NCBI RefSeq assembly: GCF_001913705.1
Contig: NZ_MKQD01000012.1
Span: 1-62,784 of the forward strand
Direction of reading: 5' to 3'
Source of the DNA: Thalassotalea sp. PP2-459
GTDB taxonomy: Bacteria > Pseudomonadota > Gammaproteobacteria > Enterobacterales > Alteromonadaceae
Length of the DNA: 62,784 nucleotides
The stretch's first letter is position 1. Each line of letters starts with the position of its first letter. The position numbers and the translations under genes are program-made. Of this stretch, positions 1 to 62,784 are shown one piece after another. The notes under the pieces were generated by a model, which saw nothing but the letters and a program-made list of their open reading frames with translations, was not told the DNA's origin and ran no database searches.

Positions 1-81
1 TAACTCACTCAACTTGATAAGAGAGAGATTATGGCTCGAAAAAAAGCAGAGATCTTTATGGTTTAACTTGACGTGGAGAGT

Positions 82-183
82 CATACCAACGCCACCTTAA
101 GCGGCAAAAAATTGTTTGCTAAAATGTTGAACGAAGTGAAAACAGCAAACTGTTTTTTGTCCGTTTGAAGGTCTTGTTATATG
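82..183 (-). other. attC recombination site of integron cassette 2
   Basis: Read on the minus strand, the site opens with ATATAACAAG (R'' side) and closes with GGCGTTGGTATG (R' side, core GTTGGTA). The inner arms 106-120 and 144-158 are imperfectly complementary, which gives the folded single-strand hairpin expected of an attC. It lies directly downstream of the gene at 189-599, where a cassette's attC belongs. The core departs from the GTTRRRY consensus at its end, so the exact cleavage base is approximate. Confidence 0.75.
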
Positions 184-188
184 CCGTA

Positions 189-599
189 TTATGCTAAGAT
201 ATCAACCTTCCCATTTAACTGTTTACCGTCAAGATCTTTAAATTTACTTAAAACACCTGATAAAAAGTCAGTATTCTCACCAATGCTTTTTTTAAAATCT
301 ATAGATTTTTCAACTTGCCCAATTAAGTCTACTTTGATTTTACCTATTTTTTCGGGATCATTATTATATTGTTCAAGTACATTTAATGGTATAAATGGCA
401 CTACATCAAGTAAAGCACTTTCCCCTGATTTAATTAATGTATTAATTTCATCAATTGATATGTTTCTCATATCAATCTTTGTAGGTTGTGAATTATTTTG
501 GTTTATGTTTTTTTCTACAGCAATAGATTCAGTCGGCATTTTATTGCCGCTAGCTGCTGTCGTAATGGAATAGTTTTGCCCTACATTTAAAATATTCAT
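189..599 (-). CDS. Hypothetical protein, integron cassette 2
   Basis: A 136-residue protein of unknown function. It has no signal peptide and no transmembrane segment. The first 40 residues are polar and rich in Asn, Gln and Ser; the rest looks like a small helical domain with many charged residues. It lies between two attC sites and runs in the direction of the cassette array, so it is a single-gene cassette. Base composition is clearly AT-rich. I do not recognise the family. It resembles the general class of short, lineage-specific cassette proteins, and no function is proposed. Confidence 0.7.
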   Translation of the reverse strand: MNILNVGQNYSITTAASGNKMPTESIAVEKNINQNNSQPTKIDMRNISIDEINTLIKSGESALLDVVPFIPLNVLEQYNNDPEKIGKIKVDLIGQVEKSIDFKKSIGENTDFLSGVLSKFKDLDGKQLNGKVDILA

Positions 600-682
600 A
601 TTAATTCCTCATGTATTAATAGATATTTGATATTAATGCAAAAGGTGCACCATGTTAGATATTATACTAATGACTATTTTAG

Positions 683-790
683 GCATATAACGCCGCGTTA
701 AACGGCTAAGTAATGCTTGCTAAAATGTGTAGCGAAGCGAAACCGAGCAAGCATTACGGTGTCCGACTTTTTAAACGCCTTGTTATAGCG
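683..790 (-). other. attC recombination site of integron cassette 1
   Basis: On the minus strand this reads GCTATAACAAGGCGTTTAAA at the R''/L'' end and CCGTTTAACGCGGCGTTATA at the L'/R' end, with the core GTTATAT. An 11-bp perfect inverted repeat (711-721 with 746-756, TAATGCTTGCT) forms the inner stem. Length of about 108 bp, core sequences and position immediately after the gene at 797-1477 all fit an attC of the Vibrio/Shewanella/Alteromonadales type. This is the clearest integron signal in the window. Confidence 0.88.
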
Positions 791-796
791 CATCGC

Positions 797-1477
797 TTAA
801 TTGCAACTCTTAAAATCTAATATTTCATTACACAAGGCGAAAAACTTGGGAATAAGGTGATTGTGGCATTCTTCAATAAACTCCAAAACATTTTGGTTTT
901 CTATTCGTTTAAGTACAAAATTAATATCACAGTTAGCTGTTCTAACTGGCACCTTAATATCAAAACTTTCAAACTCCAAGTAGTCGAGTCTATTTGCAAC
1001 ACGAATCAGATGCTTGTGTTTAATCGTGTTTGCGTAGCCTTTCACTTTATGAAAGTTTTCATCAAGCATGAAGTCAATAAGAGTGTTAAAAAACCTGTAT
1101 TTTTCATATTTACATAAAAATTCACTATGCCATTTAATACGAGTGTTATTTGGATTATCAAAAACAGGAATAAACAGATTTAACAAATATGGAAATGAGT
1201 CTAGTAATGAGTGCAAGCTACTTAGAAATGCCGAAATATTTGCTTCATAAACAAAACGAAGTTGCACATTTTCACCTTCACGTCTGATCTGTAAAAGTCG
1301 ATCGTCGTGCAAATCATCCTTCGATGTTGAGTTTACTAATGTAAAATAATGATATTCGCAATATTTCAACCATCGATTGATAGATTGAGAGCTAATTTCA
1401 ATTTGTTGTAGATTTTGTTCTTGCTTCTGTTTAGTTAACTCAACAAAGCTTTCTAGATTTAATTTACTACAATTCAA
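797..1477 (-). CDS. Hypothetical protein, integron cassette 1, possibly HEPN-like
   Basis: A 226-residue cytoplasmic protein of unknown function. Residues 85-165 are helical with a SLHSLLDSFPYLLNLF segment and later a YANTIKHKHLIR segment. The second resembles the N-x-x-KH signature of HEPN-like domains (Cthe_2314 type), but I cannot confirm the fold and the usual R-x4-6-H RNase motif is not certain. A cassette core GTTATAGCG (1491-1500, minus) precedes the start by about 15 bp and an attC follows, so this is a complete gene cassette. HEPN proteins are common in defence systems, but a defence role here is only inference. Confidence 0.72.
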   Translation of the reverse strand: MNCSKLNLESFVELTKQKQEQNLQQIEISSQSINRWLKYCEYHYFTLVNSTSKDDLHDDRLLQIRREGENVQLRFVYEANISAFLSSLHSLLDSFPYLLNLFIPVFDNPNNTRIKWHSEFLCKYEKYRFFNTLIDFMLDENFHKVKGYANTIKHKHLIRVANRLDYLEFESFDIKVPVRTANCDINFVLKRIENQNVLEFIEECHNHLIPKFFALCNEILDFKSCN

Positions 1478-1490
1478 TGAGGCTTCCTTG

Positions 1491-1500
1491 CGCTATAACA
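1491..1500 (-). other. Cassette core site at the 5' edge of the array
   Basis: The minus strand reads TGTTATAGCG, the same core as the R'' end of the attC at 683-790. It marks the recombination point where cassette 1 was inserted. Beyond it (1501-1918) no further attC hairpin or cassette gene is visible, so this is the outer edge of the array. Confidence 0.6.
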
Positions 1501-1918
1501 GCTTATTCATAAGAACCATTCTCGCAAGTAACGCTACGAACAGCCCTTTTATTCATAAAAACGAAAATTTAAATTATCACTTCTTCCCAACTATATCAAC
1601 GAGATAGTATTTCCTATTCTCGTTTTCCCCGTTAGATACGAGAATGGTTCTCGATTTTTTGTTAAAAACAAGAATAAAGGGTTATTGTATATAAAAACAG
1701 CATCTTGAATTAATTACTACAACTTTTATTTAAAGCGAATGATATAGCTAAATCGGTGTTAAATCGTTAATCAATACGCCAAGGAAGGAAATAAGTACCC
1801 TATTAAAGAGTTGAAGTGATTGTATAAACAAAGCGCTTTGAGTTATAAAATGGCTGACAACAAATACAAATAATGCATACCTGTCATCAACCCTTTAATA
1901 TTTATGGACTATGTAAAG
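1501..1918. other. Intergenic region bordering the cassette array; no integrase
   Basis: About 420 bp without a plausible gene. It holds a 12-bp inverted repeat, GAACCATTCTCG (1513-1524) and CGAGAATGGTTC (1639-1650). The second copy is itself a short palindrome (GAGAA-TGG-TTCTC). In an intact integron the attI site and a divergent intI would lie here, and no integrase fragment is visible in any frame. The repeat could be a remnant attachment site, an operator or a transcribed hairpin; the sequence does not decide. Confidence 0.45.
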
Positions 1919-2557
1919 TTATTTACGGTAATGCACCATCAGCGAACCGCTAACATTACCTACGGCAACCTCTTTGATAAACTCGTAATCTACATCGTTG
2001 AAAAATACTTTATATTTCTCATTTGTCGCATAAACAGCCACACCTTCACTTTCTGGATAATCTTCTAACAGCGTATTAACCGCAGCCATTAAATAATGAC
2101 CAAAACCATGGTGTTGATGTAATGGGTGAATAGCAATAAATGACAATACATGAAAATTTGTCATGGGTACTGCAGCCATAACGGTTTCTTCTTTTTCAAT
2201 CATTTGCTTTGTGCTGAAATAACCTGCGCCTAACAGCATTTTTAGTCGCCAGTGCCAAAACCTTTCGGCTGTAACACCATCTTGTCGACTATTTAAACAA
2301 GCAACACCTACCAAGGTTTCACCTAAATAAAGGCCAACAATAGGTTGTTTAGCTTGCCAAAAAGCATTTAACTCTTCGCGAATTGAAGAACGTAGCCGTT
2401 GTTCATAATCACTTTTTTCAGCATTGAATATTTCTAAAAATACCGGATCATCATGATAAGACTGATACAACAAAGAGACTGCTAATTTCAGTTCTTCAGC
2501 AGTTAAATATGCTGCTCTGATATCGTCTTTTGTTGCGTTAGTGACTACTTGGGACAT
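1919..2557 (-). CDS. GNAT family N-acetyltransferase
   Basis: A 212-residue cytoplasmic acetyltransferase, expected to move an acetyl group from acetyl-CoA to an amine. The acetyl-CoA binding motif A is visible near residues 138-158 (SFIAIHPLHQHHGFGHYLM), with the Q/R-x-x-G-x-G/A pattern as HQHHGFG. The YKVFFNDVDYEF segment near the C-terminus matches the closing strand of the fold. The ATG start has GAGG eight bases upstream. The next gene on the same strand (FabH-like) ends upstream with about 80 bp between, so the two may be cotranscribed. The substrate cannot be told from sequence. Confidence 0.85.
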   Translation of the reverse strand: MSQVVTNATKDDIRAAYLTAEELKLAVSLLYQSYHDDPVFLEIFNAEKSDYEQRLRSSIREELNAFWQAKQPIVGLYLGETLVGVACLNSRQDGVTAERFWHWRLKMLLGAGYFSTKQMIEKEETVMAAVPMTNFHVLSFIAIHPLHQHHGFGHYLMAAVNTLLEDYPESEGVAVYATNEKYKVFFNDVDYEFIKEVAVGNVSGSLMVHYRK

Positions 2558-2634
2558 TTACGAACCTCTTATTGTTGTTTTTCTAAACAATAGCAGTAAA
2601 TTAAAAGATAAATCAAATATGCAAATTTTCTACA

Positions 2635-3723
2635 TTACGTTTTGTTGGTAATTCCACTCGCTTTTGCACGCATAAGGTTTTGTACTAATTCCAGGCCACT
2701 TAGTGTTGTTGCAGGAAGTGTTACCGCTGACTTTCCTTTAGATTTAGGGGCTTTTGAAAAGTACAGCACATGAGCACTCCAGGTTAACCCACCACCAAAT
2801 GCAGGTAAAAGCACATGGCTATTGTCAGTAACTAAGCCTTCTTCTAGGGCTTCAACAAAGGCAACCAATACCGTTGCCGCAGACATATTGCCGTATTTTT
2901 CAATATTAACGAAAACTTTTTCTGTTGGCAGTGCAAGCTTTTTGGCTAATGCGTCAATAATACGCAAATTTGCTTGGTGAGGCACAACTAGTGACATGTC
3001 TTGTGCAGTTAAATTAAGTTTATTTAAGGTTGCTTCACAACCATGTGCCATACCCGCAACCGCTTTTTTAAAGATTTCTTGGCCGATAAAATTCCAATGT
3101 GCATCACCAAGTTGCCGTGCTTTGTTTGCATACTTCATGCCCCAACCTTGCACAGCTAGTATATCTCGAGATTCACCAAAACAGCCTAATGACTCAGCCA
3201 ATACGCCTGATTTTTCTTCTGTAGCCTCTAAATAGAGCGCAGCGGCCCCGTCACCAAAAAGTACAGCGACATCACGATTATCCCACTCCATAATTGGTGA
3301 AATTACTTCAGCACCAATCACTAGCGCAGATCGAACCACACCGCTTTTTATCATTGCAGTTGCTGTGGTTAAACTATACATGCCGCTCGTACAAGCGGTG
3401 TTAACATCCATACATGCTGCACGTTCAGCACCTAATAAACGCTGTACATTAGAAGCAGCATTTGGACATAACTCATCAAATGTAGTACTTCCAAATACAA
3501 TTAAATCAACATCATCAGCGGTTTTTCCTGCTGACGCTAATGCTTGTTCACAAGCTACATAAGCAAGTTCACTTACCGTTACATGTGAAATTCTCCGCTC
3601 TTTCATCCCTGTACGCGTTGTAATCCACTGATCATTTGTATCTAAAAAAGTAGCTAAGTCGTCGTTGGTAAGTGTGGCAGGCGGTAGGCATTTTCCCCAA
3701 CCCTTAATTGCAGCATATGTCAT
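2635..3723 (-). CDS. Beta-ketoacyl-ACP synthase III family protein (FabH-like)
   Basis: A 362-residue thiolase-fold enzyme that condenses an acyl-CoA with a malonyl- or acyl-thioester. The catalytic triad of the family is complete: Cys111 in NTACTSGMYS, His249 in VVPHQANLRI and Asn279 in KYGNMSAAT. The Gly-rich loop near the C-terminus (PAFGGGLTWSA) is also present. It carries about 30 extra C-terminal residues compared with E. coli FabH. The gene stands alone rather than in a fab cluster, so it may be a second KASIII used for odd or branched primers, or in an olefin- or alkylquinolone-like side pathway. The specific role is not decided. Confidence 0.88.
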   Translation of the reverse strand: MTYAAIKGWGKCLPPATLTNDDLATFLDTNDQWITTRTGMKERRISHVTVSELAYVACEQALASAGKTADDVDLIVFGSTTFDELCPNAASNVQRLLGAERAACMDVNTACTSGMYSLTTATAMIKSGVVRSALVIGAEVISPIMEWDNRDVAVLFGDGAAALYLEATEEKSGVLAESLGCFGESRDILAVQGWGMKYANKARQLGDAHWNFIGQEIFKKAVAGMAHGCEATLNKLNLTAQDMSLVVPHQANLRIIDALAKKLALPTEKVFVNIEKYGNMSAATVLVAFVEALEEGLVTDNSHVLLPAFGGGLTWSAHVLYFSKAPKSKGKSAVTLPATTLSGLELVQNLMRAKASGITNKT

Positions 3724-3887
3724 AATTCACCCAATACATTCTAAAATGGTTAACTGTTCGTACCAGTTATTAACATCATCCTATAGCGTGATACATCGCA
3801 AGTCTACGAGAAATTACTCACGACAAACAAAACCTCTGTTTCTTGTACTATATTAACCATAAACCATCTGAAACTTAGGAGAGTATT

Positions 3888-4103
3888 ATGTCAAATCATC
3901 ACACGTATAAAAAACTAGAACTTGTGGGATCATCTACAACAAGTATAGAAGACGCCATTCATAACGCGATTACGGAATGCAGCCAATCAGTTAACCATAT
4001 GGATTGGTTTGAGGTTGTTGAAACACGCGGCCATATTGTTGATGGAAAAGTTGGTCACTTTCAAGTCACCTTAAAAATAGGCTTTAGAATTGAAAACAGT
4101 TAA
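3888..4103 (+). CDS. Dodecin family flavin-binding protein
   Basis: A 71-residue protein of the dodecin family. These small proteins form hollow dodecamers that bind and buffer flavins (riboflavin, FMN or FAD). Family features are present: N-terminal strand YKKLELVGSS, an amphipathic helix, then WFEVVETRGHI with Trp40 at the position that stacks on the isoalloxazine ring, and Gln59 in GHFQVTLKIGF at the flavin-contacting position. The ATG follows a strong AGGAG. It is monocistronic and divergent from the FabH-like gene. Confidence 0.93.
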   Translation: MSNHHTYKKLELVGSSTTSIEDAIHNAITECSQSVNHMDWFEVVETRGHIVDGKVGHFQVTLKIGFRIENS

Positions 4104-4222
4104 CCAATAGCTTTACTTTCGTTAATGGTTAAAAGTCTAAAAAAACAATAAAAATTATTGTTCAACATCAAAGTATTAGCCACAATATTGTTTTAATATA
4201 AACAAGTAAGCACTACACTAAT

Positions 4223-4285
4223 GAAACCTAGTTGGATAATGTTGTGGCTATCTTCAATAAGTTAACATCTCTCAAACTAGGTTTC
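4223..4285 (+). promoter_or_regulatory. Leader hairpin upstream of the acetyl-CoA hydrolase fusion
   Basis: An 11-bp perfect inverted repeat, GAAACCTAGTT (4223-4233) and AACTAGGTTTC (4275-4285), encloses 41 bp. A shorter inner complement (ATGTT / AACAT) lies inside. The structure ends about 30 bp before the start codon at 4317. Placed in the probable 5' leader, it may be a regulatory RNA structure or a bipartite operator. No known riboswitch consensus was recognised. Confidence 0.4.
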
Positions 4286-4316
4286 GACCAATCAATAACC
4301 AATAAGACGCACTATC

Positions 4317-6185
4317 ATGCAGTTAACGAACAAAGCTGGCACTCCTGTTCAATGGCAAGATTACTTAAAATCTGGCCATCGTATTTTCATAGGCTCTAAC
4401 GCCGCTGTTCCAAACGCGTTAATTGATAATTTAATTGAAAATAGCGCGCAACTTCACGATATAGAAACAGTCCATATTCTCACCTTTTCAGACAATGTTT
4501 GGGCCAAACCTGAACATAAAGATTTATTTAAAGTCAACACACTGTTTATCGGCGGAAAGAATGTAAGAGAAGCAGTAGCCGAAGGAAGAGCAGATTATAC
4601 ACCTTGCTTTATTTCAGAAATACCCACGCTATTTAAGCAAAATATTTTACCGTTAGACGCAGCATTAGTGATGGTTAGTCCACCAGACGAATACGGCTAC
4701 TGCTCGTTAGGTGTTAGCGTTGATGTAGTCGCGTCAGCGGTGAAATCCGCAAAAGTTGTTATTGCGCAAGTGAACCCACATATGCCTTGCACCAACGGCC
4801 ATAGCTTTATTCACGTCAATCAAATTCACGCTTGGTTGACAGCAGAGCAGCGTTTACCAGAAATACCTGATCAACAAATTGATCCGGTGAGTGAACGTAT
4901 TGGCCAATATGCCGCAATGCTCGTAGAAAATGGTGCAACCATACAAATAGGAATAGGTAAAATTCCAAGCGCAGTGTTGAAATATTTAATGAATCATAAA
5001 GACTTAGGCGTTCACAGTGAAATGATTTCTGACGGTATTATTGATCTGATGAAAAGTGGCGTGATCAATAACCGCCGAAAAACGTTTCATAAAGGTAAAA
5101 CCGTTACTACCTTCTGTATAGGTACACAGCGATTATACGATTTTGTAGATAAAAATCAGCATGTTGAATTTTACCCATCTGAGCATGTCAACTCGCCAGT
5201 AAATATTGCAAAGAACGACAACATGGTATCAATTAATAGTGCCATTGAAGTTGATCTTACCGGACAAGTTGTCTCAGACTCTATTGGACACCAATTTTAT
5301 AGCGGTATAGGTGGGCAAGTAGACTTTGTTCGTGGTGCATGGCTGAGTAAAGGCGGTAAACCGGTTATTGTGCTACCTTCTACCACTAAAGATGGCTGTA
5401 TTTCTCGTATCGTGCCACATATTACCGAAGGCGGTGGTGTTGTGACTTCTAGAGGCCATGTTGGCTATGTGGTCACTGAGTTTGGTATCGCCAATTTAAT
5501 CGGTAAAAGTATTCGCGAACGTGCTTTAGAACTAATTCGTATCGCGCATCCTAAGTTTAGAGATGATTTACTCCAACAGGTTCGCAAACATTATTGGGTG
5601 CCCACCTACCAAGATAATACCCCCACTTCTGTACCTGAACTTGGCGCTGTTGAATTGAAAAAATTCACCCTTGGCGGTGAACGCTTTATACTTCGCCCGT
5701 TAAGCCCTGCAGATGAACGACGCTTACAAGAGTTTTTTTACTCGCATACCAAAGAAACGTTAATGATGCGCTATAACCACCATTTAACACAAATGACACG
5801 TGAAAACTCCTGTCAACTGGTCAGTGTTGATCAACATAAAGATTTAGCATTGTGCTTTACACAACGCGACCACTTAGGTGAAATTATTCAAGCCGTTGGA
5901 CGATACTATTTTATTGAGGCATCGAATTCGGCTGAAGTAGCTTTTGTTATTCGTGAAACCCAACGTAGTAAAGGCATGGCAACCACCTTGTTATTGCAAA
6001 TGATCAAAATTGCAAAGAAACGGAAGTTATCTTCATTAATTGCCTGCGTGAGAAGAGACAATGCTGCCATGCTTAAAGTGTTCGAAAATGCAGGTTTTGT
6101 CAGAGGTTACTCAGAAGATTTCGACGAAATTTCATTATGCTTAACCCTAGAAGAAACAATCACGAATGCAAAGGAAATCGAATGA
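4317..6185 (+). CDS. Acetyl-CoA hydrolase/transferase fused to a GNAT domain
   Basis: A 622-residue two-domain protein. Residues 1 to about 430 are an acetyl-CoA hydrolase/CoA-transferase of the 4-hydroxybutyrate CoA-transferase type. Typical segments are SPPDEYGYCSLGVS, GVHSEMISDGIIDL, INSAIEVDLTGQV and the GGVVTSRGHVGYVVTEFG stretch. The family's catalytic glutamate is expected in the HSEM region, which is assigned here by resemblance. Residues about 445-610 form a GNAT acetyltransferase domain (FVIRETQRSKGMATTLLLQM). The stop overlaps the start of the deacetylase gene as ATGA, so the two are translationally coupled. The fusion joins acetyl-CoA turnover with protein or metabolite acetylation. 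Confidence 0.88.
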   Translation: MQLTNKAGTPVQWQDYLKSGHRIFIGSNAAVPNALIDNLIENSAQLHDIETVHILTFSDNVWAKPEHKDLFKVNTLFIGGKNVREAVAEGRADYTPCFISEIPTLFKQNILPLDAALVMVSPPDEYGYCSLGVSVDVVASAVKSAKVVIAQVNPHMPCTNGHSFIHVNQIHAWLTAEQRLPEIPDQQIDPVSERIGQYAAMLVENGATIQIGIGKIPSAVLKYLMNHKDLGVHSEMISDGIIDLMKSGVINNRRKTFHKGKTVTTFCIGTQRLYDFVDKNQHVEFYPSEHVNSPVNIAKNDNMVSINSAIEVDLTGQVVSDSIGHQFYSGIGGQVDFVRGAWLSKGGKPVIVLPSTTKDGCISRIVPHITEGGGVVTSRGHVGYVVTEFGIANLIGKSIRERALELIRIAHPKFRDDLLQQVRKHYWVPTYQDNTPTSVPELGAVELKKFTLGGERFILRPLSPADERRLQEFFYSHTKETLMMRYNHHLTQMTRENSCQLVSVDQHKDLALCFTQRDHLGEIIQAVGRYYFIEASNSAEVAFVIRETQRSKGMATTLLLQMIKIAKKRKLSSLIACVRRDNAAMLKVFENAGFVRGYSEDFDEISLCLTLEETITNAKEIE

Positions 6186-7105
6186 CCGTAGGAATTATAG
6201 GCCACCATCGCTGTAATGGTCATATGATGGGAGAGCATCATCCTGAATCTCCTGCGCGTATTGGCGCTATTCAAGACCAGTTAATCAGAAGTGGGCTTGA
6301 ATATGTGATCAAACAATTTGACGCTTCGCCCATTGATAAATCACTATTATTGCTTGCCCATGACAAACAATACATCGACTATATTTACAGCAATGCCCCA
6401 AGCGAAGGACTTTTTCGTCTCGATGATGATACCGCGATGAATGCTGAAACATTAACGGCTGCGCGATATTCCGCTGGGGCGGTAAAAGATGCCGTTGATT
6501 TAGTGATGAGCGAGGCCTTGTCTTCGGCATTTTGTCTTACCCGCCCTCCTGGCCATCATGCTGAGCGTGACAAAGCCATGGGCTTTTGTCTTTTCAATAA
6601 TATCGCCATAGCGGCGGAGTATGTGAAGCAGCAATATGGTGTTTCGCGTGTTGCTATTGTAGATTTTGATGTTCATCACGGTAACGGCACTGAAAATATT
6701 GTAAAAGATAAAACAGGGATATTATTTTGCTCGAGTTATCAGTACCCTTTTTACCCGTTTGAAATGCAAGCAAGCGACAGTCCGCCCATTATTAACACCC
6801 CCCTCAAAGCAACCACAAAAGGGCCTGAATTTAGGCAAGCCATCAAAGATAAATGGTTAACGCATTTACATGAATTTAAACCAGAATTTATTTTTATTTC
6901 TGCAGGGTTTGATGCGCATATTGAAGATGAAATGTCACAAATAAGCTTAACGGAAGATGATTATCGCTGGGTGACTGACGAGATAAAAAATATTGCTGAC
7001 CAATACGCTCAAGGCCGTATTGTTTCTGCCCTTGAAGGTGGCTACGCGCTAAACGCTTTAGGTAGGTGTGCTGTTGCCCATATTAATGGCTTAATTGGAA
7101 ATTAA
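6182..7105 (+). CDS. Histone deacetylase superfamily protein
   Basis: A 307-residue zinc hydrolase of the class II HDAC / acetylpolyamine amidohydrolase superfamily, removing acetyl groups from lysine or polyamine. The active-site motifs are complete: RPPGHHAERD (tandem His), VDFDVHHGNGTE (Asp and His zinc ligands), SAGFDAHIED (Asp ligand) and LEGGYAL. An upstream in-frame ATG at 6137 lies inside the previous gene. The start at 6182 is preferred because it has GGAA upstream, forms the ATGA overlap, and begins with MTVGIIGHHRC, where family members begin. Its coupling to an acetyltransferase fusion suggests a reversible acetylation pair. Confidence 0.92.
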   Translation: MTVGIIGHHRCNGHMMGEHHPESPARIGAIQDQLIRSGLEYVIKQFDASPIDKSLLLLAHDKQYIDYIYSNAPSEGLFRLDDDTAMNAETLTAARYSAGAVKDAVDLVMSEALSSAFCLTRPPGHHAERDKAMGFCLFNNIAIAAEYVKQQYGVSRVAIVDFDVHHGNGTENIVKDKTGILFCSSYQYPFYPFEMQASDSPPIINTPLKATTKGPEFRQAIKDKWLTHLHEFKPEFIFISAGFDAHIEDEMSQISLTEDDYRWVTDEIKNIADQYAQGRIVSALEGGYALNALGRCAVAHINGLIGN

Positions 7106-7118
7106 CCCGCTTAAACGT

Positions 7119-7146
7119 AAAATGCCGCATTAAATGCGGCATTTTA
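7119..7146. terminator. Bidirectional terminator between HDAC and HPF genes
   Basis: AAAATGCCGCAT (7119-7130) pairs with ATGCGGCATTTT (7134-7145) around a 3-base loop. A-rich and T-rich flanks on both sides make it Rho-independent in both directions, as needed for the convergent genes at 6182-7105 and 7149-7484. Confidence 0.9.
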
Positions 7147-7148
7147 AA

Positions 7149-7484
7149 TTAACTTGGTTGAAACATATCCGATTGAGGTACTCGATACTTCTTATGTTGT
7201 TTCTTCTGCAATGTTCCCTTTCTGTGCTTCAATACTGCTTCAAGCTTTTTAGCTGCTTCTGCAATAGCTTTGTACAATTCTTTACTGGCAGCGCGAACTG
7301 ATATTTTCTGCCCTTCATACTGGGTGATCACTTCGATTTGTTGTTGATTCGGTTCAACTTTCACTACCGATTCAATCGCCATAATATCTGGGAAGTGATT
7401 CGCGACTTTAGTTAATTTATTCTCAATTGCTTGTTTGATTGCTTGGGTAATTTTTACATGATGACCTGAAATTGTTATTTTCAT
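7149..7484 (-). CDS. Ribosome hibernation-promoting factor, short HPF/YfiA type
   Basis: A 111-residue member of the HPF/RaiA family, which binds the 30S decoding region in stationary phase and inactivates ribosomes. It begins MKITISGHHVKIT, and the segments LYKAIAEAAKKLEAVLKHRKG match the second helix with its basic face. Length corresponds to the short forms without the dimerising C-terminal domain, with a basic tail (QKKQHKKYR). In gammaproteobacteria hpf often sits in the rpoN-pts operon; here it is alone, so this may be the RaiA/YfiA-like paralogue. A hairpin terminator follows. Confidence 0.9.
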   Translation of the reverse strand: MKITISGHHVKITQAIKQAIENKLTKVANHFPDIMAIESVVKVEPNQQQIEVITQYEGQKISVRAASKELYKAIAEAAKKLEAVLKHRKGTLQKKQHKKYRVPQSDMFQPS

Positions 7485-7603
7485 TTTACACCCTCTTCAT
7501 TGAAAAATAGAAACAGAGATTACGTTCTCTATTTATATACCTCTGGGCAATAAAATAAAAAACAACAGTAAAATGCAAAAATAATTTTTAAGCGCACATA
7601 TGA

Positions 7604-7777
7604 TTAAAGTTCATAGCTATCATATTGTGCTAATTCCTTACGTAACCTGCGAACTTCTTTAATATTTTCAATTTCTCGCCATTTACGTTTGCGGGTTTTT
7701 ACTTTTGCTTTCACCTCATGAACGTCTAATTCGTCGAATTCAACATAGTCAAAATTTCTATAATCTGATGTATTCAT
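7604..7777 (-). CDS. DUF3545 family small protein
   Basis: A 57-residue acidic-then-basic protein. The conserved KRKWREIENIKEVRRLRKEL block is the signature I associate with DUF3545, a family of short proteins in Vibrio and Alteromonadales with no known function. The open frame extends eleven codons further upstream (to 7810), but the ATG at 7777 is preferred because the family begins close to this point (MNTSDYRNFDYVEFDEL). The protein is probably cytoplasmic. The predicted helix with alternating Arg/Lys and Glu suggests nucleic-acid or protein binding, but nothing firmer can be said. Confidence 0.75.
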   Translation of the reverse strand: MNTSDYRNFDYVEFDELDVHEVKAKVKTRKRKWREIENIKEVRRLRKELAQYDSYEL

Positions 7778-7878
7778 TTTGTTTATCCACATTGTAATAA
7801 CTGGCTTCAATGTAAACAGGTTTTATGATCATTTTTTGAAAGAAACGTGACAGTTACATGACGATAAAACTTAGGATA

Positions 7879-8043
7879 TGTTGATCTTTCGTGTTTATTT
7901 TTGCAGCAGTTTATGGGTATTTAGACAAGGCATTGCGTTTAATGTGTGGTTATTCCACATGAAAAAGCAAAAACGACGTATAAATGACAAAAAACGCTGC
8001 CCTTTGGGTTCATTCAACTACATTTACTCTCGAAAGATCAACA
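7879..8043. repeat. Repeat element A, copy 1 (MITE-like)
   Basis: About 165 bp bounded by a 13-bp perfect inverted repeat, TGTTGATCTTTCG (7879-7891) and CGAAAGATCAACA (8031-8043). The inner sequence GTTTATTTTTGC...GGTATTTAGACAAGGC is shared with the copy at 53371-53637 read in reverse. It has no coding capacity. It lies just downstream of the HDOD gene (stop at 8052). It is a non-autonomous, palindromic intergenic element. Confidence 0.85.
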
Positions 8044-8051
8044 GACCTTAA

Positions 8052-8888
8052 TTAAATGTGACCTAACACCGATAAAATTTCCACACCTTGTTGATTACAA
8101 TATTGTAATCCAGAATCGACATCTTGGGCCGTCAAACCAAGTTCCTGCAAAAGATGATTTCCTAAAAATGTTTTCTTTGCATACATGCCAGGATGCGAAT
8201 TAATTAACGCTAAACGTGTGGTAATAAACAACAAACTTGCTTCATTAGATAATTCATTCTGATAAGCATCAGCATACTGTGCGATAGGCTCAACGATAAC
8301 TGACGGTAACTGCCACGAGGTTAACAACGCGGCACTTAATTGTGAATACGTAAAGCCCAATACATCTTTTTGTCGCTCCCAAGGCGTTTCTCCTTGGTGG
8401 TAACCTTCGCTGTATTTAACTTGCTTTGGCGCTAAATGTACTAATACTAATGCGCCTATATTATGAAATAGCCCTGATAGAAATAAACTTTTTTCGCTAG
8501 GCATTTTAAGTTGTTTAGCAAAAAACTGGGTTAATAACGCACAATCAACGCTGATCTCCCAAAACCTATCCATGTCTGCGATGTTGGAATCAATACCAGA
8601 AAATGCAGCCGTTACCCCATAAGCATCAACTAAGTTTTCTACTTCTTTAATCCCTAATATCATTAAGGCACGATCGATTGAAACCACTTCACGGGGAAAA
8701 CCGAACATGGGGCTATTTGCTATTTTTAATAATTTTGAAGCAATGGCCGGTTCAAGAGACAATACTTGAGCAATATCGTCTAATGTTGAGCTTTCATCCG
8801 CAATCAGCCTTTTAAGCGTCATGTAAACATCTGGTAACACACATAACTCTTGTGCTTGTGCCACATATTGATCAACACTAGTTCTCAT
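8052..8888 (-). CDS. HDOD domain-containing protein
   Basis: A 278-residue protein consisting almost wholly of an HDOD domain, a relative of HD phosphohydrolases lacking the catalytic metal site and used in bacterial signalling. Typical stretches are LPDVYMTLKRLIADESSTLDDIA, the SKLLKIANSPMFGFPREVVSIDRALMILG region, and FLSGLFHNIGALVL, where HN replaces the catalytic HD. There is no receiver or GGDEF domain attached. Start ATG at 8888 follows AGGGG. The downstream flank is repeat element A. The partner is unknown; roles of the family include chemotaxis, biofilm and type IV pili control. Confidence 0.9.
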   Translation of the reverse strand: MRTSVDQYVAQAQELCVLPDVYMTLKRLIADESSTLDDIAQVLSLEPAIASKLLKIANSPMFGFPREVVSIDRALMILGIKEVENLVDAYGVTAAFSGIDSNIADMDRFWEISVDCALLTQFFAKQLKMPSEKSLFLSGLFHNIGALVLVHLAPKQVKYSEGYHQGETPWERQKDVLGFTYSQLSAALLTSWQLPSVIVEPIAQYADAYQNELSNEASLLFITTRLALINSHPGMYAKKTFLGNHLLQELGLTAQDVDSGLQYCNQQGVEILSVLGHI

Positions 8889-8919
8889 GATTTCCCCTTA
8901 TAATACAAAAGAATAAACG

Positions 8920-9867
8920 CTAATAGTGCTTAAGTTTACTGTTGACTTTGGCAAATACTATCATTAGCACCAAAATCATTAACCCTGCAATTAAACCAAC
9001 AACACCATCATGCACCACACTGATTATTGTTGCCCAACTATTACCCAATAAAGCCGCTACGTAGTGAGTGATACTGATTGAAATATCATGTAAAAACGCG
9101 ATGCTATGAACAAGTATGCCGCCGCCAACTAAGAACATCGCTAATGTGCCTACCACCGATAACAATTTCATCAATAAAGGCGCAAATATTAATAACCCCC
9201 GCCCGCAAGTTCGCTGCAATTGATTGAAACCACCTGACTTAGATTTCTTCAATAAATATAATCCTAGGTCATCTAGCTTAACAATGCCTGCTACTAAACC
9301 ATAAACACCAACAGTAAATGCGATAGCTAAACTACTGAGCACCGCAATTTGTGTTTCAAAGCTTGCTTCTTTGACTGACCCCAACACAATAACCACAATT
9401 TCAGCTGATAGAATAAAGTCTGTTCTAATGGCACCTTTAATTTTATCTTTTTCTAATTGCACTAAATCAACGTTATTTTGCGTTAACTTATCCAGTACTT
9501 CTTGATGATATTTTGCTTTTTCTTCTTTGCTTTGTAGAAATTTATGGGTAACTTTTTCTGCCCCCTCAAAGCACAAATACAAACCGCCCAGTACCATTAA
9601 AATAGTAATTAAAGGTGGATAAATAGCGCTAATTAGCAACGCGGCAGGTACTAAAATTAATTTATTAACAAAAGAGCCTTTCGTAACCGCCCACACCACA
9701 GGTAATTCCCGCTGTGCTTTTACACCAGAGACTTGTTGAGCATTTAACGCAAGATCATCCCCCAAAACACCAGCTGTTTTCTTAGCTGCAACCTTTGAAA
9801 GTACAGCAACATCGTCTAATACAGTGGCGATATCATCGATTAACGCGAGTAAGTTTACCCCTGGCAC
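8920..9867 (-). CDS. DUF808 family inner membrane protein (YedI-like)
   Basis: A multi-pass membrane protein of about 315 residues resembling E. coli YedI. The N-terminal block NLLALIDDIATVLDD followed by VAAKKTAGVLGDDLALNAQQ and RELPVVWAVTKGS is characteristic. Several hydrophobic helices follow, including two near the C-terminus. The open frame reaches a TTG at 9885, but the GTG at 9867 is chosen: it has AGGA six bases upstream, and the resulting N-terminus aligns with the family start. The function of DUF808 proteins is not established. It is upstream of the HDOD gene on the same strand with a 31-bp gap, so cotranscription is likely. Confidence 0.87.
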   Translation of the reverse strand: MPGVNLLALIDDIATVLDDVAVLSKVAAKKTAGVLGDDLALNAQQVSGVKAQRELPVVWAVTKGSFVNKLILVPAALLISAIYPPLITILMVLGGLYLCFEGAEKVTHKFLQSKEEKAKYHQEVLDKLTQNNVDLVQLEKDKIKGAIRTDFILSAEIVVIVLGSVKEASFETQIAVLSSLAIAFTVGVYGLVAGIVKLDDLGLYLLKKSKSGGFNQLQRTCGRGLLIFAPLLMKLLSVVGTLAMFLVGGGILVHSIAFLHDISISITHYVAALLGNSWATIISVVHDGVVGLIAGLMILVLMIVFAKVNSKLKHY

Positions 9868-9914
9868 TTTTATTCCTATATTCAATTGATAATCGTTAAC
9901 TGTATCATGAATTT

Positions 9915-9931
9915 AAACGTTGCAAACGTTT
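9915..9931. promoter_or_regulatory. LacI/PurR-like palindrome in the divergent promoter region
   Basis: AAACGTT (9915-9921) and AACGTTT (9925-9931) form an inverted repeat. The stretch GCAAACGTTTAG matches the core of a PurR-type operator (GCAAACGTTTGC). It lies between the divergent DUF808 and extracellular nuclease genes. Binding by PurR or another LacI-family protein is inference. Confidence 0.35.
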
Positions 9932-10126
9932 AGTATCGTAAACATTCAGATAAACAATGTCATGCATTCAAGTCGTTAATAACTAAACCATATCATTCAT
10001 AAAAATGACATGTAGACTTCATAAAGGCTACACACATTATTAACAAATCCTTAACGTAAAACACTTACCATTTGGTCAGCTTTTATAAGCTATTCACTTT
10101 TACTTACTTGATAACGGCCAAAAAAC

Positions 10127-12688
10127 ATGAAAAAAATACCTTTATTAGTCTTATCTGCATTGCTCACCAGTACAGCATCGGCAGATATCATAATTTCAGA
10201 ATACGTTGAGGGAAGTAGTTACAACAAAGCGATTGAGCTATTTAATACCAGCGCTCAAAGCGTCGATCTCTCTCAATATCAACTTGCCTTATACTTTAAT
10301 GGTAAAACGACAGCAGGAAACACCATTAACTTAAGCGGCACCATAGCCGCTAATAGTACTTTCGTGATTGCACATCGTGACATTGATAGCAGTGTTGCAA
10401 CCCAGTTAACAACAGGCAGTTTACTGTTTAACGGTGATGATGCTATCGTGTTAAAGAAAGCAAATACGATTATTGATTCAATAGGAAAAATCGGCCAAGA
10501 CCCTGGTAGCCAATGGGGTAGCGCATTAACAAGTACAAAAGACAATACCTTAGTGCGTAAATCTTCTATCAGCAGTGGCGATACAAACCCAAATGATGAC
10601 TTTAACCCCGCAGGCCAATGGATAGGCTTTGCAAAGAATACCCTTGATTCATTAGGCTCTCATCAGTTTGACGGTTCAACGGATAATGGAGACCCTGGTG
10701 ACGGTGACAATGGTTCAGGTGATGGTGGTGATGGTGATGGTGGAGATTCTCCAGCAACCAGCAACTGTGGTGATACATATACTAGCATAGCAAATATTCA
10801 AGGAAGTAGTAACAGTACCCCATTATCAGGGCATACAGTGTGGACAGAAGGTATTGTCACTCATACTCTTCAGCATACTGGTTATAAAGGTTTTTTCATT
10901 CAAAGCGCTGATCTTGAAGCAGACAATAACGCCATGACTTCAGAAGGTGTATTTGTTTATCACCAAGCTGATACAGTTGCCGTCGGCGATAACATTCGTT
11001 TACACGCGAAAGTTAGTGAATATAACAATTTAACGCAACTTTCTACGGTGACTGAGCTACAGGTGTGTCAAACTGCGGTCAGTTTGCCTGCTGCACAATT
11101 AGTTACTTTACCCCTTGATGCAACCCAACGAGAAGCACTTGAAGGTATGAGGGTTACCATAAAAGATGCAGTGATCACAGATACCTATAACTATGGCCGC
11201 TATGGTCAGTTCGAAGTTGCCTCTGAACGTTTATATACACCAACGCAAGTATCTGAACCTGGCGCTTCGGCCAATCAGTTAGCAATAGAAAACGCTGAAA
11301 AATCGATTCTTGTTGATGACGGTGAAACAGCACAAAACCCTGAAATGTTGCCCGCGCCAACGCCAGAGCTAAGTGCCATTAATTCATTACGAAGTGGTGA
11401 TACAATACCAACATTGACTGGTATCTTGTCATTTCACTTTACTAATTATCAAATCCTACCAACAACACCTCTTGCTACCCAAACCACCAATGCTCGCCAG
11501 CAAACGCCTACCATTACTAACGTGGGTAATTTACGAGTTGCAAGCTTTAACGTGCTTAATTACTTTAATGGCAATGGCTTAGGAGGTGGTTTTCCAACCG
11601 CTAGAGGTGCTAAAACCGAAGCGGAGTTTGTGCGTCAGCGTGATAAAATTATTGCTGCCATTGCAACCATTAACGCTGATATTATCGGTTTAATGGAAAT
11701 AGAAAACGACGGATACGGCGCACAATCAGCCATTGCCGATCTTACTCAAGGGATAAACGCTTACTTTAATGATAACGTTTATCAGTTTGTTGCTCCTGCG
11801 GAAAGTCAAATGGGAAGTGATGCAATAGCCGTTGGCATACTTTATAAAGCGAATTCAGTGACACCTGTTGAGGCTGCTAAAGTATTAAATAGCCAAAACT
11901 CTGCTAAAGATGAAAATGGCCAAGTACTATTCTTATCAAACAAGAACCGCCCTGTTGTAACACAGTTATTTAAACATCAAGCGTCTGAACAAGAAATTGT
12001 GATTGCGGTTAATCATTTAAAATCGAAAGGTAGTCACTGCAACAGCCTTAACGACTATGATAACAATGATGGGCAAGGTAACTGTAACTTAACGCGTACA
12101 CGAGCCGCTAAAGCACTTGGCTTGTTCTTAAATAAAGAATATGTCGAGCTGCCCACCCTCGTTATTGGCGATTTAAACGCCTATTTAAAAGAAGATCCTA
12201 TTGTTGCGTTAGCAAATGCCGGCTTTGATGACTTATTTACTACCTTAAATAAAGTGGATGCCTATAGTTATATCTTTGATGGACAACTCGGCCAATTAGA
12301 TCACGCGTTAGCTAATCAAGCTTTAGCACAGCATGTGGTAGATGTTGTCACTTGGCCTATAAACGCCGATGAACCTCGCGTACTTGATTACAGCATGCAA
12401 TATCAAAACGCGACACATCACGCAAAATACTACGCCCCTGATGCATTCCGTTCATCAGACCACGACCCTATTATTGTCGAAATTTCGTTAACACAAGACA
12501 GTATGTTTGGAGATTTAGATCAAGATTCTGATGTAGATACCCAAGACATCACGCTGTTTTTAACATTATCAGCATCAAATGAATTAACCGATTTAGCTTA
12601 CGACTTTAATAACGACAAACAACTCAACCGCCGAGATGTTCGCGGTTACATGCAACTGTGTACTCGTGCTCGATGCGCTACTGAATAA
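10127..12688 (+). CDS. exeM: ExeM/NucH-type extracellular nuclease with lamin-tail and dockerin-like domains
   Basis: An 853-residue secreted endonuclease. In order: signal peptide 1-19 (cleavage after TASA), a lamin-tail domain (about 20-165, IIISEYVEGSSYNKAIELFN), an Asp/Gly-rich linker (about 180-212), an OB-like ExeM domain (about 215-450), an endonuclease/exonuclease/phosphatase domain (about 465-785) and a dockerin-like module (794-853). Catalytic motifs seen are LMEIEND, VNHLKSKGSHC, IGDLNAYL and SSDHDPIIVE. The last module has two calcium-loop repeats, DLDQDSDVDTQD (796-807) and DFNNDKQLNRRD (826-837), then Cys845 and Cys850. ExeM of Shewanella digests extracellular DNA. Most ExeM proteins end in a GlyGly-CTERM or nothing; here the dockerin-like end takes that place. 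A cohesin-like gene follows after 20 bp. Confidence 0.92.
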   Translation: MKKIPLLVLSALLTSTASADIIISEYVEGSSYNKAIELFNTSAQSVDLSQYQLALYFNGKTTAGNTINLSGTIAANSTFVIAHRDIDSSVATQLTTGSLLFNGDDAIVLKKANTIIDSIGKIGQDPGSQWGSALTSTKDNTLVRKSSISSGDTNPNDDFNPAGQWIGFAKNTLDSLGSHQFDGSTDNGDPGDGDNGSGDGGDGDGGDSPATSNCGDTYTSIANIQGSSNSTPLSGHTVWTEGIVTHTLQHTGYKGFFIQSADLEADNNAMTSEGVFVYHQADTVAVGDNIRLHAKVSEYNNLTQLSTVTELQVCQTAVSLPAAQLVTLPLDATQREALEGMRVTIKDAVITDTYNYGRYGQFEVASERLYTPTQVSEPGASANQLAIENAEKSILVDDGETAQNPEMLPAPTPELSAINSLRSGDTIPTLTGILSFHFTNYQILPTTPLATQTTNARQQTPTITNVGNLRVASFNVLNYFNGNGLGGGFPTARGAKTEAEFVRQRDKIIAAIATINADIIGLMEIENDGYGAQSAIADLTQGINAYFNDNVYQFVAPAESQMGSDAIAVGILYKANSVTPVEAAKVLNSQNSAKDENGQVLFLSNKNRPVVTQLFKHQASEQEIVIAVNHLKSKGSHCNSLNDYDNNDGQGNCNLTRTRAAKALGLFLNKEYVELPTLVIGDLNAYLKEDPIVALANAGFDDLFTTLNKVDAYSYIFDGQLGQLDHALANQALAQHVVDVVTWPINADEPRVLDYSMQYQNATHHAKYYAPDAFRSSDHDPIIVEISLTQDSMFGDLDQDSDVDTQDITLFLTLSASNELTDLAYDFNNDKQLNRRDVRGYMQLCTRARCATE

Positions 12689-12708
12689 TCATTAATTAAG
12701 GGAAAAAC

Positions 12709-13233
12709 ATGAAAAATTTATTTATACTACTTTGCTTGTTTGTTGCGACAAACGCGAACGCTAACCTCATCTCGTTAAACAGCGATCAAGCGAGCTACAA
12801 TACAAACGACAACGTACTATTAAACATTGCCGTTGAACAAGTCGCAGCAGAAATGGCTACGCTTGAAGTTGACATAGCTTTTGATAATACCTTGTTATCA
12901 TTTGAAGATTTTGTTTTTGATTCTATGATGATGTCACCACCTTCACCTGCATTTGGCCCGTTATTTACTGACGTTACGTTAAGCCAACCGGGTTTACTTT
13001 CAGTAGCCGTTTGGTGGTTTGATGCCACAGAAGTGCCCTCAACTTCCTTTAATTTAGGTATTGCAGAATTTACAGCGCTTGCTTACTTTACCGCATCGTT
13101 TGACATTGCAGCAGTTAGACAATTTGATATCAACGGTGACGAGATTGTCAGTGCGATTAATGAACCTGCAACGGGCCTTTTACTATTCCTAAGCCTCTTT
13201 GCTTTGTTCCGTAAAAAGTACCATAACGCTTAA
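12709..13233 (+). CDS. Cohesin-like secreted protein with PEP-CTERM-like tail, partner of the nuclease
   Basis: A 174-residue protein with a signal peptide (about 1-18, ending ATNANA). Residues 19-145 form a beta-rich domain starting LISLNSDQASYNTNDNVLL and continuing ATLEVDIAFDNTLLSFEDF, which is the opening pattern of cohesin domains. The C-terminus is NEPATG, a hydrophobic stretch and FRKK: a PEP-CTERM-like sorting signal with NEP in place of PEP. It begins 20 bp after the nuclease with GGGA upstream, so the two form an operon. A second, similar protein follows the collagenase at 21324. Likely role, inferred: a surface-anchored receptor for the dockerin-like end of the nuclease. Confidence 0.75.
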   Translation: MKNLFILLCLFVATNANANLISLNSDQASYNTNDNVLLNIAVEQVAAEMATLEVDIAFDNTLLSFEDFVFDSMMMSPPSPAFGPLFTDVTLSQPGLLSVAVWWFDATEVPSTSFNLGIAEFTALAYFTASFDIAAVRQFDINGDEIVSAINEPATGLLLFLSLFALFRKKYHNA

Positions 13234-13248
13234 TCAAGGTTTCATCAT

Positions 13249-13279
13249 AAAAAAGCCCTGTTAATTAACAGGGCTTTTT
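13249..13279. terminator. Bidirectional terminator between cohesin-like gene and efpL
   Basis: AAAAAGCCCTGTTAA pairs with TTAACAGGGCTTTTT in a GC-rich stem with an A-tract on one side and a T-tract on the other. It serves both convergent transcripts. Confidence 0.92.
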
Positions 13280-13322
13280 CATCAATTGCGTTGTATAGTA
13301 ACGTTCACGTTAAAACAGAATC

Positions 13323-13895
13323 TTACTTATCACCACGCCCCATAAACTTTTTCTCATCGGTGTTAATTTTTACGATATCACCCGTTGAAATATGTTCAGG
13401 CACTTGAATAATTAACCCCGTTGAAAGTGTAGCGGGCTTCGTTCTTGATGTCGCAGACGCCCCTTTAATGGAAGGATCAGTTTCTAATACGGCTAACTCA
13501 ACGCTTGAGGGTAAGTCGATACCTACTGGAGAACCATCCACTAAAATTACCTGAACACCTTGAGTAGATTCATTGATAAACAGTACTTCGTCGCTAATAG
13601 ATGCTTTATTTAGGTTGTATGGTGTGTAATCTTCGTTATCCATAAACACATACTCTTCACCATCAATATAAGAAAACATGACAGGTCGTCGAATTAAGTC
13701 CGCATAGTTCAGCATATCTGAATCTTTAAACGTTTCATCGACTTTACCGCCTGTCACCACATCGTACATACGCATGCGATACAAACTTCCACCTGCTCTG
13801 CCCTGTGGCACTGAACGTTCAATATCTTTTATAATAAATACACCGCCATTGTGCTCAATAGCTTGGTTTTTCTTTACATCACTTGCCTTTGGCAT
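13323..13895 (-). CDS. efpL: Elongation factor P-like protein EfpL (YeiP)
   Basis: A 190-residue three-domain EF-P paralogue. It begins [18 protein letters not shown], and the C-terminal [18 protein letters not shown] and [15 protein letters not shown] are typical of YeiP. The tip loop of domain I has Arg33 ([11 protein letters not shown]), where EF-P carries a modified Lys or Arg. Arg33 and the longer loop mark the EfpL subfamily. EfpL rescues ribosomes stalled at polyproline and some other motifs. ATG at 13895 has AAGGAAA upstream. It is monocistronic, with a terminator on its 3' side. Confidence 0.93.
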
Positions 13896-13926
13896 GTTAT
13901 TTCCTTAAATGTTAAACAAACTTTTA

Positions 13927-14859
13927 TTAATCATTATAACTATTGTTAGCGAGAATATATGCCAAACCAGCATTAATCACCGTTGCTTGTGCTAAATTAC
14001 AATTATCAGTATCAACCTTAGGGCTGTCTGGGTAAACTTCTGTTGTGGTTACATATTTTGCGTCACTAAAGCCCATACATAAACCAAGTGGTCTAGCGTC
14101 ATAATTGATTACTCCGAACTGTTCTATCGTTTCGCCAATTAATCTATTTTCATCATCAGCGGGAGCAATATGCGTTATTTTAGCAACGGCATCTATTATC
14201 GCTTTTTGAAAAGCAGGTTGTGGTTTAGCTGTGTTAGCAACAAGGTAAAAGCCGTCAGGGATATTCCAATTATCATGTACCGTTGCATCTCTCGCGGCAA
14301 GCGCAGGTCTAAATTCTGAGTTATCGGTATCAGTGGTTTCGTGTAAATCAAAATGCGCTAGTAGCTCAACGCCTAACTCATCAATGAACGACATTAACTT
14401 TTCAGATTCTGGCGCAGGGCTTGGTTGATAAAAAGAACGGTTTGGATCAATCGCTAAAGGGTTCCAGCGATTAATCGTTTCATACCCCCACGGACTAACA
14501 CAAGGCGCAATGATAAAGTTGACCTGTTCATGAAAGTTTTCGGCAAATTGTTCTGCAAACAATAAAGCACCATGCACACCACTTGTTTCGTAGCCGTGAA
14601 CACCACCAGTCACCAGCACCGTTGGTTTGTTGTTAGTATAGGCTTTAGAAACTAACGCTAACAAAGGATAAGCTTCTTCGTTATAAGGTAAGGCACCGTA
14701 CTGTTTAACGGTAAAATGATCGGTTAATTGGTTTATTTTACTGACCACTTCTTGTTGATAACTTCGTTTTATTTGTTGTTTTTCACGCCATTGGGCTTTT
14801 TCTGCTGGCCCCCATTTAATACCGGGCTTGCCAATGGGGTAGAGAGTTTCGTTTTGCAT
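13927..14859 (-). CDS. M14 family zinc carboxypeptidase-like protein
   Basis: A 310-residue cytoplasmic metallohydrolase of the M14 superfamily (carboxypeptidase/succinylglutamate desuccinylase group). Zinc ligands are visible as His and Glu in TGGVHGYETSG (H-x-x-E) and His in LAHFDLHETTD. The Arg and Asn of DPNRSFYQP fit the substrate-binding NR pair. TTTEVYPDS contains the probable catalytic Glu. No signal peptide is present, so it acts inside the cell. It lies about 30 bp upstream of efpL on the same strand and may be cotranscribed. Substrate unknown: a peptide or an N-acyl amino acid are both possible. Confidence 0.87.
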   Translation of the reverse strand: MQNETLYPIGKPGIKWGPAEKAQWREKQQIKRSYQQEVVSKINQLTDHFTVKQYGALPYNEEAYPLLALVSKAYTNNKPTVLVTGGVHGYETSGVHGALLFAEQFAENFHEQVNFIIAPCVSPWGYETINRWNPLAIDPNRSFYQPSPAPESEKLMSFIDELGVELLAHFDLHETTDTDNSEFRPALAARDATVHDNWNIPDGFYLVANTAKPQPAFQKAIIDAVAKITHIAPADDENRLIGETIEQFGVINYDARPLGLCMGFSDAKYVTTTEVYPDSPKVDTDNCNLAQATVINAGLAYILANNSYND

Positions 14860-15064
14860 AGGTTAATCTGTATTATTCGTGCGTTGGCAAGATTATACCG
14901 AAAGCCATGTATTATTCATCCCTCAGTTTATGTTAATCGAAATTTTCACTATGTTTTGTTACATCTATTCTCGATTAAACGCCGAGAGTTTACGATAAAT
15001 TATACTTATATTGTATTGGATAGAGCGTTACACTAAAGCTATCTCTCGAAAGGATTTCTACGTT

Positions 15065-16150
15065 ATGTATAAGCAAATACTGTTTCTTCTCACCCTCTCT
15101 ACAATGTTGAGTAAGGTTATTATTGCTCAAGAGTATGAGACCATTGAACCACCAAGAAAATTAACAGAAAAACAAGCTGAAATAGCAGAGAAAAACTATC
15201 TTCAATATTGTGCTTTATGTCACGGTAAAGACAGACAAGGCCATGTGAACGACCATGCACCTTCATTAAAAAGCGCCAGTCTATTTCAGTCTGGTGTGCC
15301 TCATGCCATTTTAAGGCCAATGTCATATGGTCGAACTGGCACTCCAATGGGCGGCTATTTAGATGAGGTTGGTGGCCCTATGACATTAGAAGAAACATGG
15401 AACTTAACCTATTGGTTATTCGAAAAATCAGGCGTTGATCGGGTTAAATTGTCAACGAACCCTGTGCAAGGTGATATTAAAAAAGGCGAACGAGTCTATC
15501 AAAAAGAATGTTCAACTTGTCATGGCATCAACGGCGAAGGTATAACAGCTCCAGCTTTAGGAAATCCTTCAGCGCTAGCACACAACACCGATGAATTCAT
15601 TCGTTATGCTATTCGACATGGTAGGCAAAATACCCCAATGAAAGCTTATCAAGGGATTTTACCAGAGCAATCAATTAACGATATTACCGCTTTTTTACGC
15701 AGCAAAGCCAGTGGCTGGCAAGATAATAAGCCAGTATTAAAACAACTACCAACGCCTGCAGAATATGTGGTAAACCCTGAGGGTGAACACCCAAATTTCA
15801 CGCTTAAAGATGATCAATATGTGATGGCTGAAGACCTATATAAAGCCTTAGAAAAAAAACAGAAAATGGTATTATTTGATACTCGTGTAACCTCGGTATG
15901 GCAAACGGCTCATATTAAAGGTTCCGTGCCATTACCTTATTATGCAGATCTTGATGCTATGATTGCAGACATCCCTACAGACGTTCAAATTGTTGCTTAT
16001 TGTTCATGCCCGCGTGCTGCCGCTGATCATGTAGTCAATAAATTACGACATAAAGGTTTTACAAAAACAGCCGTTTTGTGGGAAGGTATTTTTGGTTGGA
16101 TGCACCTTGGCTTCCCTGTCACTCGTGGTGATTTATCCACCCTTGATTAA
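15065..16150 (+). CDS. Secreted dihaem cytochrome c fused to a rhodanese domain
   Basis: A 361-residue periplasmic protein. Signal peptide 1 to about 21 (MYKQILFLLTLSTML...IIA). Two class I cytochrome c domains have haem sites CALCH (49-53) and CSTCH (149-153), with distal Met candidates in the MGGYLD and MKAYQG segments. A rhodanese-like domain follows at about 250-361 with FDTRVTSVWQTAHIKGSVPL and a catalytic loop AYCSCPRAAA (Cys313, Cys315). The frame extends upstream to 15011, but the ATG at 15065 gives the signal peptide and has AAAGGA upstream. The fusion suggests sulfur or thiosulfate chemistry linked to electron transfer. It is followed after 29 bp by an aldo/keto reductase. Confidence 0.9.
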   Translation: MYKQILFLLTLSTMLSKVIIAQEYETIEPPRKLTEKQAEIAEKNYLQYCALCHGKDRQGHVNDHAPSLKSASLFQSGVPHAILRPMSYGRTGTPMGGYLDEVGGPMTLEETWNLTYWLFEKSGVDRVKLSTNPVQGDIKKGERVYQKECSTCHGINGEGITAPALGNPSALAHNTDEFIRYAIRHGRQNTPMKAYQGILPEQSINDITAFLRSKASGWQDNKPVLKQLPTPAEYVVNPEGEHPNFTLKDDQYVMAEDLYKALEKKQKMVLFDTRVTSVWQTAHIKGSVPLPYYADLDAMIADIPTDVQIVAYCSCPRAAADHVVNKLRHKGFTKTAVLWEGIFGWMHLGFPVTRGDLSTLD

Positions 16151-16179
16151 TCATGTAGATTATTGTTTTAGGAGTTTTT

Positions 16180-17232
16180 ATGAAGTATGTTCGGTTAGGT
16201 AGTAGTTCATTAGAAGTATCAAATGTTTGTTTAGGTACCATGACATGGGGTAAACAAAATATACAACAAGACGCCAATGAACAACTAGACTACGCGCAAT
16301 ATCACGGAGTGAATTTTATCGACACCGCCGAAATGTACGCAGTACCACCTACCGCTGACACTTATGGTAAAACTGAACGTATTATTGGTCATTATTTACA
16401 AGCTAATCCTTCACGCCGAGAAAATTTAGTCATTGCTACAAAAGCCGCTGGCCCTGGACTTTCATACATACGGGGTGGCTCAGAGATAACACGGAAAACG
16501 GTTATTCAAGCAGTTGATGATTCACTTAAGCGCTTAAGCACCGATCATATTGATCTATATCAGTTACATTGGCCGAATTACACCTCTCCTCACTTTGCTA
16601 AACATTGGCCAAATATGGTTGATTACACTGACGTGAACGCGACTGAAGAAATTGAGAAAATGCATGACATTCTGCAAGGGTTAGCCGACTGTGTTGCCGC
16701 AGGAAAAATTCGCTATTGCGGTTTATCAAATGATACACCTTGGGGAATAAATCAATATGTCAAACTAAGCGAGCAGCACAATTTACCGCGAGTTGTTTCA
16801 GTACAAAATGAATTTAATTTACTTCATACCAAAGATTGGCCGTATGTAATCGAAAACTGTATCCACGAAGATATTGCCTATTTACCTTGGTCACCATTAG
16901 CTTCTGGCGCGCTAACAGGTAAATACTTAAACGGAAGTAGACCAAAAGGTAGTAGATGGACCTTAATGCAAAGACATGGATTGTTTAGAGATACTGCGGC
17001 CGTTGAAAGCGCAGTTCAAAGCCTCAGCGATATTGCTAAGCAAATAAACCTTTCGCCAACTCAACTAGCGCTTGCCTGGGTTAGCCAAGTTAAAGGGGTA
17101 ACTTCCACGATTATTGGCGCTACAAATATGGCACAATTAGAGGAAAATATTGCTGCGTTCGAACTAACGCTTGATGAAGAAATAATGAAAAGCATTGAGC
17201 AATGGCTAAAAACTCATCCTTTCCCTTACTAG
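16180..17232 (+). CDS. Aldo/keto reductase, Tas-like
   Basis: A 350-residue NADP(H)-dependent oxidoreductase of the aldo/keto reductase superfamily, nearest the Tas group. The catalytic tetrad is visible as Asp48 and Tyr53 in NFIDTAEMYAVPP, Lys88 in VIATKAAG and His130 in LYQLHWPNY. The C-terminal cofactor-binding stretch VTSTIIGATNMAQLEENI is present. ATG follows TTAGGAG. It probably shares a transcript with the cytochrome-rhodanese gene; a functional link is not evident. A hairpin terminator follows. Confidence 0.92.
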   Translation: MKYVRLGSSSLEVSNVCLGTMTWGKQNIQQDANEQLDYAQYHGVNFIDTAEMYAVPPTADTYGKTERIIGHYLQANPSRRENLVIATKAAGPGLSYIRGGSEITRKTVIQAVDDSLKRLSTDHIDLYQLHWPNYTSPHFAKHWPNMVDYTDVNATEEIEKMHDILQGLADCVAAGKIRYCGLSNDTPWGINQYVKLSEQHNLPRVVSVQNEFNLLHTKDWPYVIENCIHEDIAYLPWSPLASGALTGKYLNGSRPKGSRWTLMQRHGLFRDTAAVESAVQSLSDIAKQINLSPTQLALAWVSQVKGVTSTIIGATNMAQLEENIAAFELTLDEEIMKSIEQWLKTHPFPY

Positions 17233-17264
17233 GGCGTAATTAGCAAGAGCGGAATAGATACAAA

Positions 17265-17293
17265 AATGCCTCATGCGTAAGTCATGAGGCACT
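17265..17293. terminator. Bidirectional terminator between aldo/keto reductase and PEP-CTERM genes
   Basis: TGCCTCATG (17267-17275) pairs with CATGAGGCA (17283-17291) around a 7-base loop. A-rich bases precede and CTTTAAA follows. The position between two convergent genes fits termination in both directions. Confidence 0.8.
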
Positions 17294-17314
17294 TTAAAGG
17301 TTTAAATATAAAAA

Positions 17315-18517
17315 TTAATGTAATCTTTTTCGATTCCAGATAAATAATCCGGTAACCAAAGCAAGTAACATCAACACAAAGGAACTAGGTTCTGGTATTT
17401 TCACCGGCTCAATGTTTTGCACCAATGATGGTGAAATTTTACGATTACTATCATCTGAAAACTGCGGTGCTTTAGTAAAGTTACTTTGTTGGTCTAACGG
17501 TATTTCATCACCGTTTGGTAAGTTATCATCAGACGTTGAACCACCATTGCCACCTTGAACAGGATTTGAACTTCCTGTGTTCATATCATCTAGAGTTGTA
17601 TCTTGATGTTCTTCACCTTCGGTTATATCTTCGAACAAATTATTGTTCGCTATATCATCAACATTATCGCCACCTTCGCCTGCCCCACCTTGAGTGTCAG
17701 AGTTGCCTTGACGAAATAACCGCTCAACAGACTGTTGAGCCAATAAGGTTGCTCTTTCTTTACCTAAAGAAAGTAAATCCATAGGTACAGAGGAGCCTAC
17801 AAGTTGTTCAGTAAATGATTCAGCAATATTATTACTAGCAAAAAACATTTGTGTCGATGAATTCGTTTGATTCAGAATTGGCGTCAATTGCTCAAAAGAG
17901 GTTCTATTAGCAAATGAGCCAGTTGTCATATTTCTTCGCGTATACGCTGTTGAAACTTGTGGGCTAATTGGGCTTACTGTCGCTGTACGACGCTCAAAAC
18001 TTCCAATATAACTATTGCCGACAAAACCCGTCAGCCATTGTTGGGTTTCACCAACAATTACACCACCAAGATCAGCAGAAACAAACTGCGGTGCAGCATA
18101 AGTATCAATTGCTAACGTCGGTTTATTCACTACATTAATGGTTAACGAAAATTCGGTCGCTCTTATATTCATCGTATTAACTACACGAACAGTAACAGCT
18201 ACATCTTCATCAACTTCATTGACGTATACAAACAATTCATTTTGATTAACAACACCTGAAACAGCATTATTATCACTTACCACTTCAAATGTTCTCCCAT
18301 GCTGATTAAAGTCATCAATGGGAATAGTAAACATAGTATTTTCATGTGCAAGTACACTATTGTTAGCAAGCCCTAACAATGAAAAATGTGCATTATCACT
18401 ATTAAAACCCGTTACTTTATTTGAAAAGTCGTAGATATTAGCCGTTGATATACCGCTAAAACCCAAGAACAGCACAAAGCTAAACGTTTTTTGTAGATTA
18501 AAAAGTTGGTCTTTCAC
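17315..18517 (-). CDS. PEP-CTERM sorting domain protein, c-di-GMP riboswitch controlled
   Basis: A 400-residue exported protein. It has an N-terminal signal peptide (about 1-26), an Ig-like beta region (about 60-140), a long Ser/Asn/Asp/Gly-rich low-complexity stretch (about 265-345), and a classical C-terminal PEP-CTERM signal: IPEPSS, a hydrophobic helix and WNRKRLH (374-400). Such tails are processed by exosortase and usually mark proteins of exopolysaccharide-forming surfaces. The start is GTG at 18517, preceded by GAGGA. A GEMM riboswitch lies in the leader, so expression is expected to follow c-di-GMP. No exosortase gene is in the window. The domain function is unknown. Confidence 0.85.
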   Translation of the reverse strand: MKDQLFNLQKTFSFVLFLGFSGISTANIYDFSNKVTGFNSDNAHFSLLGLANNSVLAHENTMFTIPIDDFNQHGRTFEVVSDNNAVSGVVNQNELFVYVNEVDEDVAVTVRVVNTMNIRATEFSLTINVVNKPTLAIDTYAAPQFVSADLGGVIVGETQQWLTGFVGNSYIGSFERRTATVSPISPQVSTAYTRRNMTTGSFANRTSFEQLTPILNQTNSSTQMFFASNNIAESFTEQLVGSSVPMDLLSLGKERATLLAQQSVERLFRQGNSDTQGGAGEGGDNVDDIANNNLFEDITEGEEHQDTTLDDMNTGSSNPVQGGNGGSTSDDNLPNGDEIPLDQQSNFTKAPQFSDDSNRKISPSLVQNIEPVKIPEPSSFVLMLLALVTGLFIWNRKRLH

Positions 18518-18597
18518 GATATGATCCTCGTTTGTATATAATTTACATAAACTATTAACGTCAATATGTAATGGTTACAACAGACAAGGATTGGGTA

Positions 18598-18685
18598 AGC
18601 TCAATTCTCTGCAGCCCCGCTACCATAGTCTTTACCTTAGGTCGGAAGCTTTGCGTATATGGGTTTCACCATACTTGCCTTTTAC
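18598..18685 (-). promoter_or_regulatory. Cyclic di-GMP-I (GEMM-I) riboswitch aptamer
   Basis: Read on the minus strand, the conserved elements appear in order: AAGGCAAG, a GAAA loop, ACGCAAAGCTTCCG, ACCTAAGG (tetraloop-receptor side) and ATGGTAGCGGGGCTGC. These match the Vc2-type consensus ACGCAAAGCCUCCGGCCUAA and GGUAGCGGGGUUACC. About 80 nt separate the aptamer from the GTG start at 18517. I see no clear terminator in between, so control could be at translation. Confidence 0.92.
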
Positions 18686-18689
18686 AAAT

Positions 18690-18965
18690 ATCAGTTAAAT
18701 AGTAATGTGTAATACGTTTTGCGTCAATAAAACGATCACTTTGTTTGAAAAAGCATCAATCATGCCAAGAACTAAAATTTAAATTCAAATTATGATTACC
18801 CATTTAATTGAGTGAGTAACAAATAATGCCTGCCTTTAATATCTATATCTCATAACAATAAATTAACGCTATTAACAAATCATTGATATTTATATTTTAT
18901 ACAATATACTTACGAGTGTATTTTATATACAAATAATAATAACGATGAAATAAGAAGGAAATAAC
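18690..18965. other. Divergent promoter region of PEP-CTERM and collagenase genes
   Basis: About 275 AT-rich bases without a gene. It must hold the promoter of the riboswitch-led transcript (minus) and of the collagenase operon (plus). Only the collagenase Shine-Dalgarno (AGAAGGAA before GTG 18966) is clear; no operator palindrome stood out. Confidence 0.5.
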
Positions 18966-21308
18966 GTGAAAATTCCACAACAGATACTCTGTGCTGGTTT
19001 AGCTGTTAGCACCTGTTTAGGTTATACAGCATTTGCTAGCGACCAAATCACACCAAAATCACTTTCGAAAGCTTCTGCAAAGCCTTTGCTAACATCACAT
19101 GCAGCAAAACAGTCACATGCAAGAAAACAACTAGACATTAGCCCACCAAGGCAAGTATCGCCTAAGCAATTTGAACAGTTATTACAGTCAAAACAGACGT
19201 TAAATGATCATTATCGAGCTAAGCCAAGCACACAAGTACGCTCTATGCAAACGCCTATTAAAGCTAAACTAAATACCGGCTGTAGCAGTGTAAACGAATT
19301 ACAATCCTTAACAGGTGATGCATTAGTAAATGCAGTCATTAACGGTGATTTAAATTCGTGTCTTTATGGATTATTCGACGCAAACCTTGTTGGCACCTCA
19401 GTCTTTTCAGATCAAAGTTTACAGACAATTGCTGATGCGATGTCAGATTTACTGTCTTATGGTTACGATGGTACAGATGTAACCAAAGCCGCACAATTGG
19501 AAAAATTAGTGATTTATTTACGTGCAATGTTTTGGGCTGAATCGGGCACTAATAGAGTGTTCGATGGTCAATTTACCAGTTCATTAGCAAACGTATTTAA
19601 CCAATATTTTTCGGGGCAAAATTTTTTTAATTACAATGGCTTAGCAACCAGAGATTTCATGGTTAGATATGAAATGCTTATTTTATTACGTAGCTCTGGC
19701 ACAAATAACCTCCCGTACTTAGTGCGATTAACAGAAAGTCTACTTGGGTATGCTTCAACTGTTAATCGGGCTGATGATTGGGGAGTATACTATGAAGAAA
19801 ATGGCGTTACCCAGATCTTGACACACTTATTTAATGCCTCAAGTGAAGATGCTAGTGCATTGGAACAATTGGTAAAAGATCAACCAGAATTACTGACAAA
19901 TTTATCTTCATTTGTATTAAATGAAGGCCAATGGCTCGTTGGTCACACACGAGAATATCAATGGGGTGATAGTGTTAATGAACTCGCTCGCTTTTTAAAG
20001 TTTGGTGGCATAATTGCTGACACTATTAGACCAACCATTATTACTATACTGAATAATTACGATTACCAGGGTGATGGCAGTACAGGCTGGTTAAAAGCTC
20101 AAACAGCTGTGATGGCTTATGATTCAGAAAATTGTGATCTATATGGTGACGCTTGTAGTTTCGATTTAGAAGCAGCCGTTTTATCGGGCAGCCATACCTG
20201 CAGTACAACGTTAAAATTACGCTATCAAGAACCCATCAATGAAAGTAATCGTGATCAAATTTGTTTACAGCTTGCTGAACAAGAAACCGCTTTTCATCAA
20301 ATGTTTCAAACAGCTAAAGATACGCCAGTAGCTAACGATCATAATACTGACCTAGAAGTCGTTATTTTTAGTTCGTACACTGATTATGACAACTACGCAG
20401 GAAATTTCTTCGGCATTGATACCGACAATGGTGGCATGTATTTAGAAGGTAATCCTGCTACACCAGGTAATCAAGCCCGCTTTATTGCACACCAAGCGAC
20501 TTGGTTGCCGACGTTCCAAGTGTGGAATTTACAACATGAATATGTACATTATCTAGATGGGCGGTTCAACCTATGGGGTAGCTTTTCAGATCAACCAGAT
20601 AACAGTGTTTGGTGGAGTGAAGGGTTAGCTGAATATCTTTCTCAACCAAATAATAACAGTAATGCATTAGCTGCTGCGGCTAATAAAACTTATGCGTTAA
20701 GTGAACTATTTCAAACCACTTATGCTAATGGTAATACAGAGAGAATTTATCATTGGGGCTATTTAGCAACACGCTTTATGATGGAGAAAAACCGTACCGA
20801 AATCGATAACACATTATTACCTACGCTTCGTGCAGCAAAATATGTGGTTTCTGAAGCAGAGTGCTCATTCGATTGGAGTTGGAAAACAAAAACAGAAGCC
20901 ATCGAAAATAATTGGTACTGGGCATATGACGATAGTGAGTGGGCAAGTGGCAGCTGGGTTTGGACATGTGGCCAACCGAATGTTGAACAACCAGAGCTAC
21001 CAAGTTATACACCTTACCAAGATATTATAACGGCATGGGGCGTCAACTTTGATGCACAATTTAACGAATGGTTAGATTGTATTATCGCAGGCAATGGTGA
21101 ATGCGTAGCTATAGTACATAATCCTGCTGATATTGACGGTAACCAATACGTTGATAGCCGTGACATTGCAGCCTTTAATTTAATGCTGCGCCAACAAAAT
21201 AATTTATCGCTAGATTACGACTTTAATCAAGACGGTATCGTTGATAGACGAGACATCCGCAGCATGATGGCATTATGTGATCAAGCCCGCTGTGCAATTA
21301 CCCAATAA
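18966..21308 (+). CDS. M9 family collagenase with C-terminal dockerin-like module
   Basis: A 780-residue secreted metalloprotease. Signal peptide is about 1-24 (ending TAFA). The N-terminal M9 activator-like helical region spans about 85-370 and the M9 catalytic domain about 380-700. Zinc ligands are His524 and His528 in HEYVHYLDGRF and Glu552 in WWSEGLAEY. Residues 721-780 are a dockerin-like module with calcium loops DIDGNQYVDSRD (722-733) and DFNQDGIVDRRD (752-763), and Cys771/Cys776. The loop spacing (30 residues) and the ending RRDIRSMMALCDQARC are almost those of the nuclease at 10127. Usual Vibrio-type collagenases end in PPC/PKD domains instead. GTG start with AGAAGGA upstream. A cohesin-like gene follows after 15 bp. 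Confidence 0.92.
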   Translation: MKIPQQILCAGLAVSTCLGYTAFASDQITPKSLSKASAKPLLTSHAAKQSHARKQLDISPPRQVSPKQFEQLLQSKQTLNDHYRAKPSTQVRSMQTPIKAKLNTGCSSVNELQSLTGDALVNAVINGDLNSCLYGLFDANLVGTSVFSDQSLQTIADAMSDLLSYGYDGTDVTKAAQLEKLVIYLRAMFWAESGTNRVFDGQFTSSLANVFNQYFSGQNFFNYNGLATRDFMVRYEMLILLRSSGTNNLPYLVRLTESLLGYASTVNRADDWGVYYEENGVTQILTHLFNASSEDASALEQLVKDQPELLTNLSSFVLNEGQWLVGHTREYQWGDSVNELARFLKFGGIIADTIRPTIITILNNYDYQGDGSTGWLKAQTAVMAYDSENCDLYGDACSFDLEAAVLSGSHTCSTTLKLRYQEPINESNRDQICLQLAEQETAFHQMFQTAKDTPVANDHNTDLEVVIFSSYTDYDNYAGNFFGIDTDNGGMYLEGNPATPGNQARFIAHQATWLPTFQVWNLQHEYVHYLDGRFNLWGSFSDQPDNSVWWSEGLAEYLSQPNNNSNALAAAANKTYALSELFQTTYANGNTERIYHWGYLATRFMMEKNRTEIDNTLLPTLRAAKYVVSEAECSFDWSWKTKTEAIENNWYWAYDDSEWASGSWVWTCGQPNVEQPELPSYTPYQDIITAWGVNFDAQFNEWLDCIIAGNGECVAIVHNPADIDGNQYVDSRDIAAFNLMLRQQNNLSLDYDFNQDGIVDRRDIRSMMALCDQARCAITQ

Positions 21309-21323
21309 TCCAAGGAATATATT

Positions 21324-21878
21324 ATGAAATCATTATTTATCAGTTTACTTACGTTTTTCACGTTAAATTGCCAAGCGACACTGCTAGAACTCAAAGTAGA
21401 TCAAGCATCGTATCAAGAAGGTGACACGGTAACAGCAACTATTGTCGCTAAAAACTTTCCCTATACCTTAGGTGGTTTCGCAGGTGAAGTAAGTTTTGAT
21501 GACAATGGGTTAGCGTTAACTAGCTGGCAGTTTGGTCAAGGTTTTGATGACGGTTTCGGTAGTTTCTCTTATGCCGATGATAGTATTTCAGGTTCACTTT
21601 ATCTTGAAGACTACGCTTATATATTTGCTGATGAACCAACCATCATAGCAAACCAAGGTAATGAATTCGTACTTGCTACTATCGCATTTACAGCGATGGG
21701 TGCTGGTCAACAAACCTTATCATTACTTAACGGGGTTGAAGTGCTTAGCTTTGATAATACAATGTTAGAACAACTCCAAGGCATGGCAGTTACCTTTGAT
21801 GTAACATCAGTACCAACACCTGCAAGCATTGCCTTATTTAGTATTGCGTTACTATTGCTGCATAGAGTTAAACGATAG
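21324..21878 (+). CDS. Cohesin-like secreted protein with PEP-CTERM-like tail, partner of the collagenase
   Basis: A 184-residue protein with a signal peptide (about 1-18). The beta domain opens LLELKVDQASYQEGDTVTA and continues GGFAGEVSFDDNGLALTSW, a good match to the cohesin pattern of strand, GDTV and a Gly-Phe-rich second strand. The C-terminus VPTPAS, a hydrophobic segment and HRVKR is a PEP-CTERM-like signal with PTP in place of PEP. It shares the L-x2-L-x2-DQASY-x3-D-x-V opening with the protein at 12709, though the rest diverges. It sits 15 bp after the collagenase (AAGGA upstream), followed by a hairpin. Likely the anchored receptor for the collagenase dockerin-like tail (inference). 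Confidence 0.77.
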   Translation: MKSLFISLLTFFTLNCQATLLELKVDQASYQEGDTVTATIVAKNFPYTLGGFAGEVSFDDNGLALTSWQFGQGFDDGFGSFSYADDSISGSLYLEDYAYIFADEPTIIANQGNEFVLATIAFTAMGAGQQTLSLLNGVEVLSFDNTMLEQLQGMAVTFDVTSVPTPASIALFSIALLLLHRVKR

Positions 21879-21900
21879 TCTGCCTGACTATTGCAGTGTT

Positions 21901-21938
21901 CACGTGGTTAATCTCGTTCATTAACCACGTGATTATTT
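21901..21938 (+). terminator. Hairpin terminator after the collagenase operon
   Basis: CACGTGGTTAAT (21901-21912) pairs perfectly with ATTAACCACGTG (21920-21931) around 7 bases. The following T content is modest (ATTATTTAG), so strength is uncertain. Confidence 0.75.
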
Positions 21939-22277
21939 AGTTACGCAACCAATGGCTTCTTTCTCAATACAATAAAGCCACAAATCCTCCCTTCGTTACC
22001 TAGTAAAAAATCGTTTTTTACTGACGCTTCATACAATACCACTTAAAAAATAGTCTATTGTTAGATCAACCTTGTTTATACTTTGAGCAACTAATAACAG
22101 GCTAGTTAACCGTTCATAGCGAAAAATGACGTAATTAAACACCATTTTTAGTATTTTCTTTTATATAAAAGTATTAAATAAATCGACACCTCTCATTATT
22201 TTATTGGAATAATCAGGATTTTTGCGTAAAGTAGACAAAAACAATTTGTCGTAATAAAATTACATTTAGGTGCTATT
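21939..22277. other. Upstream region of ppc
   Basis: About 340 bp without a gene. It contains a strong short palindrome, AGTAAAAAA-TCG-TTTTTTACT (22002-22022), whose stem and T-tract could act as a terminator remnant or operator. The rest is AT-rich promoter sequence for ppc. Confidence 0.5.
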
Positions 22278-24839
22278 ATGCTAGAAACAATTTCCAACAA
22301 CGTTCGAAAATTAGGCGAAGCTCTTGGCCAAACCATCGCCAACGACAAAGGTCAAAAATGGGTCGATGACATAGAAGCCATTCGTCATTTATCAAAAGAA
22401 GTCTCTAACGGCAATGAAGAAGCCTTAACAGCACTTCAAGATAAAATCAGAGCTTATGATGCTGATGAACTTATTGTCCACGCCAGAGCATTTAGTCAAT
22501 TTTTAAATTTAGCCAACATTGCAGAACAGCAATATACAGCAAGTGAAAAAGGGTTGGCTGAACTCGATTTACCCCACCCACTCGATGATTTAAAAGAAAA
22601 GTTAAACGATAAACCGGCACATATTATCGAAAAAGCAATTTCACAATTAGAAATTGAGTTGGTGTTAACAGCTCATCCAACCGAAGTTAATCGCCGTACT
22701 TTCATCCATAAATATCATGAAATTGCCCAAGCACTCGATAATAATGATAGTGAACTCGGTGATCGCATTAATGAGCTGATAGAACAAGCTTGGCATACCC
22801 AAGAAATACGCAACAATCGCCCTTCTCCTTTAGATGAATCTCGTTGGGGGCTAAACACTATTAGTGATAGCTTATGGCATGCAGTGCCTGATTTTGTTCG
22901 AGAGCTTGATCAATTTAGCCAAGAAAAAATAGGCAAGCCACTTCCTGAAACATGCGTACCATTAACGATGGCTAGTTGGATGGCAGGCGATCGAGACGGC
23001 AACCCTTTTGTCACTGCCAAATTAAGTGAACAAGCTATTTTACAAGCAAGGTTAATGGCTGCTCAATTATACCTACAAGATTTCGAAACCTTGTATTTAG
23101 AACTGTCGATGGGTAAAGCAACCCCTGACTTAGTTGAAAATGATGTCAACGACTTGGGTCCATATCGACAAGCTTTAAAGCCTGTTATTGAGAAATTACA
23201 ACACACAGTGTCGTTATTAGAGGCAAACAACACTGATGGTGCAATCGCAAGTTCTAATGAATTATATTTGCCGTTAAAGCAATGCCGAGACAGCCTATTA
23301 GCTGTTGGCTTAACACGAATTGCTAACTCACATATCATCGATTTAATGCGAAAAGTACAATGCTTTGGCATTTCATTAGTAAAACTTGATGTCAGACAAC
23401 ACAGTGAGCGTCATGATACGGCATTAGCAGAAATTCTAACGTCATTAGGTTTGGGTGATTATCTTCAATGGTCTGAAGAAGAAAAAATTCACTTTTTGTT
23501 GACTGAAATTAATAACCCAAGACCTTTGATCCCCAATAAGGCGTGGAGCCAAGAAACACAGGAAGTACTCGACACCTTTGACTTTATTGCCAAACAACCA
23601 CGAGAAGTGATGGGTATTTATATCATTTCAATGGCAAGTAAAGTCAGCGACGTTTTATTAGTGAACCTCTTTTTAAAAACAGCGAATGTTTCTTGGCAAA
23701 TGCCGATTGCTCCTTTATTTGAAACGTTGGATGATTTGAATAATGCGCCTAAAGTTATGGATGAATTATTAACAATAGATGCATACAAAAGTCGCTGTGA
23801 TAACAAACACTTTGTTATGATAGGTTATAGTGATTCAGCTAAAGATGCTGGTGTATTGGCAGCTGCATGGGGTCAATACCACTCTCAAGAAGCGTTGGTA
23901 AATGTATTCAAGAGCCATGATACTGTGCTTAAGTTATTTCATGGTCGTGGTGGTACCATCGGTCGCGGTGGTGGTCCAGCACATGCCGCTATTGCATCAC
24001 AACCACCTGGCACCTTAGATGGTGGCTTACGAGTTACCGAACAAGGTGAAACAATTCGCTATAAATTTGGCTTACCTAGTCTCGCTGTCAGAAGCCTTCA
24101 TTTATATGCCAGCGCAATACTTGATAGTTTAATCACTCCTCCATTAACACCAAGTGATGAATGGCGCGAATTGATGGGAAAACTTGCTACTGAAAGTTGT
24201 GATATTTATCGTCACTATGTACAAGAAGAACCTGATTTTGTACGTTATTTTCGACAAGCGACTCCTGAGCAAGAACTTGCATCACTGCCATTAGGCTCTC
24301 GGCCAAGCAAAAGAAAGGTCGACGGCGGCATTGACTCACTCAGAGCGATCCCCTGGATCTTTGCCTGGAGCCAAAACCGACTAGTGTTGCCAAGTTGGCT
24401 AGGTTTAGGTCAAACACTCGCCAATGCAAATGAAAAAGACGCAAAAACCATTCAAACCATGTTAACCGAATGGCGTTATTTCAGAGCTCGGTTATCACTG
24501 ATTGAAATGGTGTATTTAAAATCCGAGCCTCAAATTTCAGCGTTATATGATAAAGCACTTGTCGAACCTGAATTGCAAAATATTGGTGAAACGTTAAGAT
24601 CTCAGTTAGCCAAAGATAAACAAACAGTTTTATCATTATTGTCGCAAGAACACATCATGGAATCTGACCCATGGAATTTGAATTCATTCAAACTCCGTCA
24701 GCCATATTTATTACCGCTTCATTTGATGCAAATTGAAGTGTTATCACGCTTACGACAATCACCTGACAAAATAAAAAATGAACAAGTGTTAACCGTGACC
24801 ATGGCAGGTATTGCTACGGGCTTACGAAATACGGGTTAA
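22278..24839 (+). CDS. ppc: Phosphoenolpyruvate carboxylase
   Basis: An 853-residue enzyme that carboxylates phosphoenolpyruvate to oxaloacetate, replenishing the citric acid cycle. Signature regions are complete: VLTAHPTEVNRRT with the catalytic His, MAGDRDGNPFVT, GYSDSAKDAG, FHGRGGTIGRGGGPAHAAI, LRAIPWIFAWSQNR and the C-terminal GLRNTG. Length is about 30 residues short of E. coli Ppc, within the family range. Start ATG at 22278, upstream TTAGGTG. Monocistronic, with a terminator after it. Confidence 0.97.
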   Translation: MLETISNNVRKLGEALGQTIANDKGQKWVDDIEAIRHLSKEVSNGNEEALTALQDKIRAYDADELIVHARAFSQFLNLANIAEQQYTASEKGLAELDLPHPLDDLKEKLNDKPAHIIEKAISQLEIELVLTAHPTEVNRRTFIHKYHEIAQALDNNDSELGDRINELIEQAWHTQEIRNNRPSPLDESRWGLNTISDSLWHAVPDFVRELDQFSQEKIGKPLPETCVPLTMASWMAGDRDGNPFVTAKLSEQAILQARLMAAQLYLQDFETLYLELSMGKATPDLVENDVNDLGPYRQALKPVIEKLQHTVSLLEANNTDGAIASSNELYLPLKQCRDSLLAVGLTRIANSHIIDLMRKVQCFGISLVKLDVRQHSERHDTALAEILTSLGLGDYLQWSEEEKIHFLLTEINNPRPLIPNKAWSQETQEVLDTFDFIAKQPREVMGIYIISMASKVSDVLLVNLFLKTANVSWQMPIAPLFETLDDLNNAPKVMDELLTIDAYKSRCDNKHFVMIGYSDSAKDAGVLAAAWGQYHSQEALVNVFKSHDTVLKLFHGRGGTIGRGGGPAHAAIASQPPGTLDGGLRVTEQGETIRYKFGLPSLAVRSLHLYASAILDSLITPPLTPSDEWRELMGKLATESCDIYRHYVQEEPDFVRYFRQATPEQELASLPLGSRPSKRKVDGGIDSLRAIPWIFAWSQNRLVLPSWLGLGQTLANANEKDAKTIQTMLTEWRYFRARLSLIEMVYLKSEPQISALYDKALVEPELQNIGETLRSQLAKDKQTVLSLLSQEHIMESDPWNLNSFKLRQPYLLPLHLMQIEVLSRLRQSPDKIKNEQVLTVTMAGIATGLRNTG

Positions 24840-24872
24840 TCATTATTATACTCAAGGTATTTAACTAGACTT

Positions 24873-24910
24873 GAGCGTTATTGAATACATTTTCAATAAC
24901 GCTCTTTCAC
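24873..24910 (+). terminator. Rho-independent terminator of ppc
   Basis: GAGCGTTATTGAA (24873-24885) pairs with TTCAATAACGCTC (24892-24904) and is followed by TTTC. A 13-bp perfect stem lies just after the ppc stop. Confidence 0.88.
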
Positions 24911-25091
24911 AATAAACTGACATTTCGACCTATATCAGCATCATCAATGACTTACCACCTCACCTGCCATTAACACTGAAAAATACATTTAACAATTTTG
25001 AAACATATTGCAACACCAAATATACAAGTCGCCTTTTTATTTTGAATAACTTTCGGTATCATGCAGCGCTTTTCAACTAAAAAATAGTGCT

Positions 25092-26282
25092 ATGTGGTTT
25101 AAAACGTTCACGGTCATTTTACTTATTTTTTCATCGCCCGACCTATTCGCGAGTGGGTTACAGTCACTGAATCAACATTTTTATAGCATAGTAAAAAAAG
25201 AGTTAACGCAACAGAGTGTGCCTGGTGCTGCTTATACTGTTGTAAAAGGTAACAACGTTATTGTTACTGAAACCTTTGGCTTTACAGACAAAAAAAAATC
25301 ACAAAAAATAACGCCTAACACAGTCTTTCGCCTTGCATCTGTGTCAAAACCTTTTGCCGCTACATTGGTTAATATGCTTGCCGACGAACAAAAGCTAAGC
25401 TTAACTGACCCAGTAACCAAGTATGTTCCGCACTTTAGCTTAGCGACGCCAGAAGCTGCTGATAAAATCACTCTGCATCATATACTTAGCCATTCAACCG
25501 GTCTAATGCCTAACGCTTATGACAACCTACTTCATGAAAATTGGAGTATCGAAAAAATTATCGGTCGCTTCGATCGCGTAACTCCTATCTGTGAGCCAGA
25601 GAAGTGTTACGGTTATCAAAATATTGCTTATGGCATGCTGCAACCAGTGATCGAATCTACCACTAACACTTCTTATAAAAAGTTATTAAGTCAGCGTATT
25701 TTCGAACCACTAGCGATGGAAAATGCTTCTGTGGGTATTGATGTCTACCGTACAGAATCGAATACGGCAAAACCACATGTTTTAAGAAAGCGTGTAAACA
25801 CCAATAAATATGACCGTCGTGGCAAAAGAATAAAACGAAACATTTGGCGCACAGTAAAAGTAACACCCGATTATTACAAAGTTGCTACAGCAGCGGGTGT
25901 TAACGCCAGTATTTCTGATATGTCGCAATGGTTAATAGCCAATTTAGGCCATGCGCCTGACGTACTACCTGATTCGATTATCACTAAAGTGACTACCCCA
26001 CGAATCAAAACAAAGAAAGATTTACGACGCCTTTATTGGCGAGAGCACCTTGAAGATGCTCACTATGGTTATGGTTGGCGCATATACCAATTTGATCATA
26101 TAAAGCTTATATATCATTCAGGTTGGGTGTCTGGCTTCAGGGCTGACATCGCATACTCTCCTGAGCTCGACCTTGGCTTTGCGATGTTAATGAATGCTGA
26201 AAGTAACAGCATTAATAAACTTTCAACAACATTTTGGTCTTTGGTGTATGATCACTTCTTTCCTGATGTAATTGCTGACTAG
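25092..26282 (+). CDS. Serine beta-lactamase-like hydrolase
   Basis: A 396-residue exported serine hydrolase of the class C beta-lactamase / penicillin-binding family (S12 type). Signal peptide 1-20 (ending DLFA). The catalytic SxxK is Ser83-Val-Ser-Lys86 in RLASVSKPF, and the Y-x-N is Tyr175-Gln-Asn177 in YGYQNIAYG. The third motif is HSG (YHSGWVSGF) rather than KTG, which is usual in esterase or peptidase relatives rather than true AmpC. Residues about 220-260 form a basic insertion. It probably acts on peptides or esters in the periplasm; antibiotic resistance should not be assumed. Confidence 0.9.
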   Translation: MWFKTFTVILLIFSSPDLFASGLQSLNQHFYSIVKKELTQQSVPGAAYTVVKGNNVIVTETFGFTDKKKSQKITPNTVFRLASVSKPFAATLVNMLADEQKLSLTDPVTKYVPHFSLATPEAADKITLHHILSHSTGLMPNAYDNLLHENWSIEKIIGRFDRVTPICEPEKCYGYQNIAYGMLQPVIESTTNTSYKKLLSQRIFEPLAMENASVGIDVYRTESNTAKPHVLRKRVNTNKYDRRGKRIKRNIWRTVKVTPDYYKVATAAGVNASISDMSQWLIANLGHAPDVLPDSIITKVTTPRIKTKKDLRRLYWREHLEDAHYGYGWRIYQFDHIKLIYHSGWVSGFRADIAYSPELDLGFAMLMNAESNSINKLSTTFWSLVYDHFFPDVIAD

Positions 26283-26363
26283 TTTCAACGTCATTCAGCT
26301 TTAAAAGCATCAACTTTTGCATTACACTCAACTCATCTGACCAGAAGAGTATAATCCATACAT

Positions 26364-27161
26364 ATGTTAATTGAACAGCTGTTTAAACCTTTTGACACAC
26401 AACAGGCACAATATGAAATCACCGTTCCTAAAAATTGGTCTCAAGGACGTACCATTTATGGCGGCCTTTCAGCCGCATTGAGCTACCAAGCAGCTGAGAA
26501 CCTTATTGACGATGATAGATTAGTCCGCTCTTTCCATTGTAATTTTATTGGTCCATTAATGCCTGAACAACCCGTTCACATTAGCGCAGAAATTTTACGC
26601 TCAGGGAAAAATGTCACTCAAATCGTTGCAAAAGTAAGCCAAAATGGCCAGGTCGGTGTAATGTCTCAGGTATGCTTCGGAGTCGACCGTGACTCTGCGA
26701 TACTGCAAGTGGCGACCGATCGCCACAACATGCCAGCACCGAAAAAGCCTAAATTTATTCCTCTTATTCCCAAAGTTGTGCCTAAATTTGTTCAACACTT
26801 TGATTATACCTTTCATAAAGGTGATTTATCGGTAACCAAAAGCCAAGATCCTGTTTTACATGGCTGGACAAAGTTTTCGACAGCACCCAAGCAAATGAAA
26901 ATTGCACATTTGATTGCATTAATGGATGCCCTTCCACCCACTATGTTACAAATGATCCGTTTACCTGTTCCTGCAAGCACCATGAGTTGGAATGTAGAAT
27001 TTATAAATCCAGAGTTAATACTTCAGGGTAATCAATGGGTGGCTAGTCAAACAGAAGCGCACCATATTCGAAATGGTTATGGACATGAACAAGCAAAATT
27101 TTGGCATGAAAACGGTCAATTACTCGCCATATCAAAACAAGTGGTAGCAGTATTTGGTTAG
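26364..27161 (+). CDS. Acyl-CoA thioesterase, double hotdog family
   Basis: A 265-residue cytoplasmic protein with two hotdog repeats, of the TesB/thioesterase-like superfamily. The N-terminal repeat shows GRTIYGGLSAALSYQAA, VRSFHCNFIGPLMPEQPV and GKNVTQIVAKVSQNGQ, typical of acyl-CoA thioesterase hotdog folds. The C-terminal repeat contains HLIALMDALPPTMLQ, where the catalytic Asp of the family often lies, and PASTMSWNVEFINP. It hydrolyses acyl-CoA to fatty acid and CoA; chain length is not predictable. It lies between the serine hydrolase and the RmlD-like gene on the same strand with gaps of about 65-80 bp. Confidence 0.87.
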   Translation: MLIEQLFKPFDTQQAQYEITVPKNWSQGRTIYGGLSAALSYQAAENLIDDDRLVRSFHCNFIGPLMPEQPVHISAEILRSGKNVTQIVAKVSQNGQVGVMSQVCFGVDRDSAILQVATDRHNMPAPKKPKFIPLIPKVVPKFVQHFDYTFHKGDLSVTKSQDPVLHGWTKFSTAPKQMKIAHLIALMDALPPTMLQMIRLPVPASTMSWNVEFINPELILQGNQWVASQTEAHHIRNGYGHEQAKFWHENGQLLAISKQVVAVFG

Positions 27162-27225
27162 GGTGGTTTAATCTCATATCATTGTTATAATGAAACACCT
27201 TAAATCATCAAGGTAAACTCTTGTT

Positions 27226-28110
27226 ATGACGAAAATTATGATCACAGGTGCAACAGGCTTACTGGGCCGAGAACTTGTTAATACTTTATCTGAACATCAC
27301 GACATTATCGCTACTGGGTTTTCTCGTGCTAAACCGCCAATAGCTTCACTCGATTTACAAGATCAACAAGCGGTTGCCAACTTTATCGAAACTCACCAAC
27401 CAAACGTTATTATTCATGCGGCGGCAGAACGTAAGCCTGATGTATGCGAAACAAATCATGAGGCAACCTTAAACTTAAACGTTGCAGTATCTCAACATTT
27501 AGCCGAGTGTTGTTTACAGCATAATATTCGCTTTATTTTTATCAGTACTGATTATGTCTTTGATGGTGATCATGCCCCTTACCAAGAAAATGCCACGCCT
27601 CGTCCACTTAACTTTTATGGCCAAAGTAAACACCAAGCAGAAAAAGCCGTTTTATCAGTAAGTGAACAACACACAATTATTCGCGTACCTGTTTTATACG
27701 GCGAAGTGCAAACGTTAGCCGAGTCAGCTATTACAGTGATTGCCGAGCAAGTTATAGCATCATCAGAAACTGAACATGACCACTGGGCCATTCGTTATCC
27801 AACGCACGTTCAAGATATTGCACTTACGATTAGCGATTTAATTGCCCTAGCTTCATCGCAATGTCATGGAATATTTCATGTTAGTGATACCACAAAATTA
27901 ACCAAATTTAATATTGCTGAAATAATCAAAACACAGTTTTCTCTAGATGATAAAACATTAACCCCTTTATCTGCGCCATCAGAAACAGCAAGCAGGCCGT
28001 TTAATTGTGCGCTAAAAGACACGCGTTTACATGCATTAGGTATTCATCATACACGTGATTTTACCGCAGCAATATCGAAGGCTATCGCACCGCATATTAG
28101 GGTCTGTTGA
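27226..28110 (+). CDS. RmlD-like NAD(P)-dependent sugar-nucleotide reductase
   Basis: A 294-residue extended short-chain dehydrogenase. The Rossmann motif is TGATGLLGRELV. The catalytic site shows FISTDYVFDG and Y-x3-K in NFYGQSKHQAEK. The closest group is dTDP-4-dehydrorhamnose reductase (RmlD), including the MAT2B-like branch (IIHAAAERKPDVCE). No rml genes are nearby, so a rhamnose role is not supported. The stop codon TGA (28108-28110) lies inside the end of repeat element A, so the last residues (Arg-Val-Cys) are encoded by the repeat. Confidence 0.88.
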   Translation: MTKIMITGATGLLGRELVNTLSEHHDIIATGFSRAKPPIASLDLQDQQAVANFIETHQPNVIIHAAAERKPDVCETNHEATLNLNVAVSQHLAECCLQHNIRFIFISTDYVFDGDHAPYQENATPRPLNFYGQSKHQAEKAVLSVSEQHTIIRVPVLYGEVQTLAESAITVIAEQVIASSETEHDHWAIRYPTHVQDIALTISDLIALASSQCHGIFHVSDTTKLTKFNIAEIIKTQFSLDDKTLTPLSAPSETASRPFNCALKDTRLHALGIHHTRDFTAAISKAIAPHIRVC

Positions 28111-28128
28111 TTTTTCGTGTTTATTTTT
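28099..28128 (+). repeat. Repeat element A, partial copy at the 3' end of the RmlD-like gene
   Basis: AGGGTCTGTTGA followed by TTTTTCGTGTTTATTTTT matches the left end of element A copy 1 (GTTGATCTTTCGTGTTTATT) with one base changed. The opposite terminus is not found before the LysR gene, so only one end remains. It contributes the last three codons and stop of the upstream gene. Confidence 0.7.
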
Positions 28129-28225
28129 CTGGCACTTGCTAGATGCGAGCCTAAACGCTTTAGCTTGTTTTTATTGGTACAACAAGAAAATAACCACAGG
28201 CTATAATGCTGAAGATAATGTTCTT

Positions 28226-29083
28226 CTAGCACGACCGATTACGTAAAGCATCTGTTCTTGTTTGGGTAAACAATGTTTTCCAGTCATCAATAAGCTGTTG
28301 GTGGTAATGGTTTTTTTTATACACCATGTAAATCGGTCTTGTTATCTGAAGAGGCGACGGTATTTCAAATAAACGCTCGTCTTTTACAAACTCAACGGTT
28401 AACTCTGTTGGTAAATAACCAAATCCCCCTTTAGATAACATTACTTCCAATGCCATCATCGCCGTTGATGTTTTAAATTTAGGAATAAACTTATGATGTA
28501 ATGCATGTTCTTTATTGAAAGTAATGCCCCAGTCCACGTAAATATAATCATCAGCTTCTGGATCAAAACTACTGCTGCTTCCCACAAAGGATAAGTCAAA
28601 ATAACCAATTAGTTCATTGATGAAATCATCATCTTTAATTGGATCTGTCAGCAAACCTACATCTACTGTATGTTCGTCAATCTTACGTTGTATCGCTTCT
28701 CGGACAGAAATTTCGGTACTCAGCGAAACATGCTCAAATAGTGCTAATGCATCAAGGATTCGTGAACTAAAAAACGCATCCCACACATTAGGTGTTGCCG
28801 CAACATTAAATGCAACTTTTTGCTGATCAGCAATTGATAGTGCCACCTTTGATTGCGCCATTTGCTGTACCATTAATTGCGCGTGAGACAAAAGCACTTC
28901 GCCAGATTGTGTAAGCCTTAAATTATTTTTATCTCTGATCAACAGCCTTGTGCCATAAAACTCCTCTAATTGTTTAATTCTCGCACTTACCGCGGCTTGT
29001 GTAATATATAAGTTTTCTGCTGCTCGGCCAAAATGTTTATTTTCAGCCACTGAAATGAAGGTTTTAAATACACGAATGTCCAT
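28226..29083 (-). CDS. hdfR: LysR family regulator, HdfR-like
   Basis: A LysR-type regulator of about 285 residues. The winged helix-turn-helix is residues 1-60 (MDIRVFKTFISVAENKHFGRAAENLYITQAAVSARIKQLEE...), close to HdfR. The effector domain (about 90-285) is somewhat short. The frame extends to 29137, but the ATG at 29083 gives the usual LysR N-terminus. It is divergent from a MaoP-family gene, the same arrangement as hdfR/maoP (yifE) in E. coli, which supports the assignment. HdfR in E. coli represses flhDC and affects maoP. Confidence 0.82.
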   Translation of the reverse strand: MDIRVFKTFISVAENKHFGRAAENLYITQAAVSARIKQLEEFYGTRLLIRDKNNLRLTQSGEVLLSHAQLMVQQMAQSKVALSIADQQKVAFNVAATPNVWDAFFSSRILDALALFEHVSLSTEISVREAIQRKIDEHTVDVGLLTDPIKDDDFINELIGYFDLSFVGSSSSFDPEADDYIYVDWGITFNKEHALHHKFIPKFKTSTAMMALEVMLSKGGFGYLPTELTVEFVKDERLFEIPSPLQITRPIYMVYKKNHYHQQLIDDWKTLFTQTRTDALRNRSC

Positions 29084-29278
29084 GAATGCGTCCAATGTTA
29101 GCGGTACTATTGCAATGTAAATAAATCTTGTCTTCACGACAAATATTTTTTGTTTTTAAATAATCACTTTTTTACATACATTTCACCTAACCAGTAATCA
29201 CCGTATCAACGTATAGCAGTGTTATATAACTTAAGGCACTTAACTTTCGTTAATATCACTAGAAACACCACTAATTGA

Positions 29279-29305
29279 GTCACAATAACTCTTTGTCATT
29301 GTGAC
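29279..29305. promoter_or_regulatory. Inverted repeat upstream of maoP
   Basis: GTCACAAT (29279-29286) and ATTGTGAC (29298-29305) form a perfect 8-bp dyad 15 bp before the MaoP start. It could be an HdfR operator or a structure in the leader. The T-N11-A feature of LysR sites is loosely met. Confidence 0.4.
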
Positions 29306-29320
29306 AATGAAGGAGTATTT

Positions 29321-29662
29321 ATGAATACCACGATTAGAAAAGGTAAAGTACCATTTTATGGCGATCATGTGTTTACACATGGTATTTCTCGCAGTGGATT
29401 TTTTAACAAACGAGAATCAGAAGAATTACTCATTTACGGACATACGCTTTCCGCATTAGCTAATGGCACTTTAACGCCGGAAAACGCAGACGAACAACTG
29501 TTTATCGAACAAATATCATCTTCAGAACCTGCGACATTATATTTAGCAACGCTATGGCAAAAATACACAGCCTCTGTCATGAAAAGTAAGATGCATCACG
29601 GTTTTGCTAAAAGCAGCGCAAAAAGTACTTATACGCAAAATAATGATTTAGAATTTGCTTAA
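29321..29662 (+). CDS. maoP: MaoP-like (DUF413/YifE family) protein
   Basis: A 113-residue protein. The DUF413 signature is recognisable: PFYGDHVFTHGISRSGFFNKRESEELLIYGHTLSALANG, matching the family pattern F-Y-x3-x-F-P-R-G-F-S-R-S-G-D-F-T-x-x-E-x-x-L-L. In E. coli MaoP organises the Ori macrodomain together with the maoS DNA site next to the gene. The divergent hdfR neighbour is conserved. A strong AAGGAG precedes the ATG. The protein departs from the consensus at several positions (HGIS for RGFS), so the symbol is by family and synteny. Confidence 0.8.
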   Translation: MNTTIRKGKVPFYGDHVFTHGISRSGFFNKRESEELLIYGHTLSALANGTLTPENADEQLFIEQISSSEPATLYLATLWQKYTASVMKSKMHHGFAKSSAKSTYTQNNDLEFA

Positions 29663-29685
29663 TGCTCAAACTAGCTTAATTTAAA

Positions 29686-29735
29686 ACACCGCGAAACTCT
29701 CTACCTGAATGACAGTTTTGCGGTATCCTCCCTTA
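29686..29735 (+). terminator. Hairpin after maoP
   Basis: ACCGCGAAACT (about 29688) pairs with AGTTTTGCGGT (to about 29723) with one G:T pair and a 15-base loop. It lies about 25 bp after the maoP stop. A poly-T run is weak, so this is a probable but not perfect terminator. Confidence 0.6.
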
Positions 29736-29960
29736 TAGAGTCAACCTATCACAATACTATCTGGTTATTAACAACATAATTTTTCACCAAAATAGTGCAA
29801 TTAACTTATCGTTAAATCAATACTAGACTTTTACTCAAAAAAAAGTAATCTGTTAACAGTCTTTAAAGTGCTTGGTTGTGATGGAATGACCACCAGCCCA
29901 ATGTTATGGCACCTTGCGGCTTGATATTGTACATGGACAATCGTAGTAAAGGAGTTGTTG

Positions 29961-31010
29961 GTGAAAAGTGGACGCGATATACACATTCTGATCGTTGATG
30001 ATGTATCAGACAACATTCAAGTTGCCATGAATGTACTCAAAGAGGAAAGCTACACTTTCTCTTTCGCCCTGGACGGGCAAGAAGCACTTAACTTAATACA
30101 ACACACCGATTTTGATTTGGTTCTTTTAGACATTATGATGCCACATGTTAATGGCTTTGATGTTTGTAAAGCAATCAAAAGCCAACCAAATAAAAAAGAT
30201 ATACCGGTGATATTCTTAACAGCTAAAGCTGATGTTGATGCCATCTCAACAGGTTTTGAAGTTGGTGGTGTTGATTATATAACTAAGCCGTTTCATGCAA
30301 ATGAACTACTTTCACGGGTAAAAACACATGTAGAACTGTCCACTGCGCGAAAAGCATTACAGAAACACTCAGAAGAGGTTGCCAACAAAGCTAAATTACA
30401 AGCGGAACGACTCGTACTTGAAATTGAAGAACACCAGTGTGAAATGATTTACATTTTAATGGAAGTCATGGAGTCAACTTCTGATGAAACCGGACAACAT
30501 ATTCGCCGCGTTGCTGAAACTTGTCGATTGCTCGCTCAACATGTGAGCTACCTTAGTGACACAGACGTAAATACAGTATTTCTTGCATCACCAATGCATG
30601 ATATTGGTAAAATAGCCATTCCTAAAGACATTTTACATAAACCAGGTAAGTTAACCACTGATGAAATGACGATAATGAAAACCCATGCTGAAAAAGGGTA
30701 TGAATTATTGAAAAACTCAAAACGACGTTTAACAACAGCCGCCGCAATCATTGCTCGTGATCACCATGAAAAATGGGATGGTTCTGGCTACCCAAGAGGA
30801 TTATCAGGAGAGCAAATTCATATTTATGGTCGCATAGTCGCACTTGCTGATGTATTTGATGCTTTAACGCATAAACGTCAATACAAGAATGCCTGGACCG
30901 TTGAGGATGCCGTAAACTATATAAAAGACAATAAAGGGGTGCATTTTGACCCCATGTTAGTGGATATTTTTGTTGAACACTTACCTGAATTTCTTGAAAT
31001 AATGCACTAA
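29961..31010 (+). CDS. Response regulator with HD-GYP phosphodiesterase domain
   Basis: A 349-residue two-domain protein. The receiver domain (about 5-125) has the acidic pair Asp13/Asp14, phosphoacceptor Asp57 in LVLLDIMMPHVNG and Lys in TKPFHANEL. A short coiled coil leads to an HD-GYP domain (about 150-345) with HDIGKIAIP, DHHEKWDGSGYPRGL and LADVFDAL. HD-GYP enzymes degrade c-di-GMP to pGpG or GMP. Several start codons are possible; GTG at 29961 is chosen because AAGGAG lies six bases upstream. The hybrid kinase starts 4 bp after the stop, so the two form one signalling unit. Confidence 0.93.
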   Translation: MKSGRDIHILIVDDVSDNIQVAMNVLKEESYTFSFALDGQEALNLIQHTDFDLVLLDIMMPHVNGFDVCKAIKSQPNKKDIPVIFLTAKADVDAISTGFEVGGVDYITKPFHANELLSRVKTHVELSTARKALQKHSEEVANKAKLQAERLVLEIEEHQCEMIYILMEVMESTSDETGQHIRRVAETCRLLAQHVSYLSDTDVNTVFLASPMHDIGKIAIPKDILHKPGKLTTDEMTIMKTHAEKGYELLKNSKRRLTTAAAIIARDHHEKWDGSGYPRGLSGEQIHIYGRIVALADVFDALTHKRQYKNAWTVEDAVNYIKDNKGVHFDPMLVDIFVEHLPEFLEIMH

Positions 31011-31014
31011 CATT

Positions 31015-34000
31015 ATGCTATTTCGCGCTATAAAACTGCTGATTATCGTTGTATTTTTTTCAGTTTCACTCACTCAAGTAAGTGCTGAAAGTAATCAACA
31101 GATCACGACTAAGGTTTCTTTATCCGAGGCTGAAAAACAATGGTTAATCAACAACCCAGTAGTCGTTGTTGGTGGAACTCCAGATTGGACCCCGTTCAAC
31201 TTTAGTGATGTTCAAGGACAATGGCATGGTATTGCCAAAGACTACCTTGATCTCGTTGCTCAATACACAGGGCTTAATTTTAACGTAGAAATAAACCCGT
31301 GGCATACCAACTTAGCTCTAATTCAATCGGGTGATGTTCATATTTTAGGGTCTGTTTATAAAACCAAAGAAAGAGAGTTATTTCTAAATTTTTCAAAGCC
31401 TTATTTTTTTGCATTAGATTATTTTTTTATTAGAAAAGATTTAGAAGTATATGACTTATCAGACCTCAACGGTAAACGTGTAGCACTACCTAAAGGTTAT
31501 GCACATCAAAAAATAATAAAAACACACTTCCCTCACATTAAGATTGTTGAAGTAAACACCTTCGGTGATGCCATTGACGCGGTTTTAGAAAATGAAGCGG
31601 ATATGTTATATGACACATACGGCGCTTTAATTTACACCTTAGAAAAAGAAGGAATAAATACTATTGTGCCATTTAAGTCTACACGGCATATAGGAAAAAA
31701 TCCGATCCATATTGTCTCACATAAAGACCACCCTGAGCTTGCTAGCATCATTCAAAAAGGGCTAGATGCCATTACCGTTGAGCAACATCGGCAAATACAG
31801 CTTACTTGGTTTTCACCGCCTACGGATACTGTTCTAAAAATACCGTTAACCACTGAAGAGCAACAATGGTTGGCTGAAAATCCAACGGTAAATGTTGCAG
31901 GTAATTTCAGTTTTCCTCCTATTGATTACACAGAACAAGGTAAACCTGTTGGCTTTGCCCATGATTTATTAACCCTGATCACTCAACGTACTGGCTTGCA
32001 ATTTTCAACAATAAGTTACCCATGGACAGAGGCATTACGTAATACAAAACAGGGCAACGCACACTTACTACCAGCCATTTATCAAACCCCCAAGCGTGAT
32101 GAAGATTTCATTTTTTCAGATGAGTATTACAAATCTCTCGATTACTTTTTCTCAAAAAAATCGTTAGACATACGGAAAAATAACACGTTAGCAGGCCTGA
32201 CAGTCGCAATAGTGAAAGATCATGCAGCGAGTTCGATAATCAAAAAACAATACCCAAAATTAACGATCGTTCATAAAGAGACATTACGAGAAGCAATACA
32301 AGACGTTCAAGAAAATAAAGCAGACTTAGTTTATGATGGTTATAGCGCGATTCAATATCATATTACCAACAATGGCATTGTTAACTTTATTGCACAAAGA
32401 CCAATCGCGGGCACGCAATCTACGCCGTTAAAAATGGCAACAACAAAACAAAACGGTCCGTTAATTTCCATAATCAACAAAGCCCTAGCCTCAATAACAA
32501 ATGATGAACAAAATAAGCTTCTTAATAAGTGGTCATTAAGTACTACAAATAACTCAAGATTACAAAAGCTATCTTCATTAACACTTACGCTTGAAGAAAA
32601 ACAATGGTTGCGTGATCATAAAACATTAAGTCTAGCGATAGATCCTAACTGGATGCCGTTTGAATCTATCAATGAACACCAGCAACATATCGGTATAGTG
32701 CCTGATTACCTTTCAATTATCGAAGAATTACTTAATATCAAATTTAAACGGCTGCCCTCCGAAAGCTGGCAAGAAAGTAAAACCTTCCTCTTAACAAAAA
32801 AGGCAGATATTGGTACCGCCGCTAATACTTACAAGCCGCTTGAACATTTACTTTTTACAGACAGTATTATCAGTAGTCCTTTTGTCATCGTGATGCAAAA
32901 TGAAGAAAAATATATTGATAACATCACCCAAATATTAAATAAGCACATCACCCTGATTAATGACTACTTCAGTACACAAGATTTAATCGACCGATTTCCT
33001 GATAAAAACTTTCAATTAGTGGATAACGCGGCACAAGGGCTTGATGATTTGTCATCAGGTAAAACAGATGTTTTTATTGCATCGCTAGCCCAAGTAAACT
33101 ATTTAATCGCAGAGCAAGGTTACAGTGGCTTACGTGTTGTCGGCAAAACTACTTACAACTTACCATTACGTTTTACCATTCAAGAAGAATTAGCACCACT
33201 GGTGCCTATTATTAATAAAGCATTAAAAAGCATCAGCACGGCAAAAAAACAACAAATAGTTGATAACTGGGGAAACAAAGAACCAATTATTCGCACTAAT
33301 TACCAACTTATTTTTCTTGTTCTCATTATTGCGAGCCTAATAGTTATCATTATTTTTCTTTGGAACAGACGATTACAACAAGAAGTACTGTTGCGCACAA
33401 AAACACAGCAATCACTAAAACAAAGTGAAAGAAACTTATCTGTTGTCATCGATAATATTCCCGTCATTGTTTTTGTTGCAGACAGGCAAAGTAACGTTTT
33501 ATTAATGGCAAATAACCATGCGATTGATGAATTAAATATTGATGAAGATAACCTTGGAGCCTTCTCTAGTCATCAATTTTATCAAGGTGACATTGAGAAT
33601 GTCCATGATGAGCAAGTGACAATATCAACGTTAAAAAACAACACTATCGAGGGGTTACTTTCTGTTATTCCCATTCGGTATCAACACAAACACGCCCTGT
33701 TATATATTATTGTAAATCTGAACGAACGTGTTGTTATGGAGCGAGAGTTAGAACAAGCAAAAACTAACGCCGAAAATGCCAATAAAGCTAAATCAGAGTT
33801 CCTTGCTAATATGAGCCATGAAATTCGCACCCCAATGAACGCTATCATTGGCTTTACTGAGCTTCTCTATGAGCAAATTCAAGACAATAAATTAAAAGGC
33901 TTTGTTAAAACCATCAAGTCTGCTGGCAGCTCATTGTTACTGTTAATCAACGATATTTTAGACCTTTCAAAAATTGAAGCAGGTAAACTAAGCATCTCAA

Positions 34001-35205
34001 AAGACGTATGCAACCCACATAATATTTTTGAAGACATCAGCCAAGTGTTTACCATGAATGTGCGCCAAAAAGGCTTAGACTTTATGCTTGAGGTTGATGA
34101 AAAAATTCCGCATTCGTTGTTACTTGATGCCACTCGCATTCGGCAAATTTTATTTAACCTCGTAGGCAATGCTGTAAAATTCACCGATACAGGCAGCATT
34201 ACATTGCGCGCCACAGCTGAGAATGAAAACAGCATTCATAGCACGGTTGATTTAAGAATTGACGTTATAGACACAGGCATTGGCATACCTGCCGATACAG
34301 TCGAGCATATTTTTGAAAGTTTTCAACAGCAAGAAGGACAAAGCGTTAGAAAATATGGCGGAACCGGTTTAGGACTAACCATTAGCAAAAGATTAACTGA
34401 GCTAATGAATGGCAAAATATCTGTGCAAAGCCAAGTAAATAAAGGGTCGTGTTTTTCAGTTTATTTAAGGAAAGTCGATATTTGCGCGATTGATAATAAT
34501 CAACAATCAACATCGGTTAAAGCCGCTGATAAATCTATTGTATTCGATAAAGCAAAAATATTACTCGTAGATGATATTCCTGACAATCGTCATCTATTAA
34601 TCGAAATATGCAAAACATTAGCAATTGAAACACATGAAGCTTGTAATGGTTTAGAAGCGGTCAACGCTGTAAAACATCAAACATTTGATTTGATTATTAT
34701 GGATATCAGAATGCCTGAAATGGATGGCTATCAAGCAGCAAATATTATTAATAAATCACACCCTAAACTGCCAATTATTGCTCTAACGGCTTCCGTCATG
34801 CGTGATGATTATGAGCGTCAGCGCCGAGAAAACTTTACCGGATATTTAAGAAAACCAGTACTAAAGCAAGAGTTAATCAATGAGTTAAAGACACATTTAC
34901 CTTATCAAGAGTTATCAGCCGATAAAGAAAAATCAAGTGATAATGTATTTAGCAAATCATTATTACAGCACTTACAAGTAACCTATTTAACTAGTTGCCA
35001 GCAATTGATGCAGAATAATAATTTGAATGAAATTTCACAATTTTCTCAAAAACTGCAACAAACAGCCGAACATTACCAAAGCGAAGCTTTACGTCATTTT
35101 AATGCTGATCTTCAACAAGCGGTTGATAGTTTTGACGTGACAGAAATAAAAGCCTGTTTACAGCAGTTTTGCCAAATGTGCCGCATGGATGATAACCCGC
35201 AATAA
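31015..35205 (+). CDS. Hybrid sensor histidine kinase with three periplasmic solute-binding domains
   Basis: A 1396-residue BvgS/EvgS-like kinase. Signal peptide about 1-25, then three type-3 solute-binding modules in the periplasm (about 35-265, 285-510, 525-765), each opening with the same pattern (EKQWLINNP, EQQWLAENP, EKQWLRDHK). A transmembrane helix follows at about 768-790 (LIFLVLIIASLIVIIIFLW), then a PAS-like region, HisKA with phospho-His935 in NMSHEIRTPMN, HATPase with DTGIGIP and GGTGLGL, a receiver with Asp1230 in IIMDIRMPEMDG, and a C-terminal helical tail of about 90 residues resembling an HPt but without a convincing phospho-His. Likely phosphorylates the HD-GYP regulator encoded 4 bp upstream. 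Ligand unknown. Confidence 0.93.
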   Translation: MLFRAIKLLIIVVFFSVSLTQVSAESNQQITTKVSLSEAEKQWLINNPVVVVGGTPDWTPFNFSDVQGQWHGIAKDYLDLVAQYTGLNFNVEINPWHTNLALIQSGDVHILGSVYKTKERELFLNFSKPYFFALDYFFIRKDLEVYDLSDLNGKRVALPKGYAHQKIIKTHFPHIKIVEVNTFGDAIDAVLENEADMLYDTYGALIYTLEKEGINTIVPFKSTRHIGKNPIHIVSHKDHPELASIIQKGLDAITVEQHRQIQLTWFSPPTDTVLKIPLTTEEQQWLAENPTVNVAGNFSFPPIDYTEQGKPVGFAHDLLTLITQRTGLQFSTISYPWTEALRNTKQGNAHLLPAIYQTPKRDEDFIFSDEYYKSLDYFFSKKSLDIRKNNTLAGLTVAIVKDHAASSIIKKQYPKLTIVHKETLREAIQDVQENKADLVYDGYSAIQYHITNNGIVNFIAQRPIAGTQSTPLKMATTKQNGPLISIINKALASITNDEQNKLLNKWSLSTTNNSRLQKLSSLTLTLEEKQWLRDHKTLSLAIDPNWMPFESINEHQQHIGIVPDYLSIIEELLNIKFKRLPSESWQESKTFLLTKKADIGTAANTYKPLEHLLFTDSIISSPFVIVMQNEEKYIDNITQILNKHITLINDYFSTQDLIDRFPDKNFQLVDNAAQGLDDLSSGKTDVFIASLAQVNYLIAEQGYSGLRVVGKTTYNLPLRFTIQEELAPLVPIINKALKSISTAKKQQIVDNWGNKEPIIRTNYQLIFLVLIIASLIVIIIFLWNRRLQQEVLLRTKTQQSLKQSERNLSVVIDNIPVIVFVADRQSNVLLMANNHAIDELNIDEDNLGAFSSHQFYQGDIENVHDEQVTISTLKNNTIEGLLSVIPIRYQHKHALLYIIVNLNERVVMERELEQAKTNAENANKAKSEFLANMSHEIRTPMNAIIGFTELLYEQIQDNKLKGFVKTIKSAGSSLLLLINDILDLSKIEAGKLSISKDVCNPHNIFEDISQVFTMNVRQKGLDFMLEVDEKIPHSLLLDATRIRQILFNLVGNAVKFTDTGSITLRATAENENSIHSTVDLRIDVIDTGIGIPADTVEHIFESFQQQEGQSVRKYGGTGLGLTISKRLTELMNGKISVQSQVNKGSCFSVYLRKVDICAIDNNQQSTSVKAADKSIVFDKAKILLVDDIPDNRHLLIEICKTLAIETHEACNGLEAVNAVKHQTFDLIIMDIRMPEMDGYQAANIINKSHPKLPIIALTASVMRDDYERQRRENFTGYLRKPVLKQELINELKTHLPYQELSADKEKSSDNVFSKSLLQHLQVTYLTSCQQLMQNNNLNEISQFSQKLQQTAEHYQSEALRHFNADLQQAVDSFDVTEIKACLQQFCQMCRMDDNPQ

Positions 35206-35249
35206 AATAGTAAATTAACGCTTTTTCAGCTTTACCCGCAACCTGTCGG

Positions 35250-35876
35250 TTATTTTTCCTCAAATGGCAATAACAGCGTTTTCATCGCAGGACGTAACGC
35301 AAGCAAAATACCTTTTTTATCAATTGAAGGATTTAGTACTCTGCGCAACAATAACCCACCAATCATAGAAAACATTACCTCTATGCGTGCATCTACTTCA
35401 CGCTCAGTTGCCTTTTTTAACGCACCTCTACTTCCAACGAGTAGCTTACGCATTTCGTGTCTTGCATGTGTATCTGACTGTTGTAATAAACTTGCAATTT
35501 TATCATTGCGCGCCGCTTCCGATAACATTTCTAAATGTAAAGCCTTACTCTTCTCAGCATTAGTATGACGTTCAACGGCTTCATCTAAACTGTCAACCAA
35601 GATCGCGATGAGATCGCCTGGCTTATCGCCAAATTCTTGAAACAATGAGATCATTTCTTCCATATCTCGTTGAATAATTGACTCAATAATCGCTTCTTTA
35701 CTCGCGAAATAATTATAAATATGACCCGCGCTCATACCGGCTGTTTTTGAAATTTCAGCCATACCTGCGCCATGATACCCCTTTCGTTTAAAACATTCAG
35801 CTGCCGCACATAACACTTGATTTCGTCTGGTTTCAGCTAACGCAGGATCAGCATGCTTTTTAGTTTTTGCGGTCAT
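35250..35876 (-). CDS. TetR family regulator, last gene of the RND operon
   Basis: A 208-residue TetR-family repressor. The helix-turn-helix is clear (QVLCAAAECFKRKGYHGAGMAEISKTAGMSAGHIYNYFASKEAII). Start ATG at 35876, with GGAG five bases upstream; the frame also has a GTG two codons earlier. The C-terminal domain is typical of AcrR-like pump regulators. It follows acrB on the same strand after about 90 bp. It probably represses the pump through the palindrome upstream of acrA. Confidence 0.92.
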   Translation of the reverse strand: MTAKTKKHADPALAETRRNQVLCAAAECFKRKGYHGAGMAEISKTAGMSAGHIYNYFASKEAIIESIIQRDMEEMISLFQEFGDKPGDLIAILVDSLDEAVERHTNAEKSKALHLEMLSEAARNDKIASLLQQSDTHARHEMRKLLVGSRGALKKATEREVDARIEVMFSMIGGLLLRRVLNPSIDKKGILLALRPAMKTLLLPFEEK

Positions 35877-35899
35877 AACCACTCCACACTTTTAAGTGC

Positions 35900-35931
35900 T
35901 TAAGTGATGCATATTGTTCTGCATCACTTAA
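35900..35931. other. Perfect hairpin between acrB and tetR
   Basis: TTAAGTGATGCA (35900-35911) and TGCATCACTTAA (35920-35931) form a 12-bp perfect stem with an 8-base loop. No T-tract follows on the minus strand. It may stabilise the 3' end of the acrAB message or attenuate reading into tetR, or bind a dimeric regulator. Confidence 0.55.
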
Positions 35932-35965
35932 ATCACAAACCTATAGTTAAATTTTGCAATGCAGC

Positions 35966-38900
35966 CTACGCAACATGCTTTCCTGGAAATACTCTTCTTA
36001 CCAATACAAAGAACATCGGTACAAAAATAACGACTAAAATTGAAGATGCTAAGGTTCCTCCAATGACAGAAATACCTAAAGCATTTTGCGCTCCAGACCC
36101 GGCACTAGAAGCTATTGCTAATGGTAAAACACCGCATATAAATGCCATAGATGTCATCAAAATAGGCCTTAAACGCAATCGAACCGCATTAATAGCGGCC
36201 TCCACAAGAGGCATACCTTCATCCATTTTATGAATAGCAAATTCAACAATGAGAATCGCATTTTTGGATGCTAACCCAATAGTTGTCAATAAACCTACTT
36301 GCAAATAAATATCGTTTGATAAATTAGCTGTGAACGCAGCTACTGCTGCACCAAACACACCTAATGGTACAATTAACATAACCGCAGCCGGCACAGACCA
36401 ACTTTCATATAGTGCCGCTAAACATAAAAACACCACTAATAATGATAATGCATATAACAATGGAGCTTGCCCACCGCTCAAACGTTCTTCATATGAAATA
36501 CCTGTCCACTCAAAAGCGATACCAGGCGGTAGTTGTTCAACTAATCGTTCCATTTCATCCATTGCTTGCCCAGTACTATAACCAGGAGCTGCAGAGCCTT
36601 GTATTTCCATCGCTGAAAGCCCGTTATATCGCTCTAATCGTGGTGAGCCGTAGGTCCAATATGAGCGTGCAATCGCAGTGAAAGGTACCATTTTACCTTC
36701 ATCGTTACGCACATACCATTGATTGATATCTTCTGGCACCATTCGCGCTTCAGCAACACCTTGTAAATACACTTTTTTTACACGTCCGCGATCAATAAAG
36801 TCATTAACATAACGACCACCCCACGCAGTAGATAAGGTATTATTAATATCAGCTTGCTTAACGCCTAACGCTTCAGCTTTCGCTAAATCAATATCAAGTT
36901 GTAACTCAGGTTTGTCTTCTAACCCATTCGGACGAACACCAGCTAAAATTGGACTTTTTGCTGCCATACCTAAAAGCATATTTCTTGCGTCTAGCAATTT
37001 TTCATGGCCTAACCCAACACGATCTTGCAAAAACAAAGTAAAACCATTAGCTGTCCCTAATTCAACAACCGCAGGGGGGGGGAATGCAAAAACAAATGCT
37101 TCTTTGATTGTAGAAAAATACCCCATGGCTTTTCCAGCCACCGCACCTACAGACAAGTCAGGGCGTTGACGTTCATCCCAGTGTTTAAGGTTTACAAAAC
37201 CAATAGCAGCATTTTGGCCTGAACCAGCAAAACTAAACCCTGCAACACTAAAAATTGAATTAACCGCTTCAGATTGATCTTCTAAGAAATGGCGCTCCAT
37301 TTTTTCTACCACGGCTAGCGTTTGTTCGGTCGTTGCACCAGCAGGTAAACTAACTTGATTAAACAAAATACCTTGATCTTCATTCGGTAAAAATGCTGAA
37401 GGTAATTGCGAGAATATATAAATCATGCCACCAACAATTAAACCGTAGCATAATAGGTAACGTTTACTTTGTTTGATCATTCGGCTTACAAAACCTTGCG
37501 CACCGTGATTTGTTTTATCAAAACCTCTATTAAACCCAGTAAAAAATCGACCAATTAAAGAGGAGTTATTATGCACATGACTAGGTTTTAACATAGTTGC
37601 ACATAATGCAGGGGTTAAAATTAACGCCACTAGCACAGACAAACTCATAGCAGTGACTAATGTAATAGAAAACTGTCGATAAATTACCCCAGTTGAACCA
37701 GCAAAAAAGGCCATAGGAATGAACACCGCAGATAGGACCATGGCAATGCCAACCAATGCCCCTTTAATTTCATCCATTGACTTTCGTGTAGCTTCAAGAG
37801 GTGACAATTTTTCTTCTGTCATCACTCGTTCTACGTTTTCTACCACAACAATTGCATCATCAACTAATAAACCAATAGCAAGCACCATGGCAAACATGGT
37901 TAGCGTATTTATGGAATAGCCAAAGACTTGCAAGATAGCAAAGGTACCTAACAATACCACGGGCACCGCAATTGTCGGGATCAATGTCGCACGAAAGTTT
38001 TGTAGAAAAAGATACATGACTAGAAAAACTAAGACCACCGCTTCAATCAGCGTACTCACAACTTTTTCGATCGATAATGACACAAAAGGCGTGGTGTCAT
38101 ATGGAATGACACTTTCTAACCCTTCTGGGAAAAAAGGTGCTAACTCGTTCAACGCATCTTTAACCCCTTGGGCGGTATCAAGTGCATTGGCACCACTGGC
38201 AAGTTTTATACCTAAACCTGTAGCAGGGTTACCGTTAAAACGAGCCACTACACCGTAGTTTTCACCGCCAAGCTCCACGGTTGCTACATCTGATAAACGA
38301 ACCACTGAACCATCTGTGTTGGTTTTAACAAAAATATCACGAAACTGTTCTGGGGTTTGTAACCGGCTTTGCGCCGTAACAGTTGCATTTAGCTGTTGTC
38401 CAGAAACCGCAGGCAACGCGCCTAACTGCCCTGCCGATACTTGCGCATTTTGCGCTTGAATTGCAGCGCTAATATCCCCTGGTGTCAATTGATATTTATG
38501 CAGCATTTCAGGTTTAAGCCAAATACGCATTGCATACTGAGAGCCAAATAATTGAACTTCACCCACACCATTAACGCGTGAAATAATATCTTGTACATTG
38601 GATGCAACATAGTCGCCTATGTCGATATTATTCATACTGCCGTCTTTAGATACAAAACCTAACACCATTAAGAAATTTCGTGCTGATTTTGCAACCGTCA
38701 CACCTTGCCGTTGTACTTCCTCAGGTAATAAAGGTGTTGCTAACGACAACTTATTTTGCACTTGAACTTGTGCAATATCTGGATCAGTATCTGCATCAAA
38801 CGTTAAGGTAAGTGTTGCTGCACCATTAGACTCTGACGTTGATGACATATATAGCAAACCATCTAAGCCCTTCATCTTTTGTTCAATAACTTGCGTTACT

Positions 38901-39079
38901 GTATCTTCTAGAGTACGTGCTGATGCACCTGGGTAAATAGCTTGTATGCTAATCGCTGGGGGTGCAATCGATGGATATTGTGCAATGGGTAGACTTTTAA
39001 TGGCTAAAATACCTGCAAGCATAACCACAATAGCAAGTACCCATGCAAAAATAGGTCTGTCGATAAAAAAGCGTGACAT
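35966..39079 (-). CDS. acrB: RND efflux transporter, AcrB/MexB-like
   Basis: A 1037-residue inner-membrane proton/drug antiporter of the HAE-1 family. It begins [20 protein letters not shown]. The proton-relay pair is in [17 protein letters not shown], and the duplicated [24 protein letters not shown] region lies in the second half. Length is standard for AcrB. The pore-domain [11 protein letters not shown] is encoded by a run of nine C bases (9 Gs on the plus strand at 37074-37082). The membrane fusion gene lies 12 bp upstream. No TolC gene is in the window. Confidence 0.95.
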
Positions 39080-39091
39080 ATTACTTCTCCG

Positions 39092-40255
39092 CTAAGGTGC
39101 GCTGTTTGATGATTGTGCTGGAACAGGTTTGACAGGGGCACCACTACGTACTTTCTGTAAACCTTCTACAATAACTTTATCACCGTCTGACAAGCCTTCA
39201 CTGACTAACCATTTCGACCCCATTGTTCTATCTACTACTAACACACGTGGCTCAACGGTATTTTCTTTACTCACAACGAGCGCGGTAGGTTGACCTTTTG
39301 CATTTCGGCTAATACCACGTTGTGGTGCCAATATCGCATTTTGCTTTACTCCTTCAACAATAACAGCTCGCACGTACATACCCGGCAATAATAATTTATC
39401 TGGGTTTGGGAATTCCGCACGTAAAGAGACAGAGCCAGTGCTAGGATCTACGGTGACTTCTGAAAATTTTAACGTACCCGTATGCGCATAAGTACTACCA
39501 TCTTCTAATAACAACTCGACTGAAGAGTGTAAATCAGCATCACGGGATAATTTTCCGCTAGCAATCGCTTGCTTTAACCGTGTCAATTCATTACTTGATT
39601 GTGTTAAATCAACATAAATAGGGTCAAGTTGAGTAACCGTCGCTAATGCGACAGATTGATTTGCATTTACTAAAGCACCTGCCGTTACAGTAGACTTGCC
39701 AATTTGGCCACGGATGGGCGATAGCACCTTGCTATAATTTAAATTAATTTGCGCCGTTTTAAGCTGTGCTTTTGTGGTTAATAAATCAGCATTAGCGCTT
39801 TTGAAAGCTGCATCGGCTTCGTCGTATTCTTGCTGACTTACCGCTTTAGTATTCAGCAAGTTTTTATAACGCTGCAATCTTGCTTTAGTATTCGCGATAT
39901 TAGCCTCAGCTTTTTTAATTGCCGCTTCACTTGTGGCAACTTGTGCTTCAAAAAGTGCAGATTCAATTTGATAGAGTGCTTGCCCTTTTTCAACTTCTGC
40001 ACCTTCGATAAAGAGCCTATTTTGTATAATACCGTTTACTTGCGGACGTATTTCAGCGATTTGCGAAGCCACAACACGACCAGGCAATTCTTTGGTAAGC
40101 GTGACAGTTTTACTGTTCAAGGTAACAACACCAACAGGTATTGCTTGTACTGTGCCGGCATTTGATTGGGCCTGTTCTTCTTGCCCACAACCTGTAAAGA
40201 GGGCTGTTGTTACAACAACCGAAAAAACATAAAAAAGAGTTCTAATTCGTTGCAT
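39092..40255 (-). CDS. acrA: RND efflux membrane fusion protein, AcrA/MexA-like
   Basis: A 387-residue periplasmic adaptor lipoprotein. The signal peptide ends at the lipobox LFTGC with Cys23. The biotinyl-lipoyl-like halves are visible (VASQIAEIRPQVNGII and LSPIRGQIGKSTVTAGALVN) around a long alpha-hairpin (about 95-165). A conserved MFP C-terminus follows (GLQKVRSGAPVKPVP). It is the first gene of acrA-acrB-tetR. A palindromic TetR-type operator lies about 15 bp upstream of the start codon. Confidence 0.95.
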   Translation of the reverse strand: MQRIRTLFYVFSVVVTTALFTGCGQEEQAQSNAGTVQAIPVGVVTLNSKTVTLTKELPGRVVASQIAEIRPQVNGIIQNRLFIEGAEVEKGQALYQIESALFEAQVATSEAAIKKAEANIANTKARLQRYKNLLNTKAVSQQEYDEADAAFKSANADLLTTKAQLKTAQINLNYSKVLSPIRGQIGKSTVTAGALVNANQSVALATVTQLDPIYVDLTQSSNELTRLKQAIASGKLSRDADLHSSVELLLEDGSTYAHTGTLKFSEVTVDPSTGSVSLRAEFPNPDKLLLPGMYVRAVIVEGVKQNAILAPQRGISRNAKGQPTALVVSKENTVEPRVLVVDRTMGSKWLVSEGLSDGDKVIVEGLQKVRSGAPVKPVPAQSSNSAP

Positions 40256-40270
40256 GGTTTTACCTTAAAC

Positions 40271-40292
40271 TTAGAATGAACGATCATTCTAA
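40271..40292. promoter_or_regulatory. Palindromic operator for the TetR repressor of acrAB
   Basis: TTAGAATGA-ACGA-TCATTCTAA: two perfect 9-bp arms with a 4-base centre, 15 bp upstream of the acrA start codon. Size and symmetry match operators of AcrR-like TetR proteins. Control by the tetR gene at 35250 is inferred from linkage. Confidence 0.8.
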
Positions 40293-40365
40293 ACCAAAAT
40301 CTTAAAAATAAAAACACTTCCCATGCTTTTAAATGTTTAGTTTTGTCATTATAACGCTTTAAATA

Positions 40366-40440
40366 GCAACTATATTTGGTTGCAAACCAATAGGCAATCA
40401 AATATAGTTGCAAACAACCATGCAACTCAATATAGTTGCC
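40366..40440. promoter_or_regulatory. Three iterated ATATAGTTGC boxes upstream of satD
   Basis: GCAACTATAT (40366-40375, reverse orientation), ATATAGTTGC (40402-40411) and ATATAGTTGC (40430-40439) lie in the 100 bp before the SatD start. The first two form a wide inverted pair with a GGTTGC half-site between them. Direct and inverted repetition suggests an operator for a multimeric regulator, plausibly SatD itself through its C-terminal helix-turn-helix. Confidence 0.65.
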
Positions 40441-40463
40441 TTATAGGCAAAGTGAGGTAGTAA

Positions 40464-41102
40464 ATGATCGCAGTACTGACCGGTGACCTAGTAAATTCAA
40501 GTAAAATGTCTACGTCGATTTATACTCAAGTTGTAGACCATTTAAACGATTTACTGATAGAGTCACAAAAAACCTATCAAGCTAGTGGTGAAATATATCG
40601 TGGCGATGAGTTCCAAATACATTACCCTGAGCCTATTTATGCATTAAAAAGTACCCTATTAATCAAACTTGCATTGCATATCGCTCAATACGTAGATAAA
40701 CCAATACAATGTACACTGTCTTTGGCATACGGCAGTTATGAAAACTATAAAGACAAGCCCAATACTTCTTCAGGCCCTGTTTATATTGCATCTGGAAGAA
40801 TGTTAGCAAAAACACCTAAAGGTGATTTATCGCTAAGTGTTGAACAAACTACATCAACAGCTCAATTAAAGTTACTCACAACATTTTTGAGCCACTTGCT
40901 CAATAAATTAACAAAAACCCAAGCGGTTCTATTGTATCAATACATTGAAAGTGACTTTACTGAACATAGGAAACTAGCCAAAATAACAAACACCTCACGA
41001 CAAAACATCAGTAACAGATTAGCGAATATTGGCGGGCACCTTGTCAGAGATTACATGCAGTTTATTCATCGAGAGGTTTTACAATACAAGGAATTTACAT
41101 AA
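40464..41102 (+). CDS. SatD family protein
   Basis: A 212-residue protein of the SatD family, first seen in the acid-tolerance locus of Streptococcus mutans and of unknown biochemistry. It begins MIAVLTGDLVNSSKM, and the GDxVxS motif and IYRGDEFQI are conserved; these resemble a nucleotidyl-cyclase-like core. The C-terminal 60 residues look like a helix-turn-helix (HRKLAKITNTSRQNISNRLANIGG), so DNA binding is plausible. The TAA overlaps the next ATG by one base (TAATG). The SatD plus DUF3307 pairing is seen in other bacteria. Confidence 0.83.
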   Translation: MIAVLTGDLVNSSKMSTSIYTQVVDHLNDLLIESQKTYQASGEIYRGDEFQIHYPEPIYALKSTLLIKLALHIAQYVDKPIQCTLSLAYGSYENYKDKPNTSSGPVYIASGRMLAKTPKGDLSLSVEQTTSTAQLKLLTTFLSHLLNKLTKTQAVLLYQYIESDFTEHRKLAKITNTSRQNISNRLANIGGHLVRDYMQFIHREVLQYKEFT

Positions 41103-41857
41103 TGGAAATATTGCTTTTATTACTTACGGCACACTTCATTGGTGATTTTTATTTACAACCCACACACTGGATTTCTTGTCGTAATCAGCACCATTATGCC
41201 TCTAACGGGCTTAAAAAGCATTGCTTAGTACATACGCTATTAAACACGCTTGCTCTTTTCATCCTTAACATAGCGTTCATGCCAGCGATTATAGCCATCA
41301 TCGTCATTACGCTTTCTCATGCTATCGTTGATCTGTGGAAGTCATACCGACCAAATACACTCGGGTATTTCTTACTTGACCAAGGTATTCACCTCGCCAT
41401 TATTGGTTTAATTTCAGCTTATTTAAATGAGATAACTTTATTACAGTTGCTACAATTTGCGACAGAGCAATTAACCGCAGCCAATATTATTATTGTTATG
41501 GCCTATTTAGTAGCATGTAAACCCGCTTCCATCATTATTTCTTTAGCGCTAAAAAGACATACGGAAACATTATTAGAAACCAATAAAAATGCTCAGAGTA
41601 ATAACACAGGACTTATTTCAGCTGGTGCTTGGATAGGTTATCTTGAACGCTGTTTGGCGATTTCATTTATGTTTACCGGGCAATTTATTGGTATTGGCTT
41701 TTTAGTGGCTACGAAAACCATATTTCGCTTTGGCGACCTCACGAAAAACCATGATATGAAGCTCACAGAATATATGTTATTGGGTACGTTATTAAGTTAT
41801 GCCATTGCATTTTTAATTGGTTGGAATGCCATCGAAGTATATCAATGGCTAAATTAA
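41102..41857 (+). CDS. DUF3307 family membrane protein
   Basis: A 251-residue multi-pass membrane protein. It opens MEILLLLLTAHFIGDFYLQPTHWI, the DUF3307 signature, with HxxxD in the first helix and a second histidine block (HCLVHTLLNT, SHAIVDLWK). Five to seven hydrophobic helices are visible. The histidine/aspartate pattern inside the membrane resembles metal-dependent membrane hydrolases, but no activity is known. Translationally coupled to satD by a TAATG overlap. The last bases TTAA also serve as the stop of the opposite-strand gene. Confidence 0.82.
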   Translation: MEILLLLLTAHFIGDFYLQPTHWISCRNQHHYASNGLKKHCLVHTLLNTLALFILNIAFMPAIIAIIVITLSHAIVDLWKSYRPNTLGYFLLDQGIHLAIIGLISAYLNEITLLQLLQFATEQLTAANIIIVMAYLVACKPASIIISLALKRHTETLLETNKNAQSNNTGLISAGAWIGYLERCLAISFMFTGQFIGIGFLVATKTIFRFGDLTKNHDMKLTEYMLLGTLLSYAIAFLIGWNAIEVYQWLN

Positions 41858-42162
41858 GGTGTTGACTGTTGCTTGTTAGCAGAAAAAAGAAAGCGGTATA
41901 ATAAGTAAACGGGTAATAACATCATTAGCTCACCTAGCAATATTCCTATCGTCACTTGTGCATTCATGGCGCCAGACTGAATGGTTGACCATACCAATTT
42001 ATACAAGGCCCAGTCGCTATAAAGTGTAGGGTTAAATTGATACACTTCTCGATAAATAGTCATCAATGTCATAGGCTTTATTAATTGCAATGCGACAAAT
42101 GTTGCTATGCATAGAAACGCATTCGCCCATTGATGCTTTTTTTGCATCGTACTTACCATCAC
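41854..42162 (-). CDS. Hypothetical membrane protein
   Basis: A 102-residue protein with hydrophobic segments around residues 15-35 and 68-92. I do not recognise the family. Its stop overlaps that of the DUF3307 gene in the shared TTAA. The start is uncertain: a second Met (position 2) and one at position 6 are alternatives. Probably an inner membrane protein of unknown role. Confidence 0.55.
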   Translation of the reverse strand: MMVSTMQKKHQWANAFLCIATFVALQLIKPMTLMTIYREVYQFNPTLYSDWALYKLVWSTIQSGAMNAQVTIGILLGELMMLLPVYLLYRFLFSANKQQSTP

Positions 42163-42288
42163 ACGACCAAACCTTTATAACGAAAGACTATTATGCCCAT
42201 TGACCGATTTATTCAAAACGATAAATGTTATCAATTAATAGGATTGTAAATGACCATGTTCAAAATACAACCCTACTAACCATTTGTA

Positions 42289-43461
42289 TTAAAGTTCTTT
42301 TTTACTACCATCAGCTAATAAACGATAAAATAAACTATCTTTGATTAACAGACCTTCTGAACTTCTAGATGGAAAGTGTGTTTCATAATCGCTTGGATGC
42401 CTTACATCAATTGCCACAACTTTACCTCGATATAGTTTTTGAACTTGCCATTGAATCGTGTGGCCAACGATCACCGCTGTTGCTGAAAACTTATCTAACC
42501 CTTGCTGCACCTCTTGCTGCGTTAAATCATCTTTAAAATACCCTCGATACCAAGAAGGTCCCGTTTTATTAGACACTAAAAAGTCATCATCGTCTGCATT
42601 TAAACGCGTAAGAAAAGGTTTTCGATAATGTGATCTGACTATTTGATTTATCTGGTCTAAATCATAATCAAATTCACTCAACTTAGGATGTATGCCACCA
42701 TGAACAAACAAATAACCATTAATTTTTTCTATGCTATTTTTACTAGCAAGCCATTTACCAATAAACGAACTTTCATCATAAAGCTCTGCCTGTGTTTTGC
42801 CTAACATTGCAGCAATATAAAGATATTTTTGTGATGCGCTATAGAAGTTAGCCTGTAAATTTTTTATTTCATGATTACCTAGAATATAATGTACATGCCC
42901 ACCCTGCTTTTTCGCTTCTTGCTCTAATTTATAAATTAGCCACAAAACTTGTGTTACCGAGTTTCCGCGATCAACGAAATCACCTACCAACACTAAATGC
43001 CCTTGGCCAAATGTCCATGTTAAAGAGCTATCAATAACACCGTGAATAATCAAAAAATCACGAAACGCCTTATAACCCCCTTCTATATCTGAAATTGCTA
43101 ACATTGGTTTGTTATCTTGATAGGTAGTTGGTGGTACTTCAATACGAGAGTTTATCGTAATTGGAATTTCCTGCTGTTCTAAAGGGAAATATGCCATTGC
43201 TTTAATATCCTCATTGACAGAATATTGTTGGCTATCACGATAAAAACCGCCAGATTCTTTGCTTCCTCTAACATAATTTACCGTCAGAGTTTGCTCATCA
43301 ATAAAAATATGAGGCCCTTCCTTATCCAGCGTATAAGCCAGACGATTTTCGTTAAAATGTGCTTCAGCTCCGTGATATATACCAATCGCTACAACCAGTG
43401 AAAACACAAGAATGAAGGTGATAAAAAAATGTTTAAGATTCGTTTTTAGTACATTGAACAT
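42289..43461 (-). CDS. Membrane-anchored calcineurin-like metallophosphoesterase
   Basis: A 390-residue phosphatase with an N-terminal signal anchor (about 8-27, FFITFILVFSLVVAIGIYHG). Motifs in order: LAISDIEGGYKAF (DIEG in place of the usual DxHG), LVLVGDFVDRGNSV, YILGNHEIKNL, FVHGGIHP and VIVGHTIQW. These are the metal-binding blocks of the serine/threonine phosphatase type. The substitution of the first His by Glu is unusual for the family but is seen in some bacterial members. Exported, probably periplasmic. Substrate unknown. ATG at 43461, upstream AAGGAG. Confidence 0.87.
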   Translation of the reverse strand: MFNVLKTNLKHFFITFILVFSLVVAIGIYHGAEAHFNENRLAYTLDKEGPHIFIDEQTLTVNYVRGSKESGGFYRDSQQYSVNEDIKAMAYFPLEQQEIPITINSRIEVPPTTYQDNKPMLAISDIEGGYKAFRDFLIIHGVIDSSLTWTFGQGHLVLVGDFVDRGNSVTQVLWLIYKLEQEAKKQGGHVHYILGNHEIKNLQANFYSASQKYLYIAAMLGKTQAELYDESSFIGKWLASKNSIEKINGYLFVHGGIHPKLSEFDYDLDQINQIVRSHYRKPFLTRLNADDDDFLVSNKTGPSWYRGYFKDDLTQQEVQQGLDKFSATAVIVGHTIQWQVQKLYRGKVVAIDVRHPSDYETHFPSRSSEGLLIKDSLFYRLLADGSKKEL

Positions 43462-43528
43462 ATAAACTCCTTTGTTCGAAGATTATTTTTAATCCCCAAA
43501 TTGTAAATTTCAGACACGACTTACCCGC

Positions 43529-43552
43529 ATCACAGAGTCATTACTCTGTGAT
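43529..43552. other. Palindromic hairpin between HAAS and phosphoesterase genes
   Basis: ATCACAGAGT (43529-43538) and ACTCTGTGAT (43543-43552), a perfect 10-bp stem with a 4-base loop. It lies in the gap between two minus-strand genes. No T-tract follows. The adjoining GATCAACAGACCC equals the terminus of repeat element A, so this may be a remnant. Confidence 0.5.
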
Positions 43553-43588
43553 CAACAGACCCGTAAATATTTTTCTTAAGAGCAGTAG

Positions 43589-44146
43589 TTAGGTGATTAT
43601 TCGTTTTAACGCTGCTAAAATTTTCGTGGTTAAACCCGCGATAAAACCACCAGATAATAACGCGATGGGAATAAGCCAATAACCAAACACCTCTTGCGAC
43701 TGCGGAAAGTTATGCTCTGAAATAGTAATCGTAATACTATTACCTTGTGAAGCTGACCAAACGCCAACCGCTTCAGGCATCACTAATTTGCACAAGCCAA
43801 CAACGATTAAAAATAATGAAATACCATAGCCAACAAAGGCCATTGTATAAAATAAGCTTTTTGTCACACCCCGCTTTACTTTTTGTATCGCGTTAAAACC
43901 TTCTGGTGGTGGTGCCCCATTTACTACGTGTTCAACATATTGCTGAGCTAAAAGCCTGGGTTCACCAAAACCGTCAAGGATCACTTGTGCATTTGAAGGC
44001 TTACCTTGTTGCTGTTGTAATTCAAGTGCATCATAAAGGTGGCTTTCAATTTCGCGGATCACATCGTTTGCGTCACTTTTATCTAACCGCGATAAATAAA
44101 TAGATAACGACTTTAAATATTGGTTAATCAATTCTCGTTCAGACAT
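43589..44146 (-). CDS. HAAS/DUF1700-like membrane protein, partner of PadR regulator
   Basis: A 185-residue protein. The N-terminal 90 residues are a helical HAAS-type domain (SERELINQYLKSLSIYLSRLD...REIESHLYDALELQ...GFGEPRLLAQQY). Two transmembrane helices follow (about 98-120 and 157-178) around a short loop. Such domains are typically encoded next to PadR-like regulators and may sense or relay membrane signals. The PadR gene ends 1 bp upstream. Confidence 0.83.
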   Translation of the reverse strand: MSERELINQYLKSLSIYLSRLDKSDANDVIREIESHLYDALELQQQQGKPSNAQVILDGFGEPRLLAQQYVEHVVNGAPPPEGFNAIQKVKRGVTKSLFYTMAFVGYGISLFLIVVGLCKLVMPEAVGVWSASQGNSITITISEHNFPQSQEVFGYWLIPIALLSGGFIAGLTTKILAALKRIIT

Positions 44147-44147
44147 A

Positions 44148-44525
44148 TTATTTTCCTTGCGCTTTATTTACAAAAGTAGGTTGTGCAATTAATGACTCAA
44201 TATCTTGTACTGACTGACGCCATCGACTGGCTAAAGCAGTTAGCTTTTCTTCGCCTTGAGTCGTTAAGTGATAATATTTTCTCGGGCGCGTATCTCCCTC
44301 TTGGTGCCATGTAGCTTGTATTACACCATCGCGTTTTAAACGATCGAGTAATGGATAAAGCGTCCCTTCTGTTATTTGCATCGTTTCATAGCCATGCAAT
44401 AGTTTAAGTAGCTCTAACCCATACAATTCTCGCGCCTTAAGTGCCGCAAGTATCACTAGCTCGAGCGTACCTTTGCGTAGCTGCACATCCCACTTTTCAT
44501 TCTTTTGTTCTACTATATCTTTCAC
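44148..44525 (-). CDS. PadR family transcriptional regulator
   Basis: A 125-residue winged-helix regulator. The core is clear: QLRKGTLELVILAALKARELYGLELLKLL, MQITEGTLYPLLDRLKRDG and RKYYHLTTQGEEKL. Three copies of AGTACAAGGT lie upstream and are probable autoregulatory operators. It forms a two-gene operon with the HAAS protein. Confidence 0.93.
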   Translation of the reverse strand: MKDIVEQKNEKWDVQLRKGTLELVILAALKARELYGLELLKLLHGYETMQITEGTLYPLLDRLKRDGVIQATWHQEGDTRPRKYYHLTTQGEEKLTALASRWRQSVQDIESLIAQPTFVNKAQGK

Positions 44526-44550
44526 TGTTAATATTCCTATTCACACGCCG

Positions 44551-44634
44551 AGTACAAGGTATTATGCACAGCACGACACCTTGTACTACATAGTAAACAA
44601 CTATAACACACTTACTTTGTAGTACAAGGTACTA
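44551..44634. promoter_or_regulatory. Three AGTACAAGGT boxes, probable PadR operators
   Basis: AGTACAAGGT at 44551-44560, its reverse ACCTTGTACT at 44578-44587, and AGTACAAGGTACT at 44621-44633. The first two form an inverted pair 17 bp apart; the third is itself near-palindromic (AGTAC-AAG-GTACT). They lie 26-110 bp upstream of the PadR start codon, so autoregulation is the simplest reading. Confidence 0.72.
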
Positions 44635-44784
44635 TTTTAAAATTATTCCATCCATGCAAAATACAATAACAGTAGTGTAAACAGCAGGGTTCAAAGGAGT
44701 TAGAAACTAATTTACCTGCTAAGTAGCAGATTTTAAAAAGTTTATTATACTAATATTTACCAGGGACCGATTGAGATACGAAAC

Positions 44785-46542
44785 GTGTTAAGTTTTTTAA
44801 AAAACCAAAATGATGATGTTGTTACCGCCATAAACAAATGCCAAGCAGTCATTGAATTTGATTTACAAGGAAAGATTAAAAACGCAAATAATAACTTTCT
44901 CACACTAATGGGCTATCAAAAACAAGAAGTAATTAATAAACACCATTCAATGTTTATTGATCAAGAAACCGCGCAGAGTAGTGAGTATCAACAGTTTTGG
45001 CAACAACTGCGACAAGGAAAATCGCAAACAGATCAATTCAAACGTATTACTAAATCTAAAAAAGAAGTATGGATCCAAGCATCTTACACACCAATCGTCC
45101 ATCAAAATAAAGTACAACGTATCATTAAATTTGCTTCAGATATTACCGAGCAAGTCATGAGGAATGCGAGTAACCAATCACAAATTAATGCAATCCATAA
45201 AGCCCAAGCCGTCATTGAATTTACGTTAACCGGCGAAATTGTTGATGCCAATGAAAACTTCTTATCATTAATGGGATACCAGTTATCCGAAATCAAAGGT
45301 AAGCATCACCGTATTTTTGTTGATCCGAATGAAGCAAATTCATCAAGTTACACCCAATTTTGGGACTCATTACGTAATGGCAATATACAAACGGCAGAAT
45401 ACCAACGGTTTACCAAACATAATGACCCCGTATGGATCCATGCAACCTATAATCCAATATTAGATCCTTCTGGCAATGTGATTAAAATAGTAAAATTTGC
45501 TAGTGATATTTCAGCACAAGTTGAACAGCGAAAAGAATTCTCAATGTTGTCTGTTGTCGCGAATCAAACCAGTAACGCTGTACTCATTACGGATAAAGAC
45601 AGACGAATAAAATATGCAAATGAAGGCTTTACACAAATGTTAGGCTATTCAGAAAAAGAAGCACTGGGTCATACGGTTAGAGAATTAATTACAGGCAACT
45701 ACACTGACGAATCAACATTGGCCAGAATAACAGCGGAACTCGAGGCACCTAATGCCTTTTATGATGAAATTCAGGTACATGACAAATACGACAATCCTAG
45801 TTGGGTTTCGGTAACCAGCAACCCTATTTTAGACGAAAATAATACTCATACCGGTTTTATGGCCATTTTAGCCAACATTGATAAAGTAAAAACAACCGCA
45901 TTAGAGTTTGAAACACGGTTCAATGTTATTTGTCAGTCACTTCTCTTTGTTGAGTGGGATGCAAGCAAAAGCCTGCTCAGTAGCAATCATCTACTACAAA
46001 AATTTGCCAACATCAGTAAAGAAAACGAGCGAGCAAGCCTAGCCAATTTAGATACCTTAATCAACCTTGATGAATTAACAAAGCTTGCTGATGACAACAC
46101 AATAATTAAAGAATTTGATTTAGCGATATCAGGCAGTAACCAAATGATAGGCCTAGCCGCCACTTTTGCCGTTATTAAAGACGTACACGGCGATATTCGA
46201 AAATATGTGATGTTTGCAAACGATGTGAGCAATAGACGGCAAGTTGTCAATAAAAGTGAAGATGTCACAAATGGTTTGATTAGTTCAGGCAATAGCATTT
46301 CAAAAATGGTAGAGACTATTAACGCCATTGCTGAACAAACGAACCTACTTGCGTTAAATGCTGCAATTGAAGCGGCTCGAGCTGGCGATGCTGGACGAGG
46401 GTTTTCAGTTGTTGCAGATGAAGTCAGAAACTTAGCACAAAAAGCCAGCACCAGTGCAGATGAAATAAACCAAGTGGTCGCTAAGAATCAACAACTCGTT
46501 AACGAGTTGTCTGACGAAATTTCTAAATTGAAAAAAAATTAA
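44785..46542 (+). CDS. Soluble PAS-PAS-PAS methyl-accepting chemotaxis-like protein
   Basis: A 585-residue cytoplasmic protein. Three PAS domains (about 12-125, 130-245, 255-370) are followed by a less conserved segment to about 480. PAS1 and PAS2 are close copies ([13 protein letters not shown] / [13 protein letters not shown]; both end KFASDI). The chemotaxis hairpin tip [18 protein letters not shown] with [17 protein letters not shown] is present, but the signalling domain is short, with about 60 residues after the tip. There are no membrane segments. BdlA of Pseudomonas is a comparable soluble PAS receptor. Start is GTG at 44785. A terminator hairpin follows at 46584. Confidence 0.88.
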
Positions 46543-46583
46543 CATCATCAATACCTCAATCATATTACCGCAGCCAAGATAGC

Positions 46584-46622
46584 AATTACGTTACATATAG
46601 CCTTGTAACGTAATTGTTTTGG
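46584..46622 (+). terminator. Terminator of the PAS chemoreceptor gene
   Basis: AATTACGTTACA (46584-46595) pairs with TGTAACGTAATT (46604-46615), followed by GTTTT. A 12-bp perfect stem 40 bp after the stop codon. Confidence 0.82.
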
Positions 46623-46667
46623 GTTACACACAAGCGACGAAATGCGTTAACATAGCCTGCTGATAAT

Positions 46668-47588
46668 ATGCTCTACTCAAAAGCCTCATACATGAATAGC
46701 AACCACGGTAAACAAAGAAGACATAAACACTCATCGCAAAAATCTCTGTTATCGTTAGTATCATTAACATTATTAACCTTAATAGCTTTTGCTGGAAACT
46801 CAGTGTTATGCCGACTCGCAGTAAAAGAAGGCTATATTGACCCAGCAAGCTACACCAATATTAGACTTGTTGCTGGCGTATTCGCCCTGTGGTTAATTTT
46901 TCTTTTCACCCATAAACCAGCAAAATTAACAGTAAATAAAAACAATTGGTTAGGTGGCATCAGTTTATATTTATACGCAATCACCCTTTCTTACGGTTAC
47001 TTAACGGTAGAAACAGGCATTGGTGCTGTTGTACTTTTTGGCGCTGTTCAAGTGACTTTAGTGTTATTTTCTTTTATTAAAGGACATAAAATTAGTTTAT
47101 TAGAATGGTTAGGGTTGTTAATTGCCTTCATTGGCTTTGTTTATTTAATGGCAGACGAATTAGGACAACCGTCATTAATCGGCTTAATATTGATGACAAT
47201 TTCAGGGATAACTTGGGGAATATATACGCAATCTGGCTTAGATGGTCTAGCACCTATTCAAAATACAACAGCAAACTTTACTTGTACTATTCCACTTATT
47301 TTGGTTTCTATGTTCCTGATCACCACCGAAGTTTCATTAAGTTTTCAAGGTATTATTTTAGCCATTATTTCGGGGGCTGTTACCTCAGCAATAGGTTATG
47401 CACTTTGGTATAACATATTACCTTCCTTTACTTCTATTCAAGCGGGTGTGGTACAACTGCTTGTGCCTATTGTTGCAGCTATCGGTGGCGTTATTTTTGT
47501 TAATGACGCTATTACGATAAAACTGTTTATCGCCTCACTATTAGTATTGGGCGGTGCAGCGCTAGTCACGTATGGAAAACGCGCTTAA
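46668..47588 (+). CDS. EamA/DMT family transporter
   Basis: A 306-residue ten-helix membrane protein of the drug/metabolite transporter superfamily. Two EamA repeats are visible: LLTLIAFAGNSVLCRLAV...ASYTNIRLVAG and GLILMTISGITWGIYTQSG...SAIGYALWYNILPSFTSIQAGVVQLLVPIVAAIGG. The ATG at 46668 lacks a good Shine-Dalgarno; ATG 46692 is possible. The first 30 residues are basic and polar. Substrate unknown. Confidence 0.88.
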   Translation: MLYSKASYMNSNHGKQRRHKHSSQKSLLSLVSLTLLTLIAFAGNSVLCRLAVKEGYIDPASYTNIRLVAGVFALWLIFLFTHKPAKLTVNKNNWLGGISLYLYAITLSYGYLTVETGIGAVVLFGAVQVTLVLFSFIKGHKISLLEWLGLLIAFIGFVYLMADELGQPSLIGLILMTISGITWGIYTQSGLDGLAPIQNTTANFTCTIPLILVSMFLITTEVSLSFQGIILAIISGAVTSAIGYALWYNILPSFTSIQAGVVQLLVPIVAAIGGVIFVNDAITIKLFIASLLVLGGAALVTYGKRA

Positions 47589-47611
47589 CGCTAACTAAAA
47601 GGTAAAAATTA

Positions 47612-48019
47612 CTATTGACCCAATAACGGAAGGTGCTTTATCTGCTGATAAGTTAAAGCTAATGTAAGACAATGAGAAATAACGTTTTTAGGTAAAGGTG
47701 ATGAACGACTTAGAACAATCGCCCGGTTACCTTGAAACTCAAGTTCATCAGGATATAGCTCACGAAAAGTTGCAACTAATGTAGTATTGCAATTAAAAAA
47801 AAGGAAATAATTTTCTGGTATTTTTTCTTTCCAATCCATTCGAATTGGGCTACCTGACTTCACTGAATAACTAGGCTCTCCCCATTTAAGTGACTCGGTC
47901 ACTTCCTCTAAATCTAACGTTGATGCCAATTGTAAAATCATTGTGCGAACTTCAATAAGTAATGTATAAATATCGTCAGGGTACCAATCAAATTTATCTT
48001 TTACCTTTTGTTCCATCAT
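47612..48019 (-). CDS. DUF1801 domain protein
   Basis: A 135-residue protein of the YdhG-like DUF1801 family. The conserved segments are LESLKWGEPSYSV-like (VTESLKWGEPSYSVKSG) and YFLFFNCNTTLVATFRELYPDELEFQGNRAIVL. No catalytic activity is established for the family. Convergent with the DMT transporter gene. The next gene upstream on the same strand begins 33 bp away, so the two may be cotranscribed. Confidence 0.82.
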   Translation of the reverse strand: MMEQKVKDKFDWYPDDIYTLLIEVRTMILQLASTLDLEEVTESLKWGEPSYSVKSGSPIRMDWKEKIPENYFLFFNCNTTLVATFRELYPDELEFQGNRAIVLSRSSPLPKNVISHCLTLALTYQQIKHLPLLGQ

Positions 48020-48052
48020 TAGCCTTCCTTCATTATCAACTCACCTAACTTG

Positions 48053-48400
48053 TTATTGTTTTGCTAACCTAATCGCCCAATTGCCGCCATGTTGAGCTTC
48101 ACACGATTGTTCTGTATCGAATGATATATGTTTAGTGATGTTTTTTACCTTAATACCAAGATTAATAAGCTCAATCTCAATACGCGATTCTAGTGACTTA
48201 CTTTGCGCTGAACCTTGATAACTCTGCAAGTTATCATTGGTATCAAACACACAAACAATCTGTAAGCTGTGTGGAAAATTAGCATAGTTCACGGTATGCG
48301 TTAACCACATAAAACCATGAATATCTATTAACGCTTTATTACAAACATCGGTTAAACCGATACGAAGTTGGTTTTCAATTTTTTTATCTGTTTTACGCAT
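48053..48400 (-). CDS. Conserved hypothetical protein
   Basis: A 115-residue cytoplasmic protein. It opens MRKTDKKIENQLRIGLTDVCN and contains THTVNYANFPHSLQIVCVFDTN. I recall close homologues across Vibrio, Shewanella and Alteromonadales that databases sometimes label Fis family regulator. There is no Fis-like helix-turn-helix here and I would not use that name. Function unknown. Confidence 0.7.
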   Translation of the reverse strand: MRKTDKKIENQLRIGLTDVCNKALIDIHGFMWLTHTVNYANFPHSLQIVCVFDTNDNLQSYQGSAQSKSLESRIEIELINLGIKVKNITKHISFDTEQSCEAQHGGNWAIRLAKQ

Positions 48401-48609
48401 AGGGCAATTGTACCAGTGATGTTCCTACTAGATTAACATCTTACCATTGATAAGCTAAAGCCTTACTTAACGAATAAATGATCAATACATACAATAGCAT
48501 ATGGCCATTCTGTTATTCGCCTCAATTACTGCGCAATTTGACTAATTAATATAGTTAAAAATGAGTGATTGTGTATGCTGATATCATATCAAAACAATAA
48601 GGACACATT

Positions 48610-50136
48610 GTGAACGTTCGTTTATTAACTGTTTTATCGTTGATACTATTTTTAGTACAACCTGTACAAGCAAAAAACACCTCAAAAAATCAACTTGAGG
48701 CTGACAACGTAGTTGTCACCAAGCACAGCACAAAGATTAACGGTAAGAAAGTCGCTTATACTGCAACAACAGGCACTCAGCCTGTGTGGGATAAAGACGG
48801 CAATCCAACGGCTAGTCTGTTTTATACTTACTATCAACGCAGTGATATAAAAGATCAGGCATCACGCCCATTATTAATTTCTTTTAATGGTGGCCCTGGC
48901 TCAGCTTCTGTGTGGATGCATGTCGCTTATACTGGCCCAAAAGTATTAAATGTTGATAACGAAGGTTATCCGTTGCAGCCTTATGGTGTTAAAACTAACC
49001 CTTATTCGGTACTCGATGTTGCGGATATTGTGTTTGTTAACCCTGTAAATACAGGCTTCTCTCGCGTTTTACCAAACGATGAAGGTAAGTTACCTAGTCG
49101 CGACAAACAAAAATCAATTTTTTTTGGCGTCAATGCAGACATTAAATATTTAGCACAATGGGTTGAAACGTTTGTTAGTCGCAATAATCGTTGGCGCTCA
49201 CCTAAATATCTCATTGGTGAAAGTTACGGTACAACCCGAGTTTCAGGTTTAGCGCTTGAATTACAAAATCGCCAATGGATGTATTTAAATGGCGTAATTC
49301 TAGTGTCTCCGACTGGCATTGGTATCAAGCGTGACGGTCCCGTTAAAGCAGCAAATCGATTACCATACTTTGCCGCTGCTGCTTGGTATCACAAAGCATT
49401 ACCAAATGAGCTACAACAAAAAGACTTACTTGAACTTTTGCCAGAAGTTGAACAATTTACCATTAACCATTATATTCCAGCACTCGCCAAAGGTGGCTTT
49501 ATCGACGCAAATGAGAAACAAAACATCGCGCAACAAGTTGCCAAATATTCAGGCTTAACGGTAGAAGAAGTGCTTAATAATAATATGGACATCAACCCAT
49601 CTTATTTCTGGAAAGCATTATTACGAGATAAAAAGCAAACGATTGGCCGTTTAGACTCACGCTACTTGGGTATTGATAAAAAAGCCAGCGGTAGTCGCCC
49701 CGACTATAGTGCTGAATTAACCTCATGGTTACACAGCTTTACGCCAGCAATAAATTATTATTTGCGAGAAGAGCTAGGCTATAAAACAGATTTAAAATAC
49801 GCGATGTTTGGCGACGTACACCCATGGGATAGAACAAACAACAATTCCGGTGAAAATTTACGTCAAGCAATGGCTCAAAATCCATACTTAAACGTTATGG
49901 TGCAATCAGGCTATTATGATGGCGCAACAAATTATTTTGACGCAAAGTACACCATGTGGCAGCTAGACCCTAGCGGTCAGATGAAAGATAGACTGTCTTT
50001 TAAAGGATATCGCAGTGGTCATATGATGTACCTACGTTATGAGGATTTAAAACAATCAAATCAAGATGTACGAGAATTCATTATCAATAGCATTCCAGCT
50101 AAAGATAAAGCCGCTAAGTACACTTTAAAACCCTAG
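48610..50136 (+). CDS. Secreted serine carboxypeptidase, S10 family
   Basis: A 508-residue alpha/beta-hydrolase peptidase. Signal peptide about 1-21 (ending VQA). The oxyanion motif is ISFNGGPGSASVW. The nucleophile Ser205 is in LIGESYGTTRVSG, and the catalytic His is in YRSGHMMYLR near the C-terminus. The Asp is expected in VQSGYYDGATNY. The GTG start at 48610 follows AAGGA. S10 enzymes remove C-terminal residues at acid pH; this one is probably periplasmic or secreted. Confidence 0.92.
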   Translation: MNVRLLTVLSLILFLVQPVQAKNTSKNQLEADNVVVTKHSTKINGKKVAYTATTGTQPVWDKDGNPTASLFYTYYQRSDIKDQASRPLLISFNGGPGSASVWMHVAYTGPKVLNVDNEGYPLQPYGVKTNPYSVLDVADIVFVNPVNTGFSRVLPNDEGKLPSRDKQKSIFFGVNADIKYLAQWVETFVSRNNRWRSPKYLIGESYGTTRVSGLALELQNRQWMYLNGVILVSPTGIGIKRDGPVKAANRLPYFAAAAWYHKALPNELQQKDLLELLPEVEQFTINHYIPALAKGGFIDANEKQNIAQQVAKYSGLTVEEVLNNNMDINPSYFWKALLRDKKQTIGRLDSRYLGIDKKASGSRPDYSAELTSWLHSFTPAINYYLREELGYKTDLKYAMFGDVHPWDRTNNNSGENLRQAMAQNPYLNVMVQSGYYDGATNYFDAKYTMWQLDPSGQMKDRLSFKGYRSGHMMYLRYEDLKQSNQDVREFIINSIPAKDKAAKYTLKP

Positions 50137-50147
50137 ATATCTCTTTT

Positions 50148-50176
50148 AGGTTAGGGGGCTTCCCCTAACCTTTCCT
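50148..50176 (+). terminator. Rho-independent terminator of the S10 gene
   Basis: AGGTTAGGGG (50148-50157) pairs with CCCCTAACCT (50162-50171) around a 4-base loop, then TTCC. Strong GC stem 12 bp after the stop. Confidence 0.88.
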
Positions 50177-50317
50177 CGATTTACTGCCCTCTGGTGGTAA
50201 GTAAACACATCGTTAACCTTAAAAAAATAAATACTTTCTTTTTAATAATCCAAAAAGAGTATAAAACCGTATTATTCAACAGGTATAAATTATCATTAAT
50301 CAAACGGCTTACCTTTA

Positions 50318-50345
50318 ACGTTGTTTGATGATAAAACAACGTTAA
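50318..50345. other. Inverted repeat upstream of the DUF3081 gene
   Basis: TAACGTTGTTT and AAACAACGTTA flank a short loop, ending about 35 bp before the ATG at 50380. It could be an operator or a leader hairpin. No regulator is suggested. Confidence 0.4.
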
Positions 50346-50379
50346 CGCTTTACTTCTATGCACGTAAATACGAGGCTCT

Positions 50380-50631
50380 ATGAAACTAAATAAACACCTA
50401 CTTGTTTTTAATCACATTATTAGTCATGGTGAGCATAAAGATGGCAAGTATTGGCTTGAAAATTTATCCGCATGGCATGATCTTGACGGCTATACATGTT
50501 TTTTGGGTTACAAAGATTTAGTCATGACCATATACTTTCACAATCGATTTAATTTTGATTATCAAGACAAACAAACCCTCGAAAAATTTCATCGTATAAT
50601 CGAACGTTACGAGTTAGACGCCCATGAATAA
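50380..50631 (+). CDS. DUF3081 family small protein
   Basis: An 83-residue protein. The pattern HGEHKDGKYWLENLSAWHDLDGYTCFL and IYFHNRFNFDYQDKQTLEKF fits DUF3081, a short family of unknown function in Vibrio and Alteromonadales. Cytoplasmic. The stop overlaps the start of the next gene by 8 bp, which indicates translational coupling. Confidence 0.78.
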   Translation: MKLNKHLLVFNHIISHGEHKDGKYWLENLSAWHDLDGYTCFLGYKDLVMTIYFHNRFNFDYQDKQTLEKFHRIIERYELDAHE

Positions 50632-50839
50632 AATTGCACCGAAATCGTTACTGCATAGCAAGTGGACTAAAACACATATTAACAATAAAGAGAAACACTT
50701 TAGCGTAGTCAGCATCAGTTTTGATGAAGATCAACGCGTGGTTGAATGCGTGATACAAGCAGTGATTAATCACAATGAATATATGATTGATTGGCGTGAA
50801 CTAAAAGACAGCTCGCAATGGAAAATTGGTTGGAAATAG
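50624..50839 (+). CDS. TIGR02450 family tryptophan-rich small protein
   Basis: A 71-residue protein. NKIAPKSLLHSKWT, NNKEKHFSVVSISF and the ending YMIDWRELKDSSQWKIGWK are the signature of the TIGR02450 family (conserved Trp residues at regular places). Function unknown. The ATG at 50624 lies within the last codons of the DUF3081 gene. Confidence 0.88.
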   Translation: MNKIAPKSLLHSKWTKTHINNKEKHFSVVSISFDEDQRVVECVIQAVINHNEYMIDWRELKDSSQWKIGWK

Positions 50840-50897
50840 TGAGTTGGCGATTATCAGACTACAATCACTAACTAAACAGTTATTCACAAACAATAAG

Positions 50898-51632
50898 CTA
50901 CCAGATAATAGTCTCACCTTGCCAATCCAGATAACTTAACTCGCCATCAATTGCTAAGTCATCAATAATGGTTAGCAATTGTTGTGCGACAAACATACTC
51001 GTAAACAACTTCCCTTTTGGCACATTTTTTTGAAAAGGTTTAGACAAAGGAGAATCGGTTGTTCCAGGGTGAAAGGCTATAATTTTTATATTTTTTGCTC
51101 GGCGTTTTAACTCGATCGCTGCTGATTTTAAAAGCATATTTAGCGCGGCTTTAGCGCTGCGATAGCTATACCAACCACCTCGTTTATTATCACCTATACT
51201 ACCTACCCTAGCACTAAAAAAAACAATTTTACAGTCTATGTTTCCGCTGAGAATAACGGTTAAATGTTTAAGCCATAACATGGGCGTAATTGTATTGACT
51301 AAGCTCACTTGGGCAAAGCTTTCAGATGAAAAATCTTCAAGCCTTTTTTCAGGTGTGTATTGATCGTTGTGTAAAAAGCCATGACAAATAAATATACGCT
51401 TGATCGCATAATTTCCTAGTGTCGCCACTACAGCTTGTATATCACTCTCTCTATACTGTTCTACTTCAATTAATTTAGCATCATAATAAAGGTCGCTTTG
51501 ATAGTACTGTAAATTTCTCGATATCAATATCAACTGGTGCGGTGATTGCTTTATATACAGCTTTGCTATTGCTTTAGCAATTTCACTATTCGCGCCAACA
51601 ATTAATACGGCTTGTGGGGTAACAGGTTCCAT
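50898..51632 (-). CDS. Short-chain dehydrogenase/reductase
   Basis: A Rossmann-fold oxidoreductase of about 244 residues. It shows VLIVGANSEIAKAIAKLY (variant of the TGxxxGIG motif), an FICHGFLHN segment in place of NNAG, catalytic Tyr and Lys in WYSYRSAKAALNM, and HPGTTDSPLSKPF. The SDR start lies inside the DCC gene: they overlap by about 47 bp in different frames. ATG at 51632 is chosen; an in-frame codon two positions earlier (51638) is the alternative. Substrate unknown. Confidence 0.88.
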   Translation of the reverse strand: MEPVTPQAVLIVGANSEIAKAIAKLYIKQSPHQLILISRNLQYYQSDLYYDAKLIEVEQYRESDIQAVVATLGNYAIKRIFICHGFLHNDQYTPEKRLEDFSSESFAQVSLVNTITPMLWLKHLTVILSGNIDCKIVFFSARVGSIGDNKRGGWYSYRSAKAALNMLLKSAAIELKRRAKNIKIIAFHPGTTDSPLSKPFQKNVPKGKLFTSMFVAQQLLTIIDDLAIDGELSYLDWQGETIIW

Positions 51633-52020
51633 TTTCACAATGTGCTTTTCCTATTCCTAAGTAACGATGCAGAAATGAAGAGATAGGTTGTCGATATTTT
51701 GCTATAACCAAATAACTAACATTAGCGATTTGTTTTATCGCTGGGAACTTAAGTGGTGCAACATAAATCCCTTTTCCAACCATCCTCCATGCTTGATAAG
51801 TTACGTCTAATGCCTGCAAAACTTTACCTTGGTATTCACCGTGTAAAACCCGTAAAGCAACCTTTGTGTTAATGTGCGGGTAATTTAATGAAAAGTTGTC
51901 ATGGCGTAAATTCACTAACTCAATCACATTGTTTTTATCACATTGCTTTAATTGGTTCATTTCAGCGCAGCAAAGCGGACAATAGCCATCATAGAATATC
52001 GTTAAAACGTTATTTTTCAT
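51586..52020 (-). CDS. DCC family thiol-disulfide oxidoreductase-like protein
   Basis: A 144-residue protein of the DUF393/DCC family, named for the Asp-Cys-Cys pattern. The site is FYDGYCPLCCAEM, near the N-terminus. A second conserved block, VTYQAWRMVGKGIYVAPLKFP, follows. ATG at 52020 is chosen; the frame continues to a TTG at 52038. The unusual tail (HCENGTCYPTSRINCWRE) lies in the region overlapping the SDR gene. Family members are thought to be redox proteins; the partner is unknown. Confidence 0.82.
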   Translation of the reverse strand: MKNNVLTIFYDGYCPLCCAEMNQLKQCDKNNVIELVNLRHDNFSLNYPHINTKVALRVLHGEYQGKVLQALDVTYQAWRMVGKGIYVAPLKFPAIKQIANVSYLVIAKYRQPISSFLHRYLGIGKAHCENGTCYPTSRINCWRE

Positions 52021-52211
52021 TTTCAGCTTATACAACAAGTTATACCCAACATACGCGGTAAAACTGTTTAAAGATCATTTTCACGAGAAATTGTTATCAA
52101 CGTGGGCTTCATTGACACGGTGTGTTGCGATAAAGAAATAGTGGAAGCTTAGCTCGCTGCCTATAGTGTTAAAGCCAAAACAGCTAAAATATGATCAACA
52201 GTAAATCATCA

Positions 52212-52904
52212 TTAATGTTCATCGAAACGATCAAAGTTATTATATTCAATAATGTCGGCGAGTTCTTCACCATATTCGCTGCCTTTTTCTGAATATTGAT
52301 CTAACTTAGTCACTAAGGCAAGTGGATCATCGGTAGTCGCATTTAACTGTCTAAATTCACTAAATGCACGACCTCTGCCAAGCGTGCGATAATAATCAAA
52401 AACGGCCTCTTCAATGGTTGAATATTTCTTTACCCAGATGGTTTTATCTCCGCGTTTTTGCAATGCAGCTATACGAGGTTCGTCTTCATTAAACGACCAT
52501 ACTCCAAATACATTGTTCGCTTTGCGAAAAAAACGGGAGGTAGCCCATGAACTTTCCATTGCCGCCTGCGCAATGGCAATACTTTTTGGATGCGGCTTTA
52601 ACGCGGTAAGTAATGCTTCATCGGAAGTAACCTTGTATTCTTCTTTGAGCTTTTCGATGCGATCATGACTTTGCCCATTATCAATCATCGTTTTAATATC
52701 TTCATAGCGCATCTGTAGCTTAGCGTAAACGGTATCAACAGCAGGCAAAATGAGAGCAATAAATCTCGCTTTTTTTTCTTTTACCGTCATCGGCGGTAAT
52801 GGCTCATCTTTTTGTTGGCTATAATAAAAAAACACAATCAATATACACAGAAATAATGTAGCAACAGCAACGATGGCAGCACGGTATTTTAACAACATTA
52901 ACAC
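52212..52904 (-). CDS. Bax-like glucosaminidase domain protein
   Basis: A 230-residue membrane-anchored protein. N-terminal helix about 8-28, then a glucosaminidase/lysozyme-like domain with catalytic Glu in IAIAQAAMESSWATSRF and the conserved NNVFGVWSFNEDEPRI, AVFDYYRTLGRGRAF and LDQYSEKGSEYGEEL segments. This matches E. coli Bax, a family of peptidoglycan-cleaving proteins. Acts in the periplasm on cell wall. Confidence 0.9.
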   Translation of the reverse strand: MLMLLKYRAAIVAVATLFLCILIVFFYYSQQKDEPLPPMTVKEKKARFIALILPAVDTVYAKLQMRYEDIKTMIDNGQSHDRIEKLKEEYKVTSDEALLTALKPHPKSIAIAQAAMESSWATSRFFRKANNVFGVWSFNEDEPRIAALQKRGDKTIWVKKYSTIEEAVFDYYRTLGRGRAFSEFRQLNATTDDPLALVTKLDQYSEKGSEYGEELADIIEYNNFDRFDEH

Positions 52905-53055
52905 TCCTAAAAAGATTAGAATGATTACTTTTAAACGTTCAGCAACTACACAAGTACTACATTAGCGTAGCAGCCCTGAGTATTTGAATACAGTAAATAG
53001 CGTAATCTTCTAACACTTGAGTCATTTTTATTTCATTGATTTCTTACATCATCAA

Positions 53056-53370
53056 TAATTATACCAATTGAATTAAAGATTTGATCAACTTAGCACTTCA
53101 TTAGCACGCTTAAAACACGCTAAATAATGTAAACACAGTCACTCTATGGTTTGATTATTTAGAGAAATTATCAGGGAACTGAGTTCCCAAGGGCGAGTTT
53201 AAAAGGCTAATAGGCTGTGTTATTGATTTTAACAAGAACGCTACAGTAATCTAGCTTATTAGAGAACGCAGGAGCACGTTCTCCTGAGCGACCATTCTTT
53301 GCAATCAATGCCTTGCTTCTAACCCTATTAACTCTCGCTAAGTAACCCATTATTTATTTCAATTGATATT
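53056..53370. repeat. Repeat element B, copy 1, joined to element A
   Basis: About 315 bp with near-matching inverted ends: ATACCAATTGAATTAAA at the left and TTTATTTCAATTGATAT at the right. The part 53228-53350 is nearly identical to the reverse complement of 62660-62784, including a central hairpin GAGAACG...CGTTCTC and ATTCTTTGCAATCAATGCCTT. There is no coding capacity. The right end abuts element A at 53371 with no spacer. Confidence 0.8.
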
Positions 53371-53637
53371 AGAGCGTGTTGATCTTTGCTGTTTAAGTTT
53401 TGTTCAAATTAAACGCCTTCTGATCGCGGCACTTGGATTATTGCATAGTCATTCTATGGTTAATTCAAGTAACAAAGAGCAGGAGGTGTTTAGTTGAACC
53501 CTTCGGGCTGTATCTGTTTGGCATTTCTATTGTGTTAACGCTTGACTGGAGTAGAATAACTACACAGCGAAAGTGTTGCCTTGTATAAATACCAAACAAA
53601 TTGCGGCAAAAGTAAACATGAAAGATCAACACGCTCT
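53371..53637 (-). repeat. Repeat element A, copy 2, supplying the AraC-type stop codon
   Basis: A 267-bp element with 17-bp perfect terminal inverted repeats: AGAGCGTGTTGATCTTT (53371-53387) and AAAGATCAACACGCTCT (53621-53637). Read on the minus strand it aligns with copy 1 over TTTTGCCGCA...GGTATTTATACAAGGC and GGTTCA, with about 100 bp extra inside. The TGA at 53626-53628 of the regulator gene lies in its terminus. Confidence 0.88.
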
Positions 53638-54483
53638 AGTCGCGTAAAGACGGCTTTTAGCAATTATTTTATCTCTGTATTGACCAGGGGTTATGCCAAT
53701 AACCTCTCTAAATTGATGATTAAAGTGTGCTTGATCATAGAATCCTGCCAAGTACCCAATATCAGTAAGGCTCAGATCAAACAGCTGCGTTTTTAATAAA
53801 TATCTCGCGTAATGATTTTGTCTAAGCCGGCTATACTGCTTTGGCGCCAATCCCATGTGTTGTTTAAACAATCGATCAAGCTGACGTTGACCTAAACATA
53901 ATTCATCATTTAAGGCAGAAATGGGTTTCAAGCCATTATTCACATCAATCCAGTTTATCGCAAACGCTAACCGATTATCTAATTTACCTGACAATGACTT
54001 ATTTTGTTTTTGTATGGTTAGAAGGTGAGAAAACAAATGATATTCAATAGCAGTGATCCATTGCTCAACCGAAGCACTCATCATAAGCTCATTCATTAAG
54101 TGATCACATAATCTCGTTAATGAAATATCATCAGGTACAATTGTTGTATTTTCAATCTCCGTCAACGGTAAACCAAAGAACTGATGTCCGGCTCCAGGGT
54201 GAAAACGAATACCAAATGCTTCTACTCTACCCAGCCCGGTAAAATGCACAGATTTACGGTTAGGACCAACAATAGTACAGCCTTGCTTTAACAAAAAATT
54301 GCCAATCTTGATTGGATCGGCACAATTAAAAATAATACCACTGCCACCTTCTGGGTGCATATATTCATCGGCAATAGCTAACTGCCCTTCCCCATATGTT
54401 ACATGCCAATAGCATTGCACTAAATTTGCTAACTGAGAGGTTGGTGCAAAACGTTGAAAATGAGACCTGTTAAATGTTGTCAT
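53626..54483 (-). CDS. AraC family regulator with DUF6597-like N-terminus
   Basis: A 285-residue regulator. The N-terminal half (LANLVQCYWHVTYGEGQ...YMHPEGGSGIIFNCAD) fits DUF6597. The C-terminal AraC helix-turn-helix pair is clear: LNDELCLGQRQLDRLFKQHMGLAPKQYSRL and LTDIGYLAGFYDQAHFNHQFREVIGITPGQYR. The last residues (Arg-Ala-Cys) and the TGA come from repeat element A, so the native C-terminus may have been altered, though the DNA-binding domain is complete. It is divergent from the AhpD-like gene and probably controls it. Confidence 0.9.
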   Translation of the reverse strand: MTTFNRSHFQRFAPTSQLANLVQCYWHVTYGEGQLAIADEYMHPEGGSGIIFNCADPIKIGNFLLKQGCTIVGPNRKSVHFTGLGRVEAFGIRFHPGAGHQFFGLPLTEIENTTIVPDDISLTRLCDHLMNELMMSASVEQWITAIEYHLFSHLLTIQKQNKSLSGKLDNRLAFAINWIDVNNGLKPISALNDELCLGQRQLDRLFKQHMGLAPKQYSRLRQNHYARYLLKTQLFDLSLTDIGYLAGFYDQAHFNHQFREVIGITPGQYRDKIIAKSRLYATRAC

Positions 54484-54637
54484 AACATTAGGTGAAGTGA
54501 ATTAAGTCATAGCAGTATAACAAAGATAAACATTGACACAAATTCAACGACAAACTGCTAAACATGTCGAAAATTTACAATCTTAATTCTCACGCATGCC
54601 TTATGATTTTCATCTTTACAACATAAAGGAAAAGGCA

Positions 54638-55111
54638 ATGCCAGTACAATTACATTATTATCAAATCGCGCCAAAAGCAATAGCCGCACAACTTGGGCTA
54701 GAGCAATATTTAACGTCAAAAGATGCCAGTCCGCATATTAGTAAGACAGTGATAGAGCTAATAAAAATACGTGTATCTCAACTTAATCGCTGTGCTTACT
54801 GTATTGATATGCACACTAAAGATGCACGAGCTAACGGAGAAAGTGAACAACGTATTTTTGGTTTGACTGCGTGGAAAGACTCACCGTTTTACACCGCAAA
54901 AGAGCGTGCAGCCTTAGCGTGGAGTGAAGCAATAACAACAATAGACTCTCACGAACATTGCTCAACATTACTTGAAACGATGCGAAATAATTTTGACGAT
55001 AAAACCATCGTTGATCTCTGTATTGTGGTCTGCAGTATCAATAACTGGAATAGAATTACCTTAGCATTTGGTGCAGATGTTGGTAGTTATCAGGTTGGTC
55101 AATTTGAATAA
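54638..55111 (+). CDS. Carboxymuconolactone decarboxylase/AhpD-like protein
   Basis: A 157-residue protein of the AhpD-like family. The redox motif is Cys52-x-x-Cys55 with His59 (NRCAYCIDMHTKDAR), typical of alkylhydroperoxidase-type members, and ALAWSEAIT follows. The frame extends to 54596, but ATG 54638 has AAGGAAAAGG upstream and gives the family N-terminus. Probably protects against peroxides or carries out a related redox step. Divergent from the AraC-type gene. Confidence 0.9.
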   Translation: MPVQLHYYQIAPKAIAAQLGLEQYLTSKDASPHISKTVIELIKIRVSQLNRCAYCIDMHTKDARANGESEQRIFGLTAWKDSPFYTAKERAALAWSEAITTIDSHEHCSTLLETMRNNFDDKTIVDLCIVVCSINNWNRITLAFGADVGSYQVGQFE

Positions 55112-55368
55112 TGTTCTGAGAAACTCCGTCTAGGGGCGCTAATACACCAACAAAAGGCCTCATGATATTATCCTTAAGAGGCAGTTTAAACAACGAGAGG
55201 TGCGGCACAACCATACGAAAGCGATTTTGTTTGGCTAAGTAACTTAAGCCCTCTCCTTTACAGTCATATATACAGCTGTCAGTAATCATTTTATGCGTTG
55301 ACCTGCTAAATAACACAAAAACCATACGGCTTGTCGTCAAAGAGTTAATTTCTTAGTGGGGTTTTGAT

Positions 55369-55386
55369 ATGTTATCACACTAACAT
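55369..55386. promoter_or_regulatory. Inverted repeat upstream of the TonB receptor gene
   Basis: ATGTTA (55369-55374) and TAACAT (55381-55386), with GA before and TTC after. It recalls the Zur box (ATGTTA-N5-TAACAT), but the centre has 6 bases rather than 5. It lies about 40 bp before the start codon, within the promoter. Confidence 0.35.
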
Positions 55387-55426
55387 TTCAGTCTCCTATT
55401 CTCCTTTTTTTGCACGGTAATCTCAA

Positions 55427-57457
55427 ATGAAAAAACAACTCTCTGCTATTTCTATAATGGCACTTTCAACTCACGTGTTAGCAGACGTTTCAGGGCTCGA
55501 ACACTTTGTGGTCTTGGGTAAGCGAGCCAACTTAATTGGCGAAACCATGTCAGCTTCAGAAGGTTTGGTTGGCTATGGTGATATTGAACGGCGTCCTATT
55601 TTACGCTCAGGTGAAATATTAGAATTTGTACCCGGCATGGTTGTTACTCAACATAGTGGTTCTGGTAAAGCCAATCAATACTTCTTACGAGGTTTTAACC
55701 TTGATCACGGTACCGATTTCAGTACCTATATTGATGGTATGCCCATTAATATGCGCACACATGGTCATGGCCAAGGTTATGCGGATTTAAATTTTATCAC
55801 CCCTGAATTCATTGAAAGTATTCATTACCAAAAAGGACCATATCAAACAGCACAAGGCGACTTTTCTACCGCAGGATCAGCATATTTCGCGTTAAAGTCT
55901 GACTTTATTAACCCATTCGTTACAGTAGAATTAGGCCAAGATAGCTACCGTCGAGGCGTTATTGGTCAAAACATCAAAACAACCGACGGTAACCTTGCTA
56001 TTGGTGCAGAATGGCAACAGTATGATGGCCCTTGGACTGATATCGATGAAAACATAAATAAAAAGAATGTCATGCTTCGTTACCATCAAAACATACTTGA
56101 TGGTACGTTAAGCCTGACATTTTTAGGTTACCAAAATAGCTGGAATGCTGCGGATCAAATCCCCACTCGAGCTGTCAAAAATCAGTTAATTGATGAGTTA
56201 GGCTCAATTGACGATACTTTAGGTGGTGAGTCTGATCGCTATAGTTTCTCAATGAATTGGCGTAACCAGCAATGGGCTCTTTCTGCATATGCTATTGAAA
56301 GCTCATTAAACCTCTATTCCAATTTTACGTATTTTCTAGACGATCAAAACAATGGCGACCAATTTGAGCAAGTTGACGATAGAAAAATATTTGGTGCTAG
56401 TGTAGTCAAACTCTTTAATCAGCAACAAGGTAATACTCACATACACCATAGTGTAGGTCTTGATGTAAGATTTGATGACATTAACGAAGTCGGTCTTTAC
56501 AAAACCAATGCCAGAAAAAGGTTATCCACTGTACGAACTGATTCCGTCGAACAATATTCCGTTAGTGGCTTTTATCAAGTCAATGCTGATATCAACGACA
56601 ACTTGTCAGTTAATGCAGGCGTGCGTCATGATTACATGAATGTAGACGTAAACAGCGACTTAACGATAAATAGTGGCGATAACAGCGACAGCATTACCAA
56701 TTTCAAAGCGGGTCTGAGTTACCAATTTAACGAACAATGGCAAACCTACGCTAACTGGGGACAATCATTTCACTCTAATGATGCTCGCGGGGCAACAATA
56801 AGTATTGACCCTGTAACGAATGAAGCGGCAGAAACCGTAGATTTACTGGTGCAAGGTCAAGGCGCAGAAGTAGGAGTAAGAGTGGCAGAATATGAAAACT
56901 ACAACGCCTCTCTTTCACTTTGGTGGTTAGAGAATGATTCTGAACTAGTGTTTGTTGGCGATGCCGGTAATACAGAAGCTAGTCGTGCTTCTAAGCGTTA
57001 TGGTGCTGAATTTTCTGGGCTATATTGGCTTTCGTCAGAAATTGTCGCTGATGTTGAACTTGCATGGACAAAATCACGCTTTACCGAAGACGACGTTGGC
57101 GAAGGAAATTACATTGACGGTTCACTCCCTTTTGTTGCAAGTGTAGGTATAAGTTGGCACATCAATGACAGCTTCAACACAAGCGTGCGTTTAAGACACT
57201 TTGGTAAACGTACACTTGATAGTTTCAACCACAACCAATCAGACACATTCAGTGTTGTGAATATGAATGCGCAATACTTATTATCCGATTGGAAATTCAA
57301 TGTCTCAGTATTAAATCTATTCGACAGTAATGATCATGATATTGATTATTTATATGAAAGTCGTTTACCCGGAGAAAGCGAGACAGGCGAAGAAGATGTT
57401 CATTTTCATCCAATAGAACCACGAACAATACGCGCAAGTGTCACCTACTTATTCTAA
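55427..57457 (+). CDS. TonB-dependent outer membrane receptor
   Basis: A 676-residue outer membrane transporter. Signal peptide about 1-19 (ending VLA). The plug domain shows RSGEILEFVPGMVVTQHSGSGKANQYFLRGFNLDHGTDF and then a histidine-bearing NMRTHGHGQGYADLNF. The beta barrel runs to the C-terminal ASVTYLF with terminal Phe. The last 40 residues carry a HDIDYLYES...EDVHFHPIEPR acidic/His motif. A TonB box is not obvious. The substrate is unknown; histidines in plug and tail hint at a metal or metal chelate. A terminator follows. Confidence 0.92.
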   Translation: MKKQLSAISIMALSTHVLADVSGLEHFVVLGKRANLIGETMSASEGLVGYGDIERRPILRSGEILEFVPGMVVTQHSGSGKANQYFLRGFNLDHGTDFSTYIDGMPINMRTHGHGQGYADLNFITPEFIESIHYQKGPYQTAQGDFSTAGSAYFALKSDFINPFVTVELGQDSYRRGVIGQNIKTTDGNLAIGAEWQQYDGPWTDIDENINKKNVMLRYHQNILDGTLSLTFLGYQNSWNAADQIPTRAVKNQLIDELGSIDDTLGGESDRYSFSMNWRNQQWALSAYAIESSLNLYSNFTYFLDDQNNGDQFEQVDDRKIFGASVVKLFNQQQGNTHIHHSVGLDVRFDDINEVGLYKTNARKRLSTVRTDSVEQYSVSGFYQVNADINDNLSVNAGVRHDYMNVDVNSDLTINSGDNSDSITNFKAGLSYQFNEQWQTYANWGQSFHSNDARGATISIDPVTNEAAETVDLLVQGQGAEVGVRVAEYENYNASLSLWWLENDSELVFVGDAGNTEASRASKRYGAEFSGLYWLSSEIVADVELAWTKSRFTEDDVGEGNYIDGSLPFVASVGISWHINDSFNTSVRLRHFGKRTLDSFNHNQSDTFSVVNMNAQYLLSDWKFNVSVLNLFDSNDHDIDYLYESRLPGESETGEEDVHFHPIEPRTIRASVTYLF

Positions 57458-57472
57458 TCACCAATACGTTAA

Positions 57473-57508
57473 GCTGAGGTAGATAACTGCCTCAGCGCAA
57501 ATTTTTAA
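57473..57508 (+). terminator. Terminator of the TonB receptor gene
   Basis: GCTGAGG (57473-57479) pairs with CCTCAGC (57490-57496), followed by GCAAATTTTTAA. Just after the stop codon. Confidence 0.82.
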
Positions 57509-57655
57509 TCAAATAAAACAAGCGCCTCTCTACAAAAGCCGGCAACGATACCTTTACATTTTTTTGCCATAATTGTTCATCACATTGCCCTTTTTCTCCC
57601 CTAAATAAGCCACTTCTTTCATGTTTAATACAACCTATTAAACATGGAGGACCTC

Positions 57656-59746
57656 ATGAACACGCATACCCGACTGATTATTACACTTGTCATACTCACA
57701 ATAGCGCTTAGCGCCTCATTTTATCTTAATGGTAAACATTCCGAGACCACGAGCCAATTTAATGTTGATCTGTCATATAAAACAGTTTCATCTAGCAAGC
57801 CACTATTACAAGTAGAACAATATGGGCAAGTACAACAAGGAAGCTTTTTTCTACAACAAGAAAACAAACATGGGTATTTGCTTTCACCTTTATTAGATAC
57901 CAAGGTAGATATTACGGTTACAGGGCTTATTGCTCGGGCTGTGGTAACGCAACAATTTACCAACTCAACAAATGATTGGGTCAACGGAATTTATGTTTTT
58001 CCATTACCCGAAAATGCTGCGGTTGATCATTTAACGATGGACATTGGCCATCGCACAATCGTTGGAAAAATTCAGCCTAAACAAAAAGCCAGAAAATTAT
58101 ATCAACAAGCAAAATCTGACGGGAAAAAAGCCAGTCTATTAGTACAAAATCGCTCAAACCTGTTTACCAATCATGTTGCAAACATAGGCCCCGGTGACAC
58201 AATAAAGGTCACTATTGAATACCAACAAGCGATAACGTTTGAAAACAATATGTTTAGCTTGCGATTTCCTACTACTGTTACCCAACGCTACTTACCCGCT
58301 TCCCCTTTAAACAGCGAACAAAAATCTATTGATGAAAGTGGTTGGGGGATCACTCAGCCAACTTTCAATAACAATACTGTTGATGCACAAGAAGAAGCTG
58401 CACCGCCCATGCATAAAGTTGCCATGAACATCACTCTCAATAGCGGTTTCGAACTTAATAACATTGAAAGCGAACAACATCCTATCATCACGAATAAAGT
58501 GACATCTAGCCAATATAAAGTGCAACTAGAGCAAGATATGATTGCAAACCAAGATTTCGTACTTCAATGGCAAGCAAAACCTACTCATCAACCAACAGCA
58601 GCGCATTTTAGCCAAACAACAGAAAATGGTCACTACGGTATGATAATGCTTATGCCGCCACAACTTACCGACAATGCTACACCGCTAAATCGAGAAGTCG
58701 TTTTCGTAATTGATACCTCTGGCTCTATGGCAGGCACTTCAATTAAACAAGCTAAAAACGCACTTGCATGGGCTATTTCAGATCTTGCAGCCACTGATAC
58801 TTTTAATGTCATAGCATTTAACAGTACCGCCAATAAAGTATTTCAACATTCCATGCCCGCCAATCGTGCATATAAAAATTCTGCCATGCAATATATTGAA
58901 CAATTAAATGCGAATGGGGGCACCGAAATACTGTCGGCACTGCAACTTTCGTTAGGCCACCAAAGGCCCAACCCAGCTAGAATACGGCAAGTTATTTTTA
59001 TTACTGATGGCGCAGTAGGTAATGAAGCCGAATTATTTACCTATATCAACAATCATTTAAATCAAAGCCGACTTTTCACCGTAGGAATAGGTTCTGCACC
59101 TAACAGTTACTTTATGACTGAAGCAGCCTTGATGGGTAAAGGAACCTATACCTATGTAAATTCTGTAAACACGGTGCAAGCTAAAATGAAGCAACTTTTT
59201 GGCAAACTTAAACAGCCAGTATTAGCTAACCTAACCGCTAAAATGAGTCAAGATGCAGACATGTACCCTCGTCATTTACCTGATTTATATCAAGGGGAAC
59301 CTGTCATGATCAGCTACTTTAGCGAGCAAACTCCAGATAAAATGCTCATTTCAGGTGTATTACGCCAGCAAGACTGGCAGCAAACGCTTACGCTACAACA
59401 CAGTGGGCAACAATCAGGTTTATCTACCTTATGGGCACGTCGGAAAATTGCCCAACTTTCTAGAGATAAATATAAAGGTAAAGATGCAGCCATAATCAAT
59501 GAACAAATTTTAGAGACTGCGATGGAACACCATTTAGTCAGTGAAATGACAAGCTTAATTGCAATAGATATAACACCATCTGTAAAGGTACCAAGCTCAG
59601 ACCGAGTCATCAAAAACCAACGACCTAAAGGCCAACAAGGTATGCTGCCACAAACAGCAACACCCGCTTTATTACAAGCATTGATAGCCTTATTCTTTTT
59701 AGCTCTCGCCTTGGGTGTCACCTTACTGAATAACACGCGCCGATGA
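57656..59746 (+). CDS. Marine proteobacterial sortase target protein (VIT-VWA)
   Basis: A 696-residue exported protein. N-terminal signal or anchor about 7-26. A VIT domain spans about 70-190, and a VWA domain about 340-510 with the MIDAS motif VFVIDTSGSMAGTS. The C-terminus is a sortase signal: LPQTA (664-668), a hydrophobic helix and NNTRR. This is the single dedicated target of the GN sortase family described in marine proteobacteria. ATG at 57656 with GGAGG upstream is preferred to 57644. The TGA overlaps the sortase start (ATGA). Confidence 0.93.
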   Translation: MNTHTRLIITLVILTIALSASFYLNGKHSETTSQFNVDLSYKTVSSSKPLLQVEQYGQVQQGSFFLQQENKHGYLLSPLLDTKVDITVTGLIARAVVTQQFTNSTNDWVNGIYVFPLPENAAVDHLTMDIGHRTIVGKIQPKQKARKLYQQAKSDGKKASLLVQNRSNLFTNHVANIGPGDTIKVTIEYQQAITFENNMFSLRFPTTVTQRYLPASPLNSEQKSIDESGWGITQPTFNNNTVDAQEEAAPPMHKVAMNITLNSGFELNNIESEQHPIITNKVTSSQYKVQLEQDMIANQDFVLQWQAKPTHQPTAAHFSQTTENGHYGMIMLMPPQLTDNATPLNREVVFVIDTSGSMAGTSIKQAKNALAWAISDLAATDTFNVIAFNSTANKVFQHSMPANRAYKNSAMQYIEQLNANGGTEILSALQLSLGHQRPNPARIRQVIFITDGAVGNEAELFTYINNHLNQSRLFTVGIGSAPNSYFMTEAALMGKGTYTYVNSVNTVQAKMKQLFGKLKQPVLANLTAKMSQDADMYPRHLPDLYQGEPVMISYFSEQTPDKMLISGVLRQQDWQQTLTLQHSGQQSGLSTLWARRKIAQLSRDKYKGKDAAIINEQILETAMEHHLVSEMTSLIAIDITPSVKVPSSDRVIKNQRPKGQQGMLPQTATPALLQALIALFFLALALGVTLLNNTRR

Positions 59747-60339
59747 AATCACTAACCATGAACAAACACAAAGCAATAATTGTTACCTGCTGTTTCATTA
59801 GTACTTTATTTTTTGCGTCAAGTATGTACATACACGCTAAAGCAATATTTGCACAATGGTTAATTGCAAACGCTTGGACCGCAACATTATCAACAGGTAA
59901 ACAACAGCCACCGTGGTCATGGGCGGATACTTATCCAGTTGCTAAAATATCCTTGCAAAAAAAACGTTATTACTTGTTAGCAGGCGTGACAGGAAGAACG
60001 CTAGCCTTTGGCCCTGGACATATGAGTAGCACACCGCTACCAGGGGAGGTGGGTAATACTGTCATAGCCGGTCATCGTGATACCCATTTTGCACAACTTG
60101 AACACCTGACTTTTAATGATACTTTAACCGTAGAAACACTCAGGGGTAAGTTTACCTATCAAATCATCGATATTAGCATCGTACACGAACAAGACATGAG
60201 CGTTACCGCTGCAAGCAATAACGACACCCTGACCTTAATCACCTGCTACCCATTTGATTCATTATCGCCTAATACTCAATGGCGTTATGTAATACAGGCA
60301 ACGTTACAAAAGCAAGGTAATAACAGCGCAGATGTTTAA
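59743..60339 (+). CDS. Class GN sortase
   Basis: A 198-residue membrane-anchored transpeptidase. N-terminal helix about 10-30. The catalytic triad is visible: His111 in VIAGHRDTHF, Cys168 in TLITCYPFD and Arg181 in TQWRYVIQ. It is translationally coupled to its target gene by ATGA. In gram-negatives these sortases occur as one-enzyme one-substrate pairs, and the acceptor of the cleaved protein is not known. The TAA shares TTAA with the convergent GNAT gene. Confidence 0.93.
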   Translation: MKSLTMNKHKAIIVTCCFISTLFFASSMYIHAKAIFAQWLIANAWTATLSTGKQQPPWSWADTYPVAKISLQKKRYYLLAGVTGRTLAFGPGHMSSTPLPGEVGNTVIAGHRDTHFAQLEHLTFNDTLTVETLRGKFTYQIIDISIVHEQDMSVTAASNNDTLTLITCYPFDSLSPNTQWRYVIQATLQKQGNNSADV

Positions 60340-60788
60340 GGTGCTGCTAACGCCATGGCAATTTTTTCAATGCCATGTGATGGCGTAAAACGTTTACGCT
60401 CTTCAAAGCCAAACTTTTGATATAACGTTATCGCAGGAATATTCACTACAGCCGTTTCCACGCTTACCGAGCGATAGCTAAAATGCGCTAGAATAAACGT
60501 CAGTAATTTACCAGCGATGCCTTTTCTAAAATGATCAGGATCAACCACTAAACTTTCAATGGCTAAATGTTTGTTAGCAAAGCTAACTTCAATAACAGCC
60601 GCAAGGTTACTATTATCAAAAAAGCCATAAAATAACGTTTTAGAATGGGCAATATCTTCAATAGAACGCTGTAGCGGAGGAAAATCACTGACGCCAATTA
60701 ATTGCGCCTCTATCAAATAAGAGCGCTGAAAAGTACGATGGATTTGCTGAGCAATACGCTCATTTATTGGTGCTAATGCTTCAATCAT
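60336..60788 (-). CDS. GNAT family N-acetyltransferase
   Basis: A 150-residue acetyltransferase. Motif A is ESLVVDPDHFRKGIAGKLLTFIL (R-K-G-I-A-G). Motif B contains ETAVVNIPAITLYQKFGFEERKRF, typical of RimI-like and related small GNATs. Cytoplasmic; substrate unknown. Its stop overlaps that of the sortase gene in the shared TTAA, without a visible terminator. Confidence 0.88.
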   Translation of the reverse strand: MIEALAPINERIAQQIHRTFQRSYLIEAQLIGVSDFPPLQRSIEDIAHSKTLFYGFFDNSNLAAVIEVSFANKHLAIESLVVDPDHFRKGIAGKLLTFILAHFSYRSVSVETAVVNIPAITLYQKFGFEERKRFTPSHGIEKIAMALAAP

Positions 60789-60848
60789 CTCACTGCATCA
60801 TAGTAATATAACAGACCTTAGTTTCGTTAATTAAAGACAACGTATTGA

Positions 60849-61160
60849 TCACATTATCTGTGCAAACAACGCAAACATCGAGATTGAAAGACCGCTAATA
60901 ACAATGCCTTGCTGTAGTTTATCATTCACTAAGGCCTCTAATTTATATGTGGTAGAAAACAACTGTTTTATTGGCGTAAAAAATATTTTGGGGGCTAAGC
61001 CAAGACCAAAAAACATTAAGCTAACACCGATAATATTGGTTAGCTCCAGCGCTGATAAACTGTCCTGAGTAAATTGATATACGCCTGAGCCGCACATCAA
61101 TAAAGTGGCTAGCCAACACACACAAACCACCATTTTTTCTTTGAAATTAAGAAACTTCAT
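60849..61160 (-). CDS. Hypothetical membrane protein
   Basis: A 103-residue protein with three likely membrane segments (about 10-28, 40-60 and 82-100). I do not recognise a family. ATG at 61160 is preceded by GGAGGGA, a strong ribosome-binding site, which supports expression. It forms a short same-strand run with the DUF2007-like gene upstream. Confidence 0.65.
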   Translation of the reverse strand: MKFLNFKEKMVVCVCWLATLLMCGSGVYQFTQDSLSALELTNIIGVSLMFFGLGLAPKIFFTPIKQLFSTTYKLEALVNDKLQQGIVISGLSISMFALFAQIM

Positions 61161-61205
61161 TTTTCCCTCCTACATAACCATTATTATTGTTTGTTAAGCT
61201 CAGTG

Positions 61206-61511
61206 TTATAAACTTTCTTGTTGGCAATTCCAACAAATATCAAACGATGCGTCATTTTTTTCTGTGCAGTTATTACAGATCCAATCATCAGCATGTTTAT
61301 TCTTTTGGTTCACGTTGACGAGCCCAATCGCCCGTTCATAATCTTCATCATTGACCACCCAGAGTTCAGGCCAGCAATCTAATGGCGCTATTTCTCCCAT
61401 AGCACCTTGAGCATATTCATTCTTTAGAAATACAACGATACCTTGGGCACTAATGAGATCTTTCATTCTAGTTACAAGAAAACTATGTTCGTTGGTATAA
61501 ACCCTTTTCAT
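61206..61511 (-). CDS. DUF2007-like protein with C-terminal zinc ribbon
   Basis: A 101-residue protein. The N-terminal 70 residues (MKRVYTNEHSFLVTRMKDLISAQGI...PELWVVNDEDYERAI) match the DUF2007 / putative signal-transducing family. The C-terminus is a small zinc ribbon, WICNNCTEKND...ICWNCQQ, with two CxxC pairs. Probably cytoplasmic. No known function. Confidence 0.82.
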   Translation of the reverse strand: MKRVYTNEHSFLVTRMKDLISAQGIVVFLKNEYAQGAMGEIAPLDCWPELWVVNDEDYERAIGLVNVNQKNKHADDWICNNCTEKNDASFDICWNCQQESL

Positions 61512-61617
61512 GATTGATAACTCTTTAAACTTTACTGTCAGCAGCCATGATGCTTTTAATACCTACTGCATTGATACATCGTATAATTCAAAGCGATATC
61601 AATAGAATTACTGGTGC

Positions 61618-61947
61618 CTACTTCGTTAATACAAAAGCTATAATGAATGCAATACAAAATGAAACAAGCGTTGCTTTTATATCCGTTTTAGCCACTTTAT
61701 ATTTTATTGTCGCTAAAGAAAATGGTACTACTCGCTCTTGATGTTCATTGCACATTAACAGTTCATTTAGTTGCACATCAAAAGTAGCACATAAAGATTT
61801 AACCGACTCAGGTGAGGCTACACCTGATTTTTCAATACGCTGAATTGTTCTTAAACTAATACCACTAACCTCGGCAAGATGAGATTGGCTCCAAGCTTTT
61901 GCTTCTCTGTATTGTTTTAGTTTTACGTTATCTAATTTCATTTCCAT
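61618..61947 (-). CDS. XRE-type helix-turn-helix protein with C-terminal membrane helix
   Basis: A 109-residue protein. Residues 8-62 are a Cro/C1-type helix-turn-helix (LKQYREAKAWSQSHLAEVSGISLRTIQRIEKSG). A single hydrophobic helix ends the protein (about 90-107, LVSFCIAFIIAFVLT). The combination suggests a membrane-tethered regulator. ATG at 61947, with GGAGG seven bases upstream. Target unknown. Confidence 0.85.
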   Translation of the reverse strand: MEMKLDNVKLKQYREAKAWSQSHLAEVSGISLRTIQRIEKSGVASPESVKSLCATFDVQLNELLMCNEHQERVVPFSLATIKYKVAKTDIKATLVSFCIAFIIAFVLTK

Positions 61948-62147
61948 TACTGTTCCTCCGCGCTAAATATTGAAATAATTATCGAAGGAAAGCCTTTTAT
62001 TTGATACGTCATCAATACGACATCTTAACGTCATCATTGCGTCGTGAATGTACAATACTCACATAATCAAGAGTAAAAATAAAAACAAGCTAGAAACATT
62101 TAGCACATCTACATATCTCTATTAATCAATCTCGTTTTTTTAACACT

Positions 62148-62163
62148 TTGCCGCTAGGCAAAA
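62148..62163. terminator. Short hairpin downstream of the YjdM-like gene
   Basis: TTTGCC and GGCAAA around GCTA, about 25 bp beyond the stop of the minus-strand gene at 62188, with a run of A/T bases beyond (seven Ts at 62134-62141 on the plus strand, so As on the minus). A weak terminator candidate. Confidence 0.4.
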
Positions 62164-62187
62164 TATTTCATGCTAACAACTTACGGG

Positions 62188-62523
62188 CTATGCCTTTTTA
62201 ACAAACTTAGCAGTTATCATCATTTCACCGGCACCGTCGACCTTACAGTCTAATTGATGATCTTTAGCATCTTTAATCTGTTTAATGGTAGCTTTAGTGC
62301 CAATTTTTATCACTTGTGAACTGCCTTTAATTTTTAAATCTTTTATTGCTGTGATTTTATCGCCTTCACTTAACAAAGTGCCATTTGCATCTTTCACTTT
62401 AATAGTGTCTTCATCTGCCTGCTCAGAAGGATTCCATTCATAAGCACACTCTGGGCATATTAAATTGTTTTGATCTTGATATACATATTCTGAGGTACAA
62501 CGAGGACAAGGAGGAAAAGACAT
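62188..62523 (-). CDS. yjdM: Zinc-ribbon alkylphosphonate utilization-like protein (YjdM/PhnA)
   Basis: A 111-residue protein. The zinc ribbon [27 protein letters not shown] has two CxxC pairs, then the domain [25 protein letters not shown], a match to YjdM. The old name PhnA came from its closeness to the E. coli phn genes, but the family has no proven role in phosphonate use. No phn genes are nearby. Confidence 0.93.
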
Positions 62524-62640
62524 AGAAAATCACACTATTGAAAAAACAAATATTCTAATAAATTTTTCTCCGCTATGCGAATAATGATTAATGAACTTGA
62601 TATACTGATAGACAGCTAAAATAGGCCTACCAATATACAA

Positions 62641-62784
62641 TAATACCAATTCGCATAAATATTCGGTCATTCAGCGAGAAATAAAAGGGATAGAGGCAAG
62701 GCATTGATTGCAAAGAATGGTTATTCAGGAGAACGTGCTCCTGCGTTCTCTAATAAGCTACATCCTTGTAGCGTCCTTGTTAAA
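62641..62784 (-). repeat. Repeat element B, copy 2, truncated by the window end
   Basis: Starts at AATACCAATTCG (about 62642) and runs off the window. It is the reverse complement of 53228-53370 over its length, with the same central hairpin (GAGAACG / CGTTCTC) and ATTGCAAAGAATGG. About 140 bp are visible. Confidence 0.85.

Follow-up and report, generated by a model that had tools for sequence, protein, structure and literature searches.

The locus raises the question of why two unrelated secreted enzymes should end in a common C-terminal module and each be followed by a small secreted protein. Our analysis suggests that the module and the small protein are a dockerin-like plug and a cohesin-like socket, a pairing that would offer a simple, swappable means of holding secreted enzymes at the cell.

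Two operons with a tailed enzyme and a small secreted partner

Both operons lie on the forward strand of the window, a 62,784-nt stretch of DNA from Thalassotalea sp. PP2-459. One carries an 853-aa ORF (10127..12688) for a secreted ExeM/NucH-type nuclease with a lamin-tail domain, an EEP nuclease domain and a dockerin-like tail, which was identified by profile search (NF033681, 608.6 bits, with further matches to PF00932 and PF03372) and contains the motifs LMEIEN, GDLN and SDHDP. The other carries a 780-aa ORF (18966..21308) for a secreted M9 collagenase (PF01752, 291.8 bits; PDB collagenases at E 3.9e-83; HEYVH at residue 524), likewise ending in a dockerin-like tail. The nuclease gene is followed after 20 nt by a gene for a secreted cohesin-like protein of 174 aa (receptor 1, 12709..13233), and the collagenase gene after 15 nt by one for a secreted cohesin protein of 184 aa (receptor 2, 21324..21878). 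These ORFs and gaps confirm an earlier note on this DNA, in which two unrelated enzymes had been described as sharing one 60-residue tail with a secreted partner encoded next to each. Both enzymes end in the dockerin-like tail, and the genome's two GlyGly-CTERM matches include neither of them.

Tail 1 (61 aa, 12503..12685) and tail 2 (62 aa, 21120..21305) were found to be 48% identical over 63 columns of a pairwise alignment. In both, 12-residue loops begin at tail residues 4 and 34, which agrees with the 30-residue spacing of two calcium loops claimed earlier. The loops of tail 1 are DLDQDSDVDTQD (12512..12547), in which positions 10 and 11 are T and Q, and DFNNDKQLNRRD (12602..12637), with R at both; those of tail 2 are DIDGNQYVDSRD (21129..21164), with S and R, and DFNQDGIVDRRD (21219..21254), again with two R residues. 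The common ending that had been noted was also recovered, as RRDxR..M.LC..ARC after the loops of both tails, and includes the CX4C pair CTRARC (12659..12676) in tail 1 and CDQARC (21276..21293) in tail 2. Both cysteines were present in 79/79 aligned tails and may form a disulfide. Across the same 79 tails, loop positions 1 and 12 were invariant, positions 3 and 5 were D or N in nearly all, and position 9, always D in the first loop, was N, D, S, H or T in the second. The Pfam dockerin profile PF00404 gave no nuclease match and scored the collagenase at 18.0 bits against a curated cut-off of 22.9, which several relatives pass. A profile of the 79 tails matches PDB dockerins, the matches stopping at or before position 50 of its 60 positions, with the CX4C pair outside the matched part. 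For a model of tail 1 (pLDDT 75.6), the first 12 Foldseek rows were all dockerin chains, none with an E value below 0.29. The tails thus appear to be dockerin-type modules with calcium loops, and their function would presumably depend on calcium.

The two receptors have DQASY...D.V in common and align with a BLASTP score of 41.2 bits (E 1e-9 for this single comparison). In each, a signal peptide read from the sequence (12709-12762 in receptor 1, 21324-21377 in receptor 2) precedes the candidate cohesin domain, which spans 21378..21809 in receptor 2 and was modelled over 12763..13155 in receptor 1. Receptor 2 passes the Pfam cut-off for a cohesin (PF00963, 24.7 bits; cut-off 24.1), while receptor 1 falls below it with 17.1 bits. 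One of five AF2 models of receptor 1 was confident (mean pLDDT 81.5 vs 47-55 for the others; pTM 0.76), and the 50 PDB rows listed in its fold search were all cohesin-bearing chains (best E 2.5e-7), predicting a cohesin beta-sandwich. A profile of 85 partners also matches PDB cohesins, with an E value of 7.8e-18. A lack of the cohesin fold in the small proteins, which the earlier note had named as an argument against its own reading, was therefore not encountered. For the dockerin and cohesin modules alike, the single sequences give weak indications and the family profiles and fold search stronger ones. Elsewhere in the genome PF00963 matched one further place, below cut-off at 13.3 bits, and since this profile misses receptor 1 a divergent cohesin may be present elsewhere in the genome. 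We rejected a cellulosome-like scaffold, as receptors of 174 and 184 aa have room for one domain each; the window receptors showed neither the several cohesins nor the carbohydrate-binding module of a scaffoldin.

Receptor 1 ends in INEPATG, a hydrophobic stretch and RKK (13156..13230), and receptor 2 in VPTPAS, a hydrophobic stretch and HRVKR (21810..21875). With TIGR02595 (cut-off 16), receptor 1 scored 13.1 bits alone and 15.5 in the genome search, the latter counted as 16 with its neighbours in frame. Receptor 2 was absent from the 20 TIGR02595 matches of the genome and matched the ends of NF041538, NF041927 and NF038118 far below cut-off, mainly at their C-termini. The PEP-CTERM assignment is thus weak for both window receptors. 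In the partner family, 95 of 102 members fit a loose motif with a basic end and the remaining seven are similar by eye; 37/85 partners match Pfam PEP-CTERM at E 0.01. The genome itself encodes an exosortase A (XrtA, 331.8 bits; cut-off 208) and a T2SS secretin. An exosortase match was obtained in 105/105 genomes with a strong cohesin and in 74/141 without, a co-occurrence that is inflated because the cohesin profile spans the signal peptide and the PEP-CTERM end; in one strong-cohesin genome the match was weak (E 5.3e-5, genome G101). Among 115 tail-positive genomes, 19 were without a strong cohesin and five without an exosortase match. Judged by these profiles and motifs, the partner family has the motif, the hydrophobic stretch and the basic terminus, accompanied by a genome-encoded exosortase.

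Linkage, enzyme range and partner choice across genomes

The wider survey used 246 genomes drawn evenly from one larger GTDB family. The 120 regions read were those of the better-scoring tails among the matches listed, and the resulting 135 tail rows correspond to 134 distinct ORFs (132 from fetched regions and two from the window) in 84 genomes. Scored with an HMM trained on the next genes themselves, a cohesin was the next gene on the same strand in 102 of the 134, with a median gap of 23.5 nt; it lay directly upstream of a further 10, and none was found within about 5 kb of 22. At least one next-gene pair was present in 72/84 genomes. L134 and L108, which had entered the training set by position and are not cohesin-like, were removed from A2, and tails within longer proteins (more than 10 residues past the match) were excluded from A3. 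On this recurrence we rejected a local or chance pairing. The check proposed earlier, that relatives should have a cohesin as the next gene, thus came out positive, and the absence of linkage in other genomes that would have spoken against the pairing did not occur. The full set of 79 tails had no stretch sufficiently conserved for a scan of named genomes; with 12 closer tails such a scan gave only two named loci, in Colwellia sp. E2M01 and Bowmanella pacifica. At class level 16/369 genomes matched, 13 of them outside the family, and in six of these 13 a cohesin-like ORF lay no more than about 1.5 kb away.

Tails were also found on ulvan-lyase-like, porphyranase, carrageenase, subtilase, M43, GH42 and GH98 proteins. 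One genome holds a tailed nuclease (L054) and a tailed porphyranase (L055) whose loci have only 751 bp in common, at 95.5% identity. This block starts 6 nt before the tail and ends at the cohesin stop codon, and the flanks are 13-29% identical in ungapped comparison. Nonsynonymous codons number 1/61 in the tail and 1/125 in the cohesin domain, and 10/58 in the signal peptide and C-terminal end. As the similarity is confined to this block, tail and cohesin travelled as one cassette: they moved together, without the catalytic domain, in this one clear case within one genome.

The earlier claim of one receptor per enzyme holds as the usual arrangement. It does not hold throughout: in some cases a single cohesin seems to serve more than one enzyme, and we rejected the stricter version in which every tail has its own cohesin because of the 22/134 tails without one nearby. 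The suggestion of partial specificity has to be toned down. Positions 10 and 11 of the loops are highly variable among the 79 tails and the distances between cohesins correlate with those between tails (r = 0.59 over 102 pairs), but among the M9 collagenases there was no excess over catalytic distance: with catalytic distance controlled for, tail and cohesin distances had a partial correlation of 0.116, a value reached in 445/2000 permutations and not significant. Partner specificity is therefore only hinted at by the sequences. It is quite possible, and we put it forward tentatively, that in this GTDB family and some other gammaproteobacteria the pairs act as mobile plug-and-socket addresses, with the varied recognition positions as the address, cassettes being swapped among unrelated enzymes and several one-to-one tethers operating in parallel in one cell.

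A proposed anchoring mechanism and its alternatives

We consider it likely that one-to-one dockerin-cohesin binding anchors these enzymes at the cell surface or in the exopolysaccharide, as an alternative to GlyGly-CTERM anchoring. Each operon would supply two secreted products, a polymer-degrading enzyme that carries the dockerin plug at its C-terminus and a small protein that provides the cohesin socket. The enzyme would be exported, probably by the type II route together with Sec. Sec would also export the cohesin, which would be retained by its C-terminal segment, processed by exosortase A through the PEP-CTERM-type end and delivered to the outer surface or the exopolysaccharide. There the calcium-loaded dockerin would bind it, and on this proposal the bound enzyme would be kept near the cell and its products would not be lost. 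Binding, export route, final location and the exclusion of other partners are all steps that we infer.

The same pair could also form with a different outcome if exosortase set the cohesin free, either into the medium or into the exopolysaccharide, and enzymes were thereby loaded into the matrix and not onto the cell. Published models allow several fates for a processed PEP-CTERM protein, namely outer-membrane attachment, polysaccharide attachment or release (PMC12188702, PMC1569441). Retention of products near the cell favours anchoring, which is an argument from use, and nothing decisive stands against matrix loading; we regard it as possible, if rather doubtful. The tight operons with a nuclease and proteases, potentially harmful to their producer, might alternatively point to the small protein as an inhibitor or folding helper of the adjoining enzyme, with no part in anchoring. 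This was addressed with relatives of the two enzymes in 80 of 131 tail-negative genomes (0/80 tail-positive). ExeM relatives occurred in 41/80 of these genomes at 52 places, of which 30 were read. At the 25/30 loci where ExeM is without a dockerin end there was no cohesin, either as the next gene or anywhere in the locus; the other five carry another dockerin type, and four of these have a cohesin as the next gene. M9 relatives occurred in 15/80 genomes at 36 places, of which 30 were read, some from one genome or gene; 25/30 showed the end of the ORF with 400 nt or more of sequence after it (5/30 did not), and of these 25 none had a dockerin end and none a cohesin. The cohesin thus goes with the tail and not with the enzyme. 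Inspection by eye showed GlyGly-like ends on ExeM and M9 relatives that lack a dockerin (L158, L172, L237-L239). Given these controls, the occurrence of one cohesin family beside unrelated enzymes and the movement of tail and cohesin without a catalytic domain, we rejected an enzyme-specific inhibitor and find the inhibitor or helper role highly improbable.

A role of the tail in secretion or stability, with the adjoining cohesin a mere passenger of operon structure, would accommodate the 19 genomes that keep tails without a strong cohesin, in which the tail may serve a use of its own. It accords poorly with the cohesins found beside four of the five ExeM relatives with the second dockerin type. 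It also accords poorly with a reverse test on 20 cohesins, hand-picked from a longer list and lying outside the fetched regions, of which 18 adjoin an ORF matching a dockerin profile (16 C-terminally, two near the N-terminus) and two do not. Eight of the 20 loci match the first two-tail profile (E 0.001), so not all represent another tail type. We therefore hold a passenger cohesin to be very unlikely. At one reverse-test locus (L211) the dockerin ORF is shorter than 250 aa. The anchoring reading lends itself to a deletion experiment on the role of the pair, since the likely partner is the next gene, the sorting system is known and the same enzymes occur with other ends.

Comparison with known anchoring systems

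If anchoring is correct, some PEP-CTERM proteins would gain a concrete job, the retention of algal-polymer, collagen and DNA digestion at the cell would be explained, and short binding pairs would become available for enzyme display. We did not find such a pair of dockerin tail and exosortase-sorted cohesin described in the open-licence literature.

Dockerins and cohesins bind one another in the cellulosomes of Firmicutes. The predicted cohesin fold, the two calcium loops and the position of the dockerin on a hydrolase resemble the type I and type II pairs of those systems. In contrast to them, each receptor here has one cohesin, with no scaffoldin and no carbohydrate-binding module, enzyme and receptor share one operon, and the tail has a CX4C extension. 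The PEP-CTERM-type receptor end also differs from cellulosomal anchors. A likeness in use is found in the cohesin-like and dockerin-like modules of Archaeoglobus and C. perfringens, which function outside cellulosomes; 2xdh, 2jh2 and 2vo8, from modules of this kind, are among the fold matches of receptor 1. A 2009 study by Peer is said to have surveyed such non-cellulosomal modules. Their role is called unknown in an excerpted review, and the excerpt contains no description of an exosortase-sorted receptor with one cohesin beside each enzyme (PMC5244752). Long-type ulvan lyases, of which ulvan-lyase-like proteins in our tailed set are reminiscent, are mentioned as having a type II dockerin repeat; no cohesin partner is mentioned for those lyases in the excerpted text (PMC11101340).

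The partner family resembles exosortase A substrates of the PEP-CTERM type in its signal peptide, short motif, hydrophobic stretch and basic end, and XrtA is encoded in the genome of the window. PEP-CTERM proteins are portrayed as diverse and with little homology to known proteins (PMC1569441); the cargo proposed here differs in being a module that would bind another protein, the enzyme. Finally, GlyGly-CTERM (rhombosortase) anchoring of ExeM concerns the same enzyme families, but there the sorting segment is the enzyme's own, whereas the enzymes of the two operons are without one and would depend on a second protein for their place at the cell.

Identity of the enzyme tails and of their neighbours

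The earlier note had described two operons, and its gene layout was confirmed with all four genes on the + strand: a nuclease (10127-12688) followed by a small cohesin-like protein, receptor 1 (12709-13233), and an M9 collagenase (18966-21308) followed by receptor 2 (21324-21878). The first enzyme is of the ExeM/NucH type (NF033681, 608.6 bits) and the second belongs to the M9 collagenases (PF01752), its solved relatives also being collagenases. The C-terminal tail said to be common to both enzymes was recovered, with 48% identity when aligned, a CX4C pair, and two calcium loops at a spacing of 30 residues, as was the DQASY opening common to both small proteins. Only the second cohesin, among these four proteins, passed the Pfam cut-off for a cohesin or dockerin module, and the domain evidence from the single proteins is thin. 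Two other genes were observed: 15011-16150 (+) encodes a protein that, as read from the sequence, contains CxxCH twice and has a rhodanese-like end, and 17315-18517 (-), between both operons and on the opposite strand, encodes a third PEP-CTERM protein (400 aa, TIGR02595, 20.9 bits).

Partners of tailed enzymes were initially gathered by position and length alone, and the profile built from 85 of them matched PDB entries for cellulosomal cohesins, with a best E of 7.8e-18. Taken singly, 35 of the 85 matched PF00963 and 37 matched PEP-CTERM (E 0.01). PDB dockerins were matched by the tail profile over positions 1-50 of 60, and the CX4C end is therefore an addition; both of its cysteines were kept in 79/79 aligned tails. 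The cohesin domain of receptor 1 (12763-13155), the weaker cohesin, was modelled from four sequences, the best model reaching a pLDDT of 81.5 and a pTM of 0.76 and the other four a pLDDT of 47-55. The cohesin fold proposed for this protein is supported by the model, as the best 50 of 59 PDB rows (E ≤0.001) were all cohesin-bearing chains by title (best E 2.5e-7). The tail model had a pLDDT of 75.6, and its PDB rows 1-12 were dockerin chains, but with E values of at least 0.29.

Recurrence of the pair and linkage of the cohesin to the tail

A profile made from the two tails was searched over 246 genomes of the window's own GTDB family and found matches in 115 of them, from 36 of 52 genera. From the better-scoring end of the match list 120 regions were fetched; these regions plus the window contain 134 different tail ORFs, spread over 84 genomes. 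The suggested linkage held: a cohesin-like gene comes next on the same strand for 102/134 tail ORFs. The cohesin lies directly upstream of the enzyme for 10/134, and no cohesin was found within about 5 kb for 22/134. A class-level search gave tail matches in 16/369 genomes, 3 in the family and 13 outside, with a cohesin-like ORF at most about 1.5 kb away in 6 of the latter 13. The device is centred on the GTDB family of the window, with relatives beyond. In region L117 (G113:C3:562654-562827) a 77-aa ORF is nearly all tail and has no nearby cohesin; it is possibly a remnant.

Similarity clusters of the tail ORFs, named from representatives, comprised 65 ExeM-like enzymes, 19 M9, 16 BNR_4 (one tested member ulvan-lyase-like by PDB match), 12 porphyranase-like, 5 M43 proteases and 4 subtilases. 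Rarer classes, with one or two members each, included GH42, GH59, GH98 and lambda-carrageenase, among others; the tailed GH42 and GH59 members had no cohesin within about 5 kb. In the M43 proteases (L039, L093, L095, L116, L136) the dockerin is internal, 212-220 residues from the end, and the next-gene cohesin is still present. At L135, L140, L141 and L147 a tailed subtilase-like protein lies directly behind the cohesin of another enzyme, as if both shared one receptor.

As a control, the same enzymes were sought in 80 of the 131 tail-negative family genomes. Of 30 ExeM loci read, 25 lacked a dockerin end and none of these (0/25) had a cohesin anywhere in the locus. The other five (L173, L179, L180, L184, L186) carry a terminal dockerin of a second type that lacks CX4C, and a cohesin-PEP-CTERM gene then follows in 4/5. 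For M9, the sequence read covered the ORF end and 400 nt or more after it in 25/30 loci, with a dockerin end or cohesin in 0/25; no cohesin was found in the remaining five as far as the sequence reaches. Some dockerin-less relatives (L158, L172, L237, L238, L239) carry GlyGly-CTERM-like ends by eye; these enzyme families thus also occur with ends of another kind. The reverse test took 20 cohesin genes from outside the fetched regions, and a dockerin-profile ORF adjoined 18 of them (match C-terminal in 16, near the N-terminus in 2); L218 and L224 had no such neighbour. In L212, L213 and L214 the neighbour of the cohesin is a protein of some 625 aa whose dockerin end is QCTQNRCAVL-like.

Possible partner specificity and one case of cassette exchange

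Across the 102 pairs, the distances between cohesins correlated with those between tails (r = 0.59); shuffling gave a mean r of 0.25 within enzyme class and 0.34 within genome, with 0/1000 reaching 0.59 in either. For 85/102 cohesins the closest one came from a different genome and the same enzyme class. Once the distance between catalytic domains was accounted for, a partial correlation of 0.405 was left for ExeM (52 pairs) and of 0.755 for BNR_4 (12 pairs), with 0/2000 permutations as high, and of 0.116 for M9 (17 pairs; 445/2000 as high). Permutations of this kind leave relatedness in. Loop positions 10 and 11 of the tail, which we take to be the recognition positions as in cellulosomal dockerins, vary widely, while the calcium ligands do not. 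These correlations and variable positions would be compatible with one-to-one addressing.

In genome G238, the only block common to a nuclease region (L054; PF04231 and PF03372) and a porphyranase region (L055; PF18206) is 751 bp long and 95.5% identical, starting 6 nt before the tail and ending at the cohesin stop codon; immediately outside it, ungapped identity is 13-29%. Nonsynonymous codons number 1/61 in the tail, 1/125 in the cohesin domain and 10/58 in the signal peptide and C-terminal end jointly. Tail and cohesin moved together here, and those parts of the block that are presumed to bind are the least changed. This is a single case, no other compared pair of different enzyme classes being as close.

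Predicted sorting and comparison with cellulosomes

A loose sorting motif and a basic end were found in 95/102 partners, the remaining 7 being similar by eye. An exosortase match (PF09721, E 0.001) was present in 179/246 family genomes and in 110/115 tail-positive ones. It was present in 105/105 genomes with a strong cohesin (cohesin-profile match at E 1e-15 or better) versus 74/141 without, a co-occurrence among related genomes that is partly built in because the cohesin profile includes the PEP-CTERM end. The match in G101 is weak (E 5.3e-5). In G077, which has neither an exosortase match nor a strong cohesin, a tailed ExeM relative (L143) has 49 extra residues. The window's genome encodes exosortase A, a type II secretin and 17 PEP-CTERM matches at or over the cut-off, one in a 21-aa frame; it has 6 cohesin-profile matches (E 0.001), the window's two being the only ones among the matches listed, to about 1e-22. 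PMC12188702 and PMC1569441 leave the final location of PEP-CTERM proteins open between the outer membrane, polysaccharide and release.

Among open-licence full texts, which leave subscription papers mostly outside the scope, no description of a dockerin enzyme paired with a cohesin-PEP-CTERM protein was found, further papers among those listed being judged by title and opening of the abstract, and no text was found that combines dockerin with PEP-CTERM or with GlyGly-CTERM. Cohesin, dockerin and exosortase are co-mentioned in one open-licence text, a review on methanotrophic archaea.

The pair of enzyme and receptor is real, conserved and modular, and the best reading of the sequences is that the enzyme would be anchored by a predicted dockerin-cohesin contact. 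The pair would work like a one-cohesin cellulosome contact, although it is not itself a cellulosome.
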